From Sinorhizobium americanum (GTDB lineage: Bacteria > Pseudomonadota > Alphaproteobacteria > Rhizobiales > Rhizobiaceae), in contig NZ_LNQC01000080.1 in assembly GCF_001651855.1 (NCBI RefSeq), positions 124,001 through 188,000 on the forward strand: a stretch of 64,000 nt of DNA. The letters run 5' to 3'. How positions within the stretch are numbered: position 1 is the stretch's first letter; the number at the start of each line of letters is the position of its first letter. A program made the position numbers and the translations under genes. Of the stretch, positions 1 through 64,000 are shown piece by piece. The notes beneath the pieces were generated by a model. It was not told the DNA's origin. It saw only the letters and a program-made list of their open reading frames with translations, and did no database searches.

Positions 1-94
1 AAGGCGCGCCGCACATTTGCGCATCGCTGCGTCATCTCCTATATGAAACGCCAACGAAGATGCCCGCGGCGCATCGCCAATCCTCGAGGCTCCC

Positions 95-1201
95 ATGACC
101 GAAACGACCACCCAGAAGCCGATCCCCGTCACCGTGCTCACGGGCTATCTCGGCGCCGGCAAGACGACGCTCCTCAACCGCATCCTCAGCGAAAACCACG
201 GTCGCAAATATGCGGTCATCGTCAACGAATTCGGCGAGATCGGCATCGACAACGACCTGATCGTCGAGTCGGACGAGGAAATCTACGAGATGAACAACGG
301 CTGCGTCTGCTGCACGGTTCGCGGCGACCTGATCCGCGTCGTCGAAGGGCTGATGCGCCGCCCCGGCCGTTTCGATGCGATCATCGTCGAGACCACCGGC
401 CTTGCCGATCCGGTGCCGGTTGCCCAGACCTTCTTCATGGATGACGACGTGCGCGCCAAGACCGAGCTCGACGCCGTCGTTGCGCTTGTCGATGCCAAGC
501 ACCTGCCGCTCCGCCTGAAGGACAGCCGCGAGGCGGAAGACCAGATCGCCTTCGCCGATGTGGTGCTGCTCAACAAGACCGATCTCGTGACGCCCGAAGA
601 ACTGGAGCGCATCGAAGCGACGGTCCGCGTCATCAATCCCTCCGCCCGCATCTACCGGACGCAGCGCTCCGATATCGATCTCGGCAAGGTCCTCGACCAG
701 GGGGCCTTCAATCTCGATAGGGCGCTGGAGAACGATCCGCATTTCCTCGACCAGGACGAGCATGACGATCACGTCTGCGGCCCCGACTGTGATCACGACC
801 ATCACCACCATCACCATCACCATGATCATGACCATCACCACCATGATCATGGCCACGATCATCACCATCACCACGATCATGCCCCGTCGCCGATTCACGA
901 CGTGACGGTGCAGTCGATCTCGTTGCGTGGCGGCGAGATGAATCCGGAGCGCTTCTTCCCCTGGATCCAGAAGATTACCCAGACGGAAGGACCGAACATC
1001 CTTCGCCTCAAGGGCATCATCGCCTTTGCTGGCGACGCCGAGCGCTACGTGGTGCAAGGCGTACACATGATCATCGAGGGCGACCACCAGCGGCCGTGGA
1101 AGGATGGCGAGAAGCGCGAGAGCCGCCTGGTCTTCATCGGCCGCGACCTCGACCGCGAGAAGCTCGAGCGCACCTTCAAGGCCTGCGAAGTGCAGGCATG
1201 A
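95..1201 (+). CDS. COG0523/CobW-family GTPase with His-rich metal-binding tract
   Basis: A 368-residue P-loop GTPase of the G3E family. The Walker A motif GYLGAGKTT lies at residues 17-25, the family metal motif CVCC at 70-73, VETTG near 98-102 and the base-recognition NKTD at 160-163. A CobW C-terminal domain runs from about 270 to the end. Residues 223-262 are almost only His and Asp and would bind Zn, Co or Ni. Members of this family deliver metal to client proteins. The His tract and the lack of any cob gene nearby favour a zinc-type chaperone (YciC/ZNG1-like) over CobW itself. The downstream WD40 gene starts 37 bp later on the same strand, so the two probably share a transcript. I see no clear Zur box in the 94 bp available upstream. 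Family call firm, metal identity inferred. Confidence 0.9.
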   Translation: MTETTTQKPIPVTVLTGYLGAGKTTLLNRILSENHGRKYAVIVNEFGEIGIDNDLIVESDEEIYEMNNGCVCCTVRGDLIRVVEGLMRRPGRFDAIIVETTGLADPVPVAQTFFMDDDVRAKTELDAVVALVDAKHLPLRLKDSREAEDQIAFADVVLLNKTDLVTPEELERIEATVRVINPSARIYRTQRSDIDLGKVLDQGAFNLDRALENDPHFLDQDEHDDHVCGPDCDHDHHHHHHHHDHDHHHHDHGHDHHHHHDHAPSPIHDVTVQSISLRGGEMNPERFFPWIQKITQTEGPNILRLKGIIAFAGDAERYVVQGVHMIIEGDHQRPWKDGEKRESRLVFIGRDLDREKLERTFKACEVQA

Positions 1202-1238
1202 TCCGGGGTAGTGGTAACCAAGAGAGCCTGACCAACTA

Positions 1239-2228
1239 ATGCCGACCGTCGCTCCGCTCGATCTCGAAGGCCACGTCGTCGGCGTCGCCTTTCTGAAGGA
1301 CATTCCCTTTTTCGCCGGGGCCGCCGGCACCATCCACCGCCTCGACCAGGGCCACAAGACGACAGACCTGCACGACGGCCTGCTGTCGCTCGCCTATGAC
1401 GAAGCAACCGATACGCTCTTGACCGGCGGCGAGGACGGCAAGGTGATGCGCGTTGCGCCCGACGGCACGACGAGCCTCGTCGCCGAGACGCCGCGCAAAT
1501 GGATTTCCCAGGTCGCCGCCGGCCCGCAAAAGGCGGTCGCTTATGCTTATGGCAAGACGAGCTATGTCCGCCTTGCCGACGGCACGATGAAGGAATTTTC
1601 AGAAGAACGCACGGTGGAGGGCATCGCCTTCGCCCCGAAGGGCCTGCGCATCGCGGTTGCGCGCTATAATGGCGTGTCGCTGCATTGGGTGGGGATGGCC
1701 GGCCAGCCGATCGACCTTGAATGGAAGGGCGCCCATACCGGCGTCACCTTCTCCCCCGATGGCCGTTTCGTCGTCACCACCATGCAGGAAAATGCGCTTC
1801 ATGGCTGGAAGCTCGATGCCAAGGCAGGGGCCGAGGCGCGCCACATGCGCATGACCGGTTACCCGGCCAAGGTGAAGTCGCTCTCCTGGTCCGCCAAGGG
1901 CAAGTGGCTCGCCTCCGCGGGCGCCCCGGCGGCGATCGTCTGGCCCTTCCAGGGCAAGGACGGGCCGATGGGCAAGGCGCCGCTCGAACTCGGCACCCGC
2001 GGCAACACGATGGTGACGACGGTCGCCTGTCATCCGGCCGAGGATATCGTCGCGATCGGCTACGAGGACGGCATGATCCTTGCCGCCCGTCTCGCCGACA
2101 GCAAGGAAGTGCTGCTGCGCCGCCCCGGCAAGGGCGCGATCACCGCCATGGCCTGGAACCGGACCGGCCGGCAGCTCGCCTTCGGCTCCGCCGCCGGCGA
2201 TTGCGGTGTGGTGGATCTAGCTGGATAG
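1239..2228 (+). CDS. WD40-repeat beta-propeller protein
   Basis: 329 residues with repeated segments typical of WD40 blades, such as 'TGGEDGKVMRV', 'FSPDGRFVVTT', 'SWSAKGKWLASAG' and 'IGYEDGMILAA' spaced about 40 residues apart, suggesting a seven-bladed propeller. There is no signal peptide or membrane segment, so it is cytosolic. WD40 propellers are usually binding platforms without catalysis. It follows the His-rich COG0523 GTPase by 37 bp on the same strand, suggesting it is a partner or client of that metallochaperone; this is inference from position only. Confidence 0.85.
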   Translation: MPTVAPLDLEGHVVGVAFLKDIPFFAGAAGTIHRLDQGHKTTDLHDGLLSLAYDEATDTLLTGGEDGKVMRVAPDGTTSLVAETPRKWISQVAAGPQKAVAYAYGKTSYVRLADGTMKEFSEERTVEGIAFAPKGLRIAVARYNGVSLHWVGMAGQPIDLEWKGAHTGVTFSPDGRFVVTTMQENALHGWKLDAKAGAEARHMRMTGYPAKVKSLSWSAKGKWLASAGAPAAIVWPFQGKDGPMGKAPLELGTRGNTMVTTVACHPAEDIVAIGYEDGMILAARLADSKEVLLRRPGKGAITAMAWNRTGRQLAFGSAAGDCGVVDLAG

Positions 2229-2265
2229 CCGGCGTTTACGCTCGCGATAGCCCCTCACCCTAGGT

Positions 2266-2376
2266 CCTCTCCCCGCACGGGGGAGGGGACGCAAGGCGCA
2301 GCCTCTCTGTTCGAAGGAAGCGGTGCCGCGACCTTCTCCCCGCGTGCGGGGAGAAGGTCGCGGCAGCGGGATGAGC
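2266..2376. repeat. RIME-type intergenic palindromic repeat, copy 1
   Basis: Contains a near-perfect palindrome with 18-bp arms at 2326-2343 and 2346-2363, followed by CGGCAGCGGGATGAG. A second smaller palindrome of CCTCTCCCC/GGGGAGGGG type lies at about 2269-2289. The same core recurs at about 28900 in the same orientation and at about 8960 inverted. It matches the style of rhizobial intergenic mosaic elements. Confidence 0.75.
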
Positions 2377-2397
2377 GGCATGACCCATCACCAACCC

Positions 2398-2844
2398 TCA
2401 CCACTCGAGCTCCAGATGCGGCCTTCCGTTCGACGTCCTCTCGACCGTGCGGCCGTTTTCGTCGACGGTCGCCGTCACCCTGTGGCGGAAGGCCGAGAAG
2501 CTTTCGAAGGTGACGACATCCACCGGCGCGTCGAACCTGAAGGTCAGCCGGTAGTGGCCCGGCTTCGCGGTCAGGGCCTGCGCCGAGAGGATTTCCGCCG
2601 CGAAGGGCTGGCCGAGATAGCTACCCCTCACCCGCGCGCCGAGCATCCATGGATTGAATGGCGGCCGGTTGCCGGCGGCCGCGTGTAGCGTGTTCCAGTC
2701 GCGATAGCCGTATTGCGCGGCAATCAACTCGAGAGATTTCGAATGTCCAATCTGCTCGCCTTCGGCGCAAAGCCGGGTGCGCAGGCGTCTGGCTTGGTCC
2801 TTGAGCGTGTCCAGGGAGGGAAGCGTGCGTGATTCATGCGTCAT
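2398..2844 (-). CDS. glyoxalase-superfamily-like protein (DUF/Glyoxalase_8 type)
   Basis: 148 residues from the ATG at 2844, which has a GGAGAC ribosome site just upstream. The frame is open for 100 more codons upstream, but that part has no family resemblance and no ribosome site. The first ~60 residues resemble the small helical domain with 'LKDQARRLR...HSKSLELIAAQYGYRDWNTL' that rhizobial annotations call glyoxalase-superfamily. The second half (about 70-148) is a beta-rich domain. I see no classical metal ligands of glyoxalase I, so enzymatic function is uncertain. It stands alone, next to a RIME repeat. Confidence 0.7.
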   Translation of the reverse strand: MTHESRTLPSLDTLKDQARRLRTRLCAEGEQIGHSKSLELIAAQYGYRDWNTLHAAAGNRPPFNPWMLGARVRGSYLGQPFAAEILSAQALTAKPGHYRLTFRFDAPVDVVTFESFSAFRHRVTATVDENGRTVERTSNGRPHLELEW

Positions 2845-3119
2845 GACAGGGTCTCCTGCTGCGGCATGCATTTCATCGGATGGGTGCCCGCATTGCCATC
2901 GGTTCGCATGCCTCACGGCGTGACCGAGTCGGAAGAGAGGGACTTTACCAAAGCTTGACGCTCGCGGACGGCTGGGGCCCTCGCCCGCCGCCTCCATAGG
3001 CGAAGCGGTGAATGCTGTCAAATCGTGCCGCACAGCAGGCGCTCGCAGGCCCCACGCAATTCCTCGTTGCAGCGCTTTCGAAGATGTGGAACGACTATGC
3101 GGCGCGAGAGGAGATTTCC

Positions 3120-3752
3120 ATGAACGAGATGACCATCCTTGCATTCGCCGCCGTCGCCTTCATCGGCATCGCAACACCGGGGCCGACCGTGCTCCTGGCG
3201 CTGACCAACGGGTCGCGCTATGGCGTCCGCCGCTCCGGCTACGGCATGTTCGGCGCAGTGCTCTCGGACTTCGTGCTGATCGGCGCCGTGGCGCTAGGCC
3301 TCGGCGCGCTGCTGGCCGCATCCGAATTCTGGTTCTCGGTGGTCAAGTGGGTCGGCGCCGCCTATCTCGCCTTCCTGGGCGTCACGCTGCTGCGCTCCCA
3401 CGGCACGCTCGATATCTCGCAGGAGCCGCAGGGCACCGGAGCCGGAACGCGGCGCGCGATCTTCCTGAAGAGTCTTCTCGTCGCCGTCACCAACCCCAAG
3501 GGCTACCTGTTCTTTTCCGCCTTCCTGCCGCAGTTCATCGACCCCACGCTGCCGCAGGCGCAGCAATACGCCGTGCTGGCCCTCGTCTTCGCCGCGATCG
3601 ATTTCATGGTGATGTTCGGCTATGCGCTGCTTGGTTCCCAAGCCGTGCGCTTCCTGAAGCGCTCCGGCGCGGTCTGGCTGGATCGCGTCTGCGGTGGCGC
3701 GCTGCTGGCGCTTGCCGGTTCGCTGGCATTCTATCGTCGCGTCACCACCTGA
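3120..3752 (+). CDS. LysE/RhtB-family amino-acid exporter
   Basis: 210 residues, the usual length for this family, with about six hydrophobic segments. The start at 3120 is chosen because it has GAGAGGAG upstream and gives the family N-terminus (MNEMTILAF...ATPGPTVLLAL), although the frame is open to 3012. 'GIATPGPT' near residue 20 and 'NPKGYLFF' near 120 are conserved LysE features. Members export amino acids or homoserine lactone-like compounds across the inner membrane; the substrate cannot be read from sequence. The gene is a single unit between divergent and convergent neighbours. Confidence 0.88.
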   Translation: MNEMTILAFAAVAFIGIATPGPTVLLALTNGSRYGVRRSGYGMFGAVLSDFVLIGAVALGLGALLAASEFWFSVVKWVGAAYLAFLGVTLLRSHGTLDISQEPQGTGAGTRRAIFLKSLLVAVTNPKGYLFFSAFLPQFIDPTLPQAQQYAVLALVFAAIDFMVMFGYALLGSQAVRFLKRSGAVWLDRVCGGALLALAGSLAFYRRVTT

Positions 3753-3810
3753 CATGGCCTCGCAAAAACGCGACAACGCCCCTGCCTCGCGGCAGGAGCG
3801 CTGTTCGTTG

Positions 3811-3836
3811 TCCGCCTCCGCAGGGTGAGAGGCGGA
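3811..3836. repeat. inverted repeat between convergent genes
   Basis: TCCGCCTC at 3811-3818 pairs with GAGGCGGA at 3829-3836, and a second hairpin (CCTGCC-TCGC-GGCAGG) lies just before at about 3781-3796. These sit between the convergent LysE and GNAT genes and may help end transcription, but there is no U-tract in the right place on either strand. Confidence 0.4.
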
Positions 3837-3840
3837 AAAA

Positions 3841-4431
3841 TCAGGCGGCGCGCTTGACCGGCGGCAGAGCGAGCTTGCGGCCGCTGGCGACGAGCATGCC
3901 GGCGGCCCCTTCCAGCCAGCCCTCTTTCAGCTCGAGCGCCAGGAACCGGTCGCGTTCGAACGGACCGGGCATGACGAGGTGCTGCGTCCGCTCGGTGAAG
4001 AAGCCGAAGCGCTCGTAGTAGGCCGCGTCGCCGACGAGCAGGATCGCGCCATGGCCGCGGCTCTTGGCTTCCTGGATTGCCGCCCGCATCAGCATGCCGC
4101 CGATGCCCTTGCCCTCATAGGCCGGATCGACGGCAAGGGGGCCGAGGAGCAGCGCCGGCACGACGTTGCCCTCCCGGTTGACGCCGGCCTCGACGTTCCA
4201 GAGACGCACGGTGCCGATGACGTGGCCGTCGGCGTCGCGGGCGACCAGGGCGAGCCCCTCGGCCGGCACGCGGCCGCGACGCAGCTTCTCCGACGACTTC
4301 CTGCGGCGGCCGGGCCCCATGGCCCGGTCGAGCAGGTTTTCACGCGCGACGACGTCGCCCGGGTTTTCGGAGTCGATTACAAAGGTGGACGGCGCGAAGA
4401 ACGCGCGCAGGGTGTCAACAACAGCGGCCAT
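3841..4431 (-). CDS. GNAT-family N-acetyltransferase (YhbS-like)
   Basis: 196 residues. The acetyl-CoA binding region is visible as 'LLLGPLAVDPAYEGKGIGGMLMRAAIQEAKSRG' (motif A, Q/RxxGxG/A form KGIGGM at about residues 115-120), followed by 'LVGDAAYYERFGF', a signature of the YhbS/COG3153 subgroup. These enzymes acetylate small molecules or protein amino groups; the substrate is unknown here. The gene lies 86 bp before the decarboxylase start on the same strand side and is convergent with LysE. It is followed by inverted repeats rather than a clear terminator. Confidence 0.85.
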   Translation of the reverse strand: MAAVVDTLRAFFAPSTFVIDSENPGDVVARENLLDRAMGPGRRRKSSEKLRRGRVPAEGLALVARDADGHVIGTVRLWNVEAGVNREGNVVPALLLGPLAVDPAYEGKGIGGMLMRAAIQEAKSRGHGAILLVGDAAYYERFGFFTERTQHLVMPGPFERDRFLALELKEGWLEGAAGMLVASGRKLALPPVKRAA

Positions 4432-4517
4432 CGGGGCCTCCCGTCATCAAAACCGCTTCAGGCGGACCAAGGATGATTGTGAAGTCGCCGCTCCCGCTGA
4501 AGCGGGAGCGAGCAGGA

Positions 4518-5651
4518 TCAGATCACATAGGCCTTCAGCGGCTCGAAGCCATTGAAGGCGACGGCCGAGTAGGTGGTCGTGTAGGCGCCGGTGCCCTCGA
4601 TCAGAACCTCGTCGCCGATCGTCAGCGAGATCGGCAGCGGGTACATGTTCTTCTCATAGAGCACGTCAGCCGAATCGCAGGTCGGGCCGGCCAGCACGCA
4701 TGGCTCCATCGCGTCCGTATCGCGCGCCGTGCGGATCGGATAGCGGATTGCCTCGTCCATGGTCTCGGCGAGACCGCCGAACTTGCCGATGTCGAGGAAG
4801 ACCCAGCGGTGGCTGTCGTTGTCCGACTTCTTCGAGACGAGGACGACCTCCGCCTTGATCACGCCGGCATTGCCGACCATGCCGCGGCCCGGCTCGATGA
4901 TCGTTTCCGGAATGTTGTTGCCGAAGTGCTTCTTCAGCGCACCGAAGATCGCCTGGCCGTAGGCTTCGGCCGACGGCACGTCCCGCAGGTACTTCGTCGG
5001 AAAGCCGCCGCCCATGTTGACCATCTTGAGCTCGATGCCCTGCTTGGCAAGCTGTACGAAGACGCGCTTGGCATCGGCAAGCGCCGCATCCCAGGCGTCG
5101 AGCTTCGTCATCTGCGAGCCGACATGGAACGACACGCCGTAGGAGACGAGGCCGAGCTGATGGGCGTAGACGAGCACGTCGACGGCCATCTGCGGAACGC
5201 AGCCGAACTTGCGCGACAGCGGCCATTCGGCGCCTTCGCCATCGGTCAGCACGCGGCAGAAGACCCGGGCGCCGGGAGCGGCGCGCGCGACCTTCTCGAC
5301 CTCTTCATGGCTATCGACCGCGAAGAGGGTGATCCCGAGGCCGTGAGCGCGGGCAATGTCGCGCTCCTTCTTGATGGTGTTGCCATAAGAAATGCGGCTC
5401 GGGGTCGCACCGGCGTCGAGCGCCATTTCGATTTCGGCGACGGACGCGCAATCGAAGTTGGAGCCGAGACCGGCGAGAAGGCGCAGGATTTCCGGCGCCG
5501 GGTTGGCCTTTACGGCGTAGTAGATGGCGCTATCGGGCAACGCGTGACGGAAAGCCTTGAAATTGTCGCGCACGATGTCGAGGTCGACAACGAGGCAGGG
5601 GCCTTCGGGTCGTCGGGTGTTGAGAAAGTCGATGATGCGTGCGGTGGTCAT
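4518..5651 (-). CDS. odc: ornithine/lysine decarboxylase, eukaryotic (alanine racemase-fold) type
   Basis: 377 residues from the ATG at 5651. The PLP lysine is K48 in YYAVKANP, and the C-terminal active-site cysteine is in GPTCDSADVL, which contributes across the dimer. 'EPGRGMVG' binds the PLP phosphate. This fold-III family converts ornithine (and often lysine) to putrescine (or cadaverine), the first step of polyamine synthesis. The frame extends 93 codons upstream, but that stretch is the structured leader, not protein. S. meliloti is known to carry such an ODC; the choice between ornithine and lysine is not decided by sequence here. Confidence 0.92.
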   Translation of the reverse strand: MTTARIIDFLNTRRPEGPCLVVDLDIVRDNFKAFRHALPDSAIYYAVKANPAPEILRLLAGLGSNFDCASVAEIEMALDAGATPSRISYGNTIKKERDIARAHGLGITLFAVDSHEEVEKVARAAPGARVFCRVLTDGEGAEWPLSRKFGCVPQMAVDVLVYAHQLGLVSYGVSFHVGSQMTKLDAWDAALADAKRVFVQLAKQGIELKMVNMGGGFPTKYLRDVPSAEAYGQAIFGALKKHFGNNIPETIIEPGRGMVGNAGVIKAEVVLVSKKSDNDSHRWVFLDIGKFGGLAETMDEAIRYPIRTARDTDAMEPCVLAGPTCDSADVLYEKNMYPLPISLTIGDEVLIEGTGAYTTTYSAVAFNGFEPLKAYVI

Positions 5652-6053
5652 GGCTGTATTCCCCGATCCATTAGACTCCACAACTGTGGAGGACAAAGGG
5701 CATACGCGCGCTTGCACTGGAACCAGCCGGTGGAGACCCCGGAACCATGCATGCGCTCGATGCGCGAACGATGAATCGAAGCCCGCAAAGGCTAAGATTC
5801 GGCTTTGTCTGCCATGGATTGGAGGGAATAACCCAACCGCACTTCCGGCAATGAAGGTGTGCCTCTTCAGTAACCCCGGCTGTTGGAGAGCCGGCAGACA
5901 CCAGAAAGGCCCGCACCGTCGTTGCTTCAAGATGTCCTCGCATTTCCCGGTTGGCCGGAATAGCGACTGGAGGGGTTAGTTCCAGGTACCTTACCGAGAT
6001 CCTCACCTAATCGAGGGTCGGCGGACACCCACAGGCACGTGCGACTTTGGGCA
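5652..6053 (-). ncRNA. structured mRNA leader of the decarboxylase, speF-motif candidate
   Basis: The 605 bp between the decarboxylase and the divergent LysR gene has no convincing gene. On the minus strand it holds a conserved-looking structured core: GGTGT (5902-5898) pairs with ACACC (5860-5856), enclosing CCGGCT/AGCCGG (5894-5889 with 5881-5876). The Rfam speF element is known upstream of ornithine decarboxylase genes in alphaproteobacteria, and position, length and target fit. I have not matched it against the covariance model, so the class is inferred. Confidence 0.5.
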
Positions 6054-6059
6054 AGGGCG

Positions 6060-6088
6060 TAGGTAAGAAAATTCGCTGTCGTAATCAA
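6060..6088 (-). promoter_or_regulatory. candidate promoter for decarboxylase leader
   Basis: On the minus strand TTGATT (6088-6083) and TACCTA (6065-6060) are separated by 17 bp, giving a start near 6053 and a leader of about 400 nt. This is a pattern match only. Confidence 0.35.
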
Positions 6089-6256
6089 GAGTTTTTTGCC
6101 GCTTCGCCCCTAATTTTTTCTGGACCGAGCCAGAGCGGGCGTGTTCACTTTCGATGAACGATTGCAGCCGCGCCGGTGCGCGCCGGAAAGACACCTCAAA
6201 CCGGGGATTCGGTGGGGCTTTCCGGCTTCCCGCGGGTCAGAAGAGAAAGACGAATC

Positions 6257-7150
6257 ATGGACACCTTGACCCGCATCCGCGCCTTCATCGATGTCGTGGA
6301 CGCGGAGGGCTTTTCGGCGGCCGCCCGGCGCGTCGGCAAATCCAAGGCATTGCTGTCGAAATATGTCCGCGAACTCGAAGACGAGCTCGGCGCCCTGCTC
6401 CTCAACCGGACAACGCGGCAATTCTCGCTGACCGAGGCCGGGCACACCTATTATCGCTCCGCCTCCGAGATCCTCAAGGAGATCGACAATCTCGCCGATC
6501 TCGTCCGCGCCAACAATTCCGATCTGCGCGGACGGCTTCGAATCACCGTGCCGCGAACCTTCGTCGATGCGGAGATCGGCCAATCGCTGATCGACTTCGG
6601 CCGGCAGCACCCGGAACTGTCGCTGGAAATCGTTTCCGACGATCGCTTCATCGACCTCGTCGAGGAGGGCTTCGATGTGGCGATCCGCATCACCCGGCTC
6701 GAGGACTCGACGCTGATCGCTCGCAAGCTCGACGACTTCCAGGTGCTGATCTGCGCCTCGCCGGACTTCATGGCGAAGGCCGGTCCCTTCGCGCATCCGA
6801 GCGAGCTTTCGAAGATACCCTGCATCCTCGACACCAACGGCCGATCCTACTCGAACTGGCGTTTCGTCGAGCCGGACGGGTCGCCGTTCACGGTGCCTGT
6901 GAGCGGTCCGATCGAGGTCAACAGCCCGCTTGCCGCAGCCCGCGCCGCGGTGACCGGCATCGGGATCGCGGTCCTCCCCGACTTCATCGCCCGGCCGAGG
7001 GTGCAGTCTGGCGAGCTCGTGACGCTCTTCGACGACTACCTGCCCAAGGACCGCGGCATCTATGCGATCTATCCCCACCGGCGTTATCTGCCGACGAAGG
7101 TGCGGACATTCGTCGATTTCCTGCATGGCTGGTTCCGCAAGACGCAATGA
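6257..7150 (+). CDS. LysR-family transcriptional regulator
   Basis: 297 residues from the ATG at 6257, the normal LysR length. The N-terminal winged helix-turn-helix covers about residues 1-60 (IRAFIDVVDAEGFSAAARRV...LSKYVRELEDELGALLLNRTTR), and the C-terminal substrate-binding domain covers about 90-295. The subgroup resembles the many DNA-binding regulators with short effectors seen near oxidoreductase genes. It is divergent from the decarboxylase leader and 106 bp before the DUF1007 gene on the same strand, so either could be its target. Confidence 0.9.
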   Translation: MDTLTRIRAFIDVVDAEGFSAAARRVGKSKALLSKYVRELEDELGALLLNRTTRQFSLTEAGHTYYRSASEILKEIDNLADLVRANNSDLRGRLRITVPRTFVDAEIGQSLIDFGRQHPELSLEIVSDDRFIDLVEEGFDVAIRITRLEDSTLIARKLDDFQVLICASPDFMAKAGPFAHPSELSKIPCILDTNGRSYSNWRFVEPDGSPFTVPVSGPIEVNSPLAAARAAVTGIGIAVLPDFIARPRVQSGELVTLFDDYLPKDRGIYAIYPHRRYLPTKVRTFVDFLHGWFRKTQ

Positions 7151-7256
7151 AGACGTCCGGCGCTTTGCCTGGCGAAGTCCCAATTCCGTCCCATTTTCGG
7201 TACATTTCGGGGCGATTCGTACGGTCCGCTTCGACCGAAAAGGAAATCCCGCTCCG

Positions 7257-7901
7257 ATGAACACACAACGCCTCGTCCTGGCCGGCCTTGCGACCCTGCT
7301 GACGCCCGGGCTCGCTGCCGCCCATCCGCATATCTTCGCCGAGGCGCGGCTGGAGATCGTCTCCGACGACCAGGGCAACATTGGCGAGCTGCGCAACGTC
7401 TGGCGCTTCGACGAGCTATTTTCGGCAAGCGTCGTGCTCGATTTCGACAAGAACTCCAATGCCACGCTCGATCCGGAGGAGCTGAAAGAGGTCGGCCAGA
7501 CCGTGCTGGAGTCGCTTTCCGAGTACAACTACTACACGACGATCTTCGACAACGGGAAATCCGTGAAGGTCAATCGGCCTGACAGCATCACCGTCGACTA
7601 CAAGGACAACCAGCTCTTGATGATGTTCGCGGTCAAGCCGGCCGAGGCGATGCCGCTCAAGGGCAAGCTCTCTTTCGGCGTCTACGACCCGACCATGTAC
7701 ACAGCGATGGACTTCCCGACCGACGACGACCTGACCGTCATCGGTGAGAAGATCGAAGCGTGCAAGCATCAGGTGGTGCGGCCGGACCCCGACGAGGTGC
7801 TGGCCGAGAACAAGGACACGCTCACCGACGCCTTCTGGAACGATCCGACCGGGACCGACATGTCGAAACTCTTTGCAACCAGGATCGAGGTCACATGCTG
7901 A
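7257..7901 (+). CDS. DUF1007 periplasmic protein linked to metal export
   Basis: 214 residues with an N-terminal signal peptide ending near LAAAHPHIF. The mature start 'HPHIFAEARLEIV' is the hallmark of DUF1007 and could supply His metal ligands at the new N-terminus. An EF-hand-like stretch 'DKNSNATLDPEEL' lies near residues 62-74. DUF1007 genes usually sit directly before NicO-type nickel/cobalt transporters; here the next gene starts inside this one (7 bp overlap), so the pair is translationally coupled. Likely a periplasmic metal-handling partner; the biochemical role of the family is not established. Confidence 0.85.
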   Translation: MNTQRLVLAGLATLLTPGLAAAHPHIFAEARLEIVSDDQGNIGELRNVWRFDELFSASVVLDFDKNSNATLDPEELKEVGQTVLESLSEYNYYTTIFDNGKSVKVNRPDSITVDYKDNQLLMMFAVKPAEAMPLKGKLSFGVYDPTMYTAMDFPTDDDLTVIGEKIEACKHQVVRPDPDEVLAENKDTLTDAFWNDPTGTDMSKLFATRIEVTC

Positions 7902-8935
7902 ACCTGCGCAGGATCGGCGGTCCGCTCGCCGCCGGCCTTCTGCTGGCGGCCCTTTCGGCGACGCTCGCCATGGCGCAATCGCCGCTCGGCATCGGCTCCG
8001 CCGAACCTTCGATCCCGACCAGCGGCCTCTTTGGCGGGTTTTTCGCCTGGGTTAACATGGAGCAGCAGAGCTTCTACCGGCTGCTGACCGGGGCGCTCAA
8101 AGGCATGCGCGAGAACCCCTGGCAGCTCTGGTCGCTGATCGGCCTTTCCTTCGCCTATGGCGTCTTCCACGCGGCCGGCCCTGGCCACGGCAAGGCGGTG
8201 ATCTCCTCCTACATGATCGCCAACGAGACGGAACTGAAACGCGGCGTGCTCCTGTCGTTCCTCTCCTCGATCCTGCAGGGCGTCGTAGCCATCCTGCTGA
8301 TCGGCGCCGTCTATCTGGTGCTGCGCGGCTCCTCCATCAACATGACGCATGCAACCCATTCGCTCGAGGTCGCAAGCTATGCGCTGATCGCCGCCTTCGG
8401 CGGTTGGCTCGTCTACCGAAAGCTGCGGTCGATGGCCCGACCGGCGCTCGCCGTCAGCGGCGAGCACGCCCATCATGACCATGGTTCCAATGATCCCGGC
8501 CATCACGCCCATTCGCATCACCACCATGATCACGGCCACGCGCATGGTCCGGGCGAAGTCTGCGCCACCTGCGGCCACGCGCACGCCCCTGACCCTGCGC
8601 TGCTGAGGGGCGACCGCTTTGCGCTCAGCGAAGCCTGGTCGGCGATTGTGGCCGTGGGCCTGCGCCCCTGCTCCGGTGCCTTGATCGTGCTTTCCTTCGC
8701 GCTGCTGAACGGTCTCTACCTCGGCGGCATCCTCTCGGTCTTCGCCATGTCGATCGGCACCGCGATCACCGTCTCGATCCTCGCCACCCTCGCCGTCACC
8801 GCCAAGGGTTTCGCGCTCCGCTACGCCTCCAGCCAATCGGCCGCGGCCCGCCTCTCGAACGGCATCGAGATCGCCGGCGCGCTGCTGGTGCTAGTTCTGG
8901 GGCTTGTCCTGTTGGGGGCTGCGCTGCAGGGCTGA
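7895..8935 (+). CDS. NicO/RcnA-family nickel/cobalt exporter, His-rich
   Basis: 346 residues with an N-terminal signal-like segment and about six membrane segments. 'HAAGPGHGKAVISSY' near residues 92-106 is the HxxGxGH signature of the NicO family, and 'VGLRPCSGALIVL' is the second conserved loop. Residues about 190-230 form a cytoplasmic or periplasmic His-rich loop (HHDHGSNDPGHHAHSHHHH and CATCGHAH) that would bind Ni, Co or Zn. The start at 7895 overlaps the DUF1007 stop. Predicted function is metal efflux; the exact metal is inferred from the family. Confidence 0.88.
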   Translation: MLNLRRIGGPLAAGLLLAALSATLAMAQSPLGIGSAEPSIPTSGLFGGFFAWVNMEQQSFYRLLTGALKGMRENPWQLWSLIGLSFAYGVFHAAGPGHGKAVISSYMIANETELKRGVLLSFLSSILQGVVAILLIGAVYLVLRGSSINMTHATHSLEVASYALIAAFGGWLVYRKLRSMARPALAVSGEHAHHDHGSNDPGHHAHSHHHHDHGHAHGPGEVCATCGHAHAPDPALLRGDRFALSEAWSAIVAVGLRPCSGALIVLSFALLNGLYLGGILSVFAMSIGTAITVSILATLAVTAKGFALRYASSQSAAARLSNGIEIAGALLVLVLGLVLLGAALQG

Positions 8936-8958
8936 TCAAGAAAATTGCTGCCGCGACG

Positions 8959-9120
8959 GCCCCTCATCCCGCTGCCGCGACCTTCTCCCCGCAGGCGGGG
9001 AGAAGGGACATGCCGCGCCGCCAGTCCCTCTCCCCGTTTGAGCGCAGGCGAGAAAGGGCAAATCGCGAGCTCTCCAGTCCCCTCTCACCGCCTGCGCGGA
9101 GAGGGCTAGGGTGAGGGGCA
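8959..9120. repeat. RIME-type intergenic palindromic repeat, copy 2 (inverted)
   Basis: Begins CCCCTCATCCCGCTGCCGCG and contains CCTTCTCCCCGC/GCGGGGAGAAGG, the reverse complement of the core at 2326-2375 and 28928-28960. The rest, to 9120, carries further CCTCTC/GAGAGG palindromes and ends GGGTGAGGGGCA. It fills the space between the metal exporter and the small membrane protein gene and may also act as a transcript end. Confidence 0.75.
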
Positions 9121-9156
9121 ATCACTTTGCATTACGGCAGCTTTGCGCCGGCAGAA

Positions 9157-9372
9157 TTACAGCCCCCGCCGGCGCTGATGCCGGGCGCGCAGCCAAAAGA
9201 TCAGGAAGAAGCCGAGCACGAAGAGCGCTCCGACGCCAGCGGCGAGCCAAGGCGAGATGTCGCCGAGCCTGACCATGATCGACGGCAGCACGAAAAAGCC
9301 GATGCCGACGACCATCAGGATGATGGCGGCGGCAACTGCCGGCGATCTATCCTTCTTCTCGGGCGCCTTCAC
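9157..9372 (-). CDS. 71-residue two-helix membrane protein
   Basis: A short gene with a GTG start at 9372 that overlaps the stop of the acetyltransferase (GTGA) and has AAGGAG 8 bases upstream. The protein starts VKAPEKKDRSPAVAAAII and has two strong membrane helices (about residues 12-32 and 40-60), ending in a basic RARHQRRRGL tail. The frame is open further upstream, but only as the antisense-phase shadow of the acetyltransferase. The coupling suggests co-expression. I do not recognise a family; it is likely an inner-membrane protein with a short periplasmic or cytoplasmic turn. Confidence 0.75.
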   Translation of the reverse strand: MKAPEKKDRSPAVAAAIILMVVGIGFFVLPSIMVRLGDISPWLAAGVGALFVLGFFLIFWLRARHQRRRGL

Positions 9373-10067
9373 GCTTGCTCCTTTGCCGCGAGTTCTGCGC
9401 GAATCTCGTCCAGCCGCCGCTTCTGGCGCCCCTCGGGATCGAAATTCTCCGGCGAAAGCCACGCCTCGAAAGCCGCCTTGAGCAGCGGCCATTCGCTGTC
9501 GATCATCGAAAACCAGGCCGTGTCGCGATTGCCGTGTTTGGAAATCATGTGCTGGCGGAAAATGCCCTCGAAGGTGAAACCGAGCCTGAGCGCCGTGGTG
9601 CGGCTCGGCTGGTTCTCGCTGTGGCATTTCCACTCGTAGCGGCGATAGCCGAGGTCCTCGAAAACGTGCCTCGCCATCAGATAATGCGCTTCGGTCGAAA
9701 GCGGCGAACGCGACATGGCCGGCCCGTGCGCGACGCCGCCGACCTCGACGACGCCGTTGGCGGGGTCAGCACGCATATAGTTCGCCATGCCAACGACCTT
9801 GCCGGTCGCCTTGTCGCGAAACACCTCGGTGATCCAGCCGGATTTCGTCTGGACCGCCGAGAGCCAAGCGTCGAAGGCCTCGATTCCCGAAAAATCGTCC
9901 TGGGTGAAATATTTGAGCAGCGGGTTGATCGCCAGGCCGCCGAAGGCGTCGTGCCAGAGCGGCTCGAGATGCGCCGTCCGATCATAGGACTCTACGCGGA
10001 CATATCGGCCCTCGATCGAGACCGGCTGCGGCGCCGGACATCCCTTCCAATTGGCAAGATCGCGCAT
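9369..10067 (-). CDS. GNAT-family acetyltransferase, RimJ/RimL type
   Basis: 232 residues. It resembles RimJ/RimL-type GNAT proteins such as those with 'GMANYMRADPANGVVEVGGVAHGPAMSRS' and 'EWKCHSENQPSRTTALRLGFTFEGIFRQH', where the last segment is the typical C-terminal motif B region around the Asn and Phe of 'ALRLGF'. Such proteins acetylate N-termini or small amines. The stop overlaps the start of the small membrane protein gene. Substrate unknown. Confidence 0.85.
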   Translation of the reverse strand: MRDLANWKGCPAPQPVSIEGRYVRVESYDRTAHLEPLWHDAFGGLAINPLLKYFTQDDFSGIEAFDAWLSAVQTKSGWITEVFRDKATGKVVGMANYMRADPANGVVEVGGVAHGPAMSRSPLSTEAHYLMARHVFEDLGYRRYEWKCHSENQPSRTTALRLGFTFEGIFRQHMISKHGNRDTAWFSMIDSEWPLLKAAFEAWLSPENFDPEGRQKRRLDEIRAELAAKEQA

Positions 10068-10182
10068 CGATCACTCCCTGCGTTGCACTTGCTTCGGGAA
10101 TAGGACAGACGCCAGCCGGTTTCAAATTCAAACTGGTGATCGAACCATGAGCGGAACGGATGTGCTCCGCTCCGCGCTTTGG

Positions 10183-10881
10183 CTAAATGGAAACCTTCGC
10201 CGCGGAGACCGTCGCCTCGATATGGTCGACAAGCGCATCGGCAAGTCCGAGCCGCCCGGCGAGAAGGTCAAGATAGCCGCGCTCCGCCCGACCCTCCGGC
10301 TCGATCGCAAGCCGTGACGCCGTATAGATCTCGACCCGTTCCTCCTCCGTCTCGCCGGCAGCGACGATGGCATCCAGATCGATCGGATTGGCGAGCTCCG
10401 TTTCAAGGAAAGCCGCCGCATCCGCCGAAAGACCGGAAACGGATAGCTTGTCCATGATCCGGCCGCGCTCGGTTTCGTCGATATGGCCATCCGCCCGGGC
10501 GGCGGCGATCATGGCGCGAACGAGCACCAGCGCGAAATCGTTGCTGAGCGCTTCCGGTGCGGCGAAGCCGGAATCGGCCGGCGGTGCGGGGAGTTGAGCG
10601 GGTGCGGGAGTTGCCGATTGCGGCGCCTGACCGGCCTGGTAGTTCTTGTAGGCCTGATAGCCGAGGCCGGCGATCGCCGCCAGGCCGCCGAGAACGGCCG
10701 CGTTGCCGGCCAGCTTGCGTCCCGACTTGGTGCCGAGCAGCACCGCCGCGATCGCGCCGGTTGCCAGTGGATTGTCCTTGGCGAGCTTGGTTACCTGATC
10801 GGCGCGGCCGCCGACCGTGCCGCCGGCACCGGGCATCTGCGAACCCAAGAACTGATCCAGCAATTTTTTCGCGTCGAACAT
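10183..10881 (-). CDS. DUF533 (YebE/TerB-like) protein
   Basis: 232 residues. The N-terminal part has one hydrophobic stretch ('GNAAVLGGLAAIAGLGYQAYKNY', about 57-79), then a Pro/Ala linker. The C-terminal half (about 105-230) is the DUF533/TerB-like helical domain with 'VRAMIAAARADGHIDETERGRIMDKL'. YebE-type proteins are inner-membrane-associated and stress-linked in enterobacteria, but their function is not established. It stands as a single gene with no evident operon partner. Confidence 0.85.
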   Translation of the reverse strand: MFDAKKLLDQFLGSQMPGAGGTVGGRADQVTKLAKDNPLATGAIAAVLLGTKSGRKLAGNAAVLGGLAAIAGLGYQAYKNYQAGQAPQSATPAPAQLPAPPADSGFAAPEALSNDFALVLVRAMIAAARADGHIDETERGRIMDKLSVSGLSADAAAFLETELANPIDLDAIVAAGETEEERVEIYTASRLAIEPEGRAERGYLDLLAGRLGLADALVDHIEATVSAAKVSI

Positions 10882-10984
10882 CGGCCTCGCTCCTTAGGTT
10901 TGACGCGCGGAAGCTCCCGCCCTGGCACGTCGTTGCGGAGTGAGACATAGGAACAGCGGCGCGAAAATACAAATACGCACTGGA

Positions 10985-11016
10985 CACGAAAAAAGCCGGA
11001 CGTAAGCCCGGCTCTT
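10985..11016 (-). terminator. rho-independent terminator after eda
   Basis: On the minus strand AGCCGG (11013-11008) pairs with CCGGCT (10999-10994), and a run of T's follows (TTTTTT at about 10994-10988). It lies 23 bp past the eda stop. Confidence 0.75.
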
Positions 11017-11038
11017 GTAAGTTGCCCGTTTGGCCCGG

Positions 11039-11677
11039 TCAGTCTTTGAGCGCGAAGGCCTGGGCGGCGAGCTTGGTGATACCGGCCCAATCGCCCTTGG
11101 CGACCAGCTCCTTCGGCGCCACCCAGGATCCACCGACGCAGACGACGTTCGGCAACGAAAGATAGTCGCGCGCATTCGCGAGCGAAATGCCGCCGGTCGG
11201 GCAGAACAGCGTGCCCGCGAGTGGCGAGGACAGCGATTTGAGATAGGCGGCGCCGCCGGCCTGCTCAGCCGGGAAGAACTTCATGACGCCGTAGCCTTCC
11301 TCGCGCAGCCCCATCACTTCGCTGGCCGTTGCCGCCCCCGGCAGCAGCGGCACTGCGTGGTCATTGGCGACATCGATCAGTTCCTGCGTCGTGCCCGGGC
11401 TGACGATGAACTCGGAGCCGGCTTCCACCGCCGCTTCGAACTGGGCGGCGTTGAGGATGGTTCCGGCACCGGCAACGGCGCCCTCCACTTCGTTCGCCAC
11501 AGCGCGGATCGCCTCGAGCGCCGCCGGCGTGCGCAGCGTGATCTCGATCGCCTTCAGGCCGCCGGCCACCAGGGCGCGGGCGAGCGGCACTGCAGTTGCC
11601 GCATCGTCGATCACCAGCACCGGCACCACCGGTTGCAGCTTGAGAATGGATAGAAGCTTGTCGGTCTTCGCACTCAT
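11039..11677 (-). CDS. eda: 2-dehydro-3-deoxy-phosphogluconate (KDPG) aldolase
   Basis: 212 residues, the family length. K133 in GVMKFFPAE is the Schiff-base lysine, and the pocket segments 'PVLVID', 'EITLRTP', 'GAGTIL' and 'SPGTTQEL' are present. The enzyme splits KDPG to pyruvate and glyceraldehyde-3-phosphate, the last step of the Entner-Doudoroff pathway, which is the main sugar route in rhizobia. The gene is monocistronic with its own terminator; no edd is adjacent. Confidence 0.95.
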   Translation of the reverse strand: MSAKTDKLLSILKLQPVVPVLVIDDAATAVPLARALVAGGLKAIEITLRTPAALEAIRAVANEVEGAVAGAGTILNAAQFEAAVEAGSEFIVSPGTTQELIDVANDHAVPLLPGAATASEVMGLREEGYGVMKFFPAEQAGGAAYLKSLSSPLAGTLFCPTGGISLANARDYLSLPNVVCVGGSWVAPKELVAKGDWAGITKLAAQAFALKD

Positions 11678-11878
11678 GCCCGGGTCCTTTTAAAACGATT
11701 GAATCCGCCCCTCGCATACTCTTCCTGCCAAGCAATGTCGAGCCCGAAAGGCGCGCGCATTCGCGCCTCCTATGCAAGCAAATGATAAAATATGATTTGG
11801 CGCAAAGACATGGCTTGAGCCTCTGCTACAATCCGATAGTTTCATGACATTCGACTTCTCGAAGTGGCGGGACATTCC

Positions 11879-12352
11879 ATGGCGAAGGAGATAGAGCGCA
11901 AGTTCCTGGTCGCTTCCGACGGCTGGAAGGAGCGCGCCGACGGAGGCATCAGGCTGCGCCAGGCCTATATCGTTACTATGGAGGATCGCTCGGTGCGCGT
12001 GCGGATCCATGGCAACAAATGGGCCCGTCTCACCGTCAAGATCGGCAAGTCGGCCCTGGTCCGCAATGAGTACGAATACGATCTGCCGATGGAAGACGCC
12101 CGCGAGCTGCTGGCCCAGGGCGTTGGCATCGTCATCGAAAAGCGGCGCTACCGCGTGCCGCACAAGGGCTTTACCTGGGAGGTCGACGTCTACGAGGGGG
12201 CCCTCGAAGGCCTTGTCGTCGCCGAAGTCGAGATGAAGCGCGAAACGGATTTGCCCGCCTTGCCCTCCTGGGTCGGAGGGGAGATTACCGGCGACCGCCG
12301 CTATTCCAACCAGGCGCTTGCCACCGAGGGGCTTTTGGTCGCGCAACGATGA
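11879..12352 (+). CDS. CYTH-domain triphosphatase
   Basis: 157 residues. The signature ExExK appears as EIERKFLV at the N-terminus, followed by acidic and basic strands lining the triphosphate tunnel ('RVRIHGNKWARLTVKIGK', 'EYEYDLPMEDA', 'EVDVYEG...VVAEVEM'). CYTH enzymes hydrolyse inorganic triphosphate or related polyphosphate compounds using Mg ions. The ATG at 11879 (GGCGGGA upstream) is preferred over an in-frame GTG 15 bp earlier. The stop overlaps the ATG of the CHAD gene by 4 bp, and CYTH-CHAD pairing is common. Confidence 0.9.
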   Translation: MAKEIERKFLVASDGWKERADGGIRLRQAYIVTMEDRSVRVRIHGNKWARLTVKIGKSALVRNEYEYDLPMEDARELLAQGVGIVIEKRRYRVPHKGFTWEVDVYEGALEGLVVAEVEMKRETDLPALPSWVGGEITGDRRYSNQALATEGLLVAQR

Positions 12353-13257
12353 CCTACGCCTTCAGTCCGGACCGCCCCTTTACCGAGGACTTTCGCGCCG
12401 TCGGCGCCGAACAGATCGAGCGTGCGATGACCGTCCTCAACGAGCAGCCGGCCGGCGTGCACGAGGCAATCCACGACGTCCGCAAGAATTTCAAGCGGCT
12501 GCGCTCTCTCTATCGGCTCGTCGCCTCCGATGCCCCGCTTTTCCAGAAGCAGGAAAACGCCCGCATCCGCGATATGGCGCACAATCTGTCGACCGTCCGC
12601 GACGCGGCCGCCCTCGTCGAGAATGCCAGCTACCTGCGTCAACACGCGGCAGGCGAGGAGCAGCAACTGGCACTCGACAAAGTCTGTTCGATCCTTGCCT
12701 CCCGCCGCGACCGGATCGCCGAAGGTGAAGCCGATCTCGACGGAAGAATCGAAGCGACGATCGTCAATTGCGAGCGGGCGCTCGCGGCACTCGGGCATGT
12801 TTCCTTTGACGACGGCAAGCGGAAGTCTGCGCGTCGAATGGCGAAGGGATGGCGACGAACATTGGAGCGTGCCGCCGGCGCCCGGGCGACCTGCGAAACG
12901 AGCACGGAGGCCGCTCGCTTCCATGACCTGCGCAAGCGTGCCCAGGACTACAGGATGCAGCTGGCGCTCTTACGCGAGGCGTGGCCATCGGCGATGCAGG
13001 CGAAGCGGGCGGAGACCAAAGATCTGGTCGACGTGCTCGGCCATTTGAACGACCTCGCCACGATGACCTCGCTCATCAACGAGCAACCGGAGCTCGCCGG
13101 CGACAGTCAGAACCAGGCGCATCTCCTTTCCGCCGTCATCGCCCGCCAAGAAGAACTGAGGCGAGAGGCACTGAAGCGGACCGAGGCCGTGTTTCTCGAC
13201 GATCCGAAGTGCGAAAGCCGCACCGTCGAATTGCTGTGGATCGATGCCGGGCGCTGA
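12349..13257 (+). CDS. CHAD-domain protein
   Basis: 302 residues, mostly alpha-helical, with the CHAD signature 'GVHEAIHDVRKNFKRLRSLYRLV' near residues 31-53 and a second His-rich/Arg-Lys helix 'ARFHDLRKRAQDYRMQLALL' near 187-206. CHAD bundles bind polyphosphate through conserved His and Lys residues; the adjacent CYTH triphosphatase supports a polyphosphate or phosphate role. Start ATG overlaps the CYTH stop. Confidence 0.9.
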   Translation: MTYAFSPDRPFTEDFRAVGAEQIERAMTVLNEQPAGVHEAIHDVRKNFKRLRSLYRLVASDAPLFQKQENARIRDMAHNLSTVRDAAALVENASYLRQHAAGEEQQLALDKVCSILASRRDRIAEGEADLDGRIEATIVNCERALAALGHVSFDDGKRKSARRMAKGWRRTLERAAGARATCETSTEAARFHDLRKRAQDYRMQLALLREAWPSAMQAKRAETKDLVDVLGHLNDLATMTSLINEQPELAGDSQNQAHLLSAVIARQEELRREALKRTEAVFLDDPKCESRTVELLWIDAGR

Positions 13258-13332
13258 CGCTCGGCAGGTGGGGCGATCGGGCGCGGCCACTGCAATTGCG
13301 CTCGGCCGGCGAAAGCTGTATTTGCGTGCCCC

Positions 13333-14277
13333 ATGACCGACATGTTCACGACACCGCGCCCGGCGGCGCAGGGCCAGTTTCTGGTGGCCGCGCTCTACCA
13401 TTTCGTTTCCTTCGCCCGTTTCGCCGATTTCCGCGAGCCGCTGCAGGTGGTCTGCGACGCCAACGGCGTCAAGGGCACGCTGCTCCTCGCCCATGAAGGC
13501 ATCAACGGCACGATCGCCGGCACTGACGAAGGCCTCGCGGCGGTGCTCGCCTTTCTGCGCGCGCAACCGGAATTCGCCCGTCTCGAGCACAAGGAAAGCC
13601 GGGCGTCGGCGATGCCCTTCCTGCGAATGAAGGTGCGGCTGAAGAAGGAGATCGTCACCATGGGCGTCGAGACCATCGACCCCAATAAGGTGGTGGGCAC
13701 CTATGTGGAGCCGAAGGACTGGAACGCGCTGATCTCCGATCCGGACACGCTGGTCATCGACACGCGCAACGACTATGAGACGGCGATCGGCCTCTTCCGC
13801 GGTGCCGTCGATCCGAAGACCAGGACGTTCCGCGAATTTCCCGATTGGGTGCGCAACAACACCGGCCTGCACAACAAGCCGAAGATCGCCATGTACTGCA
13901 CCGGCGGCATCCGCTGCGAGAAGGCGACCGCCTTCATGAAGGAGGAGGGCTTCGAGGAGGTCTATCACCTCAGGGGCGGCATCCTCAAATATCTCGAGGA
14001 AGTCCCGGCCGAGGAAAGCCTCTGGGACGGCGCTTGCTTCGTCTTCGACGAGCGCGTCTCCGTCACCCATGGCCTCGCCGAGGGCGAGCATACGCTCTGC
14101 CACGCCTGCCGACAGCCCCTGACTCTGGCGGACCTGCAGTCGCCGCTTCACGAAGAGGGCGTCTCCTGCGTCCATTGCCATGAGATCCGCACCGACGAGG
14201 ACCGCGAGCGCTACCGGGAGCGGCAGCGGCAGATCGCCTTGGCGAAGAAACGCGGAGAGCGGCATCTCGGCAACTGA
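13333..14277 (+). CDS. trhO: tRNA uridine(34) hydroxylase / rhodanese-like protein
   Basis: 314 residues, the length of the YceA/TrhO family. It has an N-terminal '[18 protein letters not shown]' domain (to about residue 100), a rhodanese domain (about 125-230) with the active Cys in [10 protein letters not shown] (188-197), and a C-terminal cysteine pair region 'CHACRQPL...CVHCHE'. TrhO performs O2-dependent hydroxylation at U34 of tRNA. It is a monocistronic gene. Confidence 0.92.
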
Positions 14278-14298
14278 GGCGAGCCCCAGTCGCCAACA

Positions 14299-14721
14299 TC
14301 AAATCTCGATCGTCGCCGCCTCGTCTTGCGCGTCAATCGAAAGGGATGCGGCTCCGGTGACCGCCGTCCAATCCGCCTCGCTGGCGAGAACCACGGGACA
14401 GGCCTTTCCATAGAGCTCGGCCGCGACCATCGCCCCGACGGTGACGATCGCGTCGCGCGCCAAGAGCACGATCCCCGCCGGACCGGTTCCGCGCCGGAGC
14501 GCTTCCGCCAGCACCGAACTGCCGGAGCTCGAGCCGCGCCCAGCCCGCATCACCAGGATGCGGCCGCTCATCACTTCGTTCTTCTGCGGATGCCATTGGT
14601 CGATGATCCGGCCGGTCGCCGAGTCGAGGCCGCCCCAGAAGCTTAAGGGTTCCGAAAGCACCAGCGTTTCCGCCGCCGCCGATCCTGCAACCAGCGTTGT
14701 TGCCTGCAGCCGCACAGTCAC
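14299..14721 (-). CDS. aconitase X, small subunit (DUF126)
   Basis: 140 residues from the GTG at 14721, which overlaps the large-subunit stop (GTGA). The conserved run '[18 protein letters not shown]' and '[19 protein letters not shown]' identify the swivelling domain of AcnX. A second GTG two codons later is an alternative start. AcnX enzymes are dehydratases (cis-3-hydroxyproline dehydratase, or mevalonate 5-phosphate dehydratase in archaea). Split small and large genes are one of the known arrangements. Confidence 0.88.
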
Positions 14722-15962
14722 AGCCGCACCACCTTTCCGGCCCGCGCCGATGCGACGCAGTCCGCAAGCGAGCCAAAGGCGACGTCGACGCCGATATTGC
14801 CGGGCGCGTAATAGGCCCACTTGCCGGAATTGGTCATGACTGCGCCGGAGAGGTCGCGCATCACCGCCGTCACATAGGTGCAGGTATCGATGACCAGCGT
14901 CACGCCGGCTTCCCGCAGGCGCTCCTCCCAGCCGCGTCTGTGCAGTTCCTCGAGCACCGCCCGGTGGGTGTTGATATAGACATCGATCGCCGGCCGCGCC
15001 CCGTCGATCAGCGGCATCAGCCCTTCGAACTCGGCAAGCGAGAAATGCGGCGTGCCCAAGCTGACGGCAGTCAATGGTGTTCCGTCCGGAACCGTCGACA
15101 GCTTGCGCACCGTTTCCAGGAGGTCCGCCGCCGCCAGCCGGATCACCTCTTCCGGTACCCTGCCCTGGAAGGCCGCCTCGATCGTCGGCGCCTCCGGCGT
15201 CAGCCCGACCGCATGGAAGAGCGCAACGGCGCCCGCGGAAGCGGCGACGGCGCCGAGCGCCTTCAGATCGTCCTCGTTCGTCGAGGCCGGCAGGCCGGTG
15301 ATCGCCGGCACCCGGTCGCCGCAGCGCCTGCCGATCGCATGTCCGACGGCGACGCAGGTAAGCCCCGCTTCCGCCCATTCCTCGGGCAGGCTCTCAACCT
15401 CTACCAGGACGCGCGCGCGGCGGTTCTCGCCGATATGCAAGCCGTAATAGGGGGCACGGCCGGTCAAGGCGCAGCAGAGATCGATGAAATCGCCATAGCG
15501 GTTGGTGCGGGCGCCGAGCACGGAATTGGCAAAGACGATGGCGTTCGATTCGGCCCAGGCGATCTGTGCGCCGAAGCAGGGCCGGAAGATCGTCTGGTAG
15601 GGCGCGCAGGTGAAGGTCGGCACGCAGCCGAGCTCCTCATGCGCCTGCATCAACCGCGCCCCGCCACGACCGACCTCGTCGCTGCCAAGAAAAAGCTCCG
15701 GGTGGATAAGGTCGACCGAGCCGACATTGAGCGTCGTCGGCACGCGGACACGGCCGCCGAGACGCACCAGATGCTCGACAAAATCGAGGCTCACCTGGCC
15801 GAGATAGAGACAGCCGTCGATATGCGCCGCCTCGATATCGGTGAAGCGCTCTGCGCCGACCGCCTCGGCGAAGCGGACGAGCAGCCGCATGGCGAAAGCG
15901 GCAGCCGCGCCTTGCTCGCCGGACAGAAGCGATCGATCGAAGGATGAAAGCGCAACGGGCAT
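14718..15962 (-). CDS. aconitase X, catalytic (large) subunit
   Basis: 414 residues. It carries DUF521/AcnX features: '[38 protein letters not shown]' near residues 51-88, '[12 protein letters not shown]' with a predicted Fe-S cysteine, '[24 protein letters not shown]', and 'DTCTYVTAV' near the C-terminus. It likely forms a 4Fe-4S or 2Fe-2S dehydratase with the overlapping small subunit. No hydroxyproline catabolic genes are adjacent, so the substrate is open. Start ATG at 15962 chosen because the upstream extension is not family-like. Confidence 0.88.
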
Positions 15963-16012
15963 GCGGCCGATTAAAGTCTTTGCCGAGCGCAAGTCAATTC
16001 GCCGCGTCGCTG

Positions 16013-16411
16013 TCAGGCCGGAAGCGTCTCGTACTCGTCGACTCCGAGAGCGGACCGGTCCCAATGCGGGCGGCTGCGCGCGAAGACCGCATTTGTCGGT
16101 TCGAACAGCGAGGGATCGTCAAGCGTCCCCGCAAAAACGGTCCATCGATCGTCATCGGGCGGACCGGAAGCGAAAATCTGGCTGCCGCAGGTGGGGCAGA
16201 AATGACGGATCGACACATTGCCGCTTTCGGCAGACTTCGCGTAGGCGCGCAACTCGCCGGTGTAAGCGACATCACCCCGCGAAAAGATCATATAGCAACT
16301 GTGTCCGGTCCCCGTGGCCCGTTGGCAATCCAGGCAATGGCAAAACCCGGAATAGATCGGTGCCCCCTGCGCCTCGTAGCGAATGGCACCGCACAGACAT
16401 CCACCCTTCAT
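16013..16411 (-). CDS. GFA-family (glutathione-dependent formaldehyde-activating-like) protein
   Basis: 132 residues. Zinc ligands are in '[11 protein letters not shown]', '[14 protein letters not shown]' and '[11 protein letters not shown]'. The fold is the Mss4-like GFA family; many members have no proven formaldehyde role. Start ATG at 16411. It is 101 bp upstream of nothing on its strand and separated from metQ by a terminator. Confidence 0.88.
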
Positions 16412-16467
16412 GTGTGCTTTCCTCCTCGAAAGTGGGAGAAATAGAGCCGTGCCCGCGTCAATCAAAC

Positions 16468-16500
16468 AGAACCGCGCGTCTGGTCCCGACGCGCGGTTCT
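16468..16500 (-). terminator. terminator after metNIQ
   Basis: A 13-bp perfect hairpin: AGAACCGCGCGTC (16468-16480) with GACGCGCGGTTCT (16488-16500), loop of 7. On the minus strand it is followed by GTTTGATT. It lies 19 bp after the metQ stop. Confidence 0.85.
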
Positions 16501-16518
16501 TCTCAAAGCGAAGAATGC

Positions 16519-17298
16519 TTACCAGCCGGCAATCACCGAGCCCTTGAAGGTATCGTTTACAAAGGCCTTCACCGTGTCGTTGTGGTAGGATTCGATCAGC
16601 GTCTTGACCCAGGGCGCGTCCTTGTCCTTGCCGTTGACGGCGATGATATTGGCATAGGGCGCCTTCTCGCCCTCGCGGGCGATCGGGTCCTTGGATGGGT
16701 CGAGGCCGGCTTCGAGCGCATAATTGGTGTTGATGACGGCAGCGTCGACGTCATCCAGCGAGCGCGGCAGCTGCGCGGCATCGAGTTCGGCGAAGGTGAA
16801 ATTTTTCGGGTTTTCGGCCACGTCCGCCGGGCCGACCTTGAGACCGGCGCCTTCTTTGAGCTTGATCAGCCCCTTGTCGGCGAGGATCAGCAGCGCCCGG
16901 CCGCCATTGGTCGGGTCGTTCGGGATCGCCACCGTCGCACCCTCGGCGAGCTCTTCGAGGCTCTTCACCTTCTTCGAATAGACGCCCATCGGGAAGTTGA
17001 CCGTATAGGCGACGCTGACGATGTCGTAGCCGCGGTCGGCGACCTGATTGTCGAGATAGGGCTTGTGCTGGAAGGAGTTGGCGTTGAGCTCGCCGTCGGC
17101 GAGCGCCTGGTTCGGTACGACATAGTCGGAGAATTCAAGGATCTCGATGTCGAGGCCCTTGCCGGCCGCCACTTCCTTGACCTTTTCCATGATCTGGGCG
17201 TGTGGGCCCGGTGTCACGCCGACTTTGATGGTTTCGGCGTTGGCCGCCCCGGCCGCAAAGGCAAGGGCGAGCGATGCTGCGAGGAGGAAGTTCTTCAT
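16519..17298 (-). CDS. metQ: methionine ABC transporter substrate-binding protein
   Basis: 259 residues of the NlpA/MetQ family. The signal peptide (MKNFLLAASLALAFAAGAANA) is cleaved by signal peptidase I and lacks the lipobox cysteine of the E. coli lipoprotein, so this is a free periplasmic protein. Family blocks 'IKVGVTPGPHAQIMEKVKEV', 'ANSFQHKPYLDNQV' and 'NPKNFTFAELDAAQLPR' are present. It binds methionine and delivers it to MetI/MetN. It is the last gene of metN-metI-metQ and is followed by a strong terminator. Confidence 0.93.
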   Translation of the reverse strand: MKNFLLAASLALAFAAGAANAETIKVGVTPGPHAQIMEKVKEVAAGKGLDIEILEFSDYVVPNQALADGELNANSFQHKPYLDNQVADRGYDIVSVAYTVNFPMGVYSKKVKSLEELAEGATVAIPNDPTNGGRALLILADKGLIKLKEGAGLKVGPADVAENPKNFTFAELDAAQLPRSLDDVDAAVINTNYALEAGLDPSKDPIAREGEKAPYANIIAVNGKDKDAPWVKTLIESYHNDTVKAFVNDTFKGSVIAGW

Positions 17299-17344
17299 GG
17301 GAGGCTCCTTGTTATCTAAAGGAAGTCACGTGTGGGAGGAAAGG

Positions 17345-18010
17345 TCAGGTCTTGCGGCTGCGCTTGTCGAAGCGGCGCGCCAGGCGGTCGCCGGCGCTCT
17401 GGACGAGCTGCACCAAGACGATCAGCACGATGACGACGATCAGCATGACGTCCGGCATGAAGCGCTGGTAGCCGTAGCGGATGCCGAGATCGCCAAGACC
17501 GCCGCCGCCGACGGCACCGACCATTGCCGAATAGCCGATGAGGCTGACGATGGTCATGGTGAGCGCCAGCGTCAGCGCCGGCCGGGCTTCGGCAAGCAGC
17601 ACCTTGAAGACGATCTGCATTGGAGTGGCGCCCATGGCGCGGGCCGCCTCGATGAGGCCCCGGTCGACGTCGCGGATCGCCGCCTCGACGAGGCGGGCGA
17701 AGAACGGAATGGTCGCGATCGTCAGCGGCACGATTGCCGCCTTGGTGCCGATCGAGGTGCCGGTGACGAGCCGCGTAAAGGGAATGATTGCCACGACGAG
17801 AATGATGAAGGGCGTCGAACGCGTCGCGTTGACGATAAGGCCCACGGCGCGGTTGACATTCGGCGCCGGAAAAAGTTCGCCCCTGCCGCTGGTCGCGAGG
17901 AAGATGCCGATCGGCAGGCCGATCAGCGCGCCGATGAAACCGGCGATCGCCACCATGCGAAGCGTATCGAGCGTGGCCTTGCCGATAAGCATGAGAAGAT
18001 CAGGCGACAT
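17345..18010 (-). CDS. metI: methionine ABC transporter permease
   Basis: 221 residues from the ATG at 18010, with five or more hydrophobic helices and the EAA loop '[26 protein letters not shown]' that contacts the ATPase. Its start lies inside the 3' end of metN (11-bp overlap), so translation is coupled. The frame runs further upstream in metN only as a shadow. Confidence 0.93.
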
Positions 18011-19079
18011 AGCCGAGCACCTCCACGGTAAGGCCGTTCTCGGCGAAGAAACGATCCGCCTTGCCCGAGGTTTCCGGATCCGCGCCATAGGCGACGACGA
18101 GCGAGCCGTAGGGCTTGCTGCCGATCTCGTCGATCGTGCCGGCGATGATATTGACCTCGGCGCCGATCGACTGGATGAGCCGTGAGATCAGCGGCCGCTC
18201 GGCCGCCGCGCCGAAGAAGGTGAGACGCACGACCACCCGGTCGCCAGCCGCTGCAGCAGGCCGGATGTCCCTCGCAACGGCTTCCGGCAGCTTCGAGCCC
18301 GGCAGGCCGGATAGAAGGGCCCGCGTCGTTTCGTGCTTCGGATGGGTGAAGACGTCGAAGGTGTGGCCGCGCTCGACGATTTCGCCCTTGTCGATCACTG
18401 CAACGTCCGAGGTGACCGCCTTCACCACCTCCATCTCGTGGGTGATGAGCAACACCGTCAGGCCGAGTTCGGCATTGATGCGCTTCAGCAGTTCGAGGAC
18501 CGACTGGGTGGTTTCCGGATCGAGCGCCGACGTCGCCTCATCCGAAAGCAGCAGCTTCGGCTCGGTCGCCAGCGCTCGTGCAATGCCGATGCGCTGCTTC
18601 TGACCTCCCGAAAGCTCGGCGGGATAGCGCCCGTGCTTGTCGGCGAGCCCGACCAGGTCGAGCAGCGGCCGCACGCGCTCATCGATCGCTCGCCTATCCA
18701 TGCCGGCGATCTCCAGCGGCAGCGCCACATTGCCGAAGACGGTCCGCGACGACAGCAGATTGAAGTGCTGGAAAATCATCCCGACCGAGCGTCGAAGCTC
18801 GCGCAATGCCGCCTCGTCGAGTGCGCCGACATCGACGCCGTCGACGAGCACCTTGCCGGCTGTGGGCTTCTCGAGGCCGTTGACCAGCCGGATCAGCGTC
18901 GACTTGCCGGCGCCGGAGCGGCCGATGACCCCGGTGATCGAGCCGCGACCGACCGTCAGGCTCACATCGTTCAGCGCCGTGAAGGCAGCGCTTTGGCCGG
19001 ATGCCGCGAAGCGCTTGGAAACGCCGTCGAAGACGACGGCGGCATCGCCGGTCTCAATAGGGGAAGTTGAAACGGTCAT
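18000..19079 (-). CDS. metN: methionine ABC transporter ATP-binding protein
   Basis: 359 residues. Walker [11 protein letters not shown] (about residues 53-62), signature [16 protein letters not shown], Walker B '[12 protein letters not shown]', and a C-terminal NIL/ACT-like domain (about 270-355), which in MetN binds methionine and gives trans-inhibition. It is the first gene of the operon. In the 339-bp upstream gap I find no match to the SAM-II riboswitch pattern. Confidence 0.94.
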
Positions 19080-19418
19080 TGTCCGGTCGCCTCCGCAGGA
19101 GGGATCACAGGGATGTCAGGATACATGATGCTCTCGGATGTTCGAAACTCTCGTCCCTGTCACGTTGCTGGACGGGAGGCGTGTCGGGTCACTCGGACCT
19201 GCGACAACGCATTCGGAACGGGGAGCATTTCTCTATCATCGGGCAACCGGTCGGTTCAAGGTCGCGTACGGCATGGCTGCCATGCCGCCTCGTCTAGGTT
19301 GTTATGCCCTTCGACCCTCCTGTTTCACAGACACGATTTTTCCCTGCGCCGCAGCCCGACGCAAAAGTCTACTCTTTTTATGTAGAACGATTGCGCCTGC
19401 AGTGCAGCCTGGGAGTTG
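19080..19418. other. 339-bp metN upstream region, with an 8-bp inverted repeat
   Basis: No gene is credible here. A perfect inverted repeat CGGCATGG-CTG-CCATGCCG lies at 19269-19287, about 190 bp before metN. It could be a regulator site or the stem of a leader. Nothing else stands out. Confidence 0.4.
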
Positions 19419-20795
19419 TCAGGCCGGCTTATGGTTGCCCTTCGGAAACTGTTGCGCCAGTGCCTTGTACCAATGGCCGCTCTTCTTGATCGTGCGGATC
19501 TGCGTCTCATAGTCCACGTGAACGATGCCGAAGCGCATGCGGTAGCCTTCCGCCCATTCGAAATTGTCCATCAGGCTCCAGGCGAAATAGCCGCGCATCG
19601 GATAGCCCTTGGCGATCAGGTCGGCGGTGACCGACAGGTGCTCGGCGATATAGTCGAGGCGCGGCTGGTCGTCGACGACGCCTTTCTCGACGCCCATATT
19701 GTAGCAGGCGCCGTTCTCGGTGATGTAGCAATCCGGCAGCGTGTAGCGGGCGTTGAGCGTTTCCACGAGCGTCCCCAGCGCCGGCGCATAGACCTCCCAA
19801 CCGATATCGGTCTTCACCTCGCTCACCGGCTTCGCATTGACCGTTGCCGGATATTCGGCACCGGCGGCCGGATCATGCGAAACGCGCATCGGCGTGTAGT
19901 AGTTGAGACCCCACCAGTCGAGCGGCTGGGCGATCGTCGCCATGTCGCCGTCCTCGATCAGAGGCACGCGGGATCCGAGTGCCGAGAGGAAGCCTTCCGG
20001 GTACTCGCCCTTGAAGATCGGGCCGAAGAAGACGCCGTTGTGGAAATCGAAGGCGCGCTCGGCCGCGGCCTTGTCCTCGGCGCTGTCGCTGCCGGGATAG
20101 ACCGGGTGAGCGTTGATGACGATACCGACCGGCAGGTCCGACCGTTCTGAACGGATCGCAGCGACACCGAGGCCGTGGGCGAGATTGGTGAAATGCAGTG
20201 CGGCGAGCGCCGCATCCATGTTGCGTTCGCCCGGCGCGTGGATGCCGTAGAGATGGCTGAGCCAGACCGAGCACCAGGGCTCATTGAAGGTCGCCACCGC
20301 ATCGAGCCGATCGCCGAGGCGGGCGATCACCGTCTTCGCATAGCGCTGATAGGCATAGGCGGTCGTGCGCGCCGTCCAGCCACCGTCGCCCATCAACGCC
20401 AGCGGCAAGTCCCAATGATAGAGCGTTGCAAAGGCCTTGATGCCGCGGGCCGTCAGGCCATCGACGAGGCGGTCATAGAAGTCGAGCCCCTTCTCGTTGA
20501 TCGGCCCGGTGCCCTCCGGAATGATCCGCGGCCAGGCGATCGAGAAGCGGTAGGCCTCGACGCCGAGACTTTCGATGAGATCGAGGTCCTGGTCGAGCCG
20601 ATTGTAATGGTCGCAGGCGACGTCGCCATTGTGGCGCTCGAAGACGCGGCCCGGCATGTTGGAGAAGGCGTCCCAGATGGACGGCTTGCGCCCGTCCGCC
20701 TTGCTCGCACCCTCGATCTGGAAGGAGGCGGTGGTCACGCCGAAAACAAAATCGCCGGGGAATCGTTCTGCGAGTTTCTTGGCTTCGATCATCAT
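19419..20795 (-). CDS. bglA: GH1 beta-glucosidase
   Basis: 458 residues, the GH1 length. The acid/base Glu is in TFNEPW (E172), and the nucleophile is in YITENGA (about residue 360). 'DFVFGVTTASFQIEGA' is the N-terminal signature. It hydrolyses aryl and oligo beta-glucosides in the cytosol (no signal peptide). The start is one of two adjacent ATG codons (20795 or 20792), with GGGA upstream. It is the last gene of the oxidoreductase/isomerase series on the minus strand, with 121 bp to the next. Confidence 0.92.
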   Translation of the reverse strand: MMIEAKKLAERFPGDFVFGVTTASFQIEGASKADGRKPSIWDAFSNMPGRVFERHNGDVACDHYNRLDQDLDLIESLGVEAYRFSIAWPRIIPEGTGPINEKGLDFYDRLVDGLTARGIKAFATLYHWDLPLALMGDGGWTARTTAYAYQRYAKTVIARLGDRLDAVATFNEPWCSVWLSHLYGIHAPGERNMDAALAALHFTNLAHGLGVAAIRSERSDLPVGIVINAHPVYPGSDSAEDKAAAERAFDFHNGVFFGPIFKGEYPEGFLSALGSRVPLIEDGDMATIAQPLDWWGLNYYTPMRVSHDPAAGAEYPATVNAKPVSEVKTDIGWEVYAPALGTLVETLNARYTLPDCYITENGACYNMGVEKGVVDDQPRLDYIAEHLSVTADLIAKGYPMRGYFAWSLMDNFEWAEGYRMRFGIVHVDYETQIRTIKKSGHWYKALAQQFPKGNHKPA

Positions 20796-20916
20796 ACATG
20801 TCCCGTCATTCGACGAGCGGCGCACCGAATGGCGCCGCTGCATTATTGCTGTTTGGCCGTGGCCCAATGCCGCGAGGGCAAAGGACGAGGCTCCTTGTCT
20901 GTCTACCGGTTGCGGT

Positions 20917-22101
20917 TCAGACCTTCACCCAGGCTCCGTTGCGCTGCGACGAGCGTACGCAGGCATCGACGAAGGCCATGCCCTTCATGCCATCGTCTAT
21001 CGTCGGATATGTGACAGCCGGGTCCACCGTCTCGCCGTTCCGCCTGGCGTAGATGGCGCGGGCAGCCTCCGTGTAGATATTGGCGAAGCCTTCGAGATAG
21101 CCTTCCGGATGGCCCGAAGGAACGCGCGAAACCCGTGCCCCCGCCGCCGAGGCGCCGGCTCCGGCGCGTGTCAGCAGCCGCTTCGGCTCGCCGAACGGCG
21201 TGTGCCAGAGATAGTTCGGGTCCTTCTGGACCCATTCAAGGCCGCCCTTGGTGCCATAGACGCGCACCATCAGGCCGTTCTCGTGGCCGGGCGCCACTTG
21301 GCTGCACCACAGCATGCCCTTCGCTCGCGCGCCGTCCTTCTCCTTGAAGCGCAGCATCACATGGGCGTTGTCGTCGAGTTGGCGGCCGGCGACGAAGCTG
21401 TCGAGATCTGCCGAGAGCTCGTCGAGCTCCAGCCCGGAGACGAAGCAGCCGAGGTTATAGGCATGCGTGCCGATATCGCCGGTGGAGCCGCCGGCGCCGG
21501 AACGCGCCGGGTCCGTCCGCCAGGCCGCCTGCTTCTGGCCGGACTGCTCGATATTTTCGGTCAGCCAGTCCTGCGGATATTCCATCTGCACCAGTCGGAC
21601 GGCGCCGATCTCGCCATTGGCGATCATCTCGCGCGCCTGCCGAACCATCGGGTAGCCGGTGTAATTATGCGTCAGCACGAAGAGCGCGTCGCTTTCCTCC
21701 GCCGCTTTCTTCAGCTTCTTGGCGTCGGCAAGCGTCGAGGTCAGCGGCTTGTCGCAGATGACATGGATGCCGCGCTTCAGGAACTCCTTGGCGGCGGCAT
21801 AGTGCACATGGTTCGGCGTGACAATCGCCACCGCTTCGATGCCGTTCTTGAGCTTCGCCTCGCGGATCGCCATTTCCTTGAAATCCGAGTAGACGCGCGA
21901 CGAGTCGAGTCCGAGCTCGCGGCCTGAGGCCTGCGCCTTCTCGGGCGTCGACGACAGAGCGCCGGCCACCAGTTCATAGTGGTCGTCGAGCCGCGCCGCG
22001 ATTCGGTGCACCGCCCCAATGAAGGCGCCCGAGCCGCCGCCGACCATGCCGAGCCGGATTCGCCTTTGCCGCGTTTCGCTACTGCTTCCCTCAATTGCCA
22101 T
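20917..22101 (-). CDS. Gfo/Idh/MocA-family oxidoreductase
   Basis: 394 residues from the ATG at 22101, with AGGAGAG upstream. The NAD(P) Rossmann motif is 'GMVGGGSGAFIGAVHR' (residues about 18-33), and the family signature is 'CDKPLTSTLADAKKL'. 'GAGGSTGDIGTHAYNLG' carries the conserved catalytic Asp/His pair region. Members oxidise or reduce inositols and other sugars. The gene is followed by bglA and preceded by a TIM-barrel isomerase, so it likely works on the same sugar. Confidence 0.9.
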   Translation of the reverse strand: MAIEGSSSETRQRRIRLGMVGGGSGAFIGAVHRIAARLDDHYELVAGALSSTPEKAQASGRELGLDSSRVYSDFKEMAIREAKLKNGIEAVAIVTPNHVHYAAAKEFLKRGIHVICDKPLTSTLADAKKLKKAAEESDALFVLTHNYTGYPMVRQAREMIANGEIGAVRLVQMEYPQDWLTENIEQSGQKQAAWRTDPARSGAGGSTGDIGTHAYNLGCFVSGLELDELSADLDSFVAGRQLDDNAHVMLRFKEKDGARAKGMLWCSQVAPGHENGLMVRVYGTKGGLEWVQKDPNYLWHTPFGEPKRLLTRAGAGASAAGARVSRVPSGHPEGYLEGFANIYTEAARAIYARRNGETVDPAVTYPTIDDGMKGMAFVDACVRSSQRNGAWVKV

Positions 22102-22139
22102 CGTGCTTTCTCTCCTGAACAGATTTGTCATCGGGGCAT

Positions 22140-22346
22140 TGAGACCCCCTCTGCCCTGCCGGGCATCTCCCCCACAAGGGGGGAGAAAATCGTGGCGACG
22201 CTCCGCCCTCTCGAAAGATAGAACCTCGCGGTTAGGCAAGACAAAGGTCGATCAGGCGACTCTTGGAGCCTCGATTTGGCCGCTGCGTCGCGGTGCAGTA
22301 CGCCCCTCCCCCTTGTGGGGAGGGGTTGGGGAGGGGTCTTGCCCCC
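22140..22346. repeat. palindromic repeats between oxidoreductase and isomerase genes
   Basis: Two G/C-rich palindromes: 'CTCCCCCAC AAGGGGGGAG' at about 22168-22189, preceded by CTGCCCTGCCGGGCATC, and 'GCCCCTCCCCCTTGTGGGGAGGGG' type at about 22302-22325. These differ from the 2326 core and resemble another class of rhizobial intergenic palindrome. They fill most of the 245-bp gap. Confidence 0.6.
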
Positions 22347-23399
22347 TCAGAGTCCCAGCATCCGCCGGTTCGCCGCCTCGTCCGTGCCGCTGTCGGCGAA
22401 ATCATCGAAGGCCTTTTCTGTGACGCGGATGATGTGCGCCTTGACGAACTCGGCCCCCTCGCGGGCGCCGTCTTCCGGATGTTTCAGCGCGCATTCCCAC
22501 TCGACCACCGCCCAGCCGGCGAAATCATTCGCAGCCATTTTCGAGAAGACTGCGCCGAAATCGACCTGGCCGTCGCCGAGCGAGCGGAAGCGGCCGGCGC
22601 GGTTCACCCATCCCTGATAGCCGCCATAGACGCCCTGCCGGCCGGTCGGGTTGAACTCCGCATCCTTGACGTGGAACATCCGGATGCGGTCCTTGTAGAT
22701 GTCGATATTGTCGAGATAATCGAGGCACTGCAGGACGTAGTGCGACGGATCGTAGAGCATGCAGGCTCGGGCATGGTTGCCGGTGCGCTCCAGGAACATC
22801 TCGTAGGTGATACCGTCATGCAGATCCTCACCCGGGTGGATCTCGTAGCAGACGTCGACGCCGTAATCCTCCGCATGGTCGAGGATCGGCCTCCACCGCC
22901 GGGCAAGCTCGTCGAAGGCGGTCTCCACCAGACCTGCCGGTCGTTGCGGCCAAGGATAAACGAAGGGCCAGGCGAGCGCGCCGGAGAAGCTCGCCATGGC
23001 TTCGAGGCCGAGGTTCCTCGAGGCGGTCAGCGCCAGCTTCACCTGTTCGACCGCCCATTGCTGGCGCGCCTTCGGATTGCCACGCACTTCCGGTACGGCA
23101 AAGCCGTCGAAGGCCTCGTCATAGGCAGGATGCACGGCCACCAGCTGACCCTGCAGATGGGTCGAGAGCTCAGTGATCTCAATGCCGTTGTCGCGCGCTT
23201 TTCCGGCGATGTCGTCGCAATAGGCCTTCGATTCAGCCGCCCTCTTCAGGTCGAAGAGCCGACCGTCCCAGCTCGGGACCTGTACGCCCTTGTAGCCGCA
23301 ATCGGCCGCCCATTTCGTAATTGAATCCCAGGAATTGAAAGGCGCCGCGTCACCGGCGAATTGCGCAAGAAAAAGCCCCGGTCCCTTTATGGTCTTCAT
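22347..23399 (-). CDS. sugar phosphate isomerase/epimerase (AP endonuclease family 2 fold)
   Basis: 350 residues, a xylose isomerase-like TIM barrel. Metal/acid residues are visible in 'VCYEIHPGEDLHDG', 'YDPSHYVLQ', 'FHVKDAEF' and 'AVVEWECALKH'. This family is usually paired with Gfo/Idh/MocA oxidoreductases, as here (245 bp downstream). The reaction (epimerase, dehydratase or isomerase on an inositol- or ketose-like sugar) cannot be fixed from sequence. Confidence 0.85.
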   Translation of the reverse strand: MKTIKGPGLFLAQFAGDAAPFNSWDSITKWAADCGYKGVQVPSWDGRLFDLKRAAESKAYCDDIAGKARDNGIEITELSTHLQGQLVAVHPAYDEAFDGFAVPEVRGNPKARQQWAVEQVKLALTASRNLGLEAMASFSGALAWPFVYPWPQRPAGLVETAFDELARRWRPILDHAEDYGVDVCYEIHPGEDLHDGITYEMFLERTGNHARACMLYDPSHYVLQCLDYLDNIDIYKDRIRMFHVKDAEFNPTGRQGVYGGYQGWVNRAGRFRSLGDGQVDFGAVFSKMAANDFAGWAVVEWECALKHPEDGAREGAEFVKAHIIRVTEKAFDDFADSGTDEAANRRMLGL

Positions 23400-23499
23400 G
23401 CAAAATTCCTCCTAGTGGATCGGTTTACTGAAACACCGGTCTGCCGGTCGAGTGGTATTCGAGCGCTTCGCCCCGCAAATTTTCGCGATATCTTAAATA

Positions 23500-23515
23500 C
23501 CTGCAACGTTGCAGG
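23500..23515. promoter_or_regulatory. perfect 16-bp palindrome, LacI-like operator
   Basis: CCTGCAACGTTGCAGG is a perfect palindrome centred on CG, and its core TGCAACGTTGCA is of the LacI-family operator type. It lies 101 bp before the isomerase ATG, on the same side as its promoter, and 125 bp after the xylA stop. Confidence 0.7.
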
Positions 23516-23640
23516 AGCGAGAACCTAACAGATTCTTCGCGAGGGGCAATGGGCTTCTGCCCTGTCGCGAAGAGCTTTCGAATAGCACTCGCGGGCGCCA
23601 AAATTCGTCCGCGAGTGCAGCTGAAAATCCAATCGCCAGG

Positions 23641-24951
23641 TCAGACGTAGCGATTGACGACGTTTTCCAGGTACTCCTGCTTGCCGGACTTCGGCTGCGG
23701 GTTGAGATCGGCCTTGCGCACCCAGGCCTCGATCTCTTCGAGCGAGAAACCGCCTTCGAGCATCTTGTTCGCCTCCGGCACGTTCCAGCCGGCATAGCGT
23801 TTTTCGAGTGGTGCGGAGAGTGCCTTGTCCTCGATCATCTTCGCCGCCGCCCTGAGGCCTCGCGCGCAGCAATCCATGCCGCCGATATGACCGATCAAGA
23901 GGTCCTCGGGATCGATCGACTGACGGCGCAGCTTCGCGTCGAAATTGGTGCCGCCGGTCTTGAAGCCGCCGCCTGCCAGCACGTGGTAATAGGCGAGCGC
24001 CATTTCCGGGACATTGTTGGGGAACTGGTCGGTGTCCCAGCCGGACTGGTAGTCGTTGCGGTTCATGTCGATCGAGCCGAAGATGCCGAGCGCATTGGCG
24101 AGCGCCAGTTCGTGCTCGAAGGAATGTCCGGCAAGGATCGCATGGCCCTGCTCGATATTAACCTTCACCTCGTTCTCGAGACCGTACGTCTTGAGGAAGC
24201 CGTAGACGGTCGCGACGTCGAAATCGTACTGGTGCTTAGTCGGCTCCTGCGGCTTCGGTTCGATCAGGATCGTGCCCTTGAAGCCGATCTTGTGCTTGTA
24301 TTCGACGACGAGGTTGACGAAGCGGCCGAGCTGGTCGAGCTCGCGCTTCAGGTCGGTGTTGAGCAGGGTCTCATAGCCCTCGCGCCCGCCCCAGAGCACG
24401 TAATTCTCGCCGCCGAGCTTCTGCGTCGCGTCGATGCAGGTCTTCACTGTCGCCGCAGCGAAGGCGAAGACGTCCGGGTCCGGATTGGTCGCGGCACCGC
24501 CCATATAGCGCCGGTTCGAGAACAGGTTCGCCGTGCCCCAGAGCAGCTTGACGCCGGTGTCGGCCTGCTTCCTGGCGAAATGATCGACGATCTCCTCGAG
24601 GTTGCTGGTGTTTTCCGCGAAGTTCCGACCTTCGGGGCGCACATCGGCATCGTGGAAACAATAGAAGGGCACGCCGAGAAGCTGGAAGAGTTCGAAGGCG
24701 ACGTCCGCCTTCAGCTTTGCGGCCTCCATCGAGTCCTTGAACCAGGGCCGTTCGAAGGTCTGGCCGCCGAACGGGTCGCCGCCCGGCCAGACGAAGCTGT
24801 GCCAATAGGCGACGGCGAAGCGCAGATGATCTTCCATCCGCTTGCCGAGGACGACCTCGTCGGGATTGTAGTGGCGGAAGGCGAGCGGATTGGTGCTCTC
24901 CGGTCCCTCATATTTGATCTTGGCGATATCGCCGAAAAAACCGGTGTTCAC
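23641..24951 (-). CDS. xylA: xylose isomerase
   Basis: 436 residues, within the class II length. Signatures '[16 protein letters not shown]', '[20 protein letters not shown]' and '[19 protein letters not shown]' contain the conserved His/Glu/Asp metal ligands, and '[17 protein letters not shown]' follows. It converts D-xylose to D-xylulose. It lies 122 bp downstream of xylB on the same strand. A LacI-like operator lies 63 bp upstream of its start. Confidence 0.95.
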
Positions 24952-25013
24952 GGCTGTCTCCTATCCTGGGCTGTTGCCGGCCCGCTTGTGCGGAACACGG
25001 CGATTTCGTGGAA

Positions 25014-25027
25014 AGTAATCGTTTTCA
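25014..25027. promoter_or_regulatory. LacI-like operator upstream of xylA
   Basis: AGTAATCGTTTTCA matches 9 of 10 fixed positions of the common LacI-family consensus TGNAANCGNTTNCA. It lies 63-76 bp upstream of the xylA start, in the xylB-xylA gap. The likely regulator is the LacI gene at 26539-27576. Confidence 0.55.
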
Positions 25028-25073
25028 TTTCAGTTATGGTGCGACCGGCGGTACCGGCCTGACTGGGACTTGG

Positions 25074-26528
25074 CTAAATCGTCGCTTCCTTGATGGCGGG
25101 GTAAAGCCGGCGGTAGCGCTGATAGGCGTCCTCGTAGGCGCCCACCAGCGAAGCATCCGGCGCAATTGTCTCCGCCGTCGCCGGCGCAGAGCAAGTCGCT
25201 ACTGGGTCCGCGCCGGTGGCGGCGATCAGCCCGAGCCGGGCCGCACCGAAGGCGGCGCCGAAATCGCCGTCCGCCGGCAGGTCGACTGGCAGGTCGAGCG
25301 CGGTTGCGATCGACCTCAGCCAGTAGCGCGACCGCGAGCCGCCGCCGATCGCGGTGACGCGATCAAGCGTCGTACCGGCGGCGCGCAGTGCTTCCAGGCT
25401 GTCGCGGATCGCGAAGGAGACGCCTTCGAGCACCGCCTGCGTCAACGCGGCGCGCGAACTTTCGTGGCCGAGACCGGCGAAGGCGCCGCGGATCGCCGCG
25501 TCATTATGCGGCGTGCGTTCGCCGGAGAGATAGGGAAGGAACGAAACGGAACCTGGCGCCTTTAGCGTGTCGCCGAGCTCGCCCGTCAGCTCCGCAGCGC
25601 TTTTGCCGGTAATGCCCGAATGCCAATTGAGCGCATCGGTCGCCGAGAGGATCACCCCCATCTGGTGCCAGGTGTTCGGCAGGGCGTGGCAGAAGGCGTG
25701 AACGGCGCTTTCCGGATTGGGAAGATAGCTAGCGTTGGCGGCGAACAGCACGCCCGAAGTGCCGAGCGAGACGAAGGCCTGCCCCTCCCCCACTGTGCCC
25801 ATGCCGCAGGCAGAGGCCGCATTGTCACCGGCGCCGCCGGCAATGACGACGCCCGGGCTCATCCCCCAGCGATTGGCGAGCTCCGGCCTGAGCATGCCGG
25901 CACTTTCCGTGCCCTCGACAAGCGCCGGCATCTGCCGTTCTTCGAGATTTGTCGCGGCAAGCAGGCACTCGGACCATTCGCGCTTGCCGGTGTCGAGCCA
26001 GGCGGTGCCAGCGGAATCTGACATTTCCGACATATACTCGCCCGTCAGCCACAGGCGGAGATAGTCCTTGGGCAGGAGCACCCAGCGCACCCTAGCGAAA
26101 ATCTCCGGCTCGTTCTCGCGCACCCAGGCGAGTTTTGGCGCGGTGAAGCCGGGAAAGACGATATTGCCGGTCAGCGCCCGGAACTGCGGGTCGCCATCGA
26201 GTTCGGCGGCCTGGCGGTAGCTGCGCGTATCGTTCCAGAGAATGCAGGGACGCAGCACCGCGTCGTTCTCGTCCAGCAGCGTCGCGCCGTGCATCTGGCC
26301 GGAAAGACCGATACCGCGCACCGCAGCAAGCGCCTGCGGATGCGCCTGCTTGAGACCGTTGATCGCTCCTTCGGCGGCGCGAGACCAGTCGGCCGGGTTC
26401 TGTTCCGACCAGCCGGGATGCGGCCGCGAGACGTCGAGCGCAGCCGAGGCGGAGCCGACGATCCGCTGTCCGCCGTCGATCAGCATGGCCTTGACGCCGG
26501 ACGTGCCGAGATCCAGTCCGAGGTACAT
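25074..26528 (-). CDS. xylB: xylulokinase
   Basis: 484 residues of the FGGY kinase family. It has an N-terminal 'YLGLDLGTSGVKAMLID' ATP/phosphate site and a C-terminal 'VTAIGGGSRSRYWLRSIATAL' signature region. It phosphorylates D-xylulose to xylulose-5-phosphate for the pentose phosphate route. It lies 10 bp after the LacI gene and before xylA, so the three are probably one operon-like unit with an extra promoter before xylA. Confidence 0.93.
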   Translation of the reverse strand: MYLGLDLGTSGVKAMLIDGGQRIVGSASAALDVSRPHPGWSEQNPADWSRAAEGAINGLKQAHPQALAAVRGIGLSGQMHGATLLDENDAVLRPCILWNDTRSYRQAAELDGDPQFRALTGNIVFPGFTAPKLAWVRENEPEIFARVRWVLLPKDYLRLWLTGEYMSEMSDSAGTAWLDTGKREWSECLLAATNLEERQMPALVEGTESAGMLRPELANRWGMSPGVVIAGGAGDNAASACGMGTVGEGQAFVSLGTSGVLFAANASYLPNPESAVHAFCHALPNTWHQMGVILSATDALNWHSGITGKSAAELTGELGDTLKAPGSVSFLPYLSGERTPHNDAAIRGAFAGLGHESSRAALTQAVLEGVSFAIRDSLEALRAAGTTLDRVTAIGGGSRSRYWLRSIATALDLPVDLPADGDFGAAFGAARLGLIAATGADPVATCSAPATAETIAPDASLVGAYEDAYQRYRRLYPAIKEATI

Positions 26529-26538
26529 GGGTGTCCTC

Positions 26539-27576
26539 CTATGCCTGCCCGTTCGGCAGGTTGTCTTTCAGGAAAATGTCGATGCGGATGCGCTCCTGCG
26601 CCTCGATCACCGGCAAACCGTCTGCCTTGGCCTTCAGCACCCGGATCGCACTGCGGATCTCGTGACCCGCATCCTGGTTGAGGAGCACATCGATCGTCCC
26701 GGACAGAAGAGCGGCCCGGCTATGGGGCGTCAGTTCATGGGCGATCGCGCACACCGCCTCGGCCCTTCCCGCTTGTTGGAGCGCCGCAACCAGACCGCGA
26801 TTGCCGGCGCCGAGACTGTAGATGCCGGCAAGGTCCGGGTGGCGCTCGAGGAGTGCGGCGACAAGTTTCTCGACCAGGGCCGCATCATCCTGTCCCTCGA
26901 CCACCGGCAGAATCTGCCGGGCGCGAAAGCAGTCGCGGATGACCGCCTGGAAACCTTCCAGCCGCTCCCTATGGTCGCGTACCAGCATCGAGCCGGCCAC
27001 AACCGCGACCGGCCCCTTGCGACCGCGGAGGAAGCGGCCCATCAGGTTCCCGGCAGTGCGCCCGGCCGCGATATTGTCGACGCCGGCGAAATGATCGCGC
27101 GCCGATCCGGGCAGGTCCGAAACCAGGGTGACGACGACAATGCCGTCATCGCGCAGGCGCTTCACCGCTTGCGTCACCTCCGGGGCGTCGACCGCGACGA
27201 CGGCCACGCCGGCGGGCCGCCGTCGATGTGCCTCGGCCAGGGCATCGGCCAAGGCACGCGCGTCGAAGGCGGGGACGCAAAGAAGTGCGATCTCCGTCCG
27301 CTCGGCCGGTGAGCGCGCCATCGCCGCCCTCACCTCCGCCTCGAGGCCGCGCATGAAGGCGTTTTCGCCGCCGGGAAGGATGAAAATCAGAGGATAGCTG
27401 CGGCCCTTGGCAAGATTGGCCGCAGCCACGTCACGCACATAGCCAAGCGTCGCGATCGCCCGCTCCACCTTGTCGCGCGTCACCGACCGAACGCCCGGGC
27501 GGTTGTTCAGCACCCGGTCGACGGTCGCGAGGCTGACGCCCGCTTCCGCGGCAATATCGTGAACGGTCGGTCGCAT
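26539..27576 (-). CDS. LacI-family regulator of xylose genes
   Basis: 345 residues from the ATG at 27576 (GAGGAAGAG upstream; the frame reads further up but without family resemblance). The HTH is at residues 3-28 (TVHDIAAEAGVSLATVDRVLNNRPGV), and the hinge is near 'RDVAAANLAKG'. The C-terminal part is a periplasmic-binding-protein fold for sugar. It precedes xylB by 10 bp. A 22-bp palindrome about 31-52 bp before its start may be its own operator. Confidence 0.9.
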   Translation of the reverse strand: MRPTVHDIAAEAGVSLATVDRVLNNRPGVRSVTRDKVERAIATLGYVRDVAAANLAKGRSYPLIFILPGGENAFMRGLEAEVRAAMARSPAERTEIALLCVPAFDARALADALAEAHRRRPAGVAVVAVDAPEVTQAVKRLRDDGIVVVTLVSDLPGSARDHFAGVDNIAAGRTAGNLMGRFLRGRKGPVAVVAGSMLVRDHRERLEGFQAVIRDCFRARQILPVVEGQDDAALVEKLVAALLERHPDLAGIYSLGAGNRGLVAALQQAGRAEAVCAIAHELTPHSRAALLSGTIDVLLNQDAGHEIRSAIRVLKAKADGLPVIEAQERIRIDIFLKDNLPNGQA

Positions 27577-27606
27577 CTCTTCCTCCTGCAGACCCCTTAG
27601 AGGAAG

Positions 27607-27628
27607 TTTTGATGTACGTAAATCAAAA
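27607..27628. promoter_or_regulatory. 22-bp near-perfect palindrome upstream of the LacI gene
   Basis: TTTTGATGTAC|GTAAATCAAAA: the two 11-bp arms match at 10 of 11 positions, centred on a CG. It lies 31-52 bp before the LacI gene start, consistent with autoregulation. The sequence differs from the site at 25014, so it may bind another regulator. Confidence 0.6.
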
Positions 27629-27673
27629 ATTTCGAGACAAGCGGAAAGCCTGCAAAACTTCCGCGCCAACGTC

Positions 27674-28792
27674 TCAGACGAAACGCTTGCTGAAGGCGTG
27701 CGTGAATGCGACATGGCCCATCTCGCCGCGCGCCTCACCGAAGACGACATCCAGGAATTTCTCGGTCACCCGCACCAGTGCGAAGCCGCCGAGATAGGCC
27801 GCTTTCGGCTTGAAAATGTCGAGTTCGCCGGCGCGATAGGCCATCACCCGGTCATGCTCGTGGCCATGGAAGAGCCCGACGACATTGTAGCCCTTCAGCA
27901 CCGCGATCAAGGCATCGCGCTCAGCCGGCCTCCACCAATGCGGCTCGCCATCGCCCTGGTCGTCGAAGGTTTTTGCCTCAGCGTCCCAGACCTCGGTCGA
28001 GAACGCATCCCATCCATAGTGCTGAAACAGCACGACGGGTCGGCCGTCCGCGGCGTAGGCAGCAAGATCGCGCGTCAGCCACGGCAGGCCGCTCACGGCC
28101 CCCTTGCGCTCGTCGCCGCCGAAGCGTTGCAATTGCACGAGATGAAGGCCGCCCCAGTCCCAGGAATAATTGTCCGAAAGCGGATCGTAGTTGGCGACCG
28201 GCACCGGCGGCCGGTAGAACACCGACTGGCGATGGGTGAGCTCCACGTAGTCGCGCAATTCCCGGCGATACCAGTCGGCGTTCGGAGGCGCGCCGTCCTG
28301 GTCGAGATCATGGTTTCCGAGGCCGACATAGACGGGATAGTGGATATTATGCGGCCCGACGCCATGCTCGTATCGGCTCTGGAACTGCTGCAGCTGCCGC
28401 CCTTCGCGCGGCTCGCGAACCTGGCCGCCGCCGTCGTCGGTGATATCGCCGCCGAGTACGAGGCCGAACGGCCGGGCAATCTTCGCGCCGGCGCTGGCAA
28501 GACCGCTTGGCTTGCCGTCGATCGTTTGGGGCCAGTGCTGTCCCGGAAGTCCGTTGAGCGCCGCAATGTGGCGCAGCAGATTGGCGTCGGTCTTGCCCTC
28601 CTGCTCGCAATTCGGCGCAAGGCCTTCCGTCGAGACGAGGCAGGCATGGATGTCATTCGAAAAGACGAATGTGGCATCGATCGGGGGCCGCGCTGCGGCA
28701 CGCCCGCCGCCTGCGATCAGCGAAAGGCCGAGGCCGGCAGTACCAGCCAGAAGTCTCCGCCTGGAAGGGTTGAGGAACGGATTGCCGATCAT
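27674..28792 (-). CDS. exported metallophosphatase (calcineurin-like)
   Basis: 372 residues. The N-terminus NPSRRRLLAGTAGLGLSLIAG looks like a Tat signal, so it is probably exported. Metallophosphoesterase motifs are in order: 'FVFSNDIHAC', 'LVLGGDITDDG', 'VGLGNHDLD', 'VVLFQHYGWD' and 'VGLFHGHEHDR'. It should use a dinuclear metal centre; the substrate is unknown. It stands alone between xyl and emr genes, followed by a RIME repeat. Confidence 0.85.
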   Translation of the reverse strand: MIGNPFLNPSRRRLLAGTAGLGLSLIAGGGRAAARPPIDATFVFSNDIHACLVSTEGLAPNCEQEGKTDANLLRHIAALNGLPGQHWPQTIDGKPSGLASAGAKIARPFGLVLGGDITDDGGGQVREPREGRQLQQFQSRYEHGVGPHNIHYPVYVGLGNHDLDQDGAPPNADWYRRELRDYVELTHRQSVFYRPPVPVANYDPLSDNYSWDWGGLHLVQLQRFGGDERKGAVSGLPWLTRDLAAYAADGRPVVLFQHYGWDAFSTEVWDAEAKTFDDQGDGEPHWWRPAERDALIAVLKGYNVVGLFHGHEHDRVMAYRAGELDIFKPKAAYLGGFALVRVTEKFLDVVFGEARGEMGHVAFTHAFSKRFV

Positions 28793-28899
28793 CGCCTGCC
28801 CTGCCCTTTAGCCAACGCGACCACTGAAGGGTCGCGAGGATAGTGCCGCAAGGTTTTCGGGGCGTAAAGCATGCCGTTTGTGCTGAATGCGGTCGCCAC

Positions 28900-28961
28900 G
28901 AGGCCCCTTCTCCCCGCCTGCGGCCGCCCGCGGGGAGAAGGTCGCGGCAGCGGGATGAGGG
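28900..28961. repeat. RIME-type intergenic palindromic repeat, copy 3
   Basis: Contains CCTTCTCCCCG and GCGGGGAGAAGGTCGCGGCAG with a short insertion between the arms (CCTGCGGCCGCC). Same core and orientation as the copy at 2326. Confidence 0.7.
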
Positions 28962-28966
28962 AAGCC

Positions 28967-30556
28967 TTAGTGCCCGCCGCCTCCCGAGCCGGCACCCTCC
29001 GGCTTCTTGATCATCAGAACGCCGAGCACCATCGCCAGGAACAGCACGGTGAGGATCAGGAAGACGTCGATGAAGGACATGATCACCGCCTGCTGCTGAA
29101 CCATCTGGGCCAGCTGCTTGACGGCCGCCGTCGCGCCGTCGAGGCCGTAGGCGTCGAAGTTCGACGCCATGTTGTTCAAACGATCGACCGCCTCCGGATT
29201 GCCCCACTGGATATGCTCGGCGAGGCGGGCATAGTGAAGATCCTGGCGCTGCGTCAGGATCGTGTTGATGATCGCCAGGCCCACGGCGCCGCCGAGGTTG
29301 CGCGTCAGGTTGAACAGGCCGGACGCGTTGCGGATGCGTGCCGGCGGCAGCGTGCCGAGCGCAATGTTGTTGATCGGTACCATGCAGAGCATCAGCGAGC
29401 AGCCGCGCAGGATCTGCGGGACGAGCAGTTCCCAGAAATCCCAATCCGCCGTCAGTTGGCTCATGGTCCAGGTGCCCGCGGCAAAGCCCGTGAACCCGAT
29501 CGTCATCATCACCCGTGGGTCGAGCCGGCCGGCCAGGAAGCCCGCGACCGGCGCCGTCAGGAACATGGCGAGCCCCGAGACGAACATGGTCTCGCCGATC
29601 ATCAGTGAATCATAGCCGCGGATGCGCCCGAGATAGAGCGGATAGAGATAGGTGAGGCCATAGAGGCCGATGCCCATCACGAAGGAGAACAGCGAGCCGA
29701 AGGAGAAATTTCGATTGGCGAAGGCGCGGAGATCGACCACCGGAAACTCGACCTTGAAGGCCCGGTAGAAGAATATGGCGGCGGCGACAGCCGTGGCGAC
29801 CGCCCCCATGACGATATGGTCGTCGTTGAACCAGTCGTTGGCATTGCCCTCCTCGAGCACATATTCGAGCGAACCGAGGAAGACCGCCATCGAGAACAGC
29901 CCCCACCAGTCGAACTTCTTGATTAGTCCAAGCTCCGGCTCGTCGAAATCGATGAAAATCCAGGTCAGGGTTGCGACGATGATGCCGGGAATGACGTTGA
30001 CGAGGAACAGCCAGTGCCAGGAGAAGGCGTGGCTCAGATAGCCGCCAACCGTTGGGCCGATGGTCGGGGCCAGCGTGGCGATGAGGCCGATGATCGGCGA
30101 CACGATGTTGCGCTTCGACGGCGGGAAGATCGTGAAGGCGGCGGCGAACACCGACGGGATCATGCCGCCGCCGATGAAGCCCTGGATCGCCCGGTAGACG
30201 ATCATCTGGTCGATATTGGTGGCGGTTGCGGCCAGCGCACTCGAGGCGGTGAAGCCGGCCGCGGCGACGGAAAAGAGTACGCGCGTCGAAACGATGCGGG
30301 CAAGTGTCCCCGACAGCGGGATCATGATGACTTCGGCGATCAGGTAGGAGGTCTGCACCCAGCCGATCTCGTCCGATCCGGCGGACAGGCCGGCCTGGAT
30401 TTCGGCAAGCGAGGCCGAGACGATCTGGATGTCGAGGATCGCCATGAACATGCCGACGACCATCGCGAAAAAGGCGATGAGCCGTCGCGGATCCATGCGC
30501 TCCTCTGTCCCGGCGCCGCCTGTCGCCGCCGGGCCTGCTGTTATGGTCGCAGCCAT
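28967..30556 (-). CDS. emrB: EmrB-type DHA2 major facilitator exporter
   Basis: 529 residues with about 14 predicted membrane helices and the DHA2 signature 'DIQIVSASLAEIQAGLSAGSDEIGWVQTSYL' near residues 42-72. AAGGAGT precedes the ATG. It lies 21 bp after emrA. Together with EmrA and a TolC-like outer-membrane channel it would export hydrophobic drugs or plant compounds. In S. meliloti this system is known to respond to flavonoids through the divergent TetR regulator. Confidence 0.9.
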   Translation of the reverse strand: MAATITAGPAATGGAGTEERMDPRRLIAFFAMVVGMFMAILDIQIVSASLAEIQAGLSAGSDEIGWVQTSYLIAEVIMIPLSGTLARIVSTRVLFSVAAAGFTASSALAATATNIDQMIVYRAIQGFIGGGMIPSVFAAAFTIFPPSKRNIVSPIIGLIATLAPTIGPTVGGYLSHAFSWHWLFLVNVIPGIIVATLTWIFIDFDEPELGLIKKFDWWGLFSMAVFLGSLEYVLEEGNANDWFNDDHIVMGAVATAVAAAIFFYRAFKVEFPVVDLRAFANRNFSFGSLFSFVMGIGLYGLTYLYPLYLGRIRGYDSLMIGETMFVSGLAMFLTAPVAGFLAGRLDPRVMMTIGFTGFAAGTWTMSQLTADWDFWELLVPQILRGCSLMLCMVPINNIALGTLPPARIRNASGLFNLTRNLGGAVGLAIINTILTQRQDLHYARLAEHIQWGNPEAVDRLNNMASNFDAYGLDGATAAVKQLAQMVQQQAVIMSFIDVFLILTVLFLAMVLGVLMIKKPEGAGSGGGGH

Positions 30557-30577
30557 GTCCGCTACTCCTTCGCGCGA

Positions 30578-31792
30578 TTACTTCGCTTCGGCGACCTTCG
30601 TGGTCTCGGGCGCCGTCCGGGTATCGACATCGACCACGACGCTTAAGCCCGCCCGGAGGTTACCCTTGGCGAGCGCATCTGCCGGGAGCGTGATCCGCAC
30701 CGGCACGCGCTGGATGATCTTGGTGAAGTTGCCGGTGGCGTTTTCCGCCGGCAGCAGCGAGAAGACCGAGCCGGAGGCCGGCGAGATCGAAGCGACGGTG
30801 CCTTCGATCGAGTGCTCCTCGTAAGCGTCCACATGGACCTTGACCTTTGAGCCGGGGACCAGATGGGCGATCTGCGTTTCCTTGAAGTTGGCGTCGATGT
30901 AGAGCTGGTCCACCGGCACCAGGGCGGCAAGCCGCTGCCCGGCCGAAACGAGATCGCCTACCTGGACGGCGACGTTGCCTATGACGCCGTCATAGGGCGC
31001 CTTGAGCACAGTGAAGCCGAGATCGCGGTTCGCCTTGTCGCGCGCCAGTTCCAGTGAACGGATCGTGCTTTCCGATTCCGCTCGCTGCGCCGCGAGCACG
31101 GTGATATTCGCCTTGGCCGCGGCGATATTGGCTTCGGCGCCGACGAGATTTGCCTTCGCCTGGTCGAGCGCGACCTGGGCACTGTCGCGCGAAGCGTCCG
31201 TTCCGAACGCCTTGGACTGCAGGTCGCTGGCGCGCTTCTGGGTCAGCTCGGCGCCGCGGACGGTCGCCTCGAAGGCCCTTTTCTGCGCCTCTGCCTGGTT
31301 CAGGCTCGCCGCTGCGCCGGCGATCTGGGCGTCGAATCGGCTGAGCGCCAGCTTCTGCGTGGCGATCTGCGCCTCGGCCTGTTCCGCCGCAATCCGGTAA
31401 TCGCCGTCCTCGAGCGTGACGAGCGGGTCGCCGGCCTTCACGTGCTGGTTGGCGACGACGTCGACCTTGGCAACATAGCCGGAGACCTTCGGAGAGATCG
31501 TCGCAATGTCGCCCTCGATGTAGGCATCGTCGGTCGAAACCATGAAGCGGCCGTTGGTCCACCAGTCGTAGCCGTACCAGGCGCCGGCTGCGAGCAGCGC
31601 CAGACCGATGGCTGGAAGGATCGGCTTGCGGCGTCTCTTCGCCGGAGCAGCAGCCTCAGCGGCGGAAGGTTCCGTCGCCGCCGGCGCCTCCGCTGTGGGT
31701 GCCTTGGCTTCCGTGCTTGGAACATCAACGGCTTCGAAATCATCACCTACGGGACGGGCTCGCGCGGCACTGGAGGTGCTGGAAGGGGACAT
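30578..31792 (-). CDS. emrA: EmrA-type membrane fusion protein (HlyD family)
   Basis: 404 residues. It has a disordered acidic N-terminus (1-45), one membrane helix (about 52-72), biotinyl-lipoyl-like segments around 'DAYIEGDIATISPKVSGYVAKVDVV', a coiled-coil region (about 130-250) and a beta-barrel domain ('KAPYDGVIGNVAVQVGD'). It is the periplasmic adaptor between EmrB and an outer-membrane channel. It lies 253 bp from the divergent TetR gene. Confidence 0.9.
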   Translation of the reverse strand: MSPSSTSSAARARPVGDDFEAVDVPSTEAKAPTAEAPAATEPSAAEAAAPAKRRRKPILPAIGLALLAAGAWYGYDWWTNGRFMVSTDDAYIEGDIATISPKVSGYVAKVDVVANQHVKAGDPLVTLEDGDYRIAAEQAEAQIATQKLALSRFDAQIAGAAASLNQAEAQKRAFEATVRGAELTQKRASDLQSKAFGTDASRDSAQVALDQAKANLVGAEANIAAAKANITVLAAQRAESESTIRSLELARDKANRDLGFTVLKAPYDGVIGNVAVQVGDLVSAGQRLAALVPVDQLYIDANFKETQIAHLVPGSKVKVHVDAYEEHSIEGTVASISPASGSVFSLLPAENATGNFTKIIQRVPVRITLPADALAKGNLRAGLSVVVDVDTRTAPETTKVAEAK

Positions 31793-31830
31793 GAGACACC
31801 TGTTTTCGGCTAAATTAGCTAAATTGAACT

Positions 31831-31844
31831 GAACCGTTCGGTTC
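31831..31844. promoter_or_regulatory. TetR operator 1
   Basis: GAACCG-TT-CGGTTC, 6-bp perfect arms, near the emrA start. It matches the second operator at 31891-31908 in sequence. Confidence 0.75.
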
Positions 31845-31852
31845 GATTATCC

Positions 31853-31881
31853 TTGACATAATTCCTTCCGCAGCGCATATC
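31853..31881 (+). promoter_or_regulatory. candidate promoter of the TetR gene
   Basis: TTGACA (31853-31858) and CATATC (31876-31881) are separated by 17 bp. The two operators flank it, so repression by EmrR would cover both directions. Confidence 0.45.
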
Positions 31882-31890
31882 AAGAGGAAA

Positions 31891-31908
31891 TCGAACCGAG
31901 CGGTTCGA
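31891..31908. promoter_or_regulatory. TetR operator 2
   Basis: TCGAACCG-AG-CGGTTCGA, 8-bp perfect arms, about 47 bp from operator 1 and immediately after the -10 candidate. Same half-site as operator 1, which strongly suggests the same regulator. Confidence 0.75.
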
Positions 31909-32045
31909 AACGCTTGCCGCGGGCTGAAAAAAAATGCGGATCCAATTCCGCACCCGTTGCTTTTTATTGAAACGGTCACGCTAATGGGTTGGAGCGAGTT
32001 CTTAAATCCACCGTGATCTACAGGAGTGGAAACGTCCGGGTAATC

Positions 32046-32741
32046 ATGACGTCAGCGAAAAGTGCACGGCAGGAAAGGTCCCTGCAGCCGGAACAGCGGC
32101 CTTCGAGCGGCGGACGCCGCGTCGCCGGCGAGGATCCGGTCAAACGCGAGCAGATTCTTGAAGGCGCCAAGCGTGTCTTCATGCGCAGCAATTTCGACGC
32201 GGCCAGCATGAACGACATCACCCGCGAGGCCGGCGTCTCCAAGGGCACGCTCTATGTCTACTTCGAGAACAAGGAAGATCTGTTCGAAGCCTTGATCGCG
32301 CGCGAGCGCAGCCGCATCGTCAACAGCATCAAGCAGTCGCTGAACGACATCGAGCCTATCGAGGAAGCGCTACACGATTTCGCCGTGACGCTCGTTACCA
32401 GCATGACATCGGACTACACGATCCGGGCCATGCGGACCGTGCTCGGCGTGATCGACCGCATGCCGCGGCTGGCGCAGCGTTTCTTCACCGCAACGCCCGA
32501 AAACGGCTACACGGTGCTGAAGGCCTATCTCGAGCAGCAGAAAGCGGCAGGCAGGCTGTCGATCGACGATACGGAACTGGCCGCCAAGCAGTTCATCGAA
32601 CTCTGTATGGCCGGCCTGTTCAAGGGCCGTCTCTTCGGGATGTGTGAAGCGGTTCCGCCCGAACAGATCGAAAAGAACGTCGCCTCGGCCATCCGTGTTT
32701 TCATGGCCGCCTATGGGCAGCACGCTGATCAGAAATCCTAA
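32046..32741 (+). CDS. emrR: TetR-family regulator of emrAB
   Basis: 231 residues from the ATG at 32046. The N-terminal HTH is clear: 'AASMNDITREAGVSKGTLYVYFENKEDLFEALI' near residues 52-84. The C-terminal ligand-binding domain is helical. It is divergent from emrA, with two matching palindromes between. The S. meliloti homologue is known as EmrR, a flavonoid-responsive repressor. The stop overlaps the stop region of the convergent frameshifted gene by 2 bp. Confidence 0.85.
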   Translation: MTSAKSARQERSLQPEQRPSSGGRRVAGEDPVKREQILEGAKRVFMRSNFDAASMNDITREAGVSKGTLYVYFENKEDLFEALIARERSRIVNSIKQSLNDIEPIEEALHDFAVTLVTSMTSDYTIRAMRTVLGVIDRMPRLAQRFFTATPENGYTVLKAYLEQQKAAGRLSIDDTELAAKQFIELCMAGLFKGRLFGMCEAVPPEQIEKNVASAIRVFMAAYGQHADQKS

Positions 32742-33108
32742 GCCGGGCTGCACATCTGCAGGCGATTGCCGAAGGGATCGTAGAAGCTCGCAAAGGTGAC
32801 GAAGCCGGGAACGACCTGCGCATCCTCGCACCGCGGCGGCGCAGTTCCTCGACTGCCGCATGGCAGTCCTCGACGTTCAAGACGAGCGTCGTCCCCGTCG
32901 AGGGCGTCCAGCCGCTCTCCGCCAACGTCACCGAAACGTTGCCGGCCACGCCGCCGGTGGAGAATTCGATCCAGCCCGCTTCGGGCAGGTCGTAGAGCGG
33001 CGGCCCGAATCCGAGCACCTCCCCATAGAACGCGCGGGCACGATCAAGGTCGGTCACCGAAATCGAGACCACGTTGATGCCACGAAAGAGAGGACCGGTC
33101 GTTGCCAT
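32738..33108 (-). pseudogene. VOC/glyoxalase-family gene with a frameshift
   Basis: Starting at the ATG at 33108 the frame gives a VOC-type protein (NVVSISVTDLDRARAFYGEVLGFGPPLY...LVLNVEDCHAAVEELRRRG). Near 32827-32832 the frame breaks: the expected C-terminus (E-D-A-Q-V-V-P-G-F-V-T-F-A-S-F-Y-D-P-F-G-N-R-L-Q-M-C-S-P-A) continues in another frame and ends at TAG 32740-32738. One missing base at GGTGC would restore it (GGTTGC giving RRRGCEDAQVV). It could be a sequencing error or a recent pseudogene. Confidence 0.75.
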
Positions 33109-33275
33109 GACGGCGGATGTAGGACGCGGACCCCGTTCGTCCAGCCTGCGCAATCGGGAAATCCAGAAGGTGAATTCGCCGTCGGCAGGCCGTGCCGATT
33201 AAAATCCAGCAACCGCGATCAAACGCGTCCTCCTATAAATCCATAAGAGCTAGGTCGCTTGCCACGGGAGTGAAC

Positions 33276-34115
33276 ATGAGTGCCATCGGACGGGCGATCT
33301 GGTTCATCGAAAGCCATTTCGCCAAGGATATCTCACTGGAGCGGATTGCCGACGCCGCCGGCCTGTCGCGCTATCATCTATCACGCGTCTTCGGCCTTGC
33401 GACCGGCCATTCGATCAGTGCCTATATCCGCGGACGCCGCCTGAGTTCGGCGGCGCTTCGCCTTGCCGAGGGCAACTCCACCATTCTCGAGGCCGCCCTC
33501 GATGCGGGCTACGGCTCGCACGAGGCATTCACCCGTGCCTTCCGCGAGCAATTCGGGGTCACGCCCGAGTCTGTCCGCAAGCAGAGGCATGTCTGCAATA
33601 TCGAACTTGTGGAGCCCATCAGGATGGACGATACGCGCAATAAGAAGATCGAACCGCCGCGCTTCGAGGAGGGCCCTGCCCTGCTCCTCGCCGGCCTTGA
33701 AGAAACCTATGCCTACGATCGCACCGAAGGCATTCCCTCGCTCTGGCAGCGCTTCAATGGCCACTTCGGTCATATTCCGGGCCAGCGGGGCAACGTCGCC
33801 TATGGCATCTGCACCCATTCGGATGCCGAGGCCGGAGGCTTCCGCTACATGGCGGCCGTCGAAGTCGCGGATGCGGACGGACTGCCGAACGGGTTTTCGA
33901 CCCTGAAGCTGCCGAAGCAGCGCTATGCCGTGTTCCTGCATCGCGGCCACATCTCGGCGATCTCGGCCACGGCCCATCACATCTTCGCAACCTGGTTTCC
34001 GCAGTCTGGGCTCGAGCACGGCGAAATGCCCGATCTCATGGAACGCTACGACGAGCGGTTCGACCCGGATTCCGGCATGGGCGTCGTCGAGATGTGGGTT
34101 CCGATAAAACAGTAA
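33276..34115 (+). CDS. AraC-family regulator with GyrI-like ligand domain
   Basis: 279 residues from the ATG at 33276 (GGGAG upstream). It has two N-terminal HTHs (about 8-110: 'ISLERIADAAGLSRYHLSRVFGLATGHSISAYIRGRRL' and 'AALDAGYGSHEAFTRAFREQFGVTPESVRKQ'), then a GyrI/SOUL-like effector domain (about 125-279) with 'NVAYGICTHSDAEAGGFRYMAAVEV'. Such proteins (Rob/SoxS relatives with GyrI) usually respond to small hydrophobic compounds. It is divergent from the VOC remnant; the target is unknown. Confidence 0.88.
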   Translation: MSAIGRAIWFIESHFAKDISLERIADAAGLSRYHLSRVFGLATGHSISAYIRGRRLSSAALRLAEGNSTILEAALDAGYGSHEAFTRAFREQFGVTPESVRKQRHVCNIELVEPIRMDDTRNKKIEPPRFEEGPALLLAGLEETYAYDRTEGIPSLWQRFNGHFGHIPGQRGNVAYGICTHSDAEAGGFRYMAAVEVADADGLPNGFSTLKLPKQRYAVFLHRGHISAISATAHHIFATWFPQSGLEHGEMPDLMERYDERFDPDSGMGVVEMWVPIKQ

Positions 34116-34124
34116 ACGGTAAAA

Positions 34125-34148
34125 CGCTGCCGCAAAGCCGCGGCAGCG
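34125..34148 (+). terminator. hairpin after the AraC gene
   Basis: CGCTGCCGC (34125-34133) pairs with GCGGCAGCG (34140-34148), loop AAAGCC. No U-tract follows, so this is a weak terminator or a structural hairpin. Confidence 0.45.
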
Positions 34149-34294
34149 CTTGCTACTTCGGCGTTACTCCTTAAATACTGCGGGCTAGTCTGGCGCGACG
34201 ACGCGCCGCGGAGGCAAAGTGTGCGCGGTTTCCGCCGGCCTTTCGCTCCGTTTTGTGGAACCGATCACGCTCGTCAGAAAGGAACAGTTCGCCG

Positions 34295-35050
34295 ATGCAG
34301 GAAATCCTCACGCTCGCTCAAAGCCCGGAGGCTTGGGTCGCTCTCATTACGCTGATTGTGATGGAAGTGGTCCTCGGCATCGACAACCTGATCTTCATCT
34401 CCATCCTCACCAACAAATTGCCTGCCGAGAACCGGGTCAGCGCCCGGCGCATCGGCATCGGCCTCGCGCTTATCATGCGACTTGGGCTGCTCGGCACGAT
34501 CGCCTGGATCGTGCAACTCACCGAGCCGGTCTTCGAGGCCTTTGGCCATGGCTTCTCCTGGAAGGACATGATCTTGATCGCCGGCGGCCTTTTTCTCGTC
34601 TGGAAGGCGACGAAGGAGATCCACCACAATGTCGATCCGAGCGACCATGACGAGGACTTCATCGCGAGCTCGGCGATCAACGGCTTCACGGCGGCGATCG
34701 GCCAGATCCTGCTGCTCGATCTCGTCTTTTCCGTCGACAGCATCATCACCGCCGTCGGCATGACCCCGCACCTGCCGATCATGGTCATCGCCGTCGTCGT
34801 CGCCGTGACGGTGATGCTGGTTGCAGCCAACCCGCTCGCCAACTTCATCGAACGGAACCCGACGATCGTCATGCTGGCGCTCGCCTTCCTGCTGATGATC
34901 GGCACGACGCTGATTGCCGAAGGCATGGGCTTCCACGTGCCGAAGGGTTATGTCTACGCCGCCATGGCCTTCTCGGCCCTGGTCGAAATCCTCAATATGA
35001 TCGCCCGCAACGCGCGCCTGAAGAAGCAGCAGGCCAGCAAGCTGCACTGA
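34295..35050 (+). CDS. TerC-family integral membrane protein
   Basis: 251 residues with about seven membrane segments. Start ATG at 34295 with AAAGGAAC upstream. Conserved acidic motifs '[15 protein letters not shown]' and '[18 protein letters not shown]' are in helices, as in TerC/YoaE proteins that handle Mn or tellurite stress. A C-terminal basic tail follows. The leader (34116-34294) shows no clear yybP-ykoY (Mn) riboswitch. Confidence 0.88.
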
Positions 35051-35082
35051 CTTTGCAATCGGCGAGGATGACGAAGATGACA

Positions 35083-35113
35083 AAGAGGCCCGCACCATTG
35101 GTGCGGGCCTCTT
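35083..35113. terminator. strong bidirectional terminator
   Basis: A 14-bp perfect stem: AAGAGGCCCGCACC (35083-35096) with GGTGCGGGCCTCTT (35100-35113), loop ATT. On the plus strand it ends terC. On the minus strand, followed by TTTG, it ends the structured RNA at 35114-35250. Confidence 0.85.
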
Positions 35114-35250
35114 GCTGCGGGAGGCGAGGATGCGGACTGGACAGGTCAAGAGCTCGTCTGCCGTTCCGTTGGCCACGGGAAGAAACCGGCAAAATTCCCG
35201 TGTTCTCCTGGTCTGTCGCGTCCGGTTGCCACAGTCCGCGTCCTCGCAGC
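35114..35250 (-). ncRNA. structured small RNA, 6S RNA candidate
   Basis: On the minus strand this 137-nt segment starts with GCTGCGAGG and folds into one long hairpin. The outer stem has 16 pairs, CAGTCCGCGTCCTCGC (35232-35247) with GCGAGGATGCGGACTG (35124-35139), one G-U. A large internal region follows, and an apical stem CACGGGAA (35174-35181) with TTCCCGTG (35195-35202). Closing stem, central bubble and apical loop match the plan of 6S RNA, which binds RNA polymerase. A promoter and a terminator frame it precisely. No protein frame is credible. The class is inferred; another rhizobial small RNA is possible. Confidence 0.55.
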
Positions 35251-35252
35251 GG

Positions 35253-35281
35253 ATAACGCAGCCACGCTGTTAGCGTTCCAA
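35253..35281 (-). promoter_or_regulatory. promoter of the 6S-like RNA
   Basis: On the minus strand TTGGAA (35281-35276), a 17-bp spacer, and CGTTAT (35258-35253). The predicted start at about 35246-35250 coincides with the first base of the long stem. Confidence 0.5.
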
Positions 35282-35494
35282 TCCTTGTTCGACGAGAGAG
35301 GCGACCGACAGCGCGACTTCCTCTTTCCGTTGACATCAAGGGCTTTCTATGGTCTCACCCCTGCCGACTGGAATTGCCCGCCGATACCGCTCAAACGGCA
35401 CCCTTGCGGGCCTTCCTTCCCATAAAATACGCGCCCGTCAGCTGGTAGGCACTCCGGCCAAGGGCTCAAGAGCACGTCAAGACGGGCAAAGACC
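35282..35494. other. gap before gltX
   Basis: I see no gene or clear structure in these 213 bp beyond the probable gltX promoter region. The start at 35495 has only weak ribosome-site similarity. Confidence 0.4.
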
Positions 35495-36952
35495 ATGGCA
35501 GATTCTGCAGTCCGGGTACGCATCGCACCCTCCCCCACCGGCGAACCGCATGTCGGCACCGCCTATATCGCGCTGTTCAACTATCTCTTTGCGAAGAAGC
35601 ACGGCGGCGAATTCATCCTGCGCATCGAGGATACCGACGCGACGCGCTCGACGCCGGAATTCGAGAAGAAGGTGCTCGATGCGCTGAAATGGTGCGGGCT
35701 CACATGGTCGGAAGGTCCGGATATCGGCGGCCCCCACGGCCCCTATCGCCAGAGCGACCGCAAGGATATCTACAAGCCCTATGTCGAGAAAATCGTCGAG
35801 AACGGCCACGGCTTCCGCTGCTTCTGCACGCCCGAGCGGCTGGAGAAGATGCGCGAGGCACAGCGCGCCGCCGGCAAGCCGCCGAAGTATGACGGCCTGT
35901 GCCTGAGCCTGTCGGCCGAGGAAGTCACCTCCCGCGTCGCCGCCGGCGAGCCGCATGTCGTGCGCATGAAGATCCCGACCGAGGGCTCCTGCAAGTTCCA
36001 CGACGGCGTCTATGGCGATGTCGATATCCCGTGGGATGCGGTCGACATGCAGGTGCTGCTCAAGGCCGACGGCATGCCGACCTATCATATGGCGAATGTC
36101 GTCGACGACCATATGATGAAGATCACCCATGTCGCGCGCGGCGAGGAGTGGCTCGCCTCGGTGCCGAAGCACATCCTGATCTATCAGTATCTCGGCCTCG
36201 AGCCGCCGAAGTTCATGCATCTGTCGCTAATGCGCAATGCCGACAAGTCGAAGCTGTCCAAGCGCAAGAACCCGACCTCGATCTCCTATTACACGGCGCT
36301 CGGCTATCTGCCGGAAGCGCTGATGAACTTCCTCGGCCTGTTCTTCATCCAGATCGCCGAGGGCGAAGAACTGCTGACGATCGAGGAACTGGCGCAAAAG
36401 TTCGATCCTGAAAACCTGTCGAAGGCCGGCGCGATTTTTGACATTCAGAAGCTCGACTGGCTGAACGCCCGCTGGATCCGCGAGAAGCTCTCGGAAGACG
36501 AGTTTGCCGCGCGGGTCTTCGCCTGGGCGTCCGAAAACGAACGTCTCAAGGAGGGCCTGAAGCTCTCGCAGTCGCGCATCTCGAAGCTCGGCGAGCTGCC
36601 GGATCTGGCCGCCTTCCTCTTCAAGTCCGATCTCGGCCTGCAGCCGGCCGCCTTTGCCGGCGTAAAGGCGACGCCTGAGGAGATGCTGGAGGTCCTGAAC
36701 ACCGTTCAGCCGGACCTCGAAAAGATCCTCGAATGGAACAAGGAATCGATCGAGGCGGAACTGCGCGCCAGCGCCGAGCGGATGGGCAAGAAGCTCAAGG
36801 CCGTCGTCTCGCCGCTCTTCGTCGCCATCTCCGGTTCGCAGCGTTCGCTGCCGCTCTTCGACTCGATGGAACTGCTCGGCCGCGCCGTCGTGCGCCAGCG
36901 GCTCAAGGTGGCGGCACAGGTGGTCGCCTCCATGGTTGGCAGCGGAAAGTAA
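35495..36952 (+). CDS. gltX: glutamyl-tRNA synthetase
   Basis: 485 residues. The class I HIGH motif appears as PSPTGEPHVGTA (residues 13-23), and the KMSKS-like motif is SKLSKRK near 250-256. 'RIEDTDATRS' follows the HIGH helix. It charges tRNA-Glu. It lies 11 bp before lysS and is probably co-transcribed. Confidence 0.94.
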   Translation: MADSAVRVRIAPSPTGEPHVGTAYIALFNYLFAKKHGGEFILRIEDTDATRSTPEFEKKVLDALKWCGLTWSEGPDIGGPHGPYRQSDRKDIYKPYVEKIVENGHGFRCFCTPERLEKMREAQRAAGKPPKYDGLCLSLSAEEVTSRVAAGEPHVVRMKIPTEGSCKFHDGVYGDVDIPWDAVDMQVLLKADGMPTYHMANVVDDHMMKITHVARGEEWLASVPKHILIYQYLGLEPPKFMHLSLMRNADKSKLSKRKNPTSISYYTALGYLPEALMNFLGLFFIQIAEGEELLTIEELAQKFDPENLSKAGAIFDIQKLDWLNARWIREKLSEDEFAARVFAWASENERLKEGLKLSQSRISKLGELPDLAAFLFKSDLGLQPAAFAGVKATPEEMLEVLNTVQPDLEKILEWNKESIEAELRASAERMGKKLKAVVSPLFVAISGSQRSLPLFDSMELLGRAVVRQRLKVAAQVVASMVGSGK

Positions 36953-36963
36953 GGACGATACCC

Positions 36964-38460
36964 ATGAACGAGAAGACAGAAACCGCCGGCCTTTCCTCCG
37001 ACGCCACGGAAGTACGCGCCCAGAAGCTCGACCTCTTGCGCACGCAGATCGGCGATGTCTATCCGGCGCATTTCCACCGCACGCTGACCAATGCGGAACT
37101 CGCGGAAAAATATGCCGGGCTCGAGCCGGACACGGAAAGCGGCGACCTGGTGACGGTCGCCGGCCGCGTCTTCTCCTCGCGCAATTCCGGCATGTTCATG
37201 GATATCCATGACGCCTCCGGCAAGATCCAGATCTTCTCGCACAAGGACACGGCCCCGGAGGAAGCGCGCGCGCTGCTGCCGATGATCGATCTCGGCGATA
37301 TCATCGGCGTTACCGGCGAGGTGCGCCGCACCAAGCGTGGCGAGTTGACGGTGAACGCCAAGCAAATCACCATGCTCTGCAAGTCGCTTCTGCCGATGCC
37401 GGAGAAGTATCACGGGCTTGCCGACATCGAGACGCGCTACCGCAAGCGCTATCTCGACATCATGGTCAACGAGGAATCGAAGCTGCGCTTCCAGCAACGA
37501 AGCCGCATCGTCTCCGGCATCCGCCGCTTCCTCGAGGACGAAGGCTTCATGGAAGTCGAGACGCCGATGCTGCAGCCGATCTATGGCGGCGCCACGGCCG
37601 AACCCTTCAAGACGCATCACAACACGCTGAAGCTGGACATGTATCTGCGCATCGCGCCCGAGCTTTACCTGAAGCGCGTGCTCGTTTCCGGCCTGACCGA
37701 CAAGGTCTTCGAGATCAACCGCAACTTCCGCAACGAAGGCGTCTCTACCCGGCACAATCCAGAATTCACCATGATGGAGTGCTACTGGGCCTATGCCGAT
37801 TACGAGGACATGATGGGCCTCGTCGAGCGTATGTTCGAAAAGCTCGCCCTCGCCGTCCACGGCACGACCGAGTTCGAATTCGGCGACAAGCAGCTCTCCT
37901 TCAAGGGTCCCTTCCCGCGCGTCTCGATGCCGGCGGCCGTCAAGGACGCGACCGGCATCGATTTCCTTGCCATCCGGAGCGACGAGGAAGCCCGCCAGGC
38001 GGCCCGCAATGCCGGGATCGAGGTCGAGAAGGACGCGACCTGGGGCGAAGTGCTCGCCTTCATCTTCGAGGAGAAGGTCGAAGCGACGCTGATCCAGCCG
38101 GCCCATGTCATTCATTTTCCGAAGGACATCTCACCCTTCGCCAAGGAGGTGCCGGGCGAGCCGCGGCTCGTCGAGCGCTTCGAGACCTATTGCAACGGCT
38201 GGGAGATCGGCAACGCCTTCTCCGAACTCAACGACCCGGTCGAGCAGCGCGCCCGCATGGTCGAGCAGATGGAACAGGCCCACGCCCGCGGCGAAAAGGA
38301 AAAGACGCTCGACGACGACTTCCTCGACGCCATGGACCAGGGCATGCCGCCCGCCGGCGGCTTAGGCATCGGCGTCGACCGGCTGATCATGCTGCTCACC
38401 AATTCGCCGTCGATCCGCGACATCATTCTCTTCCCGGCCCGGCGCCACAAGGGCGACTGA
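36964..38460 (+). CDS. lysS: lysyl-tRNA synthetase, class II
   Basis: 498 residues, class II. It has an OB-fold anticodon domain (about 55-150), motif 2 'FRNEGVSTRHNPEFTMME', and motif 3 'GMPPAGGLGIGVDRLIMLL' near the end. It charges tRNA-Lys. It is followed by a strong terminator. Confidence 0.94.
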   Translation: MNEKTETAGLSSDATEVRAQKLDLLRTQIGDVYPAHFHRTLTNAELAEKYAGLEPDTESGDLVTVAGRVFSSRNSGMFMDIHDASGKIQIFSHKDTAPEEARALLPMIDLGDIIGVTGEVRRTKRGELTVNAKQITMLCKSLLPMPEKYHGLADIETRYRKRYLDIMVNEESKLRFQQRSRIVSGIRRFLEDEGFMEVETPMLQPIYGGATAEPFKTHHNTLKLDMYLRIAPELYLKRVLVSGLTDKVFEINRNFRNEGVSTRHNPEFTMMECYWAYADYEDMMGLVERMFEKLALAVHGTTEFEFGDKQLSFKGPFPRVSMPAAVKDATGIDFLAIRSDEEARQAARNAGIEVEKDATWGEVLAFIFEEKVEATLIQPAHVIHFPKDISPFAKEVPGEPRLVERFETYCNGWEIGNAFSELNDPVEQRARMVEQMEQAHARGEKEKTLDDDFLDAMDQGMPPAGGLGIGVDRLIMLLTNSPSIRDIILFPARRHKGD

Positions 38461-38488
38461 GCTGATAAGCAGACCCCGGACAGCATTG

Positions 38489-38520
38489 AGCCCATCGCGC
38501 AAGCGGTGGGCTTTTCGTTT
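38489..38520 (+). terminator. rho-independent terminator after lysS
   Basis: AGCCCATCGC (38489-38498) pairs with GCGGTGGGCT (38503-38512), GCAA tetraloop, then TTTCGTTT. Confidence 0.9.
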
Positions 38521-38543
38521 GACGGGGAAATGTTGTTGGCGGG

Positions 38544-39299
38544 TCAATGCCCGCCATGCGCCTCGGCACTCTCGGCCGGATGCTCGCTCGATTCCGACAC
38601 GGCCGCAGCCTCCGCGTCTTCCGCCTCGGCCGCAGCCGGATCGATGCAAAGCGAGTGATCGTCCATCTTGGCCATGATGGCGTGAACTTCGTCGAGCCCG
38701 AGGCTCACGAGCTTGCCATGGAACATGCCGTCCGGATTGGCCGTGCCGTCATTGTAGGAAGCCCGGAACGGCTCGCCCATGCCCTTGACGCTCTGCGGAC
38801 CGGGCGCGAAAAGCACTTCGGCACCGATCGCGGCACCCCGCACCGCGGCGCGCTCCTCAGGCCCGGCGGCATCGAGCACGACCACTTGATAGAGGTCGGC
38901 CCTTTCCTTCTTGGCGAATGCGCCGACGACGCGCAGCGCCGTACGGACGCGCTCCGGGCCAGCCGCGCTGTCGGTCTTCACATGCATGCGGATCCAGCGC
39001 TGGCCGCGGTGGTCGAGCTTCAGCGTCCGGAGCGCCGTGCATTCGAGACCGGAAGCGGAAGGCTCCGAAAGCCGCGCGACGAGCCTGTCGCGCCCCACAT
39101 AGACGGCGGCACCGCCGGATGCGGCCGAGACCGCAAAGGCCGCGGCAAGGATGACCACGAGCCGCTTCGAAGGGCGCAATTTACTCAAGATAGCCTTCAC
39201 AGGCGGCTCCGCTGGACGCAAATACGAGAAAAGCCAGAACGCCATCGAGGATAGGCGAAACACCCTTTCGGAAAGTTTAAGCGGACGGGCGCAAGACAC
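38544..39299 (-). CDS. unknown membrane-anchored protein
   Basis: 251 residues from the GTG at 39299, which has GCAGGAGAG just before it; the ATG at 39245 is an alternative without a good site. One membrane segment (about 45-65: 'RLVVILAAAFAVSAASGGAAVYV') is followed by a soluble domain with 'SGLECTALRTLKLDHRGQRWIRMHVKTD' and 'LYQVVVLDAAGPEERAAVRGAAIGAEVLFAP'. The C-terminus is rich in Ala and Glu and ends HGGH. I do not recognise the family. Probably periplasmic. Confidence 0.7.
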   Translation of the reverse strand: MSCARPLKLSERVFRLSSMAFWLFSYLRPAEPPVKAILSKLRPSKRLVVILAAAFAVSAASGGAAVYVGRDRLVARLSEPSASGLECTALRTLKLDHRGQRWIRMHVKTDSAAGPERVRTALRVVGAFAKKERADLYQVVVLDAAGPEERAAVRGAAIGAEVLFAPGPQSVKGMGEPFRASYNDGTANPDGMFHGKLVSLGLDEVHAIMAKMDDHSLCIDPAAAEAEDAEAAAVSESSEHPAESAEAHGGH

Positions 39300-39364
39300 T
39301 TGCTCTCCTGCCCGCCGTCACTAAAAACGAAGCGTCAGTTCTCGATTGGGGGATAAGGGAGATC

Positions 39365-40600
39365 ATGGCGCGCATCGGAATAGTCGGAGCGGGTATCATC
39401 GGCTGCGCCTCGGCGGTCCATCTGATCGCCGAAGGCCACGCCGTCAGCGTATTCGAGAAGGACCCCGACGGCCTGCCTGCCTCCATCGGCAACGCCGGCA
39501 TCCTCGCGGTTCCGGAGATCGATCCGATCGCCCGCCCCGAAATGCTCTTCGCGGCGCCGAAATGGCTGATCGATCCGCTTGGTCCGCTGACGCTGCGCTG
39601 GCAAGACCTGCCGGCCCTCACGCCCTGGCTCTTCCATTTGCTTCTTGCGGCTCGGCCCGCCCAGGTCGAACGCTCCCGCCAGGCCCTGCTCGGCCTGATG
39701 CGTGAAGCTCTCGCCGCACATCAGGCCATGGCGAGACTCTGCGGCATTTCGGGCCATATGAAACCGACCGGGGCGCTGACGATCTTCGACAGCGAGGCTG
39801 CCCTCGACGCCGCCTTCCGGCACGAGCAGGCAACCGCCCGCCTTTTCGGCTTCGCCGTCGAACGGCTCGACGCCCGCGCCGCCCGCGGCCGCATCCCGGC
39901 GCTCGAGGGCGCCTTCGCCGGCGGCGTCTTCAGCAGCGGATATCAGACCTTTCCCGATCCGCTCAAACTGCTGCGCGATCTGCAGCACCATGTCCGGCAA
40001 CAGGGCACGCTCGTCGAAGCCGGCGTCGAGGCCGTGCAGCCAAGCACCGAGGGGATCACCATAGTCGCCGACAGCGGCGAACGGCACGTCTTCGACAAGG
40101 TGGTGATCGCCGCCGGCGTGTGGTCGCGCACGCTGGTCCGCCAGCTTGGGCTGAAGGTGCTGCTGGAAACGGAACGCGGGTACAACACCACCTTCGCTGA
40201 CCCGCCGGTGAAGCTGGAAATGCCGATCTTCTTCGCCGAGCACGGCTTCGTGGCAACGCCGCTTGCCAACGCCCTGCGCATCGGCGGTGCGGTGGAACTG
40301 GCGCGGCCGGAGGCGCCCCCGAACTACGCGCGCGCCGCTGCCATGCGCCGCAAGATGCGGCGCTATGTGCCGGCCCTGCCGGAGAGCGGCGGCAAGGAAT
40401 GGATGGGCAGGCGCCCTTCGACACCGGATTCGGTGCCGGTCATCAGCCTCCATCCGTCCGACCCCCGCATCGCCATGGCCTTCGGCCACGGCCATCTCGG
40501 TCTGACGCTCTCGGCGATCACTGGCGCCAAGATCGCCGCCCTCCTCTCCAACCGGGCTGGTACCGACCTCGAATCGTTCAGCATCCGACGTTTTCAATAA
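39365..40600 (+). CDS. DadA-like FAD-dependent D-amino acid dehydrogenase
   Basis: 411 residues. The FAD Rossmann motif GIVGAGIIGCASA is at the N-terminus, and 'VVIAAGVWSR' and 'MAFGHGHLGLTLS' are typical of the DAO family. It would oxidise D-amino acids or related substrates (proline, sarcosine). There is no partner gene such as an alanine racemase beside it, so specificity is open. Confidence 0.87.
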   Translation: MARIGIVGAGIIGCASAVHLIAEGHAVSVFEKDPDGLPASIGNAGILAVPEIDPIARPEMLFAAPKWLIDPLGPLTLRWQDLPALTPWLFHLLLAARPAQVERSRQALLGLMREALAAHQAMARLCGISGHMKPTGALTIFDSEAALDAAFRHEQATARLFGFAVERLDARAARGRIPALEGAFAGGVFSSGYQTFPDPLKLLRDLQHHVRQQGTLVEAGVEAVQPSTEGITIVADSGERHVFDKVVIAAGVWSRTLVRQLGLKVLLETERGYNTTFADPPVKLEMPIFFAEHGFVATPLANALRIGGAVELARPEAPPNYARAAAMRRKMRRYVPALPESGGKEWMGRRPSTPDSVPVISLHPSDPRIAMAFGHGHLGLTLSAITGAKIAALLSNRAGTDLESFSIRRFQ

Positions 40601-40703
40601 GCCCGGCGATCGATTGACTTTCGCGCGCAGCTTGTCCATTGCCGCCAGCACGCAGGATCAGGTTCAGGCAAAAGGGGCCGATGTCCCCGAGAAGGAAGAC
40701 GAT

Positions 40704-41657
40704 ATGCACAAGGTTATTTTCGATACGGATCCCGGCGTCGACGACGCCATGGCGCTTCTCTTCCTGCACCGTCACCCGGAGATCGACCTCATCGGCATTA
40801 CCTCGGTGTTCGGCAACGCCTCCATCGAAACGACGACGCGCAACGCCCTGTTCCTGAAGCAGGCCTGGGGCATTGCCGCGCCGGTCGCCAAGGGCCTCGG
40901 CGAGATGTTCAATCCCGACCGGCCGCATATCGACTGGCCGACCGGCATTCACGGCCACGATGGCCTCGGCAATATCGACGTGCCGGATGTGATCGACCTG
41001 CCGCTCGATCATCGGCCCGCGCATCGCTTCATCATCGACACCGTGCGCGCCAATCCAGGGGAAGTGACGCTCGTCGCGGTCGGCCGCATGACCAATCTGG
41101 CGCGCGCATTGCGCGAAGACCCGGATATTGCCAGCCTCGTGAAAGCCGTGGTGATCATGGGCGGCGCCTTCGACGTTCCCGGCAACATCACCCCGGCCGC
41201 CGAGGCCAATATTCATGGAGACCCGGAGGCAGCCGACGCGGTGATGACCGCCCCATGGCCGGTGACGGTGATCGGCCTCGACGTGACGTCGCAGACGGTG
41301 ATGACGCGCGCCGTGCTCGCGGACATCGCCGAACGTGGCGGCAAGGCGGCAAAACTCCTCGCCGACATTTCGCAGTTCTACATCGTCTTCTACGAGCAGC
41401 ATGTCGATGACGGCATGGTCGTGCACGACAGCTGTGCCTGCGCCTATGTCGTCGCCCCGGAACTGTTCCGCACCCGCAGCGGGCCAATCCGCGTGCTCTG
41501 CGGCGGCATAGCCGACGGCCAGACGATCCAGAAGCCGGACGGGCGGCTTTTCCCGCCGAATGCCTGGGACAATCTGCCGAGCCAAAAGGCCTGCATCGGC
41601 ATTGATGCCGAGGCGGTGCTGAAGCTGATCGGCGATACGCTGGCGAACGGTCGATAA
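40704..41657 (+). CDS. ribonucleoside hydrolase (IunH family)
   Basis: 317 residues. The start ATG at 40704 has AAGGAAG before it. The calcium-binding signature VIFDTDPGVDDAMALL is at residues 4-19, and the active-site 'GGAFDVPGNITPAAEANIHGDPEAAD' lies near 152-177. It hydrolyses ribonucleosides to base and ribose for salvage. No clear operon partner, though the next genes are on the same strand. Confidence 0.9.
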   Translation: MHKVIFDTDPGVDDAMALLFLHRHPEIDLIGITSVFGNASIETTTRNALFLKQAWGIAAPVAKGLGEMFNPDRPHIDWPTGIHGHDGLGNIDVPDVIDLPLDHRPAHRFIIDTVRANPGEVTLVAVGRMTNLARALREDPDIASLVKAVVIMGGAFDVPGNITPAAEANIHGDPEAADAVMTAPWPVTVIGLDVTSQTVMTRAVLADIAERGGKAAKLLADISQFYIVFYEQHVDDGMVVHDSCACAYVVAPELFRTRSGPIRVLCGGIADGQTIQKPDGRLFPPNAWDNLPSQKACIGIDAEAVLKLIGDTLANGR

Positions 41658-41736
41658 GTCCCCCGGTCTTTCTCAGCCGACGAAAAACTTGCGCGGATAG
41701 CTGGCAGACAGTCGCCCGCCAGCTATCTTTGTCTGC

Positions 41737-42747
41737 ATGAAGCCGGAATCATTGCTCTATCCCGCTCCGAAGGGGCTCTATTGCGAGAAGGGAAACTTCT
41801 ACATCGACCCGGTTCAGCCGGTCGAAAGGGCGCTGATCACCCATGGCCATTCCGATCATGCCCGCGCCGGACATGGCCGCGTGCTTGCGACACGCGAAAC
41901 GCTCGACATCATGCGCATTCGCTACGGCGACAGCTTTTGCGGTGAAAGCGACGTCGCCCAGCTCGGCGAAACGATCGCGATCGACGGCGTCCGGGTCTGC
42001 TTTCATCCGGCCGGCCATGTGCTCGGCTCCGCGCAAATTTCGGTCGAGGCGGGTGGAAGAAGGATCGTGGTTTCGGGTGACTACAAGCGGCGGCCCGACC
42101 CGACCTGCCGCGCTTTCGAACCGGTCCGCTGCGATGTCTTTATTACCGAGGCGACCTTCGGCCTTCCGGTCTTCCACCATCCGGACGACAGGGCGGAGAC
42201 CGCCCGTCTCCTTGCCTCGCTGAAGCAATTTCCCGAGCGTGCCCATGTCGTCGGCGCTTACGCGCTCGGCAAGGCGCAGCGCGTCATCGCGCTGCTGCGT
42301 CAGCAAGGCTACGACGAGCCCATCCATATCCACGGCGCGCTTGCCAAACTCTGCGAATATTACCAGACCGAGGGCATCGATCTTGGCGATATCCGGCCAG
42401 CCACCCTTGCCGGCGACAGAAGGCCGGATTTCGCCGGTGGCATCGTCATCGGCCCGCCTTCGGCCTTTGCCGACCGCTGGGCGCGGCGCTTCGCCGAACC
42501 TGTCGCGGTCTTTGCGTCCGGATGGATGCTCATTCGCCAACGCGCCAAGCAGCGTGGCGTCGAATTGCCGCTCGTCATCTCCGACCATTGCGACTGGGCC
42601 GAACTGACCGGTACCATACGCGAAATTGCCCCGGCCGAAGTTTGGGTGACGCATGGCCGCGAGGAGGCCTTGGTGCGCTGGTGCGAATTGCAGGGCATTC
42701 CGGCGCGCCCGCTGCATCTCGTCGGCTACGACGACGAAGGGGAATGA
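41737..42747 (+). CDS. ligase-associated DNA exonuclease (metallo-beta-lactamase fold)
   Basis: 336 residues. The MBL metal motif HGHSDHARAGH lies near residues 32-42, and 'FHPAGHVLGSAQISVE' and the C-terminal beta-CASP 'LVISDHCDW...EVWVTHGREEALVRW' follow. This subgroup sits directly before ATP-dependent DNA ligases and is thought to process DNA ends in repair. The ligase ATG comes 3 bp after the stop. Confidence 0.9.
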   Translation: MKPESLLYPAPKGLYCEKGNFYIDPVQPVERALITHGHSDHARAGHGRVLATRETLDIMRIRYGDSFCGESDVAQLGETIAIDGVRVCFHPAGHVLGSAQISVEAGGRRIVVSGDYKRRPDPTCRAFEPVRCDVFITEATFGLPVFHHPDDRAETARLLASLKQFPERAHVVGAYALGKAQRVIALLRQQGYDEPIHIHGALAKLCEYYQTEGIDLGDIRPATLAGDRRPDFAGGIVIGPPSAFADRWARRFAEPVAVFASGWMLIRQRAKQRGVELPLVISDHCDWAELTGTIREIAPAEVWVTHGREEALVRWCELQGIPARPLHLVGYDDEGE

Positions 42748-42750
42748 CGG

Positions 42751-44364
42751 ATGAAAGCCTTCGCCGAACTTCTCGGCCGCCTCGTTCTGACCCCCCAGCG
42801 GAACGCCAAGATACGGCTGCTCGCCGACTATTTCCGCAGCGCCCCCGATCCGAGCCGCGGCTATGCACTGGCGGCGATCGCCGGGACGCTTTCGCTCAAC
42901 ACGGTCAAACCGGCCTTGATCCGCGACCTCTTGCTCGAGCGCATGGACGACGTGCTGTTCCACTATTCCTACGACTATGTCGGCGATCTCGCCGAGACGG
43001 TGTCGCTGGCCTGGGAACCGCCGGCGGACGTCGTTCCTGAGGACATTCCGCTCGGTGAGGTCGTCGAACGGCTTCAGAGGGCGGGGCGTTCCGAGGTGCG
43101 CTCGCTAGTCCGCGACATGCTCGACCGGCTCGATACCGCCGGCCGTTTCGCCTTTCTGAAACTCGTCACCGGGGGTTTACGGATCGGCGTCTCGGCGCGG
43201 CTCGCTAAGCAGGCCCTCGCTGACTTGGGCGGCAAGGACATCGGCGAGATCGAGACCTTGTGGCACGGGCTGTCGCCGCCTTACGTGCCGCTCTTTCTGT
43301 GGCTTTCCGGCGAAGCGGAGATGCCCCTTCTCAGCACGCCGGCCGTCTTCCATTCCGTGATGCTCGCGACCCCGATCGGCGAGGGCGATCTGGATGGATT
43401 GGACCCTGCCGACTTCGCCGCCGAATGGAAATGGGACGGGATCCGCGTCCAGCTTGCCAATATCGGCGGCGTGCGGCGGCTCTATTCCCGCAGCGGCGAC
43501 GAGATATCTGGCGCTTTCCCGGAAATCATCGAGGCGGCCGACATTGCCGGAGTGATCGACGGCGAGTTGCTGGTCGGCGGAACGATGCGCACCAATCGCG
43601 CCACCGCCACATTCGGCGACCTGCAACAGCGCCTGAATAGAAAGACCGTCAACCGCAAGCTGCTCGAGGACTATCCCGCCTTTATTCGCGGTTACGACAT
43701 CCTCTTTTCGGGCGAACGCGACATGCGGCCCGAACCTTTCCAAGTCCGCCGCCAAGCCCTGGCGGCCTTGATCGAAACCGCTTCGCCACAGCACTTCGAC
43801 CTGTCGCCGCTTGTTCCCTTCTCGACCTGGGAGGAACTGGACCGGCTGCGCTCGGACCCACCGGATCCGGTCATCGAGGGGATCATGCTGAAGCGGCTCG
43901 ACTCGCCCTATCTGTCCGGGCGGATGAAGGGCCCGTGGTTCAAATGGAAGCGCGCGCCGTTCAACATCGACGCGGTGCTGATGTACGCCCAGCGCGGCCA
44001 CGGCAAGCGCTCGAGCTACTATTCGGATTTCACCTTCGGCGTCTGGACGGAGGCGGAAGGCGGCGCGGCGCTGGTTCCCGTCGGCAAGGCCTATTTCGGC
44101 TTCACAGATGCCGAGTTGGAGGTGCTCGACCGGTATGTGCGCGACAACACGGTCGAGCGGTTCGGCCCGGTGCGCGCGGTTCGCGCCGAACCGGAGGCCG
44201 GCTTTGTCGTGGAAGTGGCGTTCGAGGGCCTGAACCGCTCGACCCGCCACAAATCGGGCGTCGCCATGCGCTTCCCGCGCATCGCCCGGCTGAGACCGGA
44301 CAAGCTGCCGCGGGAGGCCGACAGGCTGGAGACACTGCAGGCGATGATCGGGATGAAAGGTTAG
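42751..44364 (+). CDS. ATP-dependent DNA ligase
   Basis: 537 residues. It has an N-terminal DNA-binding domain (about 1-190), a nucleotidyltransferase domain with the adenylation lysine in EWKWDGIRVQL (near residue 227), and a C-terminal OB fold. Motifs 'IDGELLVG' and 'EGIMLKRLDSPY' are ligase motifs III/IV. It lies 3 bp after the MBL exonuclease. This is the second kind of ligase in bacteria, besides NAD-dependent LigA, and is linked to repair. The helicase often found in the same cluster is not adjacent. Confidence 0.92.
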   Translation: MKAFAELLGRLVLTPQRNAKIRLLADYFRSAPDPSRGYALAAIAGTLSLNTVKPALIRDLLLERMDDVLFHYSYDYVGDLAETVSLAWEPPADVVPEDIPLGEVVERLQRAGRSEVRSLVRDMLDRLDTAGRFAFLKLVTGGLRIGVSARLAKQALADLGGKDIGEIETLWHGLSPPYVPLFLWLSGEAEMPLLSTPAVFHSVMLATPIGEGDLDGLDPADFAAEWKWDGIRVQLANIGGVRRLYSRSGDEISGAFPEIIEAADIAGVIDGELLVGGTMRTNRATATFGDLQQRLNRKTVNRKLLEDYPAFIRGYDILFSGERDMRPEPFQVRRQALAALIETASPQHFDLSPLVPFSTWEELDRLRSDPPDPVIEGIMLKRLDSPYLSGRMKGPWFKWKRAPFNIDAVLMYAQRGHGKRSSYYSDFTFGVWTEAEGGAALVPVGKAYFGFTDAELEVLDRYVRDNTVERFGPVRAVRAEPEAGFVVEVAFEGLNRSTRHKSGVAMRFPRIARLRPDKLPREADRLETLQAMIGMKG

Positions 44365-44426
44365 AATCCCGGTTTCCCGCCTTCGCCTATTTCAGCGGTT
44401 CCGAATGAAGAATTGTTAAGGAGAGT

Positions 44427-47144
44427 TTGGAATATTCGGGCTGTCTGTCTCGCCGTCCGCATTTGCAGGGTCGCCTCGTGCCAAAACTACACGGTCAATA
44501 TTTTGGGAAATACCGGCTCTCGCGGATTCTGACGCTCAATTACGTTCCGGCGCTGATCGCGACCGTCGTCGTGCTGATTGCCGGAATTCTCGCCGACAAT
44601 CAGAACCGGGTCGTTTTCGAGGCACGTCTGCGCTCCGAGGTGGCGGACGAGCTCAATCCGATACGCTCGCGCCTGGAGAGCAGCGTCAACGGCAATATCC
44701 AGCTCGTCCGCGGGCTGATCGGCACGATCGCAACCGAGCCCGACATGCACCAGCAGCGCTTCAGCCAACTTGCACGGAGCATCTTCAGCGAGCGCTCGCA
44801 ACTGCGCAACCTCGCCGCAGCGCCCAATCTCATCGTCTCGATGGTCTACCCGCTGGCGGGCAATGAGAAGGCGATCGGCCTGAACTACCGCAACAACGAC
44901 AAGCAACGCGAGTCCGTCATGCATGTGGTCGCCAGCGGGAAGATGGTGCTTGCCGGCCCGGTCGATCTCGTCCAGGGCGGGCGCGGATTGATCGGCCGCT
45001 TTCCGGTAACGGCCAATGCCGGCGGCAGCAAGCGCTTCTGGGGCCTGATGTCGGCGGTCATCGACATCGACCAGCTCTACCGCGACAGTGGCCTTGTCTC
45101 ATCGGCTCTCGCTATCGACATCGCCATTGCCGGCCGTGACGGTCAGGGGCGCGATGGCGCGATTTTCTTCGGCGATCCGGCGATCTTCGGAAAGGCGCCG
45201 GTGGAGGTGGACGTGACGCTGCCGGGCGGCTCCTGGCGTATGGCGGCGATACCGAAGGGCGGATGGCCGGCGACGCCGGACAATGCCTTGCAGGTTCGCC
45301 TGCTGATCATGCTCGGCGGCGTGATGATCGTCGTTCCGATGATCGTCACGGGGTATCTGACGAAGGAACGCCAGCAAAATATCCGCGCCCTGCGGCAAAG
45401 CAAGGATCAGCTGCTCGAGCTTTCGCATCGCCTGAAGATTGCGCTCGACACGTCCAAGATCGGCATCTGGGAACTCGATATCGACAGCGGCAAGCTGCTG
45501 TGGGACAACCGCATGAAGGAGCTTTACGGCGTCGGCCCCTCCGTCCGCGAAACCTTCGACGACTGGAAAGAGGCGTTGCATCCCGACGATCTTCCCCGCG
45601 CGAAGGCGGAATACGCCGAGACGGTCGCAAGCGGCGGCGCCTATAATTCCGAGTTCCGCATTCGTCTGCCCGGCGGCGACATCCGCTACATCCGCGCCAG
45701 CGGCTCGGTCCACATCGGTGCCGGCGGCAGCCGCAAGATCGTCGGCGTCAACTGGGACGTGACGGCCGACGTCGAAACGCGGGCGAGACTTTCGGAGGCA
45801 AAGCGCCTCGCCGAGGCACACAGCGCCGAACTGGAGACGGCGCGGCACCGGATGGAATTCAACGCGCTGCACGACCCGCTGACCGGGCTCCCGAACCGTC
45901 GCTTCCTCGACCAGATCCTTGGTGACCGCACGCCGCAGCTCGCCGCCGAGGGCAGGGTCAGCATCTTCCATATCGACCTCGACCGCTTCAAGCAGATCAA
46001 CGACACGATGGGCCACGCGGCGGGCGACGAGATACTCCGGCACGCCGCCGGACTGCTGCGCTCGAGCGCACGGGAGAACGACTTCGTCGCGCGGATTGGC
46101 GGCGACGAGTTTGTCATCATTCGTGCCGGCGGCAACGCCGCGGAAGATGCGGCGCTGGCCTCGAGCATCATCGAGGCGATGAGCACGCCGGTCCGCTACA
46201 TGGACCAGGAGTGCCGCATCGGCGTCAGCATCGGCATTGCCGCCCAAACCGCCGCGACCGACGAGCTATCCCAGATCCTCGTCAATGCCGATATTGCGCT
46301 TTACGAGGCCAAGAGGCGCGGCCGCAACCGGCACGAAACCTTTACCGGCGCTTTGAAGACCGCCGTGTTCCAGACGAAACGGACGGCCGACGAGATCCTT
46401 CGCGGTCTCGAGCAGAACGAATTCGTCGCCCATTTCCAACCGCAATTTTGTCCGGTGACGCTGGAGGTCATCGGCGTCGAAGCGCTGGCCCGCTGGGATC
46501 ACCCGACCAAGGGGCTGATCGGCCCGCATGCCTTCCTGAAGACAGCCGAGGACATCAACGTCGTCGCAGCCATCGACCAGACGATCCTCGAACAGGCGCT
46601 CTTCCAGATCTGCCGCTGGGAGGCAAACGGCATCCGCATACCCAAGGTGTCGGTCAATCTTTCCTATTCGCGTCTGCGCGACGAGGGGCTGATCGAGCGG
46701 CTGGAGCAGATGCGGATACCCGAGGGCCGGCTTTCCTTCGAACTGCTCGAGTCGATCTCCTTCGACGAGAACGACACGACGCTGCTGTCGAACATCAGAC
46801 GCATCAAGGAACTCGGCATCGACATCGAGATCGATGATTTCGGCACCGGCTACGCTTCCATTCTCAGCCTGTTGAAGCTGACGCCGCGCCGCCTGAAGAT
46901 CGACCGGCAGCTGGTGCTGCCCATTCTCGCGTCACCCCAGCAGCGCCGGCTGGTCGAATCGATCATCGATATCGGCACCTCGCTCGGCATAGAAGTGATC
47001 GCCGAGGGCGTCGAGACGCGCGAACACGCCGCGATTCTCAAGCAGCTCGGCTGCCACGGGCTGCAGGGCTATGCCTTCGCCCGGCCGATGAGCGCCAACG
47101 ATCTCGCGACCTTCGTCTTCGAGCGGAAGTGGCGCGCCGCCTGA
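44427..47144 (+). CDS. CHASE-PAS-GGDEF-EAL cyclic-di-GMP protein
   Basis: 905 residues. It has two membrane helices (about 33-53 and 288-308) flanking a periplasmic CHASE sensor domain, then a PAS/PAC domain (about 335-450), GGDEF (RIGGDEFVII near 555-564) and EAL (GVEALARW near 683) domains. Both catalytic motifs look intact, so it may make and break c-di-GMP. The start is a TTG at 44427 with AAGGAGAG close by; a GTG at 44478 is the alternative. Precedes the pha operon by 248 bp. Confidence 0.9.
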   Translation: MEYSGCLSRRPHLQGRLVPKLHGQYFGKYRLSRILTLNYVPALIATVVVLIAGILADNQNRVVFEARLRSEVADELNPIRSRLESSVNGNIQLVRGLIGTIATEPDMHQQRFSQLARSIFSERSQLRNLAAAPNLIVSMVYPLAGNEKAIGLNYRNNDKQRESVMHVVASGKMVLAGPVDLVQGGRGLIGRFPVTANAGGSKRFWGLMSAVIDIDQLYRDSGLVSSALAIDIAIAGRDGQGRDGAIFFGDPAIFGKAPVEVDVTLPGGSWRMAAIPKGGWPATPDNALQVRLLIMLGGVMIVVPMIVTGYLTKERQQNIRALRQSKDQLLELSHRLKIALDTSKIGIWELDIDSGKLLWDNRMKELYGVGPSVRETFDDWKEALHPDDLPRAKAEYAETVASGGAYNSEFRIRLPGGDIRYIRASGSVHIGAGGSRKIVGVNWDVTADVETRARLSEAKRLAEAHSAELETARHRMEFNALHDPLTGLPNRRFLDQILGDRTPQLAAEGRVSIFHIDLDRFKQINDTMGHAAGDEILRHAAGLLRSSARENDFVARIGGDEFVIIRAGGNAAEDAALASSIIEAMSTPVRYMDQECRIGVSIGIAAQTAATDELSQILVNADIALYEAKRRGRNRHETFTGALKTAVFQTKRTADEILRGLEQNEFVAHFQPQFCPVTLEVIGVEALARWDHPTKGLIGPHAFLKTAEDINVVAAIDQTILEQALFQICRWEANGIRIPKVSVNLSYSRLRDEGLIERLEQMRIPEGRLSFELLESISFDENDTTLLSNIRRIKELGIDIEIDDFGTGYASILSLLKLTPRRLKIDRQLVLPILASPQQRRLVESIIDIGTSLGIEVIAEGVETREHAAILKQLGCHGLQGYAFARPMSANDLATFVFERKWRAA

Positions 47145-47392
47145 GGGCTCCCTCGGAAACGCGGCGCTCTGGCGCCGGGGCATTTGTCTCGCCGGGCGGC
47201 CGTGTTTTTCTCTGCCGGAAGGCTTGGCAGTAGAGCGCAAAAAAGTCATAAAAACATATGCCTCTGCCGCTTCGCGGATCATCCGGGCATGCCTGGTGAC
47301 CGTTGCTTCGGCGGCCGTCCCATCGGAACCAGTCGTTCCAATCTCCGAAACACGCCGACCGAGAGGGCTGAACGATCGAATACGCGGAAAAA

Positions 47393-50305
47393 TTGCTGTC
47401 AGTCTTCATTCTTGCCCCGTTCGGGGGAAGCCTCATCGCAATCTTCTTTCCGTCCGATCAACGCGGCGCCACGGCCTGGTTCGCGGGTGCGATCGCCCTC
47501 ATCTGCTTCCTGGTGACCGCCGGCCTCTACCCCTTCGTCGCCACCGGCGGCGTGCTTCGCTTCGAGCTCGACTGGATCCCCGAACTCGGGCTGAACTTCA
47601 AATTGCGCATGGACGGCTTTGCCTGGCTGTTTTCGGCGCTGATCACCGCCATCGGCTTTCTGGTCGTCCTCTACGCCCGCTACTACATGGCCGAGGAAGA
47701 CCCGGTGCCGCGCTTCTTCGCGCTCTTTCTCGCCTTCATGGGATCGATGCTTGGTGTCGTGCTTTCCGGCAACCTCATCCTGCTCGCCGTCTTCTGGGAA
47801 CTGACGAGCATCGTTTCCTTCCTGCTGATCGGCTACTGGCATCACAATGCCCATGCCCGCGATGGCGCACGTATCGCCCTGACAATGACGGGCATTGGCG
47901 GCCTTGCGCTGCTGGTCGGCCTGCTGCTGATCGGACGCGCCGTTGGCAGCTACGATCTCGACGCCGTGCTCGCCTCGGGCGAGGCGATCCGCAACGATCC
48001 GCTCTACAATGCGATCCTGGTTCTCATCCTGCTCGGCGCCCTGACGAAGAGCGCGCAGTTTCCCTTTCATTTCTGGCTGCCGCATGCCATGGCGGCACCG
48101 ACACCGGTTTCGGCCTATCTGCACTCGGCGACGATGGTGAAGGCGGGCGTTTTCCTGCTGGCGCGGCTATGGCCGGTGATGGCCGGCACGGAAGCCTGGT
48201 TCTGGATCGTCGGCCTTGCAGGGCTGACGACGCTGCTGCTCGGCGCCTATTTCGCGATCTTCCAACAGGACCTGAAGGGGCTGCTCGCCTATTCGACGAT
48301 CAGCCATCTGGGGCTAATCACCGTTCTCCTGAGCCTCGGCAGCCCGCTGGCTGCCGTCGCCGCGGTCTTCCATATCGTCAACCACGCGACCTTCAAGGCC
48401 TCGCTGTTCATGGCCGCCGGCATCATCGTCCATGAAACCGGCACGCGCGACATGCGCCGGCTGAGCGGCCTTTTCCATTACATGCCGATCACCGCGACGC
48501 TCGCCATGGTGGCGAGTGCCGCCATGGCCGGCGTGCCGCTGCTCAACGGCTTCCTGTCGAAGGAAATGTTCTTCGCCGAGGCTATCGAGACGCATCTCGT
48601 CAATGCGCTCGATTCGGCGACGCCCTATGTCGCGACGATTGCCAGCATGTTTGCGGTCACCTATTCGCTGCGCTTCATTCACAGCGTCTTCTTCGGGCCG
48701 CTGCCGTCCGACCTGCCGAAGAAGCCGCACGAACCGCCGCGCTGGATGCGCGCCCCCGTCGATTTCCTGGTGCTCGCCTGTCTGGTCGTCGGCATCATTC
48801 CGGCGCAAACGATCGGGCCCTTCCTGGATGCCGCTGTCGTCTCGATCCTGCGCGAGGATACGCCGAGCTACAGCCTGGCCGTCTGGCACGGCCTGAACAT
48901 CCCGCTGATCATGAGCTTCGTGGCGCTCTCAGGCGGCGTCGGTCTCTATTTCCTGATGCGCTCCTATCTTGCGACGGGCACAGAGGGTCCGCCGGTCTTC
49001 CGCCTGCTCCAGGGGCAGCGCATCTTCGAGCGCGTTCTGGTGACGCTGTCGTGGAAATGGGCCCGCTCGCTCGAGCAGCGCCTCGGCACCCGCCATCTGC
49101 AGCCACAGATGCGGCTCCTGGTGTCCCTGGCGCTCGCCGCCGGGGCCCTGCCGCTTGCTCTTGGCGGCTTTCGGCTGCCGCCGCTCATCGTCCGCGGCAT
49201 CGATCCGGCTTTCGCCCTGCTTTGGGGTGTCGGCATCGCCTGCGCTGTCGGCTCGGCAATCCTGGCGAAATTCCACCGTTTGGCATCGCTCGTGCTGCTC
49301 GGCGGAGCTGGGCTCGTCACCTGCATCACCTTCGTCTGGCTGTCTGCTCCCGACCTTGCCGTCACCCAACTCCTCGTCGAGATCGTCACCACGGTGCTCA
49401 TCCTGCTCGGTCTGCGCTGGCTGCCGAAGCGCATCGAGGAGCCCGCGACGGCGGATATTCCGATGAAGGTCCGCTTCCGGCGCCTGCGCGACTTCCTGCT
49501 CGCGACCATGGCGGGCGGCGGCGTGGCGCTCGTCGCCTACACGGTGATGACCCGGCCCCTGGTGCCGGAGACCATCGCCGGCTACTTCCTCGGACAGGCC
49601 TATCACGAGGGCGGCGGCACAAATGTCGTCAACGTCATTCTTGTGGATTTCCGCGGCTTCGACACGCTCGGCGAGATTGCCGTCCTCTGCATCGTCGCGC
49701 TCACGGTCTTTGCGCTGCTGCTGCGCTTCCGCCCGCACCTGGACAGCTTGGAAACGCCCGAACAGCAAAGAGTGCAAAACGCCTATGACGACGATCACCC
49801 GGAGCGGGCCGAGGGCGACAGCGTCGCCGAATATCTTCACATCCCTTCGGTGATCATGCGCTGGATGTTTCCCGTCACCGGCATGCTCGCCGCCTATCTG
49901 TTCCTGCGCGGCCACGACCTGCCGGGCGGCGGCTTTGCAGCAGGAATAGCCATGTCGATCGGCTTCATCCTGCAATATATGTCGGGCGGCACCCGCTGGG
50001 TGGAGGAGCGGTTGCGCATTCACCCGCTTCGCTGGATGAGCATCGGTCTCCTCGTCGCCCTGGCGACGGGCGTCGGATCCTGGCTCTTCGGCTACCCGTT
50101 CCTCACATCGCGCGCCGAATATGCCAGCCTGCCGGTCATCGGCAAGGTTCCGCTCGCAAGCGCCATCCTCTTCGACCTCGGCGTCTTCTCCCTGGTGCTC
50201 GGCGCCACGGTGCTGATGCTCATCGCGCTGGCGCACCAGTCGGTCCGCCGCGCTGCCCGCGTCCACGCGCGGGCGGCGCGACCCGAAAGGGAGGCGGCAC
50301 AGTAA
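47393..50305 (+). CDS. phaA: Na+/H+ (K+/H+) antiporter subunit A, fused with B
   Basis: 970 residues. The first ~780 are the MrpA/NuoL-like transporter with about 20 helices (e.g. 'LGALTKSAQFPFHFWLPHAMAAPTPVSAYLHSATMVKAG', residues about 211-249). The last ~160 residues ('EYLHIPSVIMRWMFPVTGMLAAYLFLRGHDLPGGGFAAG') are a MrpB-like domain. This A/B fusion is typical of rhizobial pha systems. The TTG at 47393 is the start found, but the sequence reads in frame back to a stop at 47369 through ACG-ATC-GAA, with GAGAGGG before; a non-standard start is possible. Confidence 0.9.
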   Translation: MLSVFILAPFGGSLIAIFFPSDQRGATAWFAGAIALICFLVTAGLYPFVATGGVLRFELDWIPELGLNFKLRMDGFAWLFSALITAIGFLVVLYARYYMAEEDPVPRFFALFLAFMGSMLGVVLSGNLILLAVFWELTSIVSFLLIGYWHHNAHARDGARIALTMTGIGGLALLVGLLLIGRAVGSYDLDAVLASGEAIRNDPLYNAILVLILLGALTKSAQFPFHFWLPHAMAAPTPVSAYLHSATMVKAGVFLLARLWPVMAGTEAWFWIVGLAGLTTLLLGAYFAIFQQDLKGLLAYSTISHLGLITVLLSLGSPLAAVAAVFHIVNHATFKASLFMAAGIIVHETGTRDMRRLSGLFHYMPITATLAMVASAAMAGVPLLNGFLSKEMFFAEAIETHLVNALDSATPYVATIASMFAVTYSLRFIHSVFFGPLPSDLPKKPHEPPRWMRAPVDFLVLACLVVGIIPAQTIGPFLDAAVVSILREDTPSYSLAVWHGLNIPLIMSFVALSGGVGLYFLMRSYLATGTEGPPVFRLLQGQRIFERVLVTLSWKWARSLEQRLGTRHLQPQMRLLVSLALAAGALPLALGGFRLPPLIVRGIDPAFALLWGVGIACAVGSAILAKFHRLASLVLLGGAGLVTCITFVWLSAPDLAVTQLLVEIVTTVLILLGLRWLPKRIEEPATADIPMKVRFRRLRDFLLATMAGGGVALVAYTVMTRPLVPETIAGYFLGQAYHEGGGTNVVNVILVDFRGFDTLGEIAVLCIVALTVFALLLRFRPHLDSLETPEQQRVQNAYDDDHPERAEGDSVAEYLHIPSVIMRWMFPVTGMLAAYLFLRGHDLPGGGFAAGIAMSIGFILQYMSGGTRWVEERLRIHPLRWMSIGLLVALATGVGSWLFGYPFLTSRAEYASLPVIGKVPLASAILFDLGVFSLVLGATVLMLIALAHQSVRRAARVHARAARPEREAAQ

Positions 50306-50655
50306 TGGAGCTCATTCTTTCCGCCGGCATCGGCGCACTGGCCGCATCGGGCGTCTATCTTCTCCTGAGACCGCGAACCTATCAGGTGATCATCGGGCTT
50401 GCGCTGCTCTCCTATGCGGTCAACCTCTTCATCTTCAGCATGGGGAGGCTCCGGGTGAACGCCCCGCCGGTGCTCGAACCCGGCGGCGCGGGCGACCTCT
50501 TGCGCTATACCGATCCCGTGCCGCAGGCCCTCGTACTGACTGCGATCGTCATCGGCTTCGCGATGACCGCGCTTTTCCTCGTCGTGCTGCTCGCGTCACG
50601 CGGCTTCACCGGCACCGACCATGTCGACGGAAGGGAGCCGCCGCGTGGTGACTGA
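50305..50655 (+). CDS. phaC: antiporter subunit C
   Basis: 116 residues, three membrane helices, NuoK-like ('YQVIIGLALLSYAVNLFIFSMGRLR'). The ATG overlaps the phaA stop (TAATG). Part of the antiporter core. Confidence 0.92.
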   Translation: MELILSAGIGALAASGVYLLLRPRTYQVIIGLALLSYAVNLFIFSMGRLRVNAPPVLEPGGAGDLLRYTDPVPQALVLTAIVIGFAMTALFLVVLLASRGFTGTDHVDGREPPRGD

Positions 50656-52267
50656 TTGGCTGCACCATCTCCTGATCTTGCCGATCCTGCTGCCGCTCGC
50701 CGTCGCGGCGGTGTTGATCCCGATCGACGAGCGCGAGCGCACCCTGAAGGGAGCGATCGGCTTCGCATCGACGCTCGTCGTCTTCATCGTCACGATGATC
50801 CTGATGCGGCTTGCGGCGGCAGGCGAAGGCAGCCTGCCGGGCGGCGGCGTCTACCAGCTCGGCAATTGGCCGGCGCCGTTCGGCATCGTCCTCGTCCTCG
50901 ACCGGTTGTCGGCGCTGATGCTCTGCCTTGCGAGCGGCCTGGCGCTTGCCGCGCAAGCCTATTCGATGGCCCGCTGGCACACGGCCGGTCACCATTTCCA
51001 CTCGCTGTTTCAACTGCTCGTCGCCGGTCTAAACGGCGCCTTCCTGACGGGCGACCTGTTCAACCTCTTCGTGTTCTTCGAGATGATGCTTGCGGCTTCC
51101 TACGGACTGCTGCTGCACGGCTCTGGCCCGCTTCGCGTCAAGGCCGGGCTGCACTACGTCGCCATCAATCTCGCCGCCTCGTCGCTGTTCCTGATCGGTG
51201 TCAGCCTGATCTACGGCGCCACCGGCACCCTCAACATGGCGGATCTCGCCACGAAGCTCGCCACGCTCGCGCCGGAAAGCCGGCGGCTGGTCGAAACCGG
51301 CGCCGCGGTGCTCGGCGTCGCCTTTCTCGTCAAGGCGGGCATGTGGCCGCTGAGCTTCTGGCTGCCGGCGGCCTATGCGGCAGCGACCCCGCCGGTCGCC
51401 GCTGTCTTCGCCATACTCACGAAGGTCGGCATCTACGTCATCCTCCGCCTGCACATGCTCGTCTTCCGGACAGCGGCCGGCGCATCGGCCGGCTTCGGCC
51501 AGGACTGGCTTCTGACCGGCGGCATGCTGACGATCGCTTTCGGCACCATCGGCGTGCTTGCTTCGCAGGCCATGGGCCGGCTGGCGGCGTATTCCGTCCT
51601 CGTCTCTTCTGGAACGCTGCTCGCGGCGATCGGCCTCGGACGACCGGAAATGCTCGCCGGCGCCCTTCTCTATCTGGTCAGCTCGACGCTGACGATTGCC
51701 GCCTTCTTCCTGCTCATCGAACTCGTCGAACGCGGCCGTGATGCCGGCGCCGACGTTCTGGCGGTGACGATGGAAGCCTATGGCGACTTCGACGAGAACG
51801 AGGAAGAGGAGGAAGTGGGCGTCGCCATTCCTGGCACGATGGCCATTCTCGGTCTCTGCTTCTGCCTCTGCGCCATTCTGCTGTCGGGCCTGCCGCCCCT
51901 TTCGGGCTTCATCGCCAAATTCGCACTGCTGCGCGGGCTCTTCAACGGGCCCGAGGCGAACCAGGCGATCCCGATTTCCGCTGGCGACTGGACATATGTG
52001 GCGCTTCTCATCCTTTCGGGCCTCGCCGCCATGATCGCCCTGAACCGTGTCGGCATCCGCACCTTCTGGGCGTCGATCGAGGGAACCATACCGCGCGTCG
52101 TCGTCATCGAGATCACGCCGGTTGCCATTCTCCTCGCCGCCTGCGTCTTCCTGAGCTTCCAGGCCGGCCCCGCGATGCGATACATGCAGGCGACCGCCGA
52201 CGATCTGCTCGCCCCCCTTGTCCATAGCGAGCGGGTCCTCTCCGCGCCCAGGGCGGGAGGTCAATAG
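50645..52267 (+). CDS. phaD: antiporter subunit D
   Basis: 540 residues from the GTG at 50645 (AAGGGAG upstream), overlapping phaC; an ATG at 50621 also reads open but has no site. A NuoN/MrpD-like proton channel with about 14 helices; 'FNLFVFFEMMLAASYGLLLHG' and 'FLVKAGMWPLSFWLPAAYAAATPPVAAVFAILTKVG' contain the conserved Glu and Lys. Confidence 0.9.
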   Translation: MVTDWLHHLLILPILLPLAVAAVLIPIDERERTLKGAIGFASTLVVFIVTMILMRLAAAGEGSLPGGGVYQLGNWPAPFGIVLVLDRLSALMLCLASGLALAAQAYSMARWHTAGHHFHSLFQLLVAGLNGAFLTGDLFNLFVFFEMMLAASYGLLLHGSGPLRVKAGLHYVAINLAASSLFLIGVSLIYGATGTLNMADLATKLATLAPESRRLVETGAAVLGVAFLVKAGMWPLSFWLPAAYAAATPPVAAVFAILTKVGIYVILRLHMLVFRTAAGASAGFGQDWLLTGGMLTIAFGTIGVLASQAMGRLAAYSVLVSSGTLLAAIGLGRPEMLAGALLYLVSSTLTIAAFFLLIELVERGRDAGADVLAVTMEAYGDFDENEEEEEVGVAIPGTMAILGLCFCLCAILLSGLPPLSGFIAKFALLRGLFNGPEANQAIPISAGDWTYVALLILSGLAAMIALNRVGIRTFWASIEGTIPRVVVIEITPVAILLAACVFLSFQAGPAMRYMQATADDLLAPLVHSERVLSAPRAGGQ

Positions 52268-52269
52268 CG

Positions 52270-52755
52270 ATGCGTGCCTGGCTCCCCTATCCGCTGTTCT
52301 CGATCGCCCTCTTCCTCATGTGGTTGTTGCTCAACCAATCGGTTGCACCGGGCTCGATTGTCGTCGGCGTCTTCCTGAGCGCGCTGCTCGGCTGGGTCCT
52401 GGTGAAGCTGCAGCCGACCCGATCGCGGCTGCACCGTCTAGGACTTATGGGAAGCCTCGCGCTTGCGGTCGCCGCCGACATCGTTCGCTCGAATGTTGCC
52501 GTTGCGGGGATCATCCTGCGAGCCCGGGGCAGGCCGGCGAACACCGGGTTCATGAGCGTCGACGTCGATCTGGAAAACGAGAACGCGCTGGCGCTGCTCG
52601 CCTGCATCCTGACGGCGACCCCCGGCACCGCTTGGCTAGAATACGACCGGCGCCGGAAGAGCCTGCTCATACATGTGCTCGATATCGACAACGAGGATCT
52701 GTGGCGGCGAACGGTCAAGCGCTACGCAGCAGGACTGAAGGAGATACTTCAATGA
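52270..52755 (+). CDS. phaE: antiporter subunit E
   Basis: 161 residues, with an N-terminal hydrophobic half and a soluble C-terminal half ('ALLACILTATPGTAWLEYDRRRKSLLIHVLDIDNEDLW'). MrpE-type. Starts 2 bp after phaD stops. Confidence 0.92.
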   Translation: MRAWLPYPLFSIALFLMWLLLNQSVAPGSIVVGVFLSALLGWVLVKLQPTRSRLHRLGLMGSLALAVAADIVRSNVAVAGIILRARGRPANTGFMSVDVDLENENALALLACILTATPGTAWLEYDRRRKSLLIHVLDIDNEDLWRRTVKRYAAGLKEILQ

Positions 52756-53033
52756 TCGCGCTTGCAATCGTCTGGTCGATCCTGCTCGCCCAGGTCATGC
52801 TCGCTTTGGCGATGGCCTTCGCACTCTATCGGATGATCAAGGGACCACGCGCCCAGGATCGCATCCTCGGGCTCGACACCCTCTATATGAACGCGATGCT
52901 GATGCTGCTTGCCTTCGGCGTTCGCACCGCCAACTCGATCTATTTCGAGACAGCGCTGATCATCGCTCTGATTGGCTTCGTCTCTTCCATCGCTTTCGCG
53001 AAATTCCTCATGCGCGGCGAGGTGATCGAATGA
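52752..53033 (+). CDS. phaF: antiporter subunit F
   Basis: 93 residues, three helices, MrpF-type ('RMIKGPRAQDRILGLDTLYMNAMLMLLAFGV'). ATGA overlap with phaE. Confidence 0.92.
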   Translation: MIALAIVWSILLAQVMLALAMAFALYRMIKGPRAQDRILGLDTLYMNAMLMLLAFGVRTANSIYFETALIIALIGFVSSIAFAKFLMRGEVIE

Positions 53034-53401
53034 GCCATCTGACCGACTTGCCGCCCTGGGCGGCGATCGCCGTTTGCGGCTTGCTGCTCTTCGGAGCCGC
53101 GATGACGCTCATCGGCTCGCTCGGCCTGTTGCGCCTGCCGAGCTTCTACGACCGTCTGCACGCCCCGACAATCGCGACCAGCGGCGGCACGATTCTTATC
53201 TGCCTCGCCTCGATGCTCTGCTTCGCGGTGCTGCAGAGCCGCTGGATTTTCCACGAACTGCTGATCATCTTCTTCATCACGGTGACGACGCCGGTGACGC
53301 TGATGCTGCTCGGCCAGGCGACTCTTTACCGCGACCGTGTCGAGAACCGCCAGGACGTGCCGCGCAAGCCGAAGCCCGCCGCGGAACTGGACTCCGAATG
53401 A
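53030..53401 (+). CDS. phaG: antiporter subunit G
   Basis: 123 residues, three helices, MrpG-type ('GAAMTLIGSLGLLRLPSFYDRLHAPTIATSGGTILIC'). ATGA overlap with phaF. It ends 8 bp from the convergent cobM stop, so the two operons meet with no visible terminator. Confidence 0.92.
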   Translation: MSHLTDLPPWAAIAVCGLLLFGAAMTLIGSLGLLRLPSFYDRLHAPTIATSGGTILICLASMLCFAVLQSRWIFHELLIIFFITVTTPVTLMLLGQATLYRDRVENRQDVPRKPKPAAELDSE

Positions 53402-53408
53402 TGCCGCT

Positions 53409-54167
53409 CTATTCGCGGCCGCGGAAGCGGCGCTGATAGGCCGGATCGTAGAGCGAGCTCTCCCGGAAGTCCGATGCTTCCAGCCCCGGTCCCACGAAGA
53501 TCAGCGCGGTACGCTCGATCGGATCGGCCGCGACCCTGTCGGCGATGTCCCCGAGCGTGCCGCGCAGGACGCGTTCATCCGGCCAGGAGGCCTTGACGAC
53601 GATCGCCACCGGGCATTCGGCGCCGTAGAGCGGCGTCAGTTCCTCGACGACGCGGTCGAGCGCATGGATGGCGAGGTGGATCGCCAGCGTCGAGCCGGTG
53701 GCGCCGAAGGCGGCGAGCGTCTCGCTGTTCGGCATCGGTGATGCACGGCCGGAAACGCGCGTCAGCACCAGGCTTTGCGACACCGCCGGAATGGTCAATT
53801 CGCGGCCGAGCGTCGCCGCGGCGGCGGCGAAGGCCGGCACGCCCGGCGTCATCGTATAGGCGATGCCGTGTTTCTCCAGCCGCCTTATCTGCTCGGCCAC
53901 CGCACTCCAGACGGAGAGGTCGCCGGAATGCAGCCGCGCGACATCCTCGCCGGCTTCGGCCGCGCGCACATATTCCGCCTCGATCTCGTCGAGCGACATC
54001 GGCGCCGTGTCGATGATGCGGGCGCCGGGCGGGCAATATTGGAGGAGCTCCGGCGAGACGAGCGAGCCGGCATAGAGGCAGACTGGGCAGCGGCCGATCA
54101 GGTCCCTGCCCCTGACCGTGATGAGGTCTGCTGCGCCCGGTCCCGCGCCGATAAAGTGAACGGTCAT
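53409..54167 (-). CDS. cobM: precorrin-4 C11-methyltransferase
   Basis: 252 residues of the SAM-dependent CobM/CbiF family: '[25 protein letters not shown]' at the N-terminus, '[19 protein letters not shown]' and '[21 protein letters not shown]'. It methylates C11 of precorrin-4. It is the last gene of the minus-strand cob series; 19 bp after cobL. Confidence 0.94.
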
Positions 54168-54186
54168 TGTCTACCTCTTGTTCTGC

Positions 54187-55428
54187 TCAGCTCTTGACCC
54201 AGGACCATTGCGTCACCGGCATGGCCGGACGCCAGCCCGTCATCGTGCCGACCGGCGCAGCGCGGGCGATATCGATGCGGATCAGCGAGCCGCCGAGCCG
54301 GGCGTGATGGGCAAGCAGCACCGCTTCCATTTCCGTCGTCACGGCGTTGGCGACCAGCCGGCCGCCGGAGGAAAGCGCGGCGATCGCCGCCTCCATGACG
54401 CCGGCATCGCTGCCGCCGCCGCCGATGAAGATCACGTCCGGACGGGTGAGCCCGCGAAGCGCTTCCGGCGCCTGCCCCTCGACCACCGTCAGGCCGGGCA
54501 CGCCGAAGCGGCCGGCGTTGCGGCCGATCCGCGCCGCCCGCTCGGGCGATGCTTCGATGGCGATCGCCCGCATCGCCGGATCCGCCAGCATCCATTCAAT
54601 GGCGATCGAGCCGGAGCCGGCACCGATGTCCCAGAGAAGCTCGCCCTTGCGCGGCGCCAGCGCCGAGAGCGTCAGCGCCCTGACCTCGCGCTTGGTGATC
54701 TGACCGTCATGCTCGAAAAGCGCATCGTCGAGCCCGCCGGCAAGCGGCAGGACGCGTGCCCCGCCACCCGCGACGATCTCGACCGCGCAGACGTTCAGGG
54801 CGGCGATGTTTTCCAGCGCGAAGCTCGCGGCAATATTCCGGGAGATGCGCTCGCGTTCGCCGCCAAGCGCTTCGAGAACGGTAAGCCGTGACTGACCGAA
54901 GCCGCTTTCGCTGAGCAGTTCGGCAAGCGCCCTGGGACCGTTCCCATCCGACGTCAGCGCCAGCACGCGGGCGCCCGGCTGCAGCTGCGGCCGGATGAGG
55001 TCGAGCGGGCGGCCGTGCAGCGAGATGGTTGCCACGTCCTGGAGCGGCCATCCGAGCCGCGAGGCTGCAAGGCTGAAGGCCGAAGGCGCGGGGATCGTCC
55101 GGATTTCGCTGGCATCGATACGGCGCGCCAGTGTGGCGCCCACGCCGTAGAGGAAGGGATCGCCGGAGGCGAGCACCACGACGGGACTGCCGCGCCTCGA
55201 AGCGATCGCCTCGACCGATTTCTCAAAGGGGCTTTGCCAGGCTTCGCTCTCGCCCTGGATCAGGCACGCCGCAAGCTCGATATGACGGACGCCGCCGAAG
55301 ACGACGGGGGCTGCTGCAATCAGCCGCTTGGCCTCGTCGCCGAGACCGGCTACACCATCTTCCCCGACCCCGATTACGGTCAACCAGGGAGCGACAATGG
55401 CCGAGCCGCTATTCGACATGTCAGCCAC
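54187..55428 (-). CDS. cobL: precorrin-6Y C5,15-methyltransferase (decarboxylating)
   Basis: 413 residues from the GTG at 55428 (GAGG upstream), the length I recall for CobL; the ATG at 55419 is an alternative. The N-terminal half is the C5 methyltransferase (CbiE-like), and the C-terminal half (about 250-413) is the CbiT-like C15 enzyme with 'LLWDIGAGSGSIAIEWML'. It adds two methyl groups and removes the acetate carboxyl. Its 5' end overlaps the divergent cobK start by about 30 bp. Confidence 0.92.
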   Translation of the reverse strand: MADMSNSGSAIVAPWLTVIGVGEDGVAGLGDEAKRLIAAAPVVFGGVRHIELAACLIQGESEAWQSPFEKSVEAIASRRGSPVVVLASGDPFLYGVGATLARRIDASEIRTIPAPSAFSLAASRLGWPLQDVATISLHGRPLDLIRPQLQPGARVLALTSDGNGPRALAELLSESGFGQSRLTVLEALGGERERISRNIAASFALENIAALNVCAVEIVAGGGARVLPLAGGLDDALFEHDGQITKREVRALTLSALAPRKGELLWDIGAGSGSIAIEWMLADPAMRAIAIEASPERAARIGRNAGRFGVPGLTVVEGQAPEALRGLTRPDVIFIGGGGSDAGVMEAAIAALSSGGRLVANAVTTEMEAVLLAHHARLGGSLIRIDIARAAPVGTMTGWRPAMPVTQWSWVKS

Positions 55429-56197
55429 GGGCAGACCTCGCATCCTGATCCTCGGCGGCACGACCGAGGCGCGGCAACTTGGCGAAAGGCTTGCGGCCGA
55501 TCCGCGCTACGACGCGGCGATCTCGCTGGCCGGGCGCACCGCCGATCCGCGGCCACAGCCATTGCCGACGCGCGTCGGCGGCTTCGGCGGCGCCGAGGGA
55601 CTGGCCGTTTTCCTGCGTGAAGAGAATATCTGCCTGCTCGTCGATGCTACCCATCCCTTTGCCGCGCGGATTTCCCACAATGCAGCGACTGCCGCGGCGG
55701 CAACCGGAAAGCCGCTCTTCGCGCTGCGCCGGCCCGCCTGGGAGGCCCAACCGGGCGACCGCTGGACGCGCGTCGCCAGTGTCGCCGAGGCGGTGTCCGC
55801 CCTTGGCGCCGCGCCGCGCCGGGTCTTCCTGGCGATCGGCCGGCAGGAGGCGTTCCACTTCGAGAAGGCTCCGCAGCACAGCTATCTCGTTCGCAGCGTC
55901 GACCCCGTGACGCCGCCGCTCAATCTTCCCGATGCCACCGCGATCCTCGCGCACGGCCCGTTCGCGGAAGCCGACGAGCTCGACCTGCTCCGTCAACAGG
56001 AGATCGATGTCATCGTCGCCAAGAACAGCGGCGGCACCGCCACCTACGGCAAAATCGCCGCGGCCCGGAAGCTCGGGCTCGAGGTGGTGATGGTCGAGCG
56101 CCACAAGCCCGCCGATGCGCCGACGGTCTCCACCTGCGATGAGGCGCTCGAACGCATTCATCAATTCCTATCCCCGGTGAAGGACCGCGGCGTGTAG
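55397..56197 (+). CDS. cobK: precorrin-6A reductase
   Basis: 266 residues, the only cob gene on the plus strand. CobK fold: 'RILILGGTTEARQLGERL' at the N-terminus and 'VVMVERHKPADAPTVSTCDEAL' at the C-terminus. It reduces precorrin-6A with NADPH. Start ATG at 55397 (GGGAG 6 bp upstream). The 5' end overlaps cobL and the 3' end overlaps cobJ by 37 bp. Confidence 0.92.
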   Translation: MAEPLFDMSATGRPRILILGGTTEARQLGERLAADPRYDAAISLAGRTADPRPQPLPTRVGGFGGAEGLAVFLREENICLLVDATHPFAARISHNAATAAAATGKPLFALRRPAWEAQPGDRWTRVASVAEAVSALGAAPRRVFLAIGRQEAFHFEKAPQHSYLVRSVDPVTPPLNLPDATAILAHGPFAEADELDLLRQQEIDVIVAKNSGGTATYGKIAAARKLGLEVVMVERHKPADAPTVSTCDEALERIHQFLSPVKDRGV

Positions 56198-56925
56198 ACG
56201 AGATCCGGTTTGCCGCTACGGGCAACGATCCGCGTCTCCGGCGAGCCGATGATCACGCAGGTCGCCATGTCGGCGCGATCGGCATCGGCTTCGCCGAGCG
56301 GCATGACCGCGATGTGCTCGTCCGGCCGGCCGGCCGCCCGACCGAAGATCACCGGCACGCGGGGCGGCAGGACCTCGCGCAGGATATCGAAGGCCTTGCC
56401 GAGTTGCCAGGGACGTGCCTTGCTGATCGGGTTGTAGAGGGCGATGACCAGTCCCGCTTCCGCCGCGAGCCGCAGCCGCTTGGTGATGACCTCCCAGGGC
56501 TTCAGATTGTCCGACAGCGACATGGCGCAGAAATCGTGTCCGAGCGGCGCCCCGATGCGCGCCGCCACGGCAAGCATGGCGGTGACGCCGGGGGTGATCG
56601 TGAGATCGACCTGCCGCCACGCCTCTGGCCCATTGTCGATCGCCTCGCAGACGGCGGCCGCCATCGCGAAGATGCCCGGATCGCCGCCGGAGACTACGCA
56701 GACATCAACACCGGCGCTGGCGCGCATCAGGGCGGCGCTCGCCCGGTCCAGCTCTTCGCGGTTGTCGGAGGCGATCCGGCGCTGGTCGGCTCTCAGATGC
56801 AGCCGGTCGAGATAAGGAGCATAGCCGAAGAATTCGGTCGCGACCGCAATCGCATCCTGCGCCTCCGGCGTCATCTGCCCCGGATTGCCAGGCCCCGTTC
56901 CGACGATGAAGAGCTTTCCGGTCAT
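56161..56925 (-). CDS. cobJ: precorrin-3B C17-methyltransferase
   Basis: 254 residues: 'KLFIVGTGPGNPGQMTPEAQDAIA', 'VVSGGDPGIFAMAAAVCEAI' and 'TITPGVTAMLAVAARIGAPLGHDFCAMSLSDNLKPWEVI'. Methylates C17 and contracts the ring. It overlaps cobI by 4 bp (ATGA). Confidence 0.94.
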   Translation of the reverse strand: MTGKLFIVGTGPGNPGQMTPEAQDAIAVATEFFGYAPYLDRLHLRADQRRIASDNREELDRASAALMRASAGVDVCVVSGGDPGIFAMAAAVCEAIDNGPEAWRQVDLTITPGVTAMLAVAARIGAPLGHDFCAMSLSDNLKPWEVITKRLRLAAEAGLVIALYNPISKARPWQLGKAFDILREVLPPRVPVIFGRAAGRPDEHIAVMPLGEADADRADMATCVIIGSPETRIVARSGKPDLVYTPRSFTGDRN

Positions 56926-57671
56926 GATCTCTCCCCTGCACCGGGCCGATCCTTCCAGCCGGGAACGAGCACCAACGAGAAATATGGGGCGGCATCGTCC
57001 GGCTTCTCGCCGAGCGGAACCATCGCCGCGTTCTTCATCGTGCCGCGCTCGACATAGACGGCGGCGTCGAGCCTGCCCGCGGCCGCAAGGGCGCGGCGGA
57101 TCTTTGGCAGGTTGCGGCCGACTTTCATGATCACGGCGGCTTCGGTGTCGGCGAGGCGGCGCTGAAGCTCTGCCTCGCCCATCGTGCCGGGAAGAACCGA
57201 AAGCACCTCGTCCCCCTGCACCAGCGGCAGGCCGGCAACCGACCAGCAGCCGGACATCGCCGTGATGCCGGGAATGACTTCGGCCGGGAACCGGCCGGCG
57301 AGCCGCACATGCAGGTGCATGTAGGAGCCGTAGAAGAGCGGATCACCCTCGCTCAGCACGGCGACGGTCCGCCCGGCCTCGAGATGTGCGGCGACCCTTT
57401 CCGCGGAGGCGTTGTAGAAGGCGGTGATCTGGCGCTTATAGGCCTCGTCGTCCTTGTCGATCTCGGTCGTCACCGGATAATAGAGCGGCAGTTCCACGAG
57501 GTCCGCCTTGAGAAGACCTTCGACGACGGCGCGGCCGTTGCCATTGCGCCCGGCCTTGGCGAAATAGGCGACGACATCCGCCTCGCCGAGCGCCCGCACC
57601 GCCTTGACGGTCAGAAGCTCCGGATCGCCGGGGCCGGTCCCGACGCCGATCAGCCTGCCCAACCCGCTCAC
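56922..57671 (-). CDS. cobI: precorrin-2 C20-methyltransferase
   Basis: 249 residues: 'LIGVGTGPGDPELLTVKAVRALGEADVVAYFAK' and 'VAVLSEGDPLFYGSYMHLHVRL', 'EVIPGITAMSGCWSVAGLPLVQGDEVLSVLPGTM'. It is translationally coupled to cobH and cobJ. Confidence 0.94.
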   Translation of the reverse strand: MSGLGRLIGVGTGPGDPELLTVKAVRALGEADVVAYFAKAGRNGNGRAVVEGLLKADLVELPLYYPVTTEIDKDDEAYKRQITAFYNASAERVAAHLEAGRTVAVLSEGDPLFYGSYMHLHVRLAGRFPAEVIPGITAMSGCWSVAGLPLVQGDEVLSVLPGTMGEAELQRRLADTEAAVIMKVGRNLPKIRRALAAAGRLDAAVYVERGTMKNAAMVPLGEKPDDAAPYFSLVLVPGWKDRPGAGERS

Positions 57672-58300
57672 AGCCCCGGCCTCGCCAGCGAATTCAGCGC
57701 CGCCGCCGTCATCGCACTGCCGCCGAGGCGGCCGCGAACGATCGCGAAGGGAACGCCATAGGAATTCTCGGCAAGCGCGTCCTTCGATTCCGCCGCGCCG
57801 ACGAAGCCGACCGGCATGCCGAGGATCGCCGCCGGCTTCGGCGCGCCGTCGCGCAGCATTTCCAGGAGATAGAAGAGCGCCGTCGGCGCATTGCCGATGG
57901 CAACGACCGAGCCCGCCATCCGCTCGCCCCAGAGCTTGAGCGCCGCCGCCGAGCGCGTATTGCCGATTTCGGCGGCGATCTCCGCCGTCCGCGGATCGCG
58001 AAGCGAGCAGATCACCTCGTTGCCGGCCGGCAGCCGCGCCCGGGTGACGCCGTGGGCGACCATCTCCGCATCGCAGAAGATCGGCGCACCGTTCTTCAGT
58101 GCCGTGCGTGCGGACGAGACGAAATCGGGAGAGAACACGAACTGGCGCGCTGCCTCGACGGAACCGCAGGCATGCACCATGCGAACCGCTAGGTCGGCCT
58201 CCTCGTCCGAGAAGCCGGAAAGATCGGCTTCCGCCCGGATGATCGCGAAGGAACGCTCATAGATGGCGTTGCCATCGCGGATATAATCGTAGTCAGGCAT
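57668..58300 (-). CDS. cobH: precorrin-8X methylmutase
   Basis: 210 residues. The catalytic His is H43 in MVHACGSVEA. It moves the C11 methyl to C12, giving hydrogenobyrinate. Starts 2 bp after cobG stops. Confidence 0.94.
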   Translation of the reverse strand: MPDYDYIRDGNAIYERSFAIIRAEADLSGFSDEEADLAVRMVHACGSVEAARQFVFSPDFVSSARTALKNGAPIFCDAEMVAHGVTRARLPAGNEVICSLRDPRTAEIAAEIGNTRSAAALKLWGERMAGSVVAIGNAPTALFYLLEMLRDGAPKPAAILGMPVGFVGAAESKDALAENSYGVPFAIVRGRLGGSAMTAAALNSLARPGL

Positions 58301-58302
58301 TT

Positions 58303-59670
58303 CTATCCCTGTTCAAACGCTGCGGCGATGCGCGCGGCCCCGAGCCGTGTAAGACAGGAGCGCGCCGATTCGCCAGCGTCTTTGTTTTTTCTGACCAGCG
58401 CATTGAGCCCGGCCAGCACGGCTTTTATTCCGTCTTCATCCGTGTAGGCGCTCGGCGCGACGGAAGCAGCCCCATTTACGACAAGCGCGTATCCTGATGG
58501 CGCACCGACAAGCGTCAGCGCGGAAGCCGTGGGCCTGGCGCACCCTTTGGGACAGCCCGAGAGATGGACTGCGAGCGAGCCGTCGAGAAGGTCGGCACCG
58601 ACGTCGAGCAATAGCCCGGCCACCGCCTTGGTGTCCATCAGCGCCGAGGCGCAAGCAAGTCCGGCGCAGGTGGCGATGTGATTGCGCGGATCATCGGCGG
58701 CGACCAGGAAACCATGGGAAAGCGCGAGCCGTTGCGCGACGGCGGCAGCCTCGCGCGACAAGCCGAGGACGAGGAGGCCATGGCGTGGTGCGAGCCGTAT
58801 TTCCGTTGCGCCCAGTTCCTCGGCGTGGTGCAGAAAGGCAATGAGGCTGGCGCTATGCGTCTGTGCAAAAGCGAGAGCCATACCGAGCACGATGCGACCG
58901 TCGCCGAAATCGTGAATGCCCGCCGGCAAAAATGGCAAGGCGCCGCGCTCTATCGTCGGGAAGGCGCCGATATCAGCGGACAAGCGCTTCCGGATGCGGT
59001 CCGCATCGAGGTCCCGACCGCGTGCGGCCGCGCCCAGGGAATCCAGGCCAGCGAGAATTTCCATCACCGCGGGGACAACCCGTTCCGTCTCCAGAAGGGC
59101 AACGGTCCGTTCCGAACGCGCCGTGCCGCCGAGAGACAACAGCCAGCGAAAACCATCGTCGCTGTTCTGCGCTTCAACACGCAGGTCAGCCGAACTATCA
59201 CGCAGATGAAAGCGGCCACACCCATCGATAACGATCGACAATTTCGGCGCGAGTGCAAGCGCCGGCCGCCGGCCGGCAATCGCCGCTCGCAGCGCCGCTG
59301 CCAATGGTCGAGGATCGGCGATCTCGTTTGGATCGAATCCGGCAAGCGGTGGCGTTTCGATCACGATCCCAGTCGCAACGGCAATTCCCGCTTCACCAAT
59401 CGCGGCGGCAAGGGCCGGAACGCTTGCTGCGGTCAGCCCGCGGACCTGCAGGTTTCCCCGGGCAGTTACTTCGATGATGCCGCTGCCACAGGCCGCCGCC
59501 GCGTCGGCCAGCGCCCGTAGCTCGGCAGGTGTGAGACCATCCGTCGCCGGACGCAGCCGCACGAGCAGACCATCTCCGGTCTGCATCGGCGTTGCGAGCG
59601 ACGGACAGGCGCCGCGGCGCATCGATGTGCCGGGTTTAATTTGTGACCTGGGCGCAGCGCAGCTCGTCAT
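58303..59670 (-). CDS. cobG: precorrin-3B synthase
   Basis: 455 residues from the ATG at 59670, close to the ~459 of known CobG. It resembles sulfite/nitrite reductases: 'MQTGDGLLVRLRP' near the N-terminus and the Fe-S cysteines in 'CAGLACASALMDT' and 'LSGCPKGCARPT'. It is an O2-dependent monooxygenase making precorrin-3B. The frame is open further upstream; this start is chosen because length and N-terminus fit. Confidence 0.9.
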   Translation of the reverse strand: MTSCAAPRSQIKPGTSMRRGACPSLATPMQTGDGLLVRLRPATDGLTPAELRALADAAAACGSGIIEVTARGNLQVRGLTAASVPALAAAIGEAGIAVATGIVIETPPLAGFDPNEIADPRPLAAALRAAIAGRRPALALAPKLSIVIDGCGRFHLRDSSADLRVEAQNSDDGFRWLLSLGGTARSERTVALLETERVVPAVMEILAGLDSLGAAARGRDLDADRIRKRLSADIGAFPTIERGALPFLPAGIHDFGDGRIVLGMALAFAQTHSASLIAFLHHAEELGATEIRLAPRHGLLVLGLSREAAAVAQRLALSHGFLVAADDPRNHIATCAGLACASALMDTKAVAGLLLDVGADLLDGSLAVHLSGCPKGCARPTASALTLVGAPSGYALVVNGAASVAPSAYTDEDGIKAVLAGLNALVRKNKDAGESARSCLTRLGAARIAAAFEQG

Positions 59671-59716
59671 CCTGTTCCAATATCCTCGGGGCGCATTGCG
59701 GGCACACACTCCGCGT

Positions 59717-59739
59717 CTGTGATAAAGCCTATATCACAG
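59717..59739. promoter_or_regulatory. 8-bp inverted repeat in the cobG promoter
   Basis: CTGTGATA (59717-59724) and TATCACAG (59732-59739), spacer AAGCCTA. On the minus strand it lies between the FNR-type box and cobG and overlaps the probable -10 region. Confidence 0.5.
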
Positions 59740-59748
59740 CCGCCTTCC

Positions 59749-59762
59749 TTGAGAGAGATCAA
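59749..59762. promoter_or_regulatory. FNR/FixK-type box upstream of cobG
   Basis: TTGAGAGAGATCAA (minus: TTGATCTCTCTCAA) fits the TTGAT-N4-ATCAA anaerobox with one mismatch. Its centre is about 85 bp from the cobG start, suitable for activation of a start near 59714. Confidence 0.55.
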
Positions 59763-59802
59763 AGCCCCGGCATGCGTCCACCCTTACGACCGTCCGTGGC
59801 GG

Positions 59803-60573
59803 CTACTCGTCGAAGTCGGCACCCTTGCGCAGCAGATAGATATCCATAATCCAGCCCATGCGCTCGCGCGCTTCGGCTCGCGTCTTTAGGATTTCTTGCC
59901 TTACGTCGGCGAGGCGCCCGGAAATGACGATCTCGTCCGGCGTACCGAGATAGGCGCCCCAGTAAATCTCCGCATCCGGATCGTCGATCTTCTGAAACGC
60001 CTGTTCGCCATCGAGCATGACGACGGCCGTCTCGCTTCTGTGCGGAAAGCTCTCGGCAAGCCGGCGACCGGTAGTGATCTCCACGGGCTTGCCGACGAGG
60101 TTGAGCGGAATGCGATGGCTGGCGCAAAGCGCCTGAAGGCTGGTGATGCCCGGAACCACGTCAAAGTCGAAGGCAACGCTGCCCCGCGCACGAACCCTTT
60201 CGACAATGCGGATCGTGCTGTCATAGAGCATCGGATCGCCCCAGACGAGAAAGGCGCCGGTCTGCCCGTCCGCGAGTTCGCTCTCGAGCAGCGCCTCATA
60301 AGTGCCGGCGATGCTGGCATGCCAATCATCGACGCTTTGCACGTAGCTGCGCTCCTCGGTCCGGCGGACCGGCACGGCGAATTCGACGGTCCGGCTGTCG
60401 CTGCGCGTCACGTAGCGAGCGCAGATGTCGCGGCGCACTTCGGCAAGCTCCGTCTTCTTCGCTCCCTTGGTCGGGATGAAGAGCACGTCGGCCCGGTTCA
60501 GCGCATTGATCGCCTGGACCGTGATGTGTTCGGGGTTGCCCGCCCCGATCCCGATGACCAGGATATGCCGCAT
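59803..60573 (-). CDS. cobF: precorrin-6A synthase (deacetylating)
   Basis: 256 residues: 'ILVIGIGAGNPEHITVQAINALNRADVLFI' and 'AFLVWGDPMLYDSTIRIVERV', 'DFDVVPGITSLQALCASHRIPLNLVGKPVEI'. It methylates C1 and removes the acetyl group. GGGAGAAA precedes the ATG. It is separated from cobG by 132 bp that hold the regulatory sites above. Confidence 0.93.
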   Translation of the reverse strand: MRHILVIGIGAGNPEHITVQAINALNRADVLFIPTKGAKKTELAEVRRDICARYVTRSDSRTVEFAVPVRRTEERSYVQSVDDWHASIAGTYEALLESELADGQTGAFLVWGDPMLYDSTIRIVERVRARGSVAFDFDVVPGITSLQALCASHRIPLNLVGKPVEITTGRRLAESFPHRSETAVVMLDGEQAFQKIDDPDAEIYWGAYLGTPDEIVISGRLADVRQEILKTRAEARERMGWIMDIYLLRKGADFDE

Positions 60574-60595
60574 GCCGTTTCTCCCGCTATGCGCA

Positions 60596-60693
60596 GTGCA
60601 TGTCGCCCAAAAGTGTGCAGCGGTTTTGGGGCACCGACATGCACAAAACAAATTCCTAAAGCGCGTCGCATCTTTGAGTGCGCCGCGCTTTAG
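60596..60693. repeat. two-hairpin rhizobial intergenic repeat
   Basis: The first hairpin has nested arms: GTGCATGTCG (60596-60605) with CGACATGCAC (60635-60644), and CCCAAAA (60606-60612) with TTTTGGG (60624-60630). The second has CTAAAGCGCG (60656-60665) with CGCGCTTTAG (60684-60693). The composite is common in rhizobial intergenic DNA. It sits between cobF and ung. Confidence 0.7.
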
Positions 60694-60762
60694 ACACCAG
60701 CCTTTGACGGATCGGCACCGGCGACGCAAGGTCCATGCACGACAGGAGAGGCCACGACGGCG

Positions 60763-61488
60763 TCAGCAGGGTGCCGCGGCCTGCCGATCGACGGCGAGAG
60801 GAGGATCCTCCGGCAGCCGCCAATCGATCGGATCGAGCCCCTTCGACTCCAGGAAGGCATTGGCCTTGGAGAAATGCCTGCAGCCGAGGAAGCCCGCATG
60901 CGCCGAGAGCGGCGACGGATGCGGCGCGGTCAGCACTAGGTGGCGGGAGCGATCGACGAAGGCCGCTTTCTTCTGCGCGTAGGAGCCCCAGAGCAGGAAG
61001 ACGACCGGCTGGGCCTGCTCGTTGACGGCGCGGATGACCGCATCGGTAAAGCGTTCCCAACCCTTGCCCTGATGCGAAGCCGCCCGGCCCCGCTCGACCG
61101 TCAGCACGCTGTTCAACAGCAGCACCCCCTGGCGGGCCCAGCTTTCGAGGAAGCCGTGCCGGGCCGGTGGAATGCCGAGGTCGTCGCGAAGTTCCTTGTA
61201 GATATTGACGAGCGACGGCGGCGTGCGCACGCCCGGCCGGACGCTGAAGCAGAGTCCATGCGCCTGGCCGTCGCCGTGATAGGGGTCCTGGCCGAGGATG
61301 ACGACCCGGACCCTGTCGAGCGGCGTCAGGTCGAGCGCCCGAAAATATTCGCTGCCTCTCGGAAAGACCTGCCGGCCGTGCTGCTTTTCATCCGTGAGAA
61401 AGCGCTTGAGATCGGCCATGTAGCCGTGGAGGAATTCGTGCGCCAGCGCCGTCTTCCAGCTCTCTTCCAGCCTGATCGTCGCATCCAT
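60763..61488 (-). CDS. ung: uracil-DNA glycosylase
   Basis: 241 residues from the ATG at 61488. The catalytic Asp is in [15 protein letters not shown] (Asp68), and the DNA-intercalation loop is HPSPLSAH near residue 193-200. It removes uracil from DNA, starting base excision repair. Standalone, with GAGGCG upstream. Confidence 0.95.
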
Positions 61489-61540
61489 GGATTCGCCTCG
61501 CGTGGTTCCGCCTCGCAAATTTAGCCCGATGGGCGCCTAT

Positions 61541-61554
61541 CGCAAGCGCTTGCG
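61541..61554. promoter_or_regulatory. perfect 14-bp palindrome upstream of modA
   Basis: CGCAAGCGCTTGCG. It lies 131-144 bp before modA and about 52 bp upstream of ung, between the divergent genes. Regulator unknown. Confidence 0.35.
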
Positions 61555-61627
61555 TGGCATTTGCCCTTTCCGTTCACCGCTTTGATTACCCTTGTCACGG
61601 AGCATTGTATTTCTACGGATATAGCGC

Positions 61628-61649
61628 TAACGAAGACGGAGAGCCGTTA
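61628..61649. promoter_or_regulatory. weak ModE-like site before modA
   Basis: TAACG (61628-61632) and CGTTA (61645-61649) form an inverted repeat 36-57 bp before modA, near where ModE sites lie. Low support. Confidence 0.3.
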
Positions 61650-61684
61650 TACCCTGACAAATATCACGAGAGATGGAGACAGGC

Positions 61685-62485
61685 ATGCTCAAGGGACGGA
61701 GAGAGTGGATCAAGGGCTTCGGGTTGTCCGGCTTGATGCTGGCGCTCGGCATGACTTTGGCGGGCGCGGCATTCGCCCCCGCCCAGGCAGGCGAGAAGGT
61801 AATGGTATTCGCTGCGGCGAGCCTGAAGAATGCACTCGACGAGATCAACGCCAAATGGAAAGAGGAAACCGGCAAGGAGACGACCGCCTCCTATGCGGCA
61901 AGCTCGGCGCTCGCAAAGCAGATCGAACAGGGCGCGCCCGCCGATATCTTCATCTCGGCCGATCTCGCCTGGATGGATTACCTTGCCGAGAAGAAGCTGA
62001 TCAAGGACGAAACCCGCTCCAACCTGCTCGGCAACCGTATCGTTCTCGTTTCCGGCAAGACCGACGCCGCGCCTGTCGAGATCAAGCCGGGCCTGGACCT
62101 TGCCGCTCTTCTCGGCGACGGACGCCTCGCGATGGGCGCCGTCGATTCGGTTCCGGCCGGCAAATACGGCAAGTCGGCACTCGAAAAGCTCGGCATTTGG
62201 CCGACGGTCGAAGCAAAAGTCGCGGGAGCTGAAAGCGTGCGCGCCGCCCTGCTTCTCGTTTCGCGCGGCGAGGCCCCCTATGGCATCGTCTACCAGACAG
62301 ACGCGGCCGCCGATCCGGGCGTGAAGGTGGTCGGAACCTTGCCCGAAGACAGCCACCCGTCGATCATCTACCCGATCGCGATCACGGCCGAGAGCAACCC
62401 GGACGCCGCGGCCTATCTTGAATTCGTCAAGTCGCCCAAGGCCGCAGCACTTTTCCAGGCACAGGGATTTATCGTGCGTGAATAG
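61685..62485 (+). CDS. modA: molybdate-binding periplasmic protein
   Basis: 266 residues. The signal peptide ends near AFAPAQAGEKV. 'VFAAASLKNALDEINAKWKEETG' and 'ASYAASSALAKQIEQGAPADIFISADLAWMDYL' are the family's oxyanion-binding regions. The ATG at 61685 with GGAGAC before it is preferred to the ATG 12 bp upstream. First gene of modABC. Confidence 0.94.
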   Translation: MLKGRREWIKGFGLSGLMLALGMTLAGAAFAPAQAGEKVMVFAAASLKNALDEINAKWKEETGKETTASYAASSALAKQIEQGAPADIFISADLAWMDYLAEKKLIKDETRSNLLGNRIVLVSGKTDAAPVEIKPGLDLAALLGDGRLAMGAVDSVPAGKYGKSALEKLGIWPTVEAKVAGAESVRAALLLVSRGEAPYGIVYQTDAAADPGVKVVGTLPEDSHPSIIYPIAITAESNPDAAAYLEFVKSPKAAALFQAQGFIVRE

Positions 62486-62578
62486 GGTCTTGCGCCACTG
62501 GCCTTCGACCGGGCAGAAGGTTTTCGCGTCGTGCGTCTAGTTTCGGCGAGGCGCCTCTGTGATACGGGAGCACGAAAT

Positions 62579-63280
62579 TTGGAATGGATGGCCTTGAGCG
62601 ACGCGGAATGGACGGCCGTCCGGTTGAGCCTGCGGGTGGCAACGGTCGCGATGCTTTCGAGCCTGCCGGTCGCACTTCTCGTCGCCATGGCATTGGCACG
62701 CGGTCGCTTCTGGGGCAGGTCGATCCTGAACGGCATCGTGCACATGCCGCTGATCCTGCCGCCGGTCGTCACCGGCTTTGTGCTGCTCCTGCTGTTCGGC
62801 CGGCGCGGACCGATCGGCGCCTTCCTCGCCGACAATTTCGGCCTTGTCTTCTCCTTCCGCTGGACCGGTGCGGCGCTCGCCTGCGCCGTCATGGGCTTTC
62901 CGCTGATGGTGCGCAGCATCCGGCTGTCGATCGAAGCGGTCGACCGCAAGCTGGAGGACGCCGCCTCAACGCTCGGCGCCAATCCGATCTGGGTTTTCCT
63001 GACCGTGACCGTGCCGTTGATCCTTCCCGGCATCGTCACCGGCATGATCCTTTCCTTCGCCAAGGCGATGGGCGAGTTCGGGGCGACGATTACCTTCGTC
63101 TCCAACATCCCGGGCGAGACGCAAACGCTTTCCGCGGCGATCTACAGCTTCACCCAGGTGCCGGGCGGCGACGCCGGCGCCATGCGGCTCGCCATCATCT
63201 CCATCATCCTTTCGATGACGGCGCTCATGCTGTCGGAATTGCTCGCCGCCGCTGCTGCGCGACGGACGGTCGCCGCATGA
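62579..63280 (+). CDS. modB: molybdate ABC transporter permease
   Basis: 233 residues starting with TTG at 62579 (GGGAG upstream), giving [14 protein letters not shown]; the ATG at 62588 is the alternative. Five to six helices and the EAA loop '[28 protein letters not shown]'. The 93 bp after modA contain no other gene. Confidence 0.92.
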
Positions 63281-64000
63281 GCCTCGAGGTCGAAGCCAGC
63301 CACCGGATCGGCTCATTTGCCATCGACGCCGCCTTCCGCTCGGAGGGCGGCGTGACGGCGCTTTTCGGCCGTTCCGGCTCCGGCAAGACCTCGCTGGTCA
63401 ATATCGTCGCCGGGCTGCTGCGACCCGATCGTGGCCGCATCGTGCTCGACGGCGACGTTATCGCCGACAGCGGGAAGCGGCTCTTCACCCCCGTTCACCG
63501 CCGGCGCTTCGGCTATGTCTTCCAGGAGGCCCGGCTCTTTCCGCATCTGAGCGTCCGCCACAATCTCGCCTATGGGCGCTGGTTCGCCGGTGCCGGCAAA
63601 TCCGCCTCCGAGTTCGCCAAAATCGTCGAGATGCTCGGCATCGGGGATCTGCTCGAGCGTCGTCCTTCGACTCTCTCTGGCGGCGAGCGCCAGCGCGTCG
63701 CCGTCGGGAGGGCGCTGCTTGCTACTCCGCGGCTGCTGCTGATGGACGAGCCGCTCGCCGCCCTCGACGAGGCCAGAAAGGCGGAGATCCTGCCCTATAT
63801 CGAGCGGCTCCGCGACGAGACGAAGATACCGATCGTCTATGTCAGCCATTCCGTCGCGGAGGTGGCGCGGCTGGCGGAGCGCGTGGTGGTGATCGAGGAC
63901 GGCCGGGTCAAGGCATCCGGCACGGCCTCCGTGATTCTCAACCAGCCGGCAGCCGCCATCGCGCGGCGCGAAACCGGCGCCCTGGTCGAAGGCGCGGTCG
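63277..64000 (+). CDS. modC: molybdate ABC transporter ATP-binding protein (3' end cut)
   Basis: At least 241 residues; the gene runs off the window. Walker A is GRSGSGKTS (about residues 31-39), the signature is [15 protein letters not shown], Walker B is [12 protein letters not shown], and the H-loop is 'VSHSVAE'. The ATG overlaps the modB stop by 4 bp. The missing C-terminus should be the MOP molybdate-binding domain. Confidence 0.93.

Follow-up and report, generated by a model that had tools for sequence, protein, structure and literature searches.

In Agrobacterium fabrum C58, the plasmid pAt gives rise to a small RNA, pAt_55271R, for which Lee et al. 2013 (PMC3738593) report a 5′ end at 55271 and a 3′ end at 55154 (118 nt by RNA-seq), a size of ~140 nt by Northern, and validation by RACE. 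The RPKM values (untreated) given there are 45 in log phase, 866 in stationary phase, 3597 in AB and 877 in AB with acetosyringone. In Rhizobium etli, PMC3892343 describes ReC64 as an EcfG-dependent non-coding RNA of 88 nt located downstream of phyR-tcrY, with a promoter of the form GGAAC-N16-CGTT, which is the EcfG consensus of this species. The Caulobacter RNA GsrN is characterised, in PMC5869019, by an exposed C-rich loop and by homologues that lie mostly near phyR-ecfG. In S. meliloti, PMC7143759 records SmelC601, a minus-strand RNA of 127 nt with an RpoE2 motif, and the 6S RNA of this species appears under the names SmelC667, sra56 and smrC22.

The RNA described here lies on the minus strand of the window, by which we mean the whole stretch of DNA analysed (64,000 nucleotides from Sinorhizobium americanum). 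It stands between two open reading frames that, judging by their sequences, we take to encode TerC and glutamyl-tRNA synthetase (Table 1). It shares with pAt_55271R its family, fold, kissing loops and an upstream GGAAC, but the pAt RNA is encoded just ahead of ligD, behind a poorer −10 element, whereas the window copy is convergent to terC and probably shares a terminator hairpin with it. ReC64 has a promoter of the type that we predict here but differs in locus and size, and GsrN is set apart by its description. SmelC601 may be the S. meliloti orthologue of the window RNA; if it is, the literature already gives the promoter class of one member.

Table 1 Features of the locus, in window coordinates
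Feature	Position	Strand	Details
−35 element GGAAC	35275..35279	−	From sequence; EcfG (general stress sigma) type
−10 element CGTT	35255..35258	−	From sequence; 16-nt spacer after GGAAC
Predicted transcript, ~165 nt	35083..35247	−	Predicted from promoter position and stem foot
Conserved core	35134..35241	−	RF02496 positions 1-108; 106 bits
P1 closing stem	35124..35247	−	35247-35241 with 35130-35124; 35239-35232 with 35139-35132
P2 small hairpin	35219..35231	−	35231-35230 with 35220-35219; loop joins kissing contact
Kissing contact	35184..35227	−	AACCGG (35227-35222) with CCGGTT (35189-35184)
P3 and P4	35140..35217	−	P3 35217-35213 with 35144-35140; P4 35208-35205 with 35152-35149
P5 apical stem	35174..35202	−	35202-35196 with 35180-35174
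P6 hairpin	35160..35173	−	Loop AACGGAAC here, consensus AACGAAAC; conserved AG-CGAG stretch next
14-bp terminator-like hairpin, symmetrical	35083..35113	−	AAGAGGCCCGCACC-AAT-GGTGCGGGCCTCTT
terC-like membrane protein gene, convergent	34253..35050	+	ORF
gltX (glutamyl-tRNA synthetase), divergent	35495..36952	+	ORF

The window RNA belongs to the known rhizobial small-RNA family Atu_At1 (RF02496). An Rfam scan matched this model over its full length (E 1.7e-17), with a score well over the gathering cut-off of 60 bits. A sequence-only reading of the locus had instead proposed a 6S RNA and had named the 6S model, RF00013, as the check. That model gave no match at E ≤ 10 within 34700-35600 (901 bases) and was absent at the gathering threshold from the whole 64-kb window, while the single RF00013 match of the genome, seen in two scans, scored 75.1 bits on another contig, C64. 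The 6S identity was rejected on these grounds. The two RNAs are alike in being rod-like and structured, and an Atu_At1 homologue rises in stationary phase as 6S RNA does, but the central structure differs, as described below.

That the minus strand encodes a structured non-coding RNA, as the same reading held, is borne out by its folding energy: a 168-nt stretch folds at −87.1 kcal/mol, compared to −60.65 ± 4.25 for dinucleotide shuffles (z −6.22, 0/200 as good). Homologues were collected as 149 copies with 146 distinct cores, comprising 33 linked to terC (among them L018, under the cut-off), 100 other strong copies and 16 more. The cores are 94-115 nt long, mostly 106-110, and their differences break the reading frame while the pairing persists, which makes a protein-coding reading unlikely, again as had been supposed. 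For an alignment, 17 of the 149 copies were excluded beforehand, namely 16 below the gathering score and a second copy at L079 just above it (60.9 bits); after removal of rows of at least 92% identity, 96 of the 132 strong cores were retained with 8 nt of flank on each side.

Across these 96 homologues, 87.4% of the 4003 cells in 42 pairs hold standard pairs, compared to 73.6% in shuffled alignments and at most 49.3% when slid, and 36 of the 42 pairs, kissing pairs included, show two-sided changes. The stems therefore covary in relatives. Two-sided changes are seen in all 13 counted pairs of P1 (81.4% of cells paired, with the outer portion less conserved), in 7/7 pairs of P5, in three of the four pairs of P4 and in four of the six counted pairs of P3, although the sixth pair that Rfam draws in P3 is standard in just 21 homologues. 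P6 has 97.2% of its cells paired. P2 is the sole helix with no two-sided change at all (89.6% of cells paired), so that P2 itself is unsupported by covariation. The 16-bp closing stem of the sequence-only reading is recovered as the two runs of P1, and its apical stem CACGGGAA/TTCCCGTG is present on the minus strand. The central bubble that it pictured is not open: a small hairpin stands on either side, that on the 5′ side base-pairing through its loop with the apical loop, and the centre that is open in 6S RNA is filled by covarying P3, P4 and P6 together with this kissing contact. Mean conservation is 0.764 for unpaired and 0.756 for paired positions, and 17 of the 38 unpaired positions reach 90%. 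In the P6 loop and its flank, positions 72-75, 77, 83, 86, 87 and 89 show 91-99% identity. The window copy carries a G/A mismatch beside the P2 loop and a changed base in the P6 loop, which also differs in several other lineages.

The kissing contact comprises 7 bp that join core positions 15-21, in the 5′ hairpin loop, to positions 52-58, in the apical loop, and is missing from the structure line of RF02496 in Rfam. In the 96 homologues, 97.6% of its cells are paired, with two-sided changes in six of the seven pairs (58 cells), and its covariation score is 0.267, compared to 0.095 ± 0.008 for shuffled alignments and at most 0.153 for slid ones. None of 500 shuffles matched the helix on four of five measures; on the remaining one, pair types, 5/500 did. 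We see C-G 69 times, G-C and U-A 8 times each and A-U 7 times at pair 17-56, and A-U 61 and G-C 28 times at pair 21-52. On a tree built without the kissing columns, pair 17-56 needs 19 joint changes and each of its sides alone 17, while pair 21-52 needs 12 joint changes and its sides 8 and 11. These joint and single-side counts indicate that both sides of each pair change together. Compensated variants are also found at the level of the order (CAACCGGCC with TTTTGCCGG, and CAACCAGA with TCTGGTT). The window copy forms six of the seven pairs and has an A-G mismatch at the other one (35221 with 35190), which 90 of the 96 homologues form.

The promoter elements of the sequence-only reading, TTGGAA (beginning at 35281) and CGTTAT (ending at 35253), are real and correctly placed upstream, but a sigma-70 reading of them was not sustained. 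A generic sigma-70 scan of 34950-35500 found 0 promoters, and that candidate was rejected. The elements read instead as the EcfG type GGAAC-N16-CGTT (35279-35255), at the distance expected of the EcfG/RpoE2 regulon (spacer 16 or 17): the predicted start near 35247 lies 8 nt past CGTT. Transcription likely begins at the base of the closing stem, as previously placed, to judge from promoter position and predicted fold. The motif alone is insignificant in the window (3 matches compared to 0.84 expected, a count of 3 being reached by 6/100 shuffles), so the case for the promoter is made by conservation across copies. GGAAC occurs 28-55 nt upstream of the core in 33/33 terC-linked copies and in 84 of the 100 other strong copies. 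Using a relaxed motif (GGAAC, spacer 15-18, NNTT), we find it upstream of all 33 terC-linked copies and of 82 of the 100 other strong copies, 18 lacking it; counting every copy not linked to terC, it is present in 89 of 116 and missing from 27; the background at random positions in the same loci is 24/2645. The −10 is kept as NNTT, mostly CGTT, CATT or GGTT. The strict motif (spacer 15-18) lies ≤75 nt upstream in 56 of the 149 copies, compared to 0.15 expected from mononucleotide shuffles. At the level of the order, 29 loci were read, 22 from other families and 7 from the own family, of which 5 repeat copies in the 149; the relaxed motif is present in 21 and missing in 8, and in other families alone it is present in 17/22. 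Four loci of one other family (L198 and L200-L202) carry RNA copies without an EcfG motif. The genome of the window contains two matches to NepR-type anti-sigma factors, NepR being a component of the general stress system. We infer from these sequences that transcription at the window locus would depend on EcfG. Family membership, fold, kissing contact and conservation of the promoter motif can be regarded as established by comparative sequence analysis.

The 14-bp hairpin that had been read as the terminator of the RNA is present, but it appears to be only partly the RNA's own. A strict terminator scan of 34950-35500 found 0, the hairpin failing the T-run rule. A T-run terminator belonging to the RNA was rejected for this reason and as a like hairpin stands in genomes that lack the RNA. 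Of the 149 copies, 33 are followed by a terC homologue in the opposite orientation, at a distance of up to 200 nt in 31 cases, and the gltX N-terminus adjoins terC in all 12 loci searched. At L161, TerC is 97.6% identical to that of the window over 251 residues and the intergenic stretch is 229 nt, compared to 447 nt in the window; the RNA and its promoter are both missing, while the hairpin GAGGCCCGCATTC...GAATGCGGGCCTC is intact. L164-L166 have a hairpin at the same place and no detectable RNA, and L162 and L163 hold diverged RNA copies (60.3 and 22.6 bits with a sequence profile). As the hairpin persists where the RNA is missing, it is probably terC's and probably common to the RNA and the convergent gene. 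The absence of the RNA and its promoter beside a near-identical TerC also indicates that the RNA is dispensable. At the window site, AAGAGG is found at both edges of the stretch missing from L161 (genome G021), which suggests that the RNA was lost there when a deletion joined two short direct repeats.

A search of 40 genomes detected RF02496 in 18, the window's own included. Within the genus, 17 of 24 genomes have a match, that of G003 being below the cut-off, and the other 7/24 have none. At least 104 of 297 genomes of the family, and at least 49 of 109 genera, carry it, some with two to five matches; this search scored 12 candidates per genome, making absences uncertain. A model built here, R1, was run against 297 genomes of the order and matched 38 at E ≤ 0.001; 29 of these belong to other families. 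The window's genome has no second convincing copy by this model: the next best match, at 44147-44253 (+), scores 17.9 bits (E 0.025 in a 71-kb search and 2.26 genome-wide) and is most likely due to chance. In a set of 72,556 plasmid records, BLAST with the homologue at L020 (201 bases) matched 202, of which 114 are from Agrobacterium, and BLAST with the window RNA matched 29. Three genomes (G216, G072 and G141) hold four to five diverged RF02496 matches each, some below the gathering score, and such paralogues may be divided in their roles.

The genes behind the RNA are varied. Pfam was used to scan 181 candidate sense ORFs (92 + 89), and among the matches listed are LigD_N (3 + 1), a [2Fe-2S] domain (4), and DUF4112, DJ-1/PfpI, DUF6894 and BrkB (one each). 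The downstream ORFs include LigD at L056, a 2Fe-2S protein at L040, BrkB at L145 and DUF6894 at L148, the last two following RNA copies below the cut-off; L024, L028 and L113 were assigned to ligD by clustering with L056, and of ten short ORFs scanned, two gave matches. At L198, the RNA copy occupies a 3′-UTR position: it begins at the stop codon that closes a small ORF of secreted appearance, presumably with an SH3-like look.

One plasmid copy has published expression data. The pAt copy of A. fabrum C58 (L203, NC_003064.2), matched by RF02496 at 55165-55272 with 115.3 bits and preceded by GGAAC and a poor −10, coincides with pAt_55271R. The annotated ligD start lies 44 nt past the reported 3′ end, so that, despite its leader position, this copy is detected as an RNA in its own right. 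The rise of pAt_55271R with growth phase, in the values of PMC3738593, fits a stress-sigma promoter. The pAt copy (55110-55272) is directly upstream of ligD, and LigD domains are found in at least four candidate sense ORFs behind other copies; the RNA may be connected with the joining of DNA ends during stress.

We propose, with a probability of about 0.5, that the window encodes a stress-induced, tertiary-folded RNA that starts at an EcfG promoter, ends at a shared hairpin and acts in trans via a protein partner. RNA polymerase carrying EcfG (RpoE2 in Sinorhizobium) would initiate transcription at the base of the long closing stem. The product would then fold into a closed form made of this stem, two small hairpins, the apical hairpin and the loop-to-loop kissing contact, and would end at the hairpin held in common with convergent terC, both ends at the window locus being predicted. 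A free RNA of ~120-170 nt should accumulate in stress and stationary phase. We conjecture that the mostly unpaired, conserved AACGAAA loop of P6 and the AG-CGAG stretch would be shown to a protein partner, whose activity the RNA might alter during the general stress response. Since one fold is conserved whether a copy is a free RNA, precedes unrelated genes or follows a stop codon, action in trans by shape is most likely, and we hold trans action itself to be probable. Several observations weigh against the proposal: the copies that lack the relaxed motif, the poor −10 of the pAt copy on whose expression it draws, the genomes that do without the RNA, the mismatched kissing pair and changed P6 base of the window copy and, as regards a protein partner, the fact that unpaired positions are on average no better conserved than paired ones. 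A broader proposal, offered tentatively, is that Atu_At1 as a whole is a multi-copy, tertiary-folded general-stress effector that works as a ribonucleoprotein or by binding a ligand rather than by antisense pairing. On this view, the RNA travels with its promoter to unrelated positions on chromosomes and plasmids, at times as the leader of stress genes such as ligD.

Base-pairing is the usual mode of action of stress sRNAs, and the main rival to a protein partner remains an EcfG-induced RNA that pairs with mRNAs through its P6 loop and the single-stranded stretch after it, as GsrN of Caulobacter does through a loop of its own. The general-stress sRNA GsrN would be the model, being described in PMC5869019 as a post-transcriptional regulator with listed mRNA interaction stretches, and the strong conservation of an exposed loop and flank suits mRNA pairing too. 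However, compensatory change has kept the entire three-dimensional fold, beyond the need of a seed on a scaffold, and the P6 loop differs in several lineages, the window's included, so that we consider this rival possible but somewhat doubtful. A cis-acting 5′ leader of stress genes, riboswitch-like or mRNA-stabilising, of which the window copy would be a stand-alone derivative, was attractive from single loci: a sense gene, ligD included, starts within 100 nt of 26 of the 100 strong copies not linked to terC, and the pAt type copy ends 44 nt before ligD. Over the 100 copies there is no orientation bias, either in the next called gene (sense 52, antisense 45, none 3) or within 100 nt (26 antisense genes to the 26 in sense), single calls of our home-made codon model being rough. 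This disfavours a general leader role, and a family-wide leader was rejected. The gene next to the window copy is moreover convergent, the downstream families are diverse, and the pAt copy was detected as a discrete short RNA in PMC3738593, all of which makes a leader improbable here.

The remaining two readings fare worse. A decaying relic or mobile cassette with no present function would agree with the deletion-like absence in one near relative, the weak or missing copies in others, and the patchy, multi-copy spread across the family. Yet compensatory evolution is family-wide, the promoter is retained and the window copy has kept all but one of its kissing pairs, which leaves a relic very unlikely. 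A second, diverged 6S RNA binding RNA polymerase would have a like rod shape and length, and would agree with the stationary-phase accumulation given for the Agrobacterium homologue; set against the silence of RF00013 at E ≤ 10, the canonical 6S RNA elsewhere in the genome and a centre closed by hairpins and kissing contact, it is scarcely credible.

In the literature searched, whose scope stops short of the Agrobacterium RNA survey of Wilms et al. 2012, we found no paper naming RF02496 or Atu_At1 and no function for the family, and, within the same scope, no passage that connects it with EcfG or mentions a contact between its loops. To the extent of these searches, and subject to the identity of SmelC601, we regard as new the family's promoter class, its kissing contact, the terminator held in common with terC and the wide range of genomic positions. 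The promoter class tells when RF02496 should act, namely in general stress and stationary phase, and the kissing contact offers a fold that could be broken and restored by loop swaps. Its presence in several families of the order, with up to five matches per genome, recommends it as a candidate for an RNA branch, so far unrecognised, of how plant-associated bacteria respond to general stress.

Elsewhere in the window, at 5742-6052 (−), a match to the ar45 sRNA (RF02347, 171.6 bits) ends 8 nt before a match to the speF leader (RF00518, 130.3 bits) on the same strand. The two may form one transcript, or the sRNA may be derived from the leader.
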